27,366 nucleotides of DNA, taken from the IMG/VR virus record IMGVR_UViG_3300012964_000050, positions 1 to 27,366 of that record, one strand, 5' to 3'. Under the pieces are notes generated by a model. The model searched no databases, had not been told where the DNA came from, and was given only the letters and a program-made list of their open reading frames with translations. The stretch comes from a virus. Below are positions 1-27,366 of the stretch, piece after piece. Position numbers and translations under genes: made by a program. The number at the start of each line of letters is the position of its first letter. Position 1 is the stretch's first letter.

Positions 1-44
1 GACCGCGTTTCGAAATCGATATGCAAAGTCGGCCGGTCGGTCAT
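1..44 (-). CDS. DNA polymerase, family A-like (N-terminal fragment)
   Basis: Only the first 14 codons are in the window. The ATG at 44-42 overlaps the stop of the upstream 64-aa gene as ATGA, the junction style used throughout this operon. The translated start is MTDRPTLHIDFETR. A short leader followed by HIDFET is the usual opening of phage family A DNA polymerases, where the Asp and Glu of DxE form the Exo I motif of the 3'-5' proofreading domain. Neighbours upstream (ssDNA-binding protein, RecB-like nuclease, SNF2 helicase) are the usual companions of such a polymerase. The identification rests on a very short peptide plus context; another DnaQ-like exonuclease would start the same way. 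Confidence 0.55.
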   Translation of the reverse strand, partial: MTDRPTLHIDFETR

Positions 45-235
45 ACAAGACCTTTCTCAACAGCAAGCCAGTTAGGCATCGACACTTCGACAATCGAGTC
101 GCCCCTCTCGGCATATTCGATCTGGCTCTTGGGCAACCAGATATACGTTGAACCATCATCGGAGACGGCAATCGCTTTTTCCGTCTCCGCATGAATGTTC
201 AGTGTCAAATCGATAAGATCAGAGCGCTGGTTCAT
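41..235 (-). CDS. Small conserved phage protein, 64 aa, unknown function
   Basis: Not assigned to a named family. The protein is small and acidic, with the pattern LTLNIHAETEKAIAVSDDG then WLPKSQIEY, which reads as a small beta-rich fold. It has no membrane segment, signal peptide or cysteine. It overlaps the DUF2815 gene upstream and the putative polymerase downstream by 4 bases each (ATGA at both ends), so it is very likely translated by coupling and belongs to the replication operon. From position alone it may accompany the polymerase or the ssDNA-binding protein; that is inference. Confidence 0.7.
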   Translation of the reverse strand: MNQRSDLIDLTLNIHAETEKAIAVSDDGSTYIWLPKSQIEYAERGDSIVEVSMPNWLAVEKGLV

Positions 236-930
236 GAGAACAGGTCCACTTCGTCGCCGAAAGCCTGGGCGGCGGTTTCCTCGAACAGAGACGTCGAATC
301 GAGCAAGGGTTCGACCTTGAGCCCGGCGAAGTCCCGTGACGGGTTGGCGGCGCCGACGCCGCCCAGGTTCTCGTCATCGGCCACGATCATGACCGACTGG
401 AGATAGAAGGTCGGACCTTCGTTGCCTTCGACCTTGAACCACCGAGGCGCCACGGCGACGTAAGCCCAGCAGCCCGAATAGCAGCGCGCCTTGTCGATGA
501 TCGGCGCGTTGTTCGGATCGACCACCGGCGGCTTGCTTTGCGAACTGTTGGCCGAGATGGCGATGCGCCCTTCGATGAAGCCGTCGTAAAGCGCGCCGGA
601 CTGCTTATCGACGTAGCCGCCCTGGTCCTTGAACGGATTGTTGTACTTCGCCGCGATGGCCTTGTTGGTGAGCGCCATCGGGGCTTTCTCGCGGAATAGA
701 TCGGTCGCCGCTTTCTTGAGTAGCGTCAGATCGCCCTGCGCGGGCACGAGCAGCACGGCGCCGTAGGCGCGCTCCTTGCCGTCCGCGCCGGGCTTCGGCC
801 GCTCCAGCAGGTTGACGAACGCCAAGCGCACCGGCCCGAACAGGATATTGCCGCCGTCGAGCACCTTGGGCGGGTTCTGTTTCCAGGCCCGTTCGATCCA
901 CTCCGGCGAGATGCGTGATTTTTCAGCCAT
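232..930 (-). CDS. Enc34-type ssDNA-binding protein (DUF2815)
   Basis: A 232-aa protein resembling the DUF2815 / Enc34 single-stranded-DNA-binding family, which has an OB-like fold and coats ssDNA during phage replication. Family-like segments are GPVRLAFVNLLERPK (residues 32-46), AYGAVLLVP (55-63), a central FKDQGGYVDKQ stretch and YSGCWAYVAVAPRWF near residue 170. The acidic tail ending in DEVDLFS is typical of phage SSBs, which recruit partners through acidic C-termini. The frame stays open upstream to 1212, but the ATG at 930 lies 5 bases after the DUF2800 stop and starts the conserved part, so the longer version is rejected. In related phages this gene sits beside DUF2800 and a DNA polymerase, as here. 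Confidence 0.8.
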   Translation of the reverse strand: MAEKSRISPEWIERAWKQNPPKVLDGGNILFGPVRLAFVNLLERPKPGADGKERAYGAVLLVPAQGDLTLLKKAATDLFREKAPMALTNKAIAAKYNNPFKDQGGYVDKQSGALYDGFIEGRIAISANSSQSKPPVVDPNNAPIIDKARCYSGCWAYVAVAPRWFKVEGNEGPTFYLQSVMIVADDENLGGVGAANPSRDFAGLKVEPLLDSTSLFEETAAQAFGDEVDLFS

Positions 931-935
931 GTCCT

Positions 936-2174
936 TCAGTCCAAACCGTCCATGTTGAGCGACCCGAAGTCGCGAGCGGCAGCATCGACGGCAGGACGCC
1001 TGTCGCTCTCGGGGGCCAAGGTCAGGCCCGACGATTCCTTCTTGGTGTAAAGCGCCTTGAAGTCGGCGATCTGTTGCTTGGTTGCACCATGCAGCTTCAA
1101 CGCCTTCTCCATGTCGCCAAGCGTGACCAGCTTGCGCGGCCGTGCTTCGTCTTCCTCGACGCCGAACAGCATTTCGGCGGCGCCGGCGATCTCGTCGTCG
1201 GCAGCGGCCCATTTCGCCCGGCCCAATTTCTCCACCGCTTTCCAGCCCTTGACCGGAATGCCGTGCGTGACGAGCCCTTCGACATATTCCTCAATCTGGC
1301 CGAGCCAATCGTTCAGGACGCGCGCCGCTTTCAGGATCTCGCCGACGCGATCGTTGTCGTAGGTCTTCGGCTCGGGCAGATCGCCAGCGCTGATCTCGGT
1401 GATGCTGGCGAAGTCGAGTTGCGCCGACTCCAGTACCTGCTGTTCGCGAAGGGGGCAGATCGCCGCGGCATCGCACCAGCGGCACCAAGAGCCGGCGTTG
1501 TAGCTGGTGGCTTCAGTCTGCGATCGGGCGATAGCCGCATCGACGTCCTGCTGAAACTCCATCAGGTCCGAGACGACCATAAGCCAGCGACGAACGGCGC
1601 CAAGGTCTTCCACATCGCGAGCGCGAGGCTGGACGATCACCAGCTCCAGCTCGCTAAGCGACCAGTCGTCCCGCGAGAAGACCGCGCCGGCGGCGTAGAA
1701 CTTGAGCTGGGCATTGTCGTCGGCCGTGACGCTGACGCCAACGCCATGCTTGTAGTCAAACACGACCAGGCGCCCGGCCTTCGGATGATAGACCAAGGCG
1801 TCGTTCGTGCCGAACACTTCGCCCGGCGCGGCGCTCTCGACGCTCAATTCGAACGACTGCTCGACGTAGATTTCCGCATCGGGATGCTGGTCGAATTCCG
1901 CCCAGACCGCATCGAGATAGACCTGGATAGCGGCGGCCATTTCCTCGGTCAGCGGCTTGGCGCCGACCTGAGCGTCGAGCGTTACGCCGACATACTCAAT
2001 CGCGGCGCGCTCGCCGCTTGCCAACATGTAAGCGGCAAAGGCATGGGCTAGCGTGCCCTCTTCGGCATATGCCGAAGAGGGCTTCGATGGCACGGTCTCG
2101 ATCAGCGCGGTCGATCCCGCGCAGTTCATCCACCGGTCCGCTTTGGAGCCGCCCCAGCGGCTGTGCGTGGCCAT
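936..2174 (-). CDS. DUF2800 RecB-like PD-(D/E)XK nuclease with Fe-S cysteines
   Basis: A 412-aa protein of the DUF2800 type, a RecB/Cas4-like nuclease family common in phage replication modules. Visible motifs are AEEGTLAHA (residues 37-45), the metal-binding core FGTNDALV (D125) followed by VVFDYKHG (D140, K142), and QLKFYA (156-161). Cys18 together with Cys231, Cys234 and Cys240 (CRWCDAAAIC) matches the split four-cysteine Fe-S pattern of AddB-like nucleases. It is expected to process DNA ends during recombination or replication, working beside the SSB and SNF2 helicase. Start and stop are coupled to neighbours: the ATG at 2174 overlaps the upstream stop as ATGA. Codons for residues 31-40 lie in a perfect 28-bp palindrome, listed separately. 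Confidence 0.82.
   Translation of the reverse strand: MATHSRWGGSKADRWMNCAGSTALIETVPSKPSSAYAEEGTLAHAFAAYMLASGERAAIEYVGVTLDAQVGAKPLTEEMAAAIQVYLDAVWAEFDQHPDAEIYVEQSFELSVESAAPGEVFGTNDALVYHPKAGRLVVFDYKHGVGVSVTADDNAQLKFYAAGAVFSRDDWSLSELELVIVQPRARDVEDLGAVRRWLMVVSDLMEFQQDVDAAIARSQTEATSYNAGSWCRWCDAAAICPLREQQVLESAQLDFASITEISAGDLPEPKTYDNDRVGEILKAARVLNDWLGQIEEYVEGLVTHGIPVKGWKAVEKLGRAKWAAADDEIAGAAEMLFGVEEDEARPRKLVTLGDMEKALKLHGATKQQIADFKALYTKKESSGLTLAPESDRRPAVDAAARDFGSLNMDGLD
2055..2082. repeat. Perfect 28-bp palindrome inside the DUF2800 gene
   Basis: The 14-base half GCCCTCTTCGGCAT is followed immediately by its exact reverse complement ATGCCGAAGAGGGC, with no spacer and no mismatch. It encodes SSAYAEEG-type residues near the N-terminal motif of the nuclease. 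A palindrome this long is not expected by chance in a window of this size. It could extrude as a cruciform, form an mRNA hairpin, or bind a dimeric protein; no function can be assigned from sequence. Confidence 0.85.
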
Positions 2175-2653
2175 CAGGCGCTCAACAGCGCATAGGCCGC
2201 GCTGTAGTCCTTCTGTTGGAGATCGCCCAGGCGCTTCACCGGCGCGCCGTCTGCGGTCTGGAAATTCTCGATGAACAGGGCTTGCGCTGCCGGCATCGAG
2301 TTCTTGCTGATATACGCGTGCAGGGCGGCTTGCACATCGTCCTTGGTGTGCTCGCCAGCCTCCATCGCTTGGACTTCGGCGAGTTGATCGGCGAACGCGT
2401 CCTTCGGCGACGCGGCGATCTGCTCGACTTCGGCCTCTGGTTCAGATGCGGTTGTTGTCTTCGCCTTCGGCGGACGGCCGCGGCGCCCGGTGGGTGTTTC
2501 GGTTTCCTGCACGGCAGTGGTCTGATCTTCGTCTCCGACCCGCTGGCCTGCCGCGAGAGTGCCCGAGGCCAGCGAAAGACCGGCCAAACAAAGCAAAGCG
2601 GCGTGATATTCGTCCGGCGTTTCCGCATCGATGATCAACTGAATCCTGGCCAT
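2174..2653 (-). CDS. AT-hook-containing small protein, unknown function
   Basis: A 159-aa protein starting MARIQLIIDAETPDEYHAALL. The ATG at 2653 is preceded by a strong AGGAGGG ribosome-binding site and is preferred over an in-frame upstream ATG at 2695. Residues 1-35 look like a small folded domain. Residues 57-63 (RRGRPPK) are an AT-hook, a minor-groove DNA-binding motif, set in a Thr/Pro/Glu-rich linker. The C-terminal half (about residues 95-159) is alpha-helical, with VQAALHAYISKN and ALFIENFQTADGAPVKRLGDL. It is probably a DNA-associated accessory of the replication module: it sits between the helicase and the RecB-like nuclease and overlaps the latter by ATGA. The family was not recognised. 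Confidence 0.75.
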   Translation of the reverse strand: MARIQLIIDAETPDEYHAALLCLAGLSLASGTLAAGQRVGDEDQTTAVQETETPTGRRGRPPKAKTTTASEPEAEVEQIAASPKDAFADQLAEVQAMEAGEHTKDDVQAALHAYISKNSMPAAQALFIENFQTADGAPVKRLGDLQQKDYSAAYALLSA

Positions 2654-2718
2654 CCGGCCCTCCTGATTGGTGAAAAACATAAACGGAATTGTCAAGGAAC
2701 CTCAACAGGAACGATGTG
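2654..2718 (-). promoter_or_regulatory. Intergenic leader, possible weak promoter
   Basis: This is one of the few non-overlapping junctions in the left operon. On the minus strand it contains TTGACA (2695-2690) and a T-rich run, then the strong AGGAGGG ribosome-binding site of the AT-hook gene. No good -10 box lies at the right distance, so promoter activity is only a possibility; the ribosome-binding site is clear. Confidence 0.25.
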
Positions 2719-4038
2719 TCAAGGGCCTTCTCGCGGTCCTTCGATCTGGGCGATGGCCGCGGTCTTGCGCGCCAGCGTCGCGCTGACGCGCTCGTCGATC
2801 GAATTGGCCAGCGTCACCCACTGGGCATGTACCTTGCGGGTCTGGCCTTTGCGGTGCACGCGCTTGATGGCTTGGTAGTTGTCCATCGGGGCCCAGGACG
2901 ATTCGAACATGATCACGCGCGCCGCGGCGGTGAGCGTGATGGCCGTTCCCGAGGCGACAATGTTTCCCAAATAAACCTTGACCTGCGGATCGTGCTGGAA
3001 CCGCTCGACCGCGTTGTCGTCCTCGCGCCCATAAACCGCAACCACCCCCGCAGCGGCCAGGGTCTGTTTGATAATTTGGAGTGCTCGTACGTGAATCCCG
3101 AACACAACCACTTTGTCCAGGCCATCGGCGATTTCGGAAACGAGCAGGTTTGCGAAAGCCGGAGCTTTTGCCTCGCCAACGAGGCGTCGTAGCGTCGCGA
3201 TGTGCTGGCTATCGAGGAACGATAGACCCCCGGTCTCCACGGCTTCGAGGATGGCTCTTTCCATGTTCGGATGCGCCTGGAGAAGGGTTCGAATCTCTTC
3301 CGTGTCACCGTCCATCTCCGTGGTTGTCATGAAGATCGGGGGGCGATCCGCATCGGTTTCGCGCTCAGTGCGCCGAAGGCTGCATGAGCGGATCACCTGG
3401 CGCAGCTCATCCAACATCTCCGGCCGGGGTTTGTGCGAAGCGCTGTAGGTCCGCTGGATCCTGCGATAGTAGCGCGTGCAGAAGGCGTCCTTGTTGAGCC
3501 GTGTGGCGCCGCAGAAGCGCAACATCGACCAGCAGTCGGCTGCGTCGTTCGGGTTGGCTGTACCTGTCAGCCACCAGCCGTTCACCGCCCACTCGGCCAA
3601 TCCGAAGCGCCCGTCGCATTCCGGCCCGATCAAGGCGCGCGTTCTCAACGCGCCCAGGTTCTTCAGGCGGTGGCCTTCGTCGAAGATCAGACAATCGATT
3701 ACGTCGCGCTTGAGCCGAGACGCCCAATTGGTCGCCATCTCGTAGGATAAAAGCAGGACGTCCGACTTGCCGCGAAGCCAGAACTCGCGGTCCTGCTCGG
3801 TCTGGCCCTTGATGAAACGCAGCCGCCGTTGGCCGAATTTGGCATACTCGTTGCGCCAGACGCCGGCGCGATGGGCTTCGGCGGGCGCCACGACGACGAT
3901 CCGCTCGGCGCCGATCGTGTCCAGCCCGCGGATCGCTTGGGCCGTCTTACCGACGCCAGGTTCGTCCAGCAAAGCAGCTCGCCGCTTGGACGCCAAAAAT
4001 GCGGCGCCTGTTTTCTGGAAAGGCAACAATTCAGGCAC
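2719..4038 (-). CDS. SNF2-family DNA helicase/translocase
   Basis: A 439-aa single-polypeptide SNF2/SF2 ATPase. The motifs run in order: Walker A DEPGVGKT (residues 25-32), DEGH box (120-123), motif III LTGTANPN (157-164), motif V VASGTAITLT (361-370), and motif VI IKRVHRKGQT (391-400) with its arginine finger. The N-terminal ELLPFQKTGAAFL is the Q-like SNF2 entry motif. There are no accessory domains, so this is a minimal phage-type version. It likely moves on double-stranded DNA to remodel replication or recombination intermediates with the RecB-like nuclease and RusA. The start is GTG at 4038, overlapping the stop of the winged-helix gene by 8 bases. Confidence 0.9.
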   Translation of the reverse strand: MPELLPFQKTGAAFLASKRRAALLDEPGVGKTAQAIRGLDTIGAERIVVVAPAEAHRAGVWRNEYAKFGQRRLRFIKGQTEQDREFWLRGKSDVLLLSYEMATNWASRLKRDVIDCLIFDEGHRLKNLGALRTRALIGPECDGRFGLAEWAVNGWWLTGTANPNDAADCWSMLRFCGATRLNKDAFCTRYYRRIQRTYSASHKPRPEMLDELRQVIRSCSLRRTERETDADRPPIFMTTTEMDGDTEEIRTLLQAHPNMERAILEAVETGGLSFLDSQHIATLRRLVGEAKAPAFANLLVSEIADGLDKVVVFGIHVRALQIIKQTLAAAGVVAVYGREDDNAVERFQHDPQVKVYLGNIVASGTAITLTAAARVIMFESSWAPMDNYQAIKRVHRKGQTRKVHAQWVTLANSIDERVSATLARKTAAIAQIEGPREGP

Positions 4039-4438
4039 GGCGGTTTATTTCCGGCTTGCTGTCTTTCTCCAAAGCTTGCCGAATCAGTTCGCGTCCGGCT
4101 AGCGAAAGTGCAAAACCCCCGCCGCGGCCTTTACGGCTATCAATAATGTTTTTGCCGATTTTGCGCCTAATGTTGTATATCCAAACATTTATCGTTTTCG
4201 TTTGGCGCATATCTGGATCAATGCGTGATCCAATATAGTGTGCTACCGGAATTTCAGCATCCAAGTCTATTGCCGGCAGCCATCTTTTGGCGTTGCACAG
4301 CGCGGCTAACAGATGACTCTCGGACATGGACACAGGCAATGCACGATAAATCCGATCTGGCAGTGAGATACGCAAGTCAAGCTGTTCTTCCAGCTCGGTC
4401 ACGCGCAGCCTCAGTTCTTCGCAGCTGGCGCAGGTCAT
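4031..4438 (-). CDS. Winged-helix DNA-binding protein (OmpR/PhoB C-terminal-like)
   Basis: A 135-aa protein. The ATG at 4438 follows a GAGG ribosome-binding site and matches the coupled start used in the duplicate junction at 5436, so it is preferred over the ATG at 4453. Residues 1-22 (MTCASCEELRLRVTELEEQL) hold a CxxC and a short heptad-like helix. The C-terminal half resembles the response-regulator winged helix: TINVWIYNIRRKIG as recognition helix, then IIDSRKGRGGGFALS as the wing, corresponding to the RGxGY hairpin of that family. There is no receiver domain. It may be a phage transcription regulator or a DNA-binding accessory. Codon use is AT-richer than in the helicase. Its first codons lie in the 68-bp direct repeat. 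Confidence 0.6.
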   Translation of the reverse strand: MTCASCEELRLRVTELEEQLDLRISLPDRIYRALPVSMSESHLLAALCNAKRWLPAIDLDAEIPVAHYIGSRIDPDMRQTKTINVWIYNIRRKIGKNIIDSRKGRGGGFALSLAGRELIRQALEKDSKPEINRRA

Positions 4439-4479
4439 GATCCTCGCGTCCATTCGCTATCTATTTTCGCCCAAGGAGA
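4412..4479 (-). repeat. 68-bp direct repeat, copy proximal to the helicase
   Basis: This segment matches 5410-5477 at 61 of 68 positions in my alignment. It includes the sequence around the MTCxxCEEL start codon plus a non-coding remnant that would read SPWAKIDSEWTRGS then stop. That peptide is nearly identical to the real C-terminus of the 65-aa gene at 5433-5630. So the repeat copies the end of one gene and the beginning of the next, and it flanks the DpdA-like cassette. Confidence 0.9.
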
Positions 4480-4510
4480 TATAAAAACTTTGGTCTTTGA
4501 ATAAAAACAC

Positions 4511-5272
4511 TTATCGCGGTGGCGCTACAAATCGTGATTTGGGTTGTTTGCGATTAATCGCTAATACCATTTTCGGCGGATCGTTCTGAGGTCTATGATG
4601 ATTTTGGGCGACGTTGCTACTATCACAAGAGAAAAAACCCCAGTTATACTTTTGGTCTAAAAACCGCATCATTCTCAATCCGTGGATGGGGGGCGGATAA
4701 TCTCCATATACCGCTTTTATCTCGCTAAAGACTTCGTTCATGCGATCAAACCATTGTGGTGTTCCAATTACACGGAATTCACCGGCAGACCCTATGCAAA
4801 CGCGATTCCATCCCTGCTCCAGCAAGTGGAGAAGACGGTTAACAGGGTGGTGTAGATGCCAAACAGGTGCTGATCGGGATTTGGGGAAGGGCCATTGAAG
4901 CAGTAACGCATCCTGCATCTGAGAAGGCGCATCGATCTTATCGGGCACAATCGCCCAACTGGTAGGGCGGCATAACTTCCCCTCCAGCCACTGGTAATAT
5001 GGCTGCCAGTCTCGATCCGTATGAAGCAACGCATCTATCTCATCTCGATTAACCGGATTTTTCTCAATTGCTCGTTTATCAATCAGTGCGAGAACCGCTC
5101 GCCAATAGGTGTAGCTTCCGCAGTCGAAAGCGATACGTTCGGCTATTGGCTCAATAAAACGATATTGCGAGCGTGCGGTGGTGGCATACGATATCATGAA
5201 CGACGTATGATCGCCCAAACTTTTCAATACCGATCCAGGCGTAATAGGTAAAACATGGTAATGTTCGGACAT
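4511..5272 (-). CDS. dpdA: DpdA-like 7-deazaguanine DNA transglycosylase
   Basis: A 253-aa protein with the motif series I associate with phage DpdA, a relative of tRNA-guanine transglycosylase that exchanges guanine in DNA for a 7-deazaguanine such as preQ0. Motifs in order: FDCGSYTYW (residues 49-57, with Asp50), WAIVPDKID (106-114), PVWHLHHPVNRL (136-147), RVCIGSAGEF (157-166) with GTPQWFDRM, IHGLRM (196-201) and SCDSSNVAQN (215-224, with Asp217). Asp50 and Asp217 are the likely catalytic pair by analogy with TGT enzymes. Modified DNA commonly resists host restriction. No queuosine/preQ0 synthesis gene is in the window, so the base would come from the host or from genes elsewhere. The start overlaps the upstream 54-aa gene as TAATG. 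Base composition is AT-richer than in the flanking operon. Confidence 0.75.
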   Translation of the reverse strand: MSEHYHVLPITPGSVLKSLGDHTSFMISYATTARSQYRFIEPIAERIAFDCGSYTYWRAVLALIDKRAIEKNPVNRDEIDALLHTDRDWQPYYQWLEGKLCRPTSWAIVPDKIDAPSQMQDALLLQWPFPKSRSAPVWHLHHPVNRLLHLLEQGWNRVCIGSAGEFRVIGTPQWFDRMNEVFSEIKAVYGDYPPPIHGLRMMRFLDQKYNWGFFSCDSSNVAQNHHRPQNDPPKMVLAINRKQPKSRFVAPPR

Positions 5273-5436
5273 TATTCGCTCAACCTATTGTTCAACGCGT
5301 CCCGCACGTCATTCGCCAGCGCCAGCAAATGCCCATAAGCGCGGAATATTACATTAAGGTTTCCTCGTGCATTTTTGATGGCCTCCACACGGCGTAAAAA
5401 CTCACAAAGCAGCTCTTCGCAGCGGATGCAGGTCAT
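5272..5436 (-). CDS. Small CxxC protein upstream of dpdA, 54 aa
   Basis: The ATG at 5436 overlaps the stop of the 65-aa gene as ATGA, and the stop overlaps the dpdA start as TAATG, so the gene is firmly embedded by translational coupling. The protein begins MTCIRCEELL, almost the same as the start of the winged-helix protein, because both starts lie in copies of the 68-bp repeat. The rest is helical (RRVEAIKNARGN, then ALANDVRDALNN) and is not related to the winged helix. Function is unknown; it could be a partner of the transglycosylase or simply a hybrid ORF made by the duplication. Confidence 0.6.
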   Translation of the reverse strand: MTCIRCEELLCEFLRRVEAIKNARGNLNVIFRAYGHLLALANDVRDALNNRLSE

Positions 5437-5477
5437 GATCCGCGCGTCCATTCGCCATCTGTTTTCGCCCAAGGAGA
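5410..5477 (-). repeat. 68-bp direct repeat, copy distal to the helicase
   Basis: This is the partner of 4412-4479. In this copy both sides are in use: it codes for the last 15 residues of the 65-aa gene and the first 9 residues of the 54-aa gene, joined by ATGA. That makes this junction, or its ancestor, the likely source of the copy at 4412. The two copies enclose the 54-aa gene and dpdA. Confidence 0.9.
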
Positions 5478-5630
5478 CACAACGATTTCGGTAGGCGTTA
5501 TCAGTCGCGCCCAAGAGGGCGGCAGGAAAGCGAGGGCCTTCTTGAACTCGCGAAACGCTTCGACGTAGACCATGCCTGCGCCGTCACGGATCTCCACGAT
5601 GTACAGCGCGCCGAGTGGCGGGTGCCTCAT
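5433..5630 (-). CDS. Small phage protein, 65 aa, unknown function
   Basis: The protein starts MRHPPLGALYIVEIRDGAG and continues through VYVEAFREFKKALAFLPP. This looks like a compact alpha/beta domain; the pattern of a strand, then a helix carrying FREFKKA, suggests a small accessory protein. No family was recognised. The start overlaps the rusA-like stop as ATGA, and the stop overlaps the next start as ATGA. Its last 15 codons are duplicated as a non-coding remnant around 4440-4485. Confidence 0.65.
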   Translation of the reverse strand: MRHPPLGALYIVEIRDGAGMVYVEAFREFKKALAFLPPSWARLITPTEIVVSPWAKTDGEWTRGS

Positions 5631-6046
5631 TCCCGGATCTCCCTGAATTGGATTAACAGACTGCTTTCTTCGGCGTAGCGCCGTGAGAACGAGCCGACCA
5701 CCACCTGTTTGTCGTCATGCCAGGCCACGCCATTGAGCGCGTCCATCACCAGCTTGACCACGTTGTCCATATCCGGCTTGGTTGTCGGCAGGATGTGCTG
5801 GCGCAGCATCAGCGCCAGGCGCTTCTTCGACGTCGCTGCTGGCGGGCGGCAGCGCACTTCGACATGCAGCCACACGGGGCCTTCGATCACCGGCGCTTCG
5901 CCCATGGTTTCGACGCAGGTTATCTTGATCAAGTTTTCATAAGAAACGGTCGGTTCGTCGGTGTAGGCGCGGCCCGTTGCGCGAACGAACCGCGGCCGGC
6001 CTTTGCCTCTGACGTCACCGGGGATGACGAAGCCGACGACGTTCAT
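5627..6046 (-). CDS. rusA: RusA-family Holliday junction resolvase
   Basis: A 139-aa protein, a usual length for RusA, a dimeric metal-dependent endonuclease that cuts four-way junctions. The family signature KPDMDNVVKLVMDALNG (residues 90-106) supplies Asp92, Asp94 and Asp102, and VAWHDDKQVV (107-116) supplies the next acidic residues, D111 and D112. The N-terminal VIPGDVRGKGRPRF is the typical first strand and basic loop. In this operon it would resolve replication or recombination intermediates before packaging. It overlaps both neighbours by ATGA (6043-6046 and 5627-5630). Confidence 0.92.
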   Translation of the reverse strand: MNVVGFVIPGDVRGKGRPRFVRATGRAYTDEPTVSYENLIKITCVETMGEAPVIEGPVWLHVEVRCRPPAATSKKRLALMLRQHILPTTKPDMDNVVKLVMDALNGVAWHDDKQVVVGSFSRRYAEESSLLIQFREIRE

Positions 6047-6264
6047 GGTTGGCCCCCTGTGGCTTTGAGGATGGCGGCACGGATTTTCTGCTGGACGTAG
6101 ACAGGAAGATCAGGACCGCAAAGCATCTGCGCTTCCCTCAGCGCCCCCAGTATCTCCGGGGCGGCTGCGATCCGCTCTTCAATTTCCCGCACCCGTCCAG
6201 CTTGAGCGTCCTTACGCATGGCCGCTTGACGGCGATCGGTTGGATTGGCGAAGTTGTCGGTCAT
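6043..6264 (-). CDS. Small phage protein, 73 aa, unknown function
   Basis: The protein starts MTDNFANPTDRRQAAMRKDAQAGRVREIEERI and is mostly charged helix, with a C-terminal VYVQQKIRAAILKATGG. An in-frame ATG at 6273 would add three residues; neither start has a clear ribosome-binding site. The stop overlaps the rusA-like start as ATGA. The helix-rich, charged composition suggests a small DNA- or protein-binding accessory, but nothing specific can be said. Confidence 0.6.
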   Translation of the reverse strand: MTDNFANPTDRRQAAMRKDAQAGRVREIEERIAAAPEILGALREAQMLCGPDLPVYVQQKIRAAILKATGGQP

Positions 6265-6289
6265 GGCGTGCATCCGTTGGGGGTTAGGG

Positions 6290-6778
6290 TTAGGCGGGGT
6301 CCGAAGCTGCCCCAGCCGCGCCGAGCTGGCGTGCGCGCTCAGCGATGAAACCGATGATGGCCAGCGTCTCGTCGGTGGGGTAGCCGGGCCGGTCGCCGCC
6401 AGCTTTGGCGTGCTTGGTGTATTCCTCGGCCGTGAACCATCGGCAACCAGCAGCGATCTTGTAGCCGCCAATCACGAGTTCGGCACCGTAGAAGGTGTAA
6501 CCGTCCTGGCGATTGACCGAGGCGAAAATGCGAGCGATTTTTTCGCCCCCCAGGTTCGCGCCCCGCAGGTTCGCGCCCCGCAGGTTCGCGCCCCACAGGT
6601 TCGCGCCCCCCAGGTTCGCGCCCCGCAGGTTCGCGCTCGTCAGGTCCGCGCTCGTCAGGTCCGCGCCTTCCAGATTCGCGCCCGTCAGGTCCGCGCCCCG
6701 CAGGTTCGCGCCCGTCAGGTCCGCGCCCCGCAGGTTCGCATAAGGACCGATCACTTTCACAAAGTCGTTAATGTGCAT
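6290..6778 (-). CDS. Pentapeptide-repeat protein
   Basis: A 162-aa protein; the ATG at 6778 has a GGAGG ribosome-binding site 5 bases upstream and is preferred over the ATG at 6811. Residues 14-78 are about 13 tandem A(N/D)LxG pentapeptides, which form a right-handed square beta-helix. The C-terminal part (about 80-162) has no repeats and contains [28 protein letters not shown], a module seen after pentapeptide stretches in other phage proteins. Some pentapeptide proteins mimic DNA and bind gyrase; others are structural. Here the role is unknown. The DNA shows a matching 15-bp periodicity (6550-6740), likely prone to slippage. Confidence 0.85.
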
Positions 6779-6826
6779 CGCTGCCTCCAAAGCGTTTAGC
6801 AACCTCAACACGTCGTCGCCACATCG

Positions 6827-7054
6827 TCAAGCCAACATCTCCAACAGATCGATCTGTTCGCCCGCGTCCTTCCACCAGGCGCGAAGCTCAGCCACGAGGG
6901 CTGCTTTTTGCGCTTCGTCCAGGGTCTCCGGCAGGCGTTCCAGCCGGTAGCCCTGGACGGTGAAAGGCGACTTGCCGATCAATTTGCCGACGAATTCGTC
7001 CGGCCAGTTGGTCAGCTCGCGCACGACGCGGGTGAACAGGATATTTTCAGCCAT
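6827..7054 (-). CDS. Small helix-turn-helix-like protein, 75 aa
   Basis: The protein starts MAENILFTRVVRELTNWPDEF. The segment FVGKLIGKSPFTVQGYRLERLP resembles a helix-turn-helix of the Cro/repressor kind, and the remainder is helical (DEAQKAALVAELRAWWKDAG). The ATG at 7054 overlaps the end of the upstream membrane peptide by 8 bases (ATGGCTGA), which argues against the longer version from 7183. It could be a small transcription factor of the early operon. The HTH reading is by eye and uncertain. Confidence 0.55.
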   Translation of the reverse strand: MAENILFTRVVRELTNWPDEFVGKLIGKSPFTVQGYRLERLPETLDEAQKAALVAELRAWWKDAGEQIDLLEMLA

Positions 7055-7223
7055 GGATCGCCCAACCGATTTCGATGACCAGGACGAGCACGACGAACCA
7101 GGCGAGGCCGACCGCGACGAAGCGAGCCAACGCACGGCCGATTGAACCTTTGCGCACGGGTTGCCAATCCGGCAGCACGGCATAGCCGAATTCGCGCATT
7201 GGCGGGCGGTGATCGGTTCTCAA
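7047..7223 (-). CDS. Small single-span membrane protein, 58 aa
   Basis: The protein reads RTDHRPPMREFGYAVLPDW, then a basic stretch, then a hydrophobic segment (FVAVGLAWFVVLVLVIEIGWA) near the C-terminus. A TTG start at 7223 overlaps the upstream stop as TTGA and lies 7 bases after GGAGG; the internal ATG at 7199 would give 50 aa and has no good ribosome-binding site. The N-in topology with a soluble basic N-terminal part suggests an inner-membrane protein. Function is unknown; superinfection exclusion or host takeover are possibilities only. Confidence 0.6.
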   Translation of the reverse strand: MRTDHRPPMREFGYAVLPDWQPVRKGSIGRALARFVAVGLAWFVVLVLVIEIGWAIHG

Positions 7224-7480
7224 GTTTCATCCTCCACACTCATGCGTTCGCCGGCGATGTTGACGAAGACGTAGCCCGCCTTTTCGTCCCAACCGCGCAC
7301 CCACTCACCGCTCCAACCGAGCTTACGGCACAGAGCCCGTGCCGCGGCATTGTGATTGCGTTCGATGTTCAGTGCGTGGTCCCAAGGGACAATGACGTAC
7401 ACACCACTCGACGTGCGAGCCTTGATGCGGCTGCCGCGAAAGTTTGTTGGCGGCAACCAGTGCGTAATGATGGTTTGCAT
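7220..7480 (-). CDS. Small conserved phage protein, 86 aa
   Basis: The ATG at 7480 follows GAGGG; an ATG at 7534 is in a poor context and inside a hairpin, so it is rejected. The protein reads MQTIITHWLPPTNFRGSRIKART, then VIVPWDHALN, NHNAAARALCRKLGW and GYVFVNIAGE. I recognise this general layout (THWLPxTNxRGSRIKA, WDHxLN, AAxALCxKLGW) from small phage and proteobacterial proteins of unknown function. It looks like a small beta-barrel with one helix. Confidence 0.7.
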   Translation of the reverse strand: MQTIITHWLPPTNFRGSRIKARTSSGVYVIVPWDHALNIERNHNAAARALCRKLGWSGEWVRGWDEKAGYVFVNIAGERMSVEDET

Positions 7481-7512
7481 GATTTTCCCTCTTCCAGTCT
7501 GATCGCTGGTTG

Positions 7513-7540
7513 GAGCCCTTGGACTGCGATCCAAGGGCTC
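7513..7540. terminator. Strong 11-bp hairpin between small genes
   Basis: GAGCCCTTGGA (7513-7523) pairs perfectly with TCCAAGGGCTC (7530-7540) across a 6-base loop. It lies in the 190-bp gap upstream of the 86-aa gene. There is no U-tract on either strand, so it is better read as an attenuator, processing site or mRNA stabiliser than as a classic terminator. Confidence 0.5.
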
Positions 7541-7669
7541 GGATCAACGGCCAGTCCAGAATACGCCGCGCGCATTCCAGATGATTCAAGATCGCCAGGG
7601 TTTCTTTCGCTTTTGAATGGGTAGTGGCGGCGGTTGAAGCGGAAGGGTGAATTATTAATTTATAATTCA

Positions 7670-7777
7670 TTAATTCCGGCCTCCCAGTAAAGCGATCAAG
7701 GCGCCCAAGATCAGACCCAACACAAAGCCGATCCACCACACCCAAGCCAGCACATAAGTCAGAAATTCGTGCTTCAT
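7670..7777 (-). CDS. 35-aa membrane peptide
   Basis: The peptide starts MKHEFLTYVLAWVWW and continues through FVLGLILGALIALLGG; nearly all of it is one hydrophobic segment, with Lys/His at the N-terminus and Arg-Asn at the end. The ATG at 7777 has GGAGA 6 bases upstream, in the same TCTGGAGA leader style as the genes at 8354 and 8011. It is too short for usual gene callers. Small early membrane peptides of this sort occur in phage host-takeover regions; the function here is unknown. Confidence 0.6.
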   Translation of the reverse strand: MKHEFLTYVLAWVWWIGFVLGLILGALIALLGGRN

Positions 7778-7810
7778 AGTCCATCTCCAGAAAAGTTCGC
7801 CGGGATCGGC

Positions 7811-8011
7811 TTAAACGTTTTCGATTTCATGGATTTCAGCGGCTGACATATAGCCGCCCCAGCCGTGGCCTGACGGTCCGTGGTGCATCAGGACGCGATA
7901 CGAGCCGTCGCGCAGTTGGGCGCTGAGCTGGTAAGTGCTGCCGCGTGAATTAGTAAATTCGCGTTCCATGGCAACGTTGGTCAGTTTCTCGAAAATTTCA
8001 GCAGGATCCAT
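7811..8011 (-). CDS. Small early phage protein, 66 aa
   Basis: The protein starts MDPAEIFEKLTNVAMEREF and continues with GSTYQLSAQLRDGSYRVLMHHGPSGHGWGGYMSA. A GAGGGAG ribosome-binding site lies 8 bases before the ATG. It looks like a small alpha-plus-beta protein with a short antiparallel sheet. No family was recognised. It is an early gene in the leftward operon, where anti-host or anti-defence proteins are often found. Confidence 0.6.
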   Translation of the reverse strand: MDPAEIFEKLTNVAMEREFTNSRGSTYQLSAQLRDGSYRVLMHHGPSGHGWGGYMSAAEIHEIENV

Positions 8012-8045
8012 CGGGCTTTCTCCCTCTTCGCGAGCCGTCAGTCAG

Positions 8046-8082
8046 CCCGGATAACCCGCCGCACGAGCAGCGGGAAACCGGG
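8046..8082. other. Nested hairpin between early genes
   Basis: CCCGG (8046-8050) pairs with CCGGG (8078-8082), and inside it CCCGC (8055-8059) pairs with GCGGG (8070-8074). The structure fills most of the 76-bp gap between the first two leftward genes. It could attenuate or process the early transcript; no U-tract is present. Confidence 0.4.
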
Positions 8083-8087
8083 GCCGG

Positions 8088-8354
8088 CTAGAAGCCGCCA
8101 TGGATGGTAAAGCGGCCCTTGCCGAGATATTCGACTTTGTAGGCGGCCACACGGTTTTGTCGTTCGTAGCGCACGCGCCAAGTAGAGCGTGACTTGCCTA
8201 GAAACTCGATGGTCCCGTCAGTTTGGCCTCGAACGTGGCGGCCAATTTCGAAGGCTTCCCACATATCGGACGAACAGAAATAAGGGTTTTCGGCGCGGCC
8301 AACAGTCAGGCCTTTGACAAAGGCGTAGGTCAGTTCTGCATTAAGCTTGCGCAT
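8088..8354 (-). CDS. First gene of the leftward operon, 88 aa, unknown function
   Basis: The protein starts MRKLNAELTYAFVKGLTVGRAENPYFCSSDMWEAFEIGRHVRG and ends with a beta-rich basic half (STWRVRYERQNRVAAYKVEYLGKGRFTIHG). A GGAGA ribosome-binding site lies 6 bases before the ATG. It is the gene nearest the divergent control region and so likely the earliest leftward product. No known family was recognised. The AFVKG...W..F..GR layout suggests a small folded domain rather than a disordered peptide. Confidence 0.65.
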   Translation of the reverse strand: MRKLNAELTYAFVKGLTVGRAENPYFCSSDMWEAFEIGRHVRGQTDGTIEFLGKSRSTWRVRYERQNRVAAYKVEYLGKGRFTIHGGF

Positions 8355-8450
8355 GGCTCGTCTCCAGAAAGGTTAGCCGGGATCGGCGCAGGTGGCCCAG
8401 CCTTATATCGCCCTGCGTCGTCTCCCGGCCCAAGTGGCTGGGTCGTTCGA

Positions 8451-8486
8451 TGGTGCATATACACCACGCGTGTATCTGGCTGTCGA
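8451..8486 (-). promoter_or_regulatory. Candidate leftward early promoter with overlapping operator dyads
   Basis: On the minus strand a -35-like TCGACA (8486-8481) is followed 17 bases later by TGTATA (8463-8458), or 19 bases later by TATATG. Two dyads overlap it: TGGTG-CATATA-CACCA (8451-8466) and ATACAC-CACGC-GTGTAT (8459-8475), the latter lying across the spacer and the -10. That arrangement is typical of repressor control, but neither box is a perfect consensus. Confidence 0.4.
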
Positions 8487-8496
8487 GACCGATTTA

Positions 8497-8523
8497 GTGG
8501 TCTTGTGGTCTTTTAGTGGTCTT
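8497..8523. repeat. Three GTGGTCTT repeats
   Basis: GTGGTCTT occurs at 8497-8504, 8505-8512 and 8516-8523. The first two are directly adjacent and the third follows after TTA. They lie just upstream of the candidate leftward promoter and could be activator or initiator sites; this is inference. Confidence 0.6.
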
Positions 8524-8560
8524 TTAGGTTTCGGCACCACCGCGCAAGGTGGGGTCAGTT

Positions 8561-8621
8561 GGTGGTATTGTTGTGGTATTCCTTCTCTCTCCCGTAGGGA
8601 GAGAATACCACCAGTACCACC
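8561..8621. other. Long three-part hairpin
   Basis: Three stems nest in order: GGTGGTA (8561-8567) with TACCACC (8615-8621), GTGGTATT (8573-8580) with AATACCAC (8604-8611), and CTCTCCC (8587-8593) with GGGAGAG (8597-8603) around a 3-base loop. Small bulges separate the stems on the left arm. This is the strongest secondary structure in the control region. It may be a transcription barrier between the divergent units or a structured leader. Confidence 0.6.
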
Positions 8622-8700
8622 TGCCCCCATGCGGCCACCCCGAACAGATCGGACGACCGTTGGCTGGTGGTGGGGTGGTGCGGGGCTTGGCTACTCTGCA

Positions 8701-8757
8701 TGACGCGTGTAGGCGTCACTTTTGTCGGTGAGCCGCTGTTGAGCCGTACGCGTACGG
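8701..8757. repeat. Two short palindromes
   Basis: TGACGC (8701-8706) and GCGTCA (8713-8718) form a dyad with a 6-base spacer, followed by CTTTT. CCGTACGCGTACGG (8744-8757) is a perfect 14-bp palindrome. Both are plausible protein-binding sites in the control region. Confidence 0.5.
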
Positions 8758-8769
8758 TTCGAGTGAGTT

Positions 8770-8805
8770 TCAAATCTGGACGCACCGTCCAACTTTCAGC
8801 CTGGC
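8770..8805 (+). repeat. 36-bp direct repeat with operator-like dyad, copy 1
   Basis: This copy matches 8854-8889 at 31 of 36 positions. Its core CTGGACGCACCGTCCAA (8776-8792) is a 17-bp dyad with arms TGGAC/GTCCA. The spacing between the two cores is 84 bp, close to eight helical turns, as expected for cooperative binding on one face. Confidence 0.65.
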
Positions 8806-8853
8806 CCACAGATCCCCAAGCCAGAATGACAATGGTGTTCAACCTGATACGCC

Positions 8854-8889
8854 TCAAACTTGGACACTCCGTCCAACTTTCAACCTGGC
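8854..8889 (+). repeat. 36-bp direct repeat with operator-like dyad, copy 2
   Basis: The core TTGGACACTCCGTCCAA (8860-8876) has perfect 6-base arms around ACTCC. A third 17-bp dyad of related shape, TTGACAGCCGCCGTCAA, lies at 9168-9184 over a TTGACA box. The shared form is TTG(G)AC...GT(C)CAA, consistent with one dimeric regulator. Confidence 0.65.
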
Positions 8890-8906
8890 GCTGCCCGTGC
8901 TCCGAG

Positions 8907-8944
8907 CCGCCGAGCTGGCGGGCCGCCGCCCACCAGCTCGGCGG
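8907..8944. repeat. 12-bp perfect inverted repeat
   Basis: CCGCCGAGCTGG (8907-8918) pairs exactly with CCAGCTCGGCGG (8933-8944) around a 14-base GC-rich loop. It forms a very stable stem without a following U-tract. It could be a terminator-like barrier or a replication-associated structure. Confidence 0.6.
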
Positions 8945-8982
8945 GTCCTGGTCAGCGATCCGGGGAGATCGGGGGCAGGCGT

Positions 8983-9049
8983 GTTGGCGGAAAATTTTAT
9001 GAGCCGGTTCGCCGATACCGGAGAAAATCTCCAATTCCGATACACCAAC
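8983..9049 (+). other. Candidate folded RNA segment
   Basis: Outer pairing GTTGG (8983-8987) with CCAAC (9045-9049) stacks, with an ATACA bulge, on CGGAA (8988-8992) with TTCCG (9035-9039). Inside are CCGG (9004-9007) with CCGG (9018-9021), or the competing GGAGA (9020-9024) with TCTCC (9028-9032). The acceptor-like closing stem recalls a small structured RNA, but it is not a tRNA: no anticodon arm or normal T-arm fits. No transcription evidence. Confidence 0.25.
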
Positions 9050-9125
9050 TAGGTTTTAACCACGGCCAAACTTGACAGCGACCAGCGCCACGGCGACCAT
9101 CGGATTGCTCATCCCAGAGCCCACT

Positions 9126-9162
9126 GGCCCGCCGCTCGCCCTAACCAGCAGATCGGCGGGCC
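9126..9162. repeat. 9-bp inverted repeat followed by T-rich sequence
   Basis: GGCCCGCCG (9126-9134) pairs with CGGCGGGCC (9154-9162) across 19 bases, followed by TCTTCTTG on the plus strand. It is weakly terminator-like and lies just before the TTGACA box at 9168. Confidence 0.4.
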
Positions 9163-9167
9163 TCTTC

Positions 9168-9196
9168 TTGACAGCCGCCGTCAACCATGGCCGTAT
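9168..9196 (+). promoter_or_regulatory. Possible rightward promoter and dyad
   Basis: Consensus TTGACA (9168-9173) is followed 17 bases later by CCGTAT, a poor -10. TTGAC and GTCAA form a 17-bp dyad over the -35 box (9168-9184). A second TTGACA at 9072-9077 has GACCAT at 17 bases. Either could drive the rightward genes from 9291; both are weak by sequence. Confidence 0.3.
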
Positions 9197-9290
9197 CGGC
9201 CCAGTCGCGGACGCCGAAGACGATCTAGGTTGCCTCCCTCTTCCCAGCGTGTCCTCCGACGCCCGCGGCGGACCACAATCGGAGCCAACC

Positions 9291-9635
9291 ATGGCCGACG
9301 AACTCGAACCGCTGATCGGAGCCTTCCGAGCGCAGCCCGGCTACATCACCGGAGCCCAGGTCGCACTTACGCTGGAGCAGGTGAAGCTGTTCGTCCAGAA
9401 CTACGGCCAGCCCGCCGCCCCGGCGCCGGAACCCATGGTCGACCATACTGCGGTTGCGGCTCCCGAAGAACCGGTTCCCGAAGAACCGGTTCCCGAAGAA
9501 CCGGCTCCCGAAGAACCGGCTCCAGAAGAACCGGCTCCAGAAGAACCGGCTCCCGAAGAACCGGCTCCCGAAGTCGCGGAGGAACCGGCTCCCGAAGAAC
9601 CGGCTCCCGAAGTCGCGGAGGAACCGGCGCCGTGA
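9291..9635 (+). CDS. Acidic EEPAP-repeat protein, 114 aa
   Basis: The ATG at 9291 has GGAG 6 bases upstream; the frame is open back to 9072 but without support. Residues 1-45 look folded (ADELEPLIGAFRAQPGYITGAQVALTLEQVKLFVQNYG). The rest is an Ala-Pro linker followed by about ten EEP(A/V)P units, two of them interrupted by EVAEEPAP, ending at the stop. The DNA is a 15-bp tandem repeat. The tail should be extended and highly negative, comparable in style to Glu-Pro spacers of envelope-spanning proteins, but there is no membrane anchor. The stop overlaps the holin-like GTG start. Function is unknown; context suggests the lysis or early-late junction. Confidence 0.7.
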   Translation: MADELEPLIGAFRAQPGYITGAQVALTLEQVKLFVQNYGQPAAPAPEPMVDHTAVAAPEEPVPEEPVPEEPAPEEPAPEEPAPEEPAPEEPAPEVAEEPAPEEPAPEVAEEPAP

Positions 9636-9859
9636 CCGACCTTGAGCCCATGCCGCCCATGCAGCCGCAGACCTTCCTGGGTCTGGGCATGGACGTTTGG
9701 GGCTCGCTGATCCGTCATGCGCTGTCGTCGGTGTTCGCGACGCTGGGCGTGTCGTCCTACTTCTCGCAGAACCAGACGGGCGCGATCGCATCGGGACTGA
9801 TGCTGGTCCTGCCGGTGGTCTGGTCCGTGGCGCAGAAGCTGGAGGCCCGGAAGCGGTGA
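9632..9859 (+). CDS. Holin-like small membrane protein (Pam3-gp28 type)
   Basis: A 75-aa protein starting at GTG 9632, overlapping the upstream stop as GTGA. After a Met/Pro-rich N-terminus come two hydrophobic segments: WGSLIRHALSSVFATLGV (about residues 23-40) and AIASGLMLVLPVVWSVAQK (about 51-69), ending with a basic KLEARKR tail. The RHALS...G...W(S)xxQK pattern resembles the Pam3-gp28 family of putative phage holins, which form inner-membrane lesions that release endolysin. No endolysin is visible nearby, so the assignment depends on topology and this resemblance. Confidence 0.6.
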   Translation: MTDLEPMPPMQPQTFLGLGMDVWGSLIRHALSSVFATLGVSSYFSQNQTGAIASGLMLVLPVVWSVAQKLEARKR

Positions 9860-9960
9860 GCTGGAAGGATCCCGTCCTGTGGATCATGGCCAGCTACATC
9901 GTGGCCACTGGTGGCGCGACGGCGTGGTTGGTCTGGGAATTGCTGAAACGGAGGCCATGA
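9856..9960 (+). CDS. 34-aa membrane peptide beside the holin-like gene
   Basis: It starts at GTG 9856, overlapping the holin-like stop as GTGA, and ends overlapping the next ATG (ATGA). The peptide begins SWKDPVLWIMASYIVATGG and ends WLVWELLKRRP: one transmembrane helix with a basic C-terminus. It is too short for usual gene callers, but the coupled start and stop support it. It may modulate the holin or be a second small membrane lysis component. Confidence 0.6.
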   Translation: MSWKDPVLWIMASYIVATGGATAWLVWELLKRRP

Positions 9961-10127
9961 TGCCGCCGAAATCCGAAGCGCAGCGCCGATTGATGCACGC
10001 CGCGGCCAAGAAGAAGGGCGGCGCCGGCGGCGTTTCCCAGAAAGTCGGCAAGGAGTTTTCCGATGCCGACAAGCCGGGCAAGCTGCCCGAGCGCAAGAAA
10101 TCCAAGAAGCACAAGGGCCGGAAGTGA
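9957..10127 (+). CDS. Small basic phage protein, 56 aa
   Basis: It opens with two ATGs (9957 and 9960); GGAGG lies 2 and 5 bases away, so the second is probably used. The protein reads MPPKSEAQRRLMHAAAKKK, then GGVSQKVGKEFSDADKPGKLPERKKSKKHKGRK. The PxKSEAQRRxMxAA opening followed by KVxxEFxxADKxxKLPER is shared by small phage proteins similar to DUF3008. It is extremely basic and likely binds nucleic acid or is packaged; function is unknown. Confidence 0.7.
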   Translation: MMPPKSEAQRRLMHAAAKKKGGAGGVSQKVGKEFSDADKPGKLPERKKSKKHKGRK

Positions 10128-10408
10128 TCCGCGCGGCGGCGCTGACCGCCTTGGCGCTGCTCGGCGGATGCGTGTCGGTCGTCGAAGTGAAGACCCCTGG
10201 AGAAAAGCCCGAGATGTCGATCTGGCCTTTCGGAGTGAGGATCGAGCGCCGGGTCGGCGACAGCATAACCGCTCGACAAGCGACGCTGGGCGTGTCGTAT
10301 CTGTGCGGCGTCGTGGCGGCCGGCGCCTCCGTCGTCGCCTGTTCCGTCTACGACGAACCCGGCGCGAGATGGATGACATTCGATCCGAAACGGGAGACCG
10401 CGAAATGA
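10124..10408 (+). CDS. Small lipoprotein, 94 aa
   Basis: GTG start at 10124, overlapping the upstream stop as GTGA. The N-terminus is a lipoprotein signal (IRAAALTALALLGGC), with LGGC as the lipobox and Cys16 as the lipidated residue. The mature part starts VSVVEVKTPGEKPEMSIWPFGVRIER and includes a second hydrophobic stretch (VSYLCGVVAAGASVVAC) near residues 57-75. It would be anchored in the outer or inner membrane facing the periplasm. A spanin-type lysis lipoprotein is possible by position, but no matching i-spanin is present. Confidence 0.65.
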   Translation: MIRAAALTALALLGGCVSVVEVKTPGEKPEMSIWPFGVRIERRVGDSITARQATLGVSYLCGVVAAGASVVACSVYDEPGARWMTFDPKRETAK

Positions 10409-10887
10409 AAACCCTGCCCCTGGTGTTCGCCGCGTCGATGGCGCTTTCGGCCTGCGCAGCCGACCATATCGTCGTCGAGCGCGGCAGCGTGATCGGCGTC
10501 GGCGCGACCGGCAAACCGTCCGGCGCCGCCCTGGCGGCGGTGGGCTACTTCTCGGAGAGCGCCGCGGCGGTGCCCTACGTGAACAAGAAGACCGGGCAGC
10601 AATACGTGGTTCCCGGCCCCTGCGGCGGGTTCGATGCGGTATCCGTGGCGGCCAATGTCAACGGCGGGGCCGGGTCCGGCGGCGCGGTCGGCACGTCGAT
10701 GCAACTGAGCGTCACCGACGACCTGTCGGTGGGCGAGCCGGCCAAGCTGGCCAAGCTGGCCGCCATGCAGGCCGCCTCGCCGAACCTGAACATCCTCGAA
10801 GCTTACCGGGATTGCCGCAACGCCATGGTCGGCTCGAACGCCGCCTCTGCCGCCGGCGGGTCGACGACCTTCAATCCGTCCCGATGA
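10405..10887 (+). CDS. Lipoprotein, 160 aa, unknown function
   Basis: ATG at 10405, overlapping the previous stop as ATGA. The signal KTLPLVFAASMALSAC has the lipobox LSAC (Cys17). The mature protein is Gly/Ala/Val-rich with few charged residues, has Cys at about residues 72 and 137, and ends in a Ser/Ala/Gly-rich tail. No domain was recognised. Two successive lipoprotein genes beside holin-like genes suggest cell-envelope work such as outer-membrane disruption or superinfection exclusion; this is inference. Confidence 0.65.
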   Translation: MKTLPLVFAASMALSACAADHIVVERGSVIGVGATGKPSGAALAAVGYFSESAAAVPYVNKKTGQQYVVPGPCGGFDAVSVAANVNGGAGSGGAVGTSMQLSVTDDLSVGEPAKLAKLAAMQAASPNLNILEAYRDCRNAMVGSNAASAAGGSTTFNPSR

Positions 10888-11105
10888 CCACCGTGAAAGA
10901 GACCTTCACCTTTCCGCGTTCGTCGAACGTCGAGAGCGCGACCTACGATCCCCAGGACGAAACCCTGGAGATCGTGTTCATCGGCGGCCGGTCCTACAGC
11001 TACAGCGGCGTCCCCGTGCAGGAATACGAGCGGTTGTGCCGATCGCCCAGCGCCGGCAAGGCCGCCCGCCGAATCGGGAACATCTATCTCTATGAGGCCG
11101 GCTGA
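10884..11105 (+). CDS. KTSC-domain protein
   Basis: A 73-aa protein, essentially one KTSC domain: SSNVESATYDPQDETLEIVFIGG, then YSYSGVPVQEYERL, SAGKAARRIG and a C-terminal Tyr-rich end. KTSC domains are named for similarity to the C-terminus of some lysyl-tRNA synthetases, and stand-alone versions are common in phages with unknown function. The start overlaps the lipoprotein stop as ATGA. Confidence 0.85.
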   Translation: MTTVKETFTFPRSSNVESATYDPQDETLEIVFIGGRSYSYSGVPVQEYERLCRSPSAGKAARRIGNIYLYEAG

Positions 11106-11374
11106 TGTCCGCCGAGATCGTTCCGTTGACCGCCGCCTACCGATCTAACGAGCCGGAACCGACCGTGGTCGAGATGCTGGAAGAGTTGCTGGACCAGGCG
11201 CGCCGGGGAGAGATCGCTGGCCTGGCAGCCGCCTGGGTTAACAGCAACGGCGGCACGACCACCAACTGGGCTTCTGGGCGGGCCGAGGCTGCGCACATGT
11301 TGGCGAGCGTGACTCGCCTGTGGCGCCAGGTCGTCCAGGCCGATAGCTACTCCGGCATAGACATCCCCGGTTAG
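11105..11374 (+). CDS. Small phage protein, 89 aa, unknown function
   Basis: The ATG at 11105 overlaps the KTSC stop (TGATG). The protein has a helix (TVVEMLEELLDQARRGEIAG), then GLAAAWVNSNGGTTTNWASG, then a second helix (AAHMLASVTRLWRQVVQ). This pattern is common in small phage and prophage proteins of unknown role, often close to packaging genes. Its size and position two genes before the large terminase allow a small-terminase role, but no helix-turn-helix is evident. Confidence 0.65.
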   Translation: MSAEIVPLTAAYRSNEPEPTVVEMLEELLDQARRGEIAGLAAAWVNSNGGTTTNWASGRAEAAHMLASVTRLWRQVVQADSYSGIDIPG

Positions 11375-11647
11375 ATGGGAGCGCCGCGCCAAAGCCAGTG
11401 TTCTCGGGGTCATGTCATGTCCGTCACGCGGCGAGACGGCCGGTGCGGCGAATGCAAACGGCTATGGGCCAGGGAGCACAGCCCGAGGACCGGGAGGATC
11501 GGCGCGCCCTTGCGACCGGTCTGCAAACGGGGCCATGACATGTCGGTCACGCGCCGGCGCAACGCCAGCTCCAGCTATTGCTCCGAGTGCAAGCGGCTGA
11601 ACGAGCGCGAGCGCCATAAGCGGCGCGGGAAGAAACCATGGCCCTGA
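11375..11647 (+). CDS. Tandem zinc-knuckle protein upstream of terminase
   Basis: A 90-aa, strongly basic protein starting directly after the previous stop. It contains two copies of one module: CSRGHVMSVTRRDGRCGECKR (about residues 9-29) and CKRGHDMSVTRR...YCSECKR (about 50-74). Each has Cys-x3-His spacing at the front and Cys-x2-Cys at the back, a likely zinc site of the sort seen at the N-terminus of some HNH endonucleases; no HNH core is present. The last 10 bases overlap the terminase start. It is a candidate DNA-binding packaging accessory or an unusual small terminase. Confidence 0.6.
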   Translation: MGAPRQSQCSRGHVMSVTRRDGRCGECKRLWAREHSPRTGRIGAPLRPVCKRGHDMSVTRRRNASSSYCSECKRLNERERHKRRGKKPWP

Positions 11648-13650
11648 CCCCGCGGCAGGAAATCCAGTTGAAGCTGGGCGCCAACCCGGCGCTGGCGCAC
11701 GCCTGGCTGTTTGAGGGCCGGCACCCGAACGCCGATCCGCCATTCAGGGAGCGGATGATCCTCGATTGGCACTCTCCGAAGCAGTACCTGTGCGAGATGG
11801 CGTTCCGGGGAAGCGCCAAGTCGACCACCGCCGAAGAGGGGCTGGCGATCGACGCCCTCTACTTGCGTTTCAAGTTCTGCATCGTCTTCGGCGCCAGCCT
11901 CGCCCTGGCGCAGCAGCGCGTCCATTCGATCCGCCGGGAATTCGAGAAGAACGCCCGGATAATCCAGATTTTCGGCGACATGCGCGGGCCGATCTGGGGC
12001 GACACGCGGCTCGAACTGGCGAACGGCGTGATGATCATGGCCATGGGCCGCGGGCAAGCCATGCGGGGCTCGAAGGAAGAAGACCTGCGGCCCGACCTCG
12101 TGGTGTTCGATGACATCGAGGACAAGGAAGAACTCGCCAAGGAGGACCTGCGCGAGAAGATCCAGTCCTGGGTCTTCGGGGACGTGATCCCCGGCATGGA
12201 CGATCCGGCCAAGCGCCGGGTCCGGGTGCTGTGCAACGCCTTGCACGAAGAGTGCCTGGGGATGCGGTTGAAGAAAGCCTGGGAGGCGGGGACCGGCGAC
12301 TTCGAAGTCCACGTCACGCCGATCGAGTACACCGACGACAAGGGCGAGCGCCAACCCGCATGGCCGGATCGTTACCCCCTGGACTTCATCGAGCGCGAAA
12401 AGAAGCGCATGTACAGCTTGGGCCGGGGGATCGAGTACGAAGCCGAATTCATGTGCAACCCGGTGGCGCCCGCCAGCCGGCCTTTCCGCCGTGGCATGAT
12501 GCGCGTCGTCTCTCGCGCTAAGACCTGGGAAGCGGCCTATTGCATGTTCGATCCAGCCCGAACGGTCGGGGCCAAGTCCGCGCATACCGGTTTCGCCGCC
12601 TGGTCGTGGATCGGCGGCAAGTTGGTGGTGTGGGACGCTTGGGGTAAGCAGCTCATGCCGGACCAGATCATCGATTCGATGTTCTCCGTCCAAACCGCCC
12701 TGCATCCGGTCCACATGGGTTTCGAGGAAGACGGCTTGAACCAATGGGCGCTCCAGCCGATCCGCACCGAGATGGTGCGCCGTGGCGAAGCGCTGCCCTT
12801 GCGGCCGGAGAAGGCGCCCCGGTCGAAGAACGACTTCATCAAGGGCCTGCAACTCTATTTCGAGAACAACCAAGTCGAATTCGCCAAGGAATTGCCTGAT
12901 CTCGCCGAAGCCCTGGTGAATTTTCCCACCGGCAAGATCGACGCGCCAAACGCCCTGGCCTATGCCTTGAAGTTGCGCCCCGGCGCGCCGTTCTACGAGA
13001 GCTTTGGAGCCCGCCATGTCACGGATACCATCGCCCCGGTTCAAGGCCGCCCTGTGTGGCTATGCCTCAATGCCACCCGAGGTTTGCTTACCGGAATCGT
13101 TCTTCAGGTCTTTGACGGCTGCATCCGCATCTTTGCTGATGTCGTCCGTGAGGGCGACCCGCAGATCGTCCTCCCCGGAGCCATCGCCGATCTCCAGGTC
13201 GAACTCGGAAAGCCCGTCCAGCTTGTCGCCGGACCCCAGCACTTCGACCGCTACAACAACGTCGGGCTCCAGCAGGCTGCTGCACGCATTCCTAAAGAGA
13301 TCAGAGCGGCAACGGCGCCGGCTCGCGGCCGCAAGCTGCTGAGCGACCTTCTGGAGCGCGAGCGCGCCGGAATGCCCATGCTGCTGGTTTCCTCGCACGC
13401 CCCTTGGACATCCAACGCCCTGGCGGGCGGATACGCCCGAGCCCTGAAGGACCACGGCATGTACTCCGACGACGCGCAGGAAGGCGTCTACAAGGTCCTG
13501 ATGGAGGGCCTGGAGAGTTTCGTCGGGCTGCTGGACCTGGGTTTGGACGAAGGTTACGGCCATGGTAGCTTGAACGCGACCACGCCGGACGGTCGGCCTT
13601 ACCAGTCGATCCTGGGCGGTGCTCCCGCGGTGCGGGAACTGAAACGCTAG
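11638..13650 (+). CDS. terL: Terminase large subunit with extended C-terminus
   Basis: A 670-aa DNA-packaging motor. The ATPase domain has Walker A-like FRGSAKST (residues 56-63), the CIVFGASLALAQQR strand-helix, and Walker B LVVFDDIED (154-162). The RNase H-like nuclease domain has Asp305 in CMFDPART, Glu363/364 in GFEEDGLNQW and Asp435 in KIDAPNALAYAL, the usual acidic trio. The protein is about 150-200 residues longer than common large terminases. The extra part (about 460-670) shows a strand pattern like the nuclease domain but with Asn in place of the first Asp; see findings. The ATG at 11638 overlaps the zinc-knuckle gene. No clear small terminase gene precedes it. Confidence 0.92.
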   Translation: MALTPRQEIQLKLGANPALAHAWLFEGRHPNADPPFRERMILDWHSPKQYLCEMAFRGSAKSTTAEEGLAIDALYLRFKFCIVFGASLALAQQRVHSIRREFEKNARIIQIFGDMRGPIWGDTRLELANGVMIMAMGRGQAMRGSKEEDLRPDLVVFDDIEDKEELAKEDLREKIQSWVFGDVIPGMDDPAKRRVRVLCNALHEECLGMRLKKAWEAGTGDFEVHVTPIEYTDDKGERQPAWPDRYPLDFIEREKKRMYSLGRGIEYEAEFMCNPVAPASRPFRRGMMRVVSRAKTWEAAYCMFDPARTVGAKSAHTGFAAWSWIGGKLVVWDAWGKQLMPDQIIDSMFSVQTALHPVHMGFEEDGLNQWALQPIRTEMVRRGEALPLRPEKAPRSKNDFIKGLQLYFENNQVEFAKELPDLAEALVNFPTGKIDAPNALAYALKLRPGAPFYESFGARHVTDTIAPVQGRPVWLCLNATRGLLTGIVLQVFDGCIRIFADVVREGDPQIVLPGAIADLQVELGKPVQLVAGPQHFDRYNNVGLQQAAARIPKEIRAATAPARGRKLLSDLLERERAGMPMLLVSSHAPWTSNALAGGYARALKDHGMYSDDAQEGVYKVLMEGLESFVGLLDLGLDEGYGHGSLNATTPDGRPYQSILGGAPAVRELKR

Positions 13651-13660
13651 GGGATCGCCT

Positions 13661-15748
13661 TTGGCCCGCAAGAAGCTCACTCGCGACACGGAACTCGGCA
13701 CGCGCGAAAAGATCAAGGAGCGCTTGCTGGAACTCTTCAAGGATGTGGAGAAGGGATTTACCGATCAACGTGATCGGGCGGACCAGATTCTGTGCAATTG
13801 GGATATGTACAACTGCGTCCTGGGCGAGAAGCAATTCTACAACGGCAATTCCAAGATATACGTGCCCTTCGTTCGCGATGCGATAGACGCGCGGGTTACT
13901 AGATTCTCCAATCAGCTTTTTCCGCAATCCGGCCGCTACGTCGAAGTCACGACGATGGAGGCCGACCAGCCGCAGGCGATGCAAGCCCTGCTGGAGCACT
14001 ACGTTCGGCGCTGTAAGATACGCACCGACGTCGTGCCGCCGCTGCTGCGGAACGGCGACATGGAGGGCCAGTACACGATTTACGTCACATGGGCCGAGAC
14101 GGAGCGCCAGGTCACTTACAAGAAGTGGACCCAGCCCGAAACGGACGGGATGGAGAACGAGGCCGCCGAGCCGGTGGAGGACGTCAAGGACGAAACGATC
14201 GTCGATGCGCGGCCGGATGTGGAATTGATCTCGGACACCGACTTCTCGGTCATCCCCGCCACCGCCTACAGCATCCCGCAAGCCTTGGCGGTCGGGGGCG
14301 CCGCCACGATCATCCGGCGCTGGACCAAGGCCCGGATCAAGAAGGCGATCAAGGACGGGGATATCATCGAGGAAGAAGGCGAAGTCCTGCTGAAGCGCAT
14401 GGACGAAGCCCGCACCGAAGCCAAGACGGATATCGCCAAGGAGCAGGCCGACAACGCCGGTATCAAGGCTGGCGGCAAGTATGCGCTGATCTACGAGACC
14501 TGGACCATGATCAAGGTCGAGGACGATATGCGTATGTGTCGGATATTCTATGGCGGCGAAAAGCAGATCCTGGGCTGCAAACAGAATCCCTTCTGGCACG
14601 GTATGTGCCCGGTCCTGTCGATCCCGGCGCCCAAGATCAGCGGTGTGTTCAAGGGGACCGCCAAGGTGCAGGCTGTCGAAGACCTTCAGATTTTCGCCAA
14701 CGACACGATCAACGAGGGCGCGGATACCGCGCACTTCTCGGCTATGCCGATCGTGATGACTGATCCGGTGCACAACCCTCGCATCGAGACCATGGTGCTG
14801 GGCCTGGGCGCGGTATGGCCGACATCGCCGAAGGATACGCAGATCGTCGAGTTTCCCGATCTATGGCGTTCGGCGCTGGAGCGCGCCGCGGCGATCCAGA
14901 ACCAGATTTTCCAATCCCTCAGTGTCAACCCGTCGATGATCCCGCAAGGCACCGGCGGGCCGGGCAAGAAGCGAAACCAGGCCGAGATTGCTAACGAACA
15001 GGCGGTGGACCTGTTGACCACCGCCGACGCCGTAACCCTCGTCGAAGAGGGTATCCTGACCCCGATGATCCAGATGTTCGCCTGGCTGGACCAGCAATAC
15101 CGGGACGCCGATCTGACCATTCGGACCTATGGCCCGATGGGCGAGGAAGCCAATATGCAGGTGATCCCGCCGATCCAGATGGACCACCGCTATGAGTATC
15201 GTTGGTATGGCGTCGAAGTCACCCGCACGACCCAGGCGATCCAGCAGCAGATCGCCATGCTCAACGTCGCCAAGTCGATCCCGCCGCAGATGTACCCGGA
15301 ATACGATCTCGACGTGGCGCCGTTCATGGTCCAGATGTTCGAGAACGCCATGGGGCCGCGTCTCGCGGCGCTGACGTTCAAGAAGAAAAAGAAAATCTCC
15401 GTCGATCCGATCATCGAGAACGAGATGATGGAAGCGGGATATGCCGTGCCGGTGCATCCGGTCGACGACGACCTGGAACACATGAGCGCACACATGTTCG
15501 GGGTCCAGGCCGCCGGCGGGGAAGACCCCCTTGGGGTGTGGCGCGATCACATGATGAAGCACCAGGCCCAGATGCAGCAGAAAGCGCTGATGGAACAACA
15601 GCAGGCGCAAGGCAATCCGGGTTCACAAGGTGGTCCCAAACCGGGCGGGCAACCGGGAACCCAACGTGGGGTCAAGGGGCCGCCCGGCGCTATTCACGCC
15701 GACCAGATGGCGGCGGCTGGCAGCCCAGGTATGCCGCGCAAGACTTGA
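13661..15748 (+). CDS. Portal protein
   Basis: A 695-aa portal, forming the dodecameric ring through which DNA enters the head. The start is TTG at 13661, preceded by AGGGGA at a normal distance, giving MARKKLTRDTELGTREKIKERLLELF. Typical podovirus-portal segments are NGNSKIYVPFVRDAIDARVTR (residues 61-81, containing the entry strand-helix), FSNQLFP, a long helical stem region (about 400-480), and a helical barrel-like C-terminal part. The tail (about 620-695) is low-complexity, Gln-rich then Gly/Pro-rich (GGPKPGGQPG). It follows terL by 10 bases and precedes the scaffold gene. Confidence 0.88.
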   Translation: MARKKLTRDTELGTREKIKERLLELFKDVEKGFTDQRDRADQILCNWDMYNCVLGEKQFYNGNSKIYVPFVRDAIDARVTRFSNQLFPQSGRYVEVTTMEADQPQAMQALLEHYVRRCKIRTDVVPPLLRNGDMEGQYTIYVTWAETERQVTYKKWTQPETDGMENEAAEPVEDVKDETIVDARPDVELISDTDFSVIPATAYSIPQALAVGGAATIIRRWTKARIKKAIKDGDIIEEEGEVLLKRMDEARTEAKTDIAKEQADNAGIKAGGKYALIYETWTMIKVEDDMRMCRIFYGGEKQILGCKQNPFWHGMCPVLSIPAPKISGVFKGTAKVQAVEDLQIFANDTINEGADTAHFSAMPIVMTDPVHNPRIETMVLGLGAVWPTSPKDTQIVEFPDLWRSALERAAAIQNQIFQSLSVNPSMIPQGTGGPGKKRNQAEIANEQAVDLLTTADAVTLVEEGILTPMIQMFAWLDQQYRDADLTIRTYGPMGEEANMQVIPPIQMDHRYEYRWYGVEVTRTTQAIQQQIAMLNVAKSIPPQMYPEYDLDVAPFMVQMFENAMGPRLAALTFKKKKKISVDPIIENEMMEAGYAVPVHPVDDDLEHMSAHMFGVQAAGGEDPLGVWRDHMMKHQAQMQQKALMEQQQAQGNPGSQGGPKPGGQPGTQRGVKGPPGAIHADQMAAAGSPGMPRKT

Positions 15749-15750
15749 AT

Positions 15751-15780
15751 TTGACAAAACCCTAAATGTGATTGCATTCT
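15751..15780 (+). promoter_or_regulatory. Possible promoter before the scaffold and capsid genes
   Basis: Consensus TTGACA (15751-15756) lies 2 bases after the portal stop, with CATTCT 18 bases downstream as a weak -10. The stretch is AT-rich against a GC-rich background. A small dyad GTGGG/CCCAC (15822-15836) precedes the scaffold ribosome-binding site. An extra promoter here would boost scaffold and capsid expression. Confidence 0.4.
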
Positions 15781-15847
15781 TCGCGCAGCGACTGGCGACC
15801 GATAGCCGCCAAACCTGAGTTGTGGGCGATACCCACTAGGAGAGTCC

Positions 15848-16633
15848 ATGCACCCGTTCCGATTCGCGATGCTTCGCGGCCCGACGATTGCCCGTGCTCC
15901 AGAAAATGACGAAGGCTTTGACCTCGATCTCGATCTGGACGCCGATGACGCCGAACCCGACGAGCCCGACGAGGACACGGAAGAGGACGAAGAGCCGGAC
16001 GAACCCGACGAGGGCGACGAACCGGACGATGAGCCGGAACAGCGGGCCGCTCCGACACGCAAGCCTTTTGCCCAGCGTGTCGAGGAAGTCGCTGACCGCA
16101 GGGTTCGCGAACGCACTCAGGAGCTGGAGCGCCAGATCCGCGAGTTGCGCCAGAACCAAGCGCCGGCCCAGCCCCGCGAAACTCCCGAGCAGTTTCAGCA
16201 GCGCCTCGCGCAAATGGAGCCTTGGGAGCGCACCGAGTACCTTCGGCAGCAGGACGCCAATTTCCTTCAGCAGCGGCTGAATCAGATCGAGTTCAATAGC
16301 AAGGACTCGGCGGATCGCACCGCATACGAAGCGCTTTCAACGCGCGAACCCGTAGCGGCCAAGCTGAAGGCGGATGTCGAAGCCAGGCTTCAGGAGATGC
16401 GCGCGAACGGCATGGACGCCCCGCGCGAAACGATCCTGAAATTCTTGATCGGTGAGCGGGCCCTGGCGAACAAGACGCGAGCGACGAACCGGACCAGCAA
16501 GGCCGCCGCCGCTCGCCGCGAAGCACAGACCGCGCGCCCGTCTTCGGGTCGCGGCGACACTCCCGCCGGCGACCGCCGGCAATCGAACGACCGGGCGGCG
16601 CGATCGCGGCGCCTGGCTGACACGCCACTCTGA
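15848..16633 (+). CDS. Capsid scaffolding protein
   Basis: A 261-aa protein with AGGAGA 4-5 bases before the ATG. Residues 21-62 are almost all Asp, Glu and Pro. Residues 75-210 are charged helix (VEEVADRRVRERTQELERQI and onward), and the last 45 residues are basic and disordered. An acidic N-terminus, a long coiled helix and a basic C-terminus that binds the coat is the usual scaffold design, and the place between portal and coat is the usual scaffold position. Scaffolds are too divergent for firm sequence assignment, so this rests on composition and context. Confidence 0.75.
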   Translation: MHPFRFAMLRGPTIARAPENDEGFDLDLDLDADDAEPDEPDEDTEEDEEPDEPDEGDEPDDEPEQRAAPTRKPFAQRVEEVADRRVRERTQELERQIRELRQNQAPAQPRETPEQFQQRLAQMEPWERTEYLRQQDANFLQQRLNQIEFNSKDSADRTAYEALSTREPVAAKLKADVEARLQEMRANGMDAPRETILKFLIGERALANKTRATNRTSKAAAARREAQTARPSSGRGDTPAGDRRQSNDRAARSRRLADTPL

Positions 16634-16640
16634 CGGGGCG

Positions 16641-16666
16641 ATCGCTCCGTCTAAACACGGAGCGAT
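16641..16666 (+). promoter_or_regulatory. Perfect 10-bp hairpin covering the capsid ribosome-binding site
   Basis: ATCGCTCCGT (16641-16650) pairs exactly with ACGGAGCGAT (16657-16666) around CTAAAC. The 3' arm contains the GGAG that serves as ribosome-binding site for the capsid ATG at 16670, so the closed hairpin would hide it. It could be a translational switch, an RNase processing site or a mRNA stabiliser. Confidence 0.75.
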
Positions 16667-16669
16667 TTG

Positions 16670-18022
16670 ATGGCTACCAATTCGGCCTCGCAGTTCTCTG
16701 CGGACATCGAAGGCTATATCGCCGACGAGACCTTGCCGCTCGCGCGGCGTCAGCTCGTAGCCTACCAGTTCGGCGATCCCGCCGAGCTGCCGAAAGGCCG
16801 TGGTACCAACTACGTCGCCACCCGGTACAACCGCCTGCCGCTGCCGTTCGCTCCGATTTCGGAAGGCGTCCCGCCGATCGGTGAGACCATGACGATGAGC
16901 CAGGTCGTCGGCACCGCTCTGCAATATGGCGATAAGGTAACGATCACCGACGTCGCCGAATTGACCATCAAGCATCCGCTGTTCAAGGAAGCGATGAAAC
17001 TGGTCGCCCTGCAACTGGCGGAGACCTTCGAGCGGAACACTTTCAACGCTCTGATGGCCGGTACGCAGGTCAACTACGTTAACAGCCGTGGTTCCCGCGG
17101 TTCGCTCCAGGCTGGTGACGTGCTCGACGGTCAGACCGTGATCCGCACCGACGCCGCGCTCGAAACCCTGGGCGCGCCGCGCTTCATGGGCGACGAGCAG
17201 ACCGACACCAAGATCGACGCCGGCAAGCCTTCGTCCGCTTCGTCCGACCCGCGCGGAATGCCGCACTATGTCGCGATCATGCACACCCTGGTCGTCGCCG
17301 ACTTCCGGCAGCAGTCGGACGTCAAGCTGGCGTGGACCTACTCGGACCTGAACCGCCTCTACAACTACGAGGCCGGCGAATGGTCGGGCATCCGTTTCTG
17401 CAAGACCAACATGGTTCCGACCTTCACGGGATCGACTCAATCGGCCGGCACCGCCGGCACCGCCGGCAGTCTCGCCGGGTCCCCGACGAACTACTACGTC
17501 ATCGTCACCGCGTCCGATACGCAGAACCAGTACGAGAGCCGTATCTATTCGGTCTCGAACGCGATCAGCGTGACCGGGCCGAACGGCTCTATCTCCGTGA
17601 CCTTGCCGGCTCTGTCGGGCTACACCTTCAATATCTACGTCGGCACGACCACCAGCCCGGCCAACCTTGGCCTGTGCGCGTCTGGACCGACGTCAGGCCC
17701 GCTTGCTGGCCAGGCTACGCAGCTTGCCGCCAATCAGACGGTGGTAATCACCGCCCTGGGCGTCGCTCAGGTGCCCCCGGCCTACCCCGGCAATACGTCC
17801 GGCCTGACGGTTTATCCGACCTTTGTCATGGGCCGCGGCGCCTATGCCCAGGTCGTGCTGGACAACGCCAAGTTCAGCTACCTGAAGGACGCCGACAAGT
17901 CCGACCCGCTGAACCAGCTTCGGGTCATTGGCTGGAAAGCGTTCTACGGCACGATGCTGACGAACACTCAGTTCTTCGCCCGCATCGAAAGTGTGTCCAG
18001 CTACAGCGCCACCTTCGGCTAA
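16670..18022 (+). CDS. Major capsid protein, N4-gp56 family
   Basis: A 450-aa coat protein; the ATG at 16670 is preferred over the TTG immediately before it. The N-terminus (ADIEGYIADETLPLARRQLVAYQFGDPAELPKG) and the segments KGRGTNYVATRYNRLPLP, DKVTITDVAELTIKHPLFKEAMKLVALQLAE and ETFERNTFNALMAG are typical of the N4-gp56 HK97-fold coat family. GMPHYVAIMHTLVVADFRQ and GRGAYAQVVL...DPLNQLRVIGWKAFYG complete it. Between about residues 253 and 380 lies a Gly/Ser/Thr-rich beta domain that looks inserted, resembling an Ig or fibronectin module, probably exposed on the capsid surface. It is flanked by hairpins on both sides. Confidence 0.92.
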   Translation: MATNSASQFSADIEGYIADETLPLARRQLVAYQFGDPAELPKGRGTNYVATRYNRLPLPFAPISEGVPPIGETMTMSQVVGTALQYGDKVTITDVAELTIKHPLFKEAMKLVALQLAETFERNTFNALMAGTQVNYVNSRGSRGSLQAGDVLDGQTVIRTDAALETLGAPRFMGDEQTDTKIDAGKPSSASSDPRGMPHYVAIMHTLVVADFRQQSDVKLAWTYSDLNRLYNYEAGEWSGIRFCKTNMVPTFTGSTQSAGTAGTAGSLAGSPTNYYVIVTASDTQNQYESRIYSVSNAISVTGPNGSISVTLPALSGYTFNIYVGTTTSPANLGLCASGPTSGPLAGQATQLAANQTVVITALGVAQVPPAYPGNTSGLTVYPTFVMGRGAYAQVVLDNAKFSYLKDADKSDPLNQLRVIGWKAFYGTMLTNTQFFARIESVSSYSATFG

Positions 18023-18040
18023 GGCTGAAGTTCTCGGTTA

Positions 18041-18062
18041 GCCGCCGGCTTCGGCCGGCGGC
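18041..18062 (+). terminator. UUCG-tetraloop hairpin after the capsid gene
   Basis: GCCGCCGGC (18041-18049) and GCCGGCGGC (18054-18062) form a perfect 9-bp stem closed by the very stable cUUCGg tetraloop. CTTCCC follows rather than a U-run, so termination would be partial at most. A leaky terminator or 3' mRNA stabiliser just after the coat gene would raise coat protein levels over downstream genes, as in many podoviruses. Confidence 0.65.
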
Positions 18063-18091
18063 CTTCCCAGACTTTCACCAGGAGAGCCCAA

Positions 18092-18337
18092 ATGGCTTAC
18101 GCGGTTCGTGCAATTCTCGATGTCTATTGGATTGGCGACGGGACCGGCCAGATGTCCGTTCCCTCAGCCCAGAAGATGCGCCTGATCGAGACGGCCAACG
18201 TGCCTGTCCCCGGCGGCGATGCGCCGTCGCAGGCCAACTTCAACACCGCCATCACCGGCACAGTCACAACCGATCTGGAAGCGCTGATCGCCGCCAACCT
18301 GACGGCGATCCAGGGCTGGGCGACCGGGGGTAACTGA
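18092..18337 (+). CDS. Small virion-region protein, 81 aa
   Basis: A clear AGGAGA ribosome-binding site precedes the ATG. The protein starts MAYAVRAILDVYWIGDGTGQM and continues with MRLIETANVPVPGGD and ALIAANLTAIQGWATGGN. No family was recognised. Position directly after the coat gene suggests a capsid decoration or head-completion protein. Confidence 0.65.
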   Translation: MAYAVRAILDVYWIGDGTGQMSVPSAQKMRLIETANVPVPGGDAPSQANFNTAITGTVTTDLEALIAANLTAIQGWATGGN

Positions 18338-18339
18338 CC

Positions 18340-18642
18340 GTGGCGACCAAGACCCTGGGCACCAACGCCAACAACAGCCTGACCGCCGTCCAGTGTCTAA
18401 CGAATGGCGGCAACGGGCTGGCGGACGCCGATATCGCGACCATTGCCAGCGGGATCAAGGACGACTTGAACCCCGCGCATCCGGTTCTGGCGGGCGCCTT
18501 CAGCAAGGACGGACTATTGTTCATCCCGCGCCGCGGCTTCCTGCAACTCCAGACCGGCGACGTGGTTGCGACCGATGGCTTCGGCAATGTCATCCTGGTG
18601 ACGTCTTACAGCATCACCAACGGCCCTTGGCATCTGGCTTGA
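18340..18642 (+). CDS. Small virion-region protein, 100 aa
   Basis: GTG start at 18340, 2 bases after the preceding stop, with GGGGG upstream. The protein has SLTAVQCLTNGGNGLADADIATIASGI followed by a strand-rich half: GLLFIPRRGFLQLQTGDVVATD, then FGNVILVTSYSI. That half looks like a small beta domain of the kind found in capsid-stabilising proteins. Assignment as a minor head protein is by position. Confidence 0.65.
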   Translation: MATKTLGTNANNSLTAVQCLTNGGNGLADADIATIASGIKDDLNPAHPVLAGAFSKDGLLFIPRRGFLQLQTGDVVATDGFGNVILVTSYSITNGPWHLA

Positions 18643-18690
18643 TCTGCGTCTAAGGTCACTGCTCCTGAAAGCCCAGCTTGAGAGGCGCAC

Positions 18691-19209
18691 ATGGCGGAAG
18701 ACGCCAACGACGAAGCCGACTTCCTTGGTCTGACTGGTGAAGACGGCGCCGAAGTCCGGTTGCATCCCATCCTGTCCAACGCGCAGGTTCTGGAGGCCCG
18801 CGCGAAAGCGCGATCGAAGATCGAAAAAGAACGCGTCGCGACCGCCATGAAATCGGTGGAGGACGAGGAAACCCGTCGTCTGCGGCGCGAAGAAGGTCTC
18901 ACCGCGCGTACCGGCGTTTCGCACGCCGACGAGATCGTCTCGATCACCATGGACTTGGCGCCGTATCAGCCCTACCTGAACCTGGGTGATATAATCGATG
19001 GCCAGCGGTACTGGCACGGTTACACCTATCAGGTGCCACGGCACGTCGCTGACACCCTGCGGGAGTTGATGGCGCGCGGCTGGGCGCACCAGCACGAGAC
19101 CGAAGGCAAGGACCTTCTTCAGCACTACCAGAACGCCCGTGACACAGTGATCAGCGCTGTCAGCGGCACTCAGAACGCGCCGAAACGGCCTGATGCGGCG
19201 GTGCACTGA
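18691..19209 (+). CDS. Virion-region protein, 172 aa, unknown function
   Basis: An AGAGG ribosome-binding site precedes the ATG. Residues 28-70 are a charged helix (ILSNAQVLEARAKARSKIEKERVATAMK), followed by SHADEIVSITMDLAPYQPYLNLGDIIDGQRYWHGYTYQVPRH and a helical C-terminal part (DTLRELMARGWAHQHE). The YWHG.TY.VP segment suggests a conserved domain found in other podovirus structural modules, but no name can be given. It overlaps the next gene by TGATG. Confidence 0.65.
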   Translation: MAEDANDEADFLGLTGEDGAEVRLHPILSNAQVLEARAKARSKIEKERVATAMKSVEDEETRRLRREEGLTARTGVSHADEIVSITMDLAPYQPYLNLGDIIDGQRYWHGYTYQVPRHVADTLRELMARGWAHQHETEGKDLLQHYQNARDTVISAVSGTQNAPKRPDAAVH

Positions 19210-19931
19210 TGGACGGATCGCACGGCCTTCCAAAAACCCAAACGGACACGGCTCTGGGCTTTTCGATCACCGCCAATCTGGACGGCAACCGTCAGATCGT
19301 GGTGCAGAGCTTCGTGCCGCTCGATATGCCCGGTTCCGAGATCGACGCGATATTCGATCGCGTGATGGGGCGCATCGATCGCCAGCGGGCGCGCTACGAG
19401 ATAGACGAGGTTCAGGCCGATCTCGATAAGCACGTACAGACCCTGGCGCAATTCCGCGAGGATCTGGACCGGCTTGAGCAGGAACACCAGACCAATCAGG
19501 CCAAGCGCCAAATCGAGATCGACGAGCGCGTCAAACAGCGCCCGGCTGAACGCAAGAAGGCCGAAGCCGAATGCGACGTGCACATTCTCGAAGTCCAGCA
19601 GATGCGCCAGAAGGAATGGGAATCGGGCGCGCAGGAGCACGCTCGTGCCGGCCGCAGCGGTTCGTACAAGCCGATGGGCGCCCGTGCGCGTAACCTCGAA
19701 TTGGCCGACCAGCGGCTCGACGAGTTGAAGACGCTAAAGGGCAAGGCGCTGGAGCAATTCGAGGCGGACTACGACGCCAGCATCGCCACCGCCCACGCCG
19801 AGATCGAACGCGCCGATGCTGAGCGCGATCAGTCGCAGACCAGTCTGAAGATTTCGATCAAGCGCTACGAAGACGCCATCGAGACGCTGACGGGCAAGCT
19901 GGCCCGGATCAAGGCGCATCTGGAGGACTGA
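19209..19931 (+). CDS. Coiled-coil virion-region protein, 240 aa
   Basis: Residues 1-50 form a beta-rich start (LGFSITANLDGNRQIVVQSFVPL). Residues 50-240 are nearly continuous charged helix with heptad character, including YEIDEVQADLDKHVQTLAQF, LEQEHQTNQAKRQIEIDERV and IKRYEDAIETLTGKLARI. A Gly/Ser-containing break (AGRSGSYKPMG, about 149-159) separates two helical halves. It may be an internal virion or head-tail assembly protein. The start is coupled to the upstream gene (TGATG). Confidence 0.65.
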   Translation: MDGSHGLPKTQTDTALGFSITANLDGNRQIVVQSFVPLDMPGSEIDAIFDRVMGRIDRQRARYEIDEVQADLDKHVQTLAQFREDLDRLEQEHQTNQAKRQIEIDERVKQRPAERKKAEAECDVHILEVQQMRQKEWESGAQEHARAGRSGSYKPMGARARNLELADQRLDELKTLKGKALEQFEADYDASIATAHAEIERADAERDQSQTSLKISIKRYEDAIETLTGKLARIKAHLED

Positions 19932-19934
19932 CAC

Positions 19935-20672
19935 ATGGCCCTGACCGCGGCGCAGATCATCTCGCTTGCGTGTCAGGACGCCAAGTGCCCCAACTTCACG
20001 ACTCAGGCGCTCAACTTCATGAACATGGAGTTGGGCGATCTGTGCCGGTCCTACGATTTCGAGCTGGCGGCGAAGACCTTCTATTTCAACTTCAACCCCG
20101 GTTTGAGCGCCTTGATGGGCAACAGCATCTATGGCTCCGGGCCATATGCGCTGCCCTCGGACTTCTTGCGGGTGAAGGACGACAAGTCGGTCTTCTGGAC
20201 CTTGAACGGGGTTGTCTACCCGTTGATCCCGATCGACCTGTCCGAGTTCGACATGGCCGTGCAGCAAGCCGGCATTCAATCCTATCCCTGGTGGTTCGCC
20301 ACCGACATGTCGATCGGCGATCAGAACGACCAGGGTTTGACCACGCCTTCCGCCTACGTCTACGCCGCGCCGAGCGGCGCCTATCCCTGCACGGTGCGCT
20401 ATTTCGCCCAGATGGCGGACATCACGAACACGGCGACGGTCCCGTGGTTCCCACACCAGGGTTATCTACGGCGCAAGGTCGCGGCCATGCTCATGGGCCT
20501 GGCCGATGACACGCGTGAAATGTCCTGGCTCGATCGAGCGGAAACCGAGTTGCGGAACTACCTTCAACTGAAGGACAACAAGACCGACCGAGTGCAATCC
20601 ATTCGGCTTGATCGTCGTAGGTTTGGCAGCAATTACAGTAAGTTACCAAACACGAAGACGATCGGGTGGTAG
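19935..20672 (+). CDS. Head-tail connector/tail adaptor protein (P22 gp4-like)
   Basis: A 245-aa protein. It opens with a helical part (ALTAAQIISLACQDAKCPN...ALNFMNMELGDLCRSYDFELAAKTF), then YALPSDFLRVKDDKSVFWTLNGVVYPLIPIDLSEFD, then a beta stretch with YAAPSGAYPCTVRYFAQMAD, and ends with helical LRRKVAAMLMGLADD and WLDRAETELRNYL. The LPSDFLRV...V.Y.L..IDLSEFD signature is shared by adaptor proteins that sit between portal and tail nozzle in P22- and T7-like podoviruses. GGAGG lies 8 bases before the ATG. Confidence 0.65.
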   Translation: MALTAAQIISLACQDAKCPNFTTQALNFMNMELGDLCRSYDFELAAKTFYFNFNPGLSALMGNSIYGSGPYALPSDFLRVKDDKSVFWTLNGVVYPLIPIDLSEFDMAVQQAGIQSYPWWFATDMSIGDQNDQGLTTPSAYVYAAPSGAYPCTVRYFAQMADITNTATVPWFPHQGYLRRKVAAMLMGLADDTREMSWLDRAETELRNYLQLKDNKTDRVQSIRLDRRRFGSNYSKLPNTKTIGW

Positions 20673-20675
20673 CCC

Positions 20676-22520
20676 ATGGCGCTTCGTAACGCCAAGCCGT
20701 TCATCTTCCGGCCCCATGGTTTGTCGGATGCGATAGATGGCACGAACGTCTTTTCCGGTGCGATGGCGGCGCTCCAGAACCTTGTGCCGAGCCCCGGCAA
20801 CATGGACCAGTTCATCCCGCGCGCCGCTTCGACACAGCTTTCGAACTTCGCCGGGTTCACCACACCAGCGTTGCCTGTCGTCCTCCTGGTGCTTGGAGAC
20901 CTGGCTTGGGGCATGATCCCCACGGCGCGCAACGCCGGCAAGGACGAGCCGTTCTGCTACAACATCTCGACTGGCGCCTTCGTCACGATCTCGAACGTCA
21001 CCAGCGCCAACAGCCCAACGACGCAAAGCACGTCCGGTGACTGGACGCCTCCGACGATGACGGCTTCCGCCGGCGGCCGGATCACGATCACGCATCCGGG
21101 TTACAACGGCACGACGACCTTCATCGGTTGGATCGACTATTCCAGTTTCTCGTCGGTGATCATCGGGGACACGAATTCGTCGACCTCGATCACCAACCTG
21201 CACTCCAGCGTCCTGGCCGCTGGCTGGCAGGTCGGGATGTTGATCACCGGGGCCGCCATCCCGGCCAACACGTACATCGTCTCGATCGCCGCCGATGGCT
21301 TGTCTTGCGTCATTTCGAACGCCGCCACGGCGTCCACGCCGAACACGACGTTCACCGTAACGGGCGGAACGCCAGCCGCGCCGCTCTATGGCGCCGGCAA
21401 TGCGAACGGCCAGGCGTTCACCACCAAGCCGACTGCAGTGGCCACTTTCAGCGGCCGTTGCTGGTACGCTTTGTCCAATTACGCGATATACTCCGATACC
21501 ACGTCGCCTCAACAGATCACTAACGCCAGCCAGGCGCTGACCATCGGGGATACGGCGCCCGTGACAGCTCTGGCGGGATCTCCGCTGACCAATCAGTTCG
21601 TCGGGGGCATCGTGCAATCGCTGACCCTGTTCAAGGGTGGAGGCGCTCTATGGCAGATCACCGGCGATGCGGCGACGACCAACCTTGCCTTGAACCAGAT
21701 CGCCGGATCGGTCGGAACCCTGGCGCCGAATACCATCTGCGGAACGCCTTATGGCACCGCCTATGTGGCGCCCGATGGCTTGCGCCTGTTGAGCCCGGAT
21801 GGCGTCGTCAGCCAGCCCATTGGCCGTGCCGGGCAAGGCGTGCAGGTGCCTTTCACGTCGGCGGTCAACCCGACGCGCATGTGCGCGGCTTACAACAACA
21901 ACGTGATCCGCATCACTTGCCAGCCACTGAATTCTCCCGGCCAAGCGCTGTTCGAGTACTGGTACGACTTCGATCGGCACGTATGGACCGGGCCTCACAC
22001 CTTCCCGAACGCTTTGATCAAGCCGTACTACGGCGGCGCGGGCAACACCTTCGTCCACGTCGCCGCCGGAGTGAACGGGAAACTGTGGCAGTCGACCACT
22101 GACCCGACCGCGAACTCGACTTACACCGAGAACGGGACCGCGCTTCAGTGGGCTTTCCAACCGACACTGTTGCCGGACGATGAAGAGATGCAGGCGCGCT
22201 CGATCGTCGAGAGCGTGATCGGTATCCAGTTGCCATCCGGGCAACAGATAACCGTTCTGGCGGCGGATGAAACCAGCAACCAGCTTGATCAACAGATCAT
22301 AACGTCGTCGGCGGCGGGCGGGGGCGTTTGGGGCGCGTTCAATTGGGGCGCGGCTGTCTGGGGCGGCGCTTCAACGCCTTATCGCTTAATTGCGATCCCC
22401 TGGTCGCAACCCCTGGTTTGCCGCCAGATGAACCTCGTGATTACGGGAGCATCGACGAGCGGCTTCGTGATCGGTAATATCGAACTTCGCTATCAAATCC
22501 TGGGGTATCAGTTGCCATGA
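20676..22520 (+). CDS. Tail nozzle / DNA stabilisation protein (P22 gp10-like)
   Basis: A 614-aa protein starting 3 bases after the adaptor gene. It is beta-rich throughout, consistent with the propeller-like nozzle proteins of podoviruses. Recognisable stretches are FSGAMAALQNLVPSPGNMDQFIPRP-like opening residues, LVLGDLAWGMIPTARNAGKDEPFCYNISTGAFVTISNVT, GRCWYALSNYAIYSD and YGTAYVAPDGLRLLSPDGVVSQPIG. The late part contains FEYWYDFDRHVWTGPH. Ser/Thr-rich linkers at residues 105-130 and 155-230 suggest an inserted surface domain. It likely caps the adaptor and carries fibres. Assignment rests on layout and position. Confidence 0.6.
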   Translation: MALRNAKPFIFRPHGLSDAIDGTNVFSGAMAALQNLVPSPGNMDQFIPRAASTQLSNFAGFTTPALPVVLLVLGDLAWGMIPTARNAGKDEPFCYNISTGAFVTISNVTSANSPTTQSTSGDWTPPTMTASAGGRITITHPGYNGTTTFIGWIDYSSFSSVIIGDTNSSTSITNLHSSVLAAGWQVGMLITGAAIPANTYIVSIAADGLSCVISNAATASTPNTTFTVTGGTPAAPLYGAGNANGQAFTTKPTAVATFSGRCWYALSNYAIYSDTTSPQQITNASQALTIGDTAPVTALAGSPLTNQFVGGIVQSLTLFKGGGALWQITGDAATTNLALNQIAGSVGTLAPNTICGTPYGTAYVAPDGLRLLSPDGVVSQPIGRAGQGVQVPFTSAVNPTRMCAAYNNNVIRITCQPLNSPGQALFEYWYDFDRHVWTGPHTFPNALIKPYYGGAGNTFVHVAAGVNGKLWQSTTDPTANSTYTENGTALQWAFQPTLLPDDEEMQARSIVESVIGIQLPSGQQITVLAADETSNQLDQQIITSSAAGGGVWGAFNWGAAVWGGASTPYRLIAIPWSQPLVCRQMNLVITGASTSGFVIGNIELRYQILGYQLP

Positions 22521-23959
22521 TGAAGAAACTGCTTCCCCTGATCGCTCTGGGTTTGACGCTGGTCGCCGCCCCGGCGCTCGCGTCCAATTGCTCTACCTAT
22601 GCCTACACCCTGACGAACGGCACCACCGCCGACGCCAATCAGGTCATGAGCAATTTCACGTCGATCTTGAATTGCGCGAACAATTCCCTGGCGCACAACG
22701 CCGCCAATTCGGACATCACGTCCCTGACAGGGCTCACGACGCCCCTGAGCGTGGCGCAGGGCGGCACCGCGGCGACCGCCGCTGGGGTAACCGCATCGCA
22801 CAACATCGGAGCCCTGGCCAGCTCGTCCAATCTCTCGGACCTGGCGAACGCTTCGACCGCGCGCACGAACCTGGGCGTGCCGCTCGGCACGTCCGGCGCC
22901 ACGCTGGGTCTGCTTAGCACCGCCAACACCTACGGCGCGATCCAGACCTTCTTCACGTCCGCTGCGGGATCGGCGTCGCTCAACATACCCCATGGGGTCG
23001 CGCCGACCGTACCGAACAACGGGGACGTCTGGACCACGACTAGCGGCATGTTTGCCCGGATCAACGGAACGACGCAGCAACTTGCTTCGACGTCCGGGTC
23101 TGTCGCCTCGTTCAACACTCGCACCGGCGCCGTGACCCTCTCCAGCGCCGACGTGACCGGTGTAAACGGCTTGCTTACTACCGGCGGAACAATGACCGGA
23201 GCGCTGGTCCTGGCGACTGGCACGACCAGTCTGGCGCCCTTGAAATTCGTCTCCGGGACCAATCTGACTTCGGCGACGTCAGGCGTGATCGAGTACAACG
23301 GGACCAACTTCTTCGGCACCGATTCAACGCCGACCCGGCACACCATCGCCTTCACGGACAGCAACATCACCGGCTCGGCGGCGAAGCTGACCACGGGCCG
23401 AACGATCGCCATGACCGGCGACGTGACCTGGACGAGCCCGTCCTTCGACGGCTCCGGCAATGTGACCGCCGCAGGGACCATCGCCAACAGCGCCGTGTCC
23501 AACGCCAAGATGGCGAACATGGCGGCCACCACGATCAAGGCCAACGTGACAGGCGGATCGGCGGCGCCGACCGATGCGACGATCGCATCGCTTCAAGGCA
23601 CGACGTCGGCCACCTTCGCCGCAGGCAACGATAGCCGCTTTGGCGGCCCGACACAGAACGGCCAATGCACCTACGGTTTGGTTATCGGAGACGCGGGCGC
23701 GCAGATTTATTGCAACACGGCTGGCACGCACACGCTGACGATCCCGGCGAACGGTTCTGTGGCCTTCGCCACGGGCACGAAGATCGACGTGGTGAATGAT
23801 TGCTCGGCTGGCGCCTTGACCATCGCGATCACCACGGACACTTTGGTCTGGTTTCCAGCCGGCACGACCGGTTCGAGGACCTTGGCCGCCTGCGGGGAAG
23901 CCACGCTTTCCAAGGTCAGTTCTACCCGCTGGGCGATCACGGGGACCGGTCTTAGCTGA
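22517..23959 (+). CDS. Tail fibre protein with Sec signal peptide
   Basis: A 480-aa protein. Residues 1-23 are a textbook signal peptide (MMKKLLPLIALGLTLVAAPALA then SNC). The rest is fibre-like: NSDITSLTGLTTPLSVAQGGTAATAAG, SSNLSDLANASTARTNLGV, SFNTRTGAVTLSSADV, SNITGSAAKLTTGRTIAMTGD and SNAKMANMAATTIKAN, all typical of trimeric phage fibres. Cys25 and Cys54 could form a disulfide, which fits export. The first ATG overlaps the nozzle stop (ATGA). A cleavable secretion signal is unexpected in a virion protein assembled in the cytoplasm; see findings. Confidence 0.8.
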   Translation: MMKKLLPLIALGLTLVAAPALASNCSTYAYTLTNGTTADANQVMSNFTSILNCANNSLAHNAANSDITSLTGLTTPLSVAQGGTAATAAGVTASHNIGALASSSNLSDLANASTARTNLGVPLGTSGATLGLLSTANTYGAIQTFFTSAAGSASLNIPHGVAPTVPNNGDVWTTTSGMFARINGTTQQLASTSGSVASFNTRTGAVTLSSADVTGVNGLLTTGGTMTGALVLATGTTSLAPLKFVSGTNLTSATSGVIEYNGTNFFGTDSTPTRHTIAFTDSNITGSAAKLTTGRTIAMTGDVTWTSPSFDGSGNVTAAGTIANSAVSNAKMANMAATTIKANVTGGSAAPTDATIASLQGTTSATFAAGNDSRFGGPTQNGQCTYGLVIGDAGAQIYCNTAGTHTLTIPANGSVAFATGTKIDVVNDCSAGALTIAITTDTLVWFPAGTTGSRTLAACGEATLSKVSSTRWAITGTGLS

Positions 23960-24702
23960 TGCGCCGGATACTAGCCCTCGCAGCGATTTTCTGTGCGTTT
24001 GCGCTGCCCGCGAACGCGGTTCCATCCGCATGGACCACATTTGATAATTGCTCGACCACCACCGTTAAGACGGTCGCGATCACGTCGGGCACGTCCTACA
24101 CGATCCCCGGCGACTATTGCTCGACCGTGGAAGTCGATGCGATCGGCGAAGGGTCCGCCGGCACGACCACGCATGGCGGCGGCGCCGGTGCATGGTCTCA
24201 GATCACGACGGGGGTCTATGCGGTCGGCCAAGCGATCGCGATCCAGATCGGCGCGGGTAGCAGTTCGACAAAAACCTGTTGGGTGAGCTGCGCCACGCTA
24301 GCTGCGGACTTCGGTTTGAACACCGGAGCTGGTGGGCTATCCGCCAACAGCGTTGGAACGACGAAATTTTCCGGCGGCGGGGGCGGCTCCGCAGGACAAG
24401 GCGGCGGTGGGGCGGCTGGTGCAAGCGGGTCCGGGCAGCCAGTTTTCTCGGCGGTCGGTGGCAACGGCGACGCCGGGGCCGGCGGCTTGGGCGGCGGTAG
24501 CCAAACGCAAGGTAGCGCAGGCGCGGAATATACGGCGACCCTCGGCGGGACTTTCGGCTCTGGCGGCGGCGGCGGCGGCAGCAGCACGGCCACGCCAGCC
24601 GGCGCCGGCGGTCTGTACGGCGCTGGTGGTGGCTCTGGAACGACCACGCCGGGCGCTGGTTCGGGCGGTCTGATCATCTTCAAATACAACGCGGGACATT
24701 AG
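23959..24702 (+). CDS. Glycine-rich adhesin-like protein with signal peptide
   Basis: A 247-aa protein coupled to the fibre gene (TGATG). Residues 1-20 (MRRILALAAIFCAFALPANA) form a signal peptide. Residues 21-120 are beta-rich with paired cysteines (about 31/54 and 95/99). Residues 125-240 are runs of Gly with Ser, Ala and Gln, ending AGSGGLIIFKY, a closing strand also seen in Gly-rich fibre tips. Polyglycine-II-type receptor-binding tips, as in T-even adhesins, have this composition. It likely works with the preceding fibre in host recognition. Confidence 0.7.
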   Translation: MRRILALAAIFCAFALPANAVPSAWTTFDNCSTTTVKTVAITSGTSYTIPGDYCSTVEVDAIGEGSAGTTTHGGGAGAWSQITTGVYAVGQAIAIQIGAGSSSTKTCWVSCATLAADFGLNTGAGGLSANSVGTTKFSGGGGGSAGQGGGGAAGASGSGQPVFSAVGGNGDAGAGGLGGGSQTQGSAGAEYTATLGGTFGSGGGGGGSSTATPAGAGGLYGAGGGSGTTTPGAGSGGLIIFKYNAGH

Positions 24703-24756
24703 CGAGTTTCATTTACCAGTGATTTTCGGTAGATTGGGCGGCGAACGGAGACCGAC

Positions 24757-24993
24757 ATGCTAGCCGATCAAGGATTTCAGGCAGGGCAGGCTCTGCAAGT
24801 CACTAAGAGCGATACGGTCGTGCAGCCTTTTCGCGCGCTCTATGTCGGCGTCCTAGGCGACGTGACCATCATCGATCTCGGGGGCAACAGCGCGCTTTTC
24901 AAAGCCGTTCCCGCCGGCGTCTATATCTGGTGCGCGGGGACCAAGGTCATGTCGACGGGCACCACCGCGACCAACATCATCGCTCTCAACTAG
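24757..24993 (+). CDS. Spike-base-like small virion protein, 78 aa
   Basis: GGAG lies 6 bases before the ATG. The protein has VTKSDTVVQPFRALYVGVLGDVTIIDLGGNSALFKAVPAGVYIW then TKVMSTGTTATNIIALN. This pattern (D...P.RALYVG..GDV...D..G....F..VPAG......V..TGTTA..I.AL) resembles the small spike base proteins of the RCAP_rcc01079 type found in Rhodobacter-like phages. It probably forms a beta-sandwich ring at the base of a fibre or spike. A short AT-rich gap precedes it. Confidence 0.65.
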   Translation: MLADQGFQAGQALQVTKSDTVVQPFRALYVGVLGDVTIIDLGGNSALFKAVPAGVYIWCAGTKVMSTGTTATNIIALN

Positions 24994-25005
24994 ATCGGGG
25001 CTGCC

Positions 25006-25590
25006 ATGGACGACGCAATCAGGTTGGGCGACAGCATCGACGCGATGGTCGTTCGAGGCATGGGTGGCCAGGAGCAGATGGATCTCTGCGGCCGGTTCCA
25101 CGCCTGGTGCAACGACAAGGACGGCAATCTCTTGTGGGATGACGAGTTCGACAATCTCGTCGTCACGGTAGGCAAGAACTACGCGCTCGACGCGACCCTG
25201 GCGGCTTCGGCTTTGTCTGCGGTCGGGCCCTTCATGGGCTTGATTTCTTCGGTCGGCTATTCCGCCATCGCGGCGGGTGACACGATGGGCTCGCACGCCG
25301 GTTGGACCGAAGCAGGATCAACCAACGCTCCGACCTTTGCCGCTCGCCTCACGACCAATGGGGCCTGGTCCGCGGCGTCCGCCGGGTCCAAGTCGCTTTC
25401 TTCCGCCCGGTCATTCACGATGACCGGTGCTGGCACTTTAAAAGGTTGCTTCCTCGTCACGGGAGCCGGCGCCGTCGCGACGCTGATGGATACCAACGGC
25501 ACCTTGTTCAGCGCGGGCCTGTTCTCGGGCGGCGACCGCACCGTCGCCAGCACTGACGTGGTGAACGTCTCCTACACCCTGTCGGCGTAA
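25006..25590 (+). CDS. Virion accessory protein, 194 aa
   Basis: The protein starts MDDAIRLGDSIDAMVVRGMGGQEQMDLCGRFHAWCNDKDGNLLWDDEFDNLVVTVGKN, then Ala/Gly/Ser/Thr-rich beta sequence ending VVNVSYTLSA. The opening 'G.....KDGNLLW.DEF.N.V...GKN..LD..L' is common in phage proteins located among fibre genes. It is probably a small structural or fibre-associated protein with a jelly-roll-like C-terminal half. The ribosome-binding site (GGGG) is weak. Confidence 0.65.
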   Translation: MDDAIRLGDSIDAMVVRGMGGQEQMDLCGRFHAWCNDKDGNLLWDDEFDNLVVTVGKNYALDATLAASALSAVGPFMGLISSVGYSAIAAGDTMGSHAGWTEAGSTNAPTFAARLTTNGAWSAASAGSKSLSSARSFTMTGAGTLKGCFLVTGAGAVATLMDTNGTLFSAGLFSGGDRTVASTDVVNVSYTLSA

Positions 25591-25595
25591 ACGCC

Positions 25596-26303
25596 GTGAC
25601 CGTCTCGGCCTTTGCCGATCTAGTCAAGATGGCCACGGCCACGGTGGGCACGGGCACGATCACACTTGGGGCGGCGGTGTCTGGTTTCCGAGGCTCGTCG
25701 GCGCTGACGAACGGCGCGACCTACAGCTACGCCATTCAGGACGGAGCGAACTACGAAGCTGGCCAAGGTGTCTACACGGCAGCGGGAACCACGCTCACCC
25801 GCATCGTCACGATTTCCTCGAACAGCAACACTGCGATCAACCTGTCTGGTTCGGCGGTTGTCCTGATTACAGCGCTGTCGGCGGATTTCAAAGATTTCGG
25901 CCGTGTTCGACTGCTCGGTCGATTGATCGGCGCGGATTTCAATTCGACGGCTGACCAACCGATTGCGATCGCCCAGCCAGGAACCGGACCTTACATCATT
26001 GCCCGGATCGTCATCGCAAATACATCGGCGGCAATCACAGCGACTGCGAAGGGAGCGTTTTATTCATCGGCCTCAAAAACAGGCCCGCTCTTTGGGGGAG
26101 GCGCGACGACTGCCTATGCCGCCCTTAATGCAGCCGGACTCGCTGGTATTGTGGGGTCCGCGGTGGGTTCTCCGAGCCTTGGTACGTCAAACACGCTAGC
26201 GCCATATTTGACTTCTTCGACGACCATTTATCTGTCGCTGACGGCAGGAAATGGCTCAGCCGTCACGGCTGATATTTATGTCTTTGGCTACGACCTATCT
26301 TAA
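25596..26303 (+). CDS. Tail-fibre-associated protein, 235 aa
   Basis: GTG start at 25596, 5 bases after the previous stop and without a clear ribosome-binding site, so likely translated by reinitiation. Residues 8-95 follow a common fibre-associated N-terminal module: LVKMATATVGTGTITLGAAVSGF, then YAIQDGANYEAGQGVYTAAGTTLTR, then AINLSGSAVVLITAL. The C-terminal part (about 105-235) is a separate beta domain with IAQPGTGPYIIARIVIANTSAAI and YLTSSTTIYLSLTAGN, suitable for a receptor-binding or decoration role. Confidence 0.7.
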   Translation: MTVSAFADLVKMATATVGTGTITLGAAVSGFRGSSALTNGATYSYAIQDGANYEAGQGVYTAAGTTLTRIVTISSNSNTAINLSGSAVVLITALSADFKDFGRVRLLGRLIGADFNSTADQPIAIAQPGTGPYIIARIVIANTSAAITATAKGAFYSSASKTGPLFGGGATTAYAALNAAGLAGIVGSAVGSPSLGTSNTLAPYLTSSTTIYLSLTAGNGSAVTADIYVFGYDLS

Positions 26304-26320
26304 ACCCCAGGAGAGCTATC

Positions 26321-26638
26321 ATGCACGTTATCAACGCAACCGTTTCGAGTTCGACGGTCACGGTTCCCAGCAGCACCGACCCAGAAATCAATGTCGTTCT
26401 GGAACACCTGCCGCTGGCAAACCTGACCTCCGTCGCCATTCAATTGCCGACCAGCCCGATCGACGGTCAGAAGGTCAAGCTGTCCAGCAACGTCAATGTC
26501 GGGGTCTCCGGTGTGACCACTCAGGACACGAGTACCATCATCGCTCACTACGGTCAGTCCAGCATTGGCGCGGGCTTCAGCGGCGGTTGGACGCTCATCT
26601 ACGACCAGGCTACCGACGCCTGGTATCCGGGTGTCTAG
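26321..26638 (+). CDS. Small virion accessory protein, 105 aa
   Basis: An AGGAGA ribosome-binding site precedes the ATG. The protein is beta-rich: VINATVSSSTVTVPSSTDPEINVVLEHLPLANL, then IQLPTSPIDGQKVKLSSNVNVG, and a closing GGWTLIYDQATDAWYPG. The PxxPxDGQxVxLxS and WTLIYDxxxxxWY pieces occur in phage fibre-tip and collar domains. It is likely a small domain protein linked to the neighbouring fibre genes. Confidence 0.6.
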   Translation: MHVINATVSSSTVTVPSSTDPEINVVLEHLPLANLTSVAIQLPTSPIDGQKVKLSSNVNVGVSGVTTQDTSTIIAHYGQSSIGAGFSGGWTLIYDQATDAWYPGV

Positions 26639-26658
26639 CCTCAGCTAGGACCATCTGA

Positions 26659-27366
26659 ATGCTCGGCTTTGGCGCCATTGGTGAACTGCCGATTGGCGAT
26701 CTTGCCAATGCCGTTCCGTCTGGGCCGAGCCAGCTTGAGAGCATAGCTTTATCGGATGTCGTTAGTGTTCAGGTAACCTGGAATGTAGCGGCATCCGAGG
26801 CTGTCAGTCTCACAGATTTAATTTCTGCGGCGGGTAGTACTTACAACACGTCTGCTTTGGAAGCCGTGGCTTTTGCAGACGCGTCGGATGCGCTCACCAC
26901 AATAAGTCTGTCGGCGTCAGAAGCTATCAGTTTATCTGATGCTACTAGCGCTCAGATTATTTGGGATTCGCCGGTAGCGGAAGCGCTTGGTTTATCGGAA
27001 ACTATCGGATCCCAAGTAAATTGGCAAACTACAACATCCGATAGTATTAATCTGACCGATACGCAAGACGCGTTCACCACAATAAGTCTGTCGGCGTCAG
27101 AAGCTGTCAACTTAGCCGACGCGTCAAATGCGCTCACCACAATAAGTCTGTCGGCTTCAGAAGCTGTCAACTTAGCCGACGCGTCAAATGCGCTCACCAC
27201 AATAAGTCTGTCGGCTTCAGAAGCTGTCAACTTAGCCGACGCGTCAGATGCGCTCACCACAATAAGTCTGTCGGCTTCAGAAGCTGTCAACTTAGCCGAC
27301 GCGTCAAATGCGCTCACCACAATAAGTCTGTCGGCTTCAGAAGCTGTCAACTTAGCCGACGCGTCA
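26659..27366 (+). CDS. 20-residue-repeat protein (3' end outside window)
   Basis: The ATG at 26659 has AGGA 8 bases upstream; 236 codons are present and the frame is still open at the window end. After a short start (MLGFGAIGELPIGDLANA) the whole sequence is a 20-residue repeat with the core SExxxLxDA, e.g. LSASEAVNLADAS. From codon 15 on, units line up without gaps every 60 bp. Early units are diverged and the last five nearly identical. Such regular repeats usually make beta-solenoids or long fibres. Codon use is AT-richer than in the capsid genes. Probably a surface fibre; the family was not recognised. Confidence 0.75.
   Translation, partial: MLGFGAIGELPIGDLANAVPSGPSQLESIALSDVVSVQVTWNVAASEAVSLTDLISAAGSTYNTSALEAVAFADASDALTTISLSASEAISLSDATSAQIIWDSPVAEALGLSETIGSQVNWQTTTSDSINLTDTQDAFTTISLSASEAVNLADASNALTTISLSASEAVNLADASNALTTISLSASEAVNLADASDALTTISLSASEAVNLADASNALTTISLSASEAVNLADAS
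27061..27366 (+). repeat. 60-bp tandem repeat array
   Basis: Five consecutive 60-bp units (27061-27360) and the first 6 bases of a sixth differ at only a few positions; the units at 27121, 27181 and 27301 appear identical. A related unit lies in phase at 26881-26940. The window stops inside the array, which is where a short-read assembly would be expected to break. Confidence 0.95.

Follow-up and report, generated by a model that had tools for sequence, protein, structure and literature searches.

The closest described counterparts of the locus reported here are two phage insertions. In the Cluster I mycobacteriophage Island3, gene 68 and the gene upstream of it have in common a 60-bp (18-codon) gene 3' end, which is present as a single copy in Brujita, and in LRRHood, 29-bp repeats whose sequence is single-copy in Cali enclose genes 43-46 (1.35 kb); for both insertions, recombination between short stretches of common sequence has been proposed (PMC3029335). 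Phage genomes seldom show such traces of how a gene was acquired. In this study we analysed a window of 27,366 nt (positions 1 to 27,366 of the IMG/VR virus record IMGVR_UViG_3300012964_000050), in which a dpdA-like gene and a small open reading frame (ORF) lie between two copies of a gene-gene junction. Similar to Island3, the cargo sits next to an upstream gene whose 3' end is duplicated, and similar to LRRHood, where the foreign cargo is a captured repressor, it lies between direct repeats of a gene 3' end: the repeat is found on both sides of the cargo, and an intact upstream gene has its 3' end in the first copy in the direction of transcription (copy A). The window differs from Island3, which has an orphan cargo of unknown function, a copy that ends the cargo gene itself and an empty relative (Brujita), and from LRRHood, which has a repeat of only 29 bp, single copy in relatives, and other cargo. 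As in phage morons, an extra gene of deviating composition stands between operon genes, but no promoter or terminator of its own was found for the cargo in the window, and the cargo is coupled to the operon by overlapping codons; our search of the cargo returned no terminator, and two promoter-like matches on the other strand that equal chance. Because neither element was found, the cassette is not a classical moron, and because no recombinase is encoded between the repeats, it is not an integrase element. The reading that fits the locus best is a scar left by insertion, in which an overlapping junction was duplicated; it is a new instance of a kind already known for other phage cargo.

The operon runs on the minus strand in the order rusA, 65-aa gene, 54-aa ORF, dpdA, winged-helix gene and SNF2 helicase, with the following features:

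5627 to 6046, minus strand: RusA-type Holliday junction resolvase gene, upstream in the operon (Pfam RusA, E 2e-28; phrog_140).
5433 to 5630, minus strand: intact 65-aa gene (an ORF), whose 3' end is the left part of copy A.
5410 to 5477, minus strand: repeat copy A, the live junction, made up of the end of the 65-aa gene, the ATGA overlap and the first 9 codons of the 54-aa ORF (61/68 to copy B).
5272 to 5436, minus strand: 54-aa ORF beginning MTCIRCEEL, whose stop overlaps the dpdA start (TAATG).
4511 to 5272, minus strand: dpdA-like gene of 253 aa, short (singleton) type, GC 0.48 (phrog_887; 33-45% identical to short DpdAs of other phages).
4412 to 4479, minus strand: repeat copy B, the dead tail of a homologue of the 65-aa gene, lacking a start codon, plus the winged-helix start (61/68 to copy A).
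4031 to 4438, minus strand: winged-helix gene of the family that starts MTCxxCEEL (weak Trans_reg_C match; alternative start possible at 4453).
2719 to 4038, minus strand: SNF2-type helicase gene, downstream, GC 0.62, at the right edge of the AT-rich block in the GC profile (Pfam SNF2-rel_dom, E 5e-18).

The original prediction described a 68-bp direct repeat agreeing at about 61 bases, and this is confirmed. Positions 4412-4479 and 5410-5477, both on the minus strand, are identical at 61/68 bases with no indel, self-BLAST of the window returns the repeat at E = 2e-19, and elsewhere in the window the 68-mer aligns without gaps at no more than 37/68 positions. Apart from a pentapeptide-repeat protein gene (6290-6811, minus strand), which has a 15-bp tandem repeat, nothing else in the window is directly repeated at E < 1e-8. 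The finder stretches the match to 83 nt at 84% identity, and on the side of the next gene it ends abruptly after codon 9. An assembly artefact as the source of the repeat is ruled out, the longest exact run common to both copies being 16 bp.

Within the repeat the 65-aa gene ends, its stop overlaps the next start as ATGA, and the next gene runs for nine codons; the frames read as had been predicted, live at 5410 and a dead remnant at 4412. In copy A the 65-aa gene ends in SPWAKTDGEWTRGS and its TGA stop overlaps the ATG of MTCIRCEEL, and in copy B a dead tail, SPWAKIDSEWTRGS and a stop, with no start codon in its own frame, precedes the real winged-helix start MTCASCEEL. In the gene-end part of the copies nearly all synonymous positions agree (CGC/CGA is the only difference of synonymous choice), which therefore indicates descent at the DNA level and not a protein motif alone. 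Since the copies differ at 10% of positions, the event cannot be recent unless a diverged relative supplied the second copy. MTCxxCEEL is the conserved start of the winged-helix family, which is present in phages of Alphaproteobacteria; because this start is a trait of that family, it is the 54-aa ORF that borrows the first nine codons of the winged-helix gene, and beyond these the two are unrelated. Ribosome-binding strength is weak at both junctions of the window (-3.5 and -5.9).

We consider it probable, at roughly 0.7, that a foreign AT-rich dpdA segment recombined into a tight phage operon and left a duplicated gene-gene junction. In the ancestral state the stop of the 65-aa gene and the winged-helix start would have shared an ATGA. 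Crossovers would then have left a working junction before the cargo, so that the first cargo ORF would start on the old start codon, together with a second copy of the gene end before the winged-helix gene. This second gene end, which codes for nothing of its own, was probably kept for the start region of the next gene that lies inside it. An in-silico crossover between the copies excises 998 bp and restores both genes and their overlap, and joins at each of four tested points in the repeat yield a 65-aa gene and a 135-aa winged-helix gene with an ATGA overlap, as expected of the ancestral junction. Because the crossover restores both genes and the overlap, insertion is the best reading, and we infer the event, its direction and its route through recombination. 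Recombination from copy to copy would remove the cargo cleanly, and the cassette is therefore predicted to be both gainable and losable. A duplicated overlapping junction shows how a cargo gene can be taken into a packed operon with both neighbours left whole, and from it follows the testable prediction of a deletion that recreates the empty site.

The composition of the locus partly follows the repeats. Positions 4480-5409 have a GC content of 0.47, the window as a whole 0.61, and no other 930-bp stretch is as low; dpdA lies 13.8 points below the rest of the window (-0.138), whereas 85 other dpdA genes differ from their own loci by -0.011 +/- 0.033. The claim that the enclosed genes are AT-richer than the operon thus stands, but it had missed that the winged-helix gene, although outside the repeats, is also AT-rich (GC 0.51; GC3 0.53 against 0.73-0.84 in most large genes of the window), and this speaks against a simple insertion. 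Either a larger block arrived with its own junction or there were two events. The foreign block therefore covers about 4031-5436, and the GC profile drops at 5433-5477 and climbs back at about 4038; the limits of the foreign DNA are not exactly those set by the repeats, the block spanning the live junction to the helicase start.

This composition is what would be expected if 4031-5436 (54-aa ORF, dpdA, tail and winged-helix gene) was imported as one piece from an AT-richer phage that already had the duplicated junction, by recombination at the conserved junction and the helicase start. Besides the two edges in the GC profile and the low GC3 of the winged-helix gene, this history is consistent with the composition of eight winged-helix relatives elsewhere, each of which is within 0.05 GC of its own phage, and with the base differences between the copies, 5/7 of which leave copy B AT-richer. 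However, AT-ward mutation in a dead tail would look alike, and no donor was found. We regard import of the whole block as possible but doubtful, and since it shifts the duplication to the donor without explaining it, it is compatible with the insertion of dpdA at a duplicated junction.

Direct repeats around dpdA were found in three loci (L015, L028 and L037) in a scan of 85 other dpdA loci, and 21 further loci added one more, L196, as bracketed. With margins of 700 bases, dpdA is bracketed in 4/90 other loci, where control positions within these loci predict 0.38; these are small numbers from a test devised after the window had been seen, with the window left out and the phage K396, which satisfies a looser cut-off, not counted. 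The recurring association of flanking repeats with dpdA is suggestive, and if the enrichment holds, it would help to explain the patchy spread of DNA-modification genes among related phages. A search for paralogues around dpdA by translated self-comparison was not informative, the rate in its controls being 9%.

The build of the window recurs around dpdA in at least two other unrelated phages. In L037 (5699-7390), queD-dpdA-queE lies between two copies of the end of a DNA-polymerase gene (63 bp at 90%). The repeat there comprises the last 18 codons of the polymerase gene, the spacer and the next start, and the second copy is a dead remnant, a 28-aa ORF starting on the queE stop (ATGA), which contains the AAGGGAG ribosome-binding site of the next gene. 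In the cultured Vibrio phage K396 (L229:2800-3906), dpdA lies inside the head-tail block and is closed by a 31-bp copy of the end of the upstream neck gene, consisting of ISKK, the stop and the spacer, and in relatives at 30% identity the neck gene stands directly before the tail genes. Searches for an empty site with the downstream gene of L037, the flanking gene of L028 and the DNA of K396 found none. With L037 and K396 as independent support and the insertions in PMC3029335 as precedents, the original idea that dpdA cargo was inserted at a duplicated junction is retained as the best reading, and its further suggestion of a possible hot spot is unproven, no other cargo having been seen between these repeats. 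It is a good deal less probable that deazaguanine cassettes in general enter unrelated phages by one recurring route, in which insertion at a tight junction duplicates the upstream gene end and the tail provides the next gene with a start region or a translated relay, so that the cassette can be cleanly removed and is often gained and lost; we would put little weight on so broad a rule.

Two of the four counted loci hold whole-gene relatives and not gene ends, and L015 holds a duplicated dpdA plus its neighbour. In L028 (4931-8050) a 60-aa gene is found on both sides of a dpdA-yhhQ block (172 bp at 77%), and a 71-aa gene is also present twice (93%). In L196 dpdA lies between related whole genes of 119 and 123 aa, and in L015 (4553-6852) there are two diverged dpdA genes, and after each of them comes a small HTH gene, the two being closely related (176 bp at 83%). 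The whole-gene flanks of these three loci suggest recombination through anchor genes as a second route. They also favour a history for the window in which two full copies of the 65-aa gene, imported with the dpdA segment or made by duplication, originally flanked dpdA, which had entered by homologous recombination in this anchor gene, and the second copy decayed to the tail needed by the winged-helix gene. Two annotated Ead/Ea22-like genes likewise flank dpdA in Klebsiella phage RothD (L226:2465-4216), and upstream of the 68 bp the copy B remnant in the window reads on with conservative protein changes, as from a diverged homologue. However, the similarity in both the window and L037 stops sharply about 60-85 bp from the junction, and the polymerase gene of L037 is about 2 kb long, which makes a full second copy unlikely there. 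We think such decay unlikely for the window, and prefer the insertion that duplicated only the junction.

Gene 3' ends are common attachment sites, and the polarity of one live and one dead copy fits the repeats being attachment sites of the sort left by integrases that restore the end of their target gene. A site-specific element of this type is nevertheless very improbable, as the cassette contains no recombinase (its genes are the 54-aa ORF and dpdA alone), and the repeats have no common sequence and are of unequal length, 63 bp in L037, 31 bp in K396 and 68 bp in the window. Least credible of all is a control element or protein motif held by selection with no history of insertion, for although the MTCxxCEEL start is conserved in its family, the identity covers a gene tail whose second copy has no start codon, synonymous sites included, there is no promoter or terminator excess, and the window self-comparison did not find the same element before unrelated genes of the phage.

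The cargo protein of 253 aa belongs to phrog_887, queuine tRNA-ribosyltransferase (E 9.7e-26), and gave no match in a Pfam search. It matches 96 phage records, all at <60% identity and at 28-38% among the matches listed, and D50 and D217, both kept in it, are invariant in an alignment of 28 members. The predicted model is of good confidence (pLDDT 88); its best PDB matches are Cap10, a deazaguanine-linked enzyme (TM 0.46), and TIM barrels (tryptophan synthase alpha, TM about 0.43), and no classical TGT chain occurs among the 50 PDB matches listed. The protein is in the same family as the short singleton DpdA of MED16, SW9, SEN1, SfI and HK106, at about 30-45% identity, and unlike several relatives its gene has no YhhQ or Que gene adjoining. 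The DNA of Pantoea phage MED16, which carries a short DpdA, contains dADG (PMC8306585). Judging by its family, the window DpdA probably modifies DNA by insertion of a 7-deazaguanine (dPreQ0/dADG), and the same family function points to the putative role of the cassette in evading defence.

A comparison with relatives in which the 65-aa gene is joined directly to the winged-helix gene had been proposed, and we searched IMG/VR, phage records and 385 alphaproteobacterial genomes without finding a single-copy junction. Close relatives of the locus were found neither in these genomes nor in IMG/VR or 50,697 phage records; in IMG/VR, searches with the 65-aa gene, dpdA, the helicase and the junction DNA gave no close relatives, and the winged-helix start motif gave distant family members only. 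In the genome collection the motif gave 0 family members among 29 matches; in the 385 alphaproteobacterial genomes the 65-aa protein gave three weak matches that we discounted (E about 0.005-0.009), and DpdA gave none in a search run without a positive control. The 65-aa gene has zero matches in Pfam, PHROG, phage records or IMG/VR. The window phage seems to belong to a poorly sampled lineage.

Distant relatives retain the frame of the operon with different contents. In Rhizobium phage N65, which lacks dpdA, rusA is accompanied by two other small genes and SNF2, and then comes a DUF2800 gene; L087 combines rusA and a 133-aa gene with dpdA and a YhhQ-type gene; and in L080, dpdA and a YhhQ-type gene stand between SNF2 and DUF2800. 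These arrangements indicate that the position of dpdA varies within such replication modules. Elsewhere in the window, a 695-aa protein encoded after the terminase (13661-15748, plus strand), probably the portal by its position, has 0 matches in the 50,697 phage records, and a 64-aa protein (41-235, minus strand) resembles by eye a 65-aa gene of the dpdA locus L028 (6526-6723).
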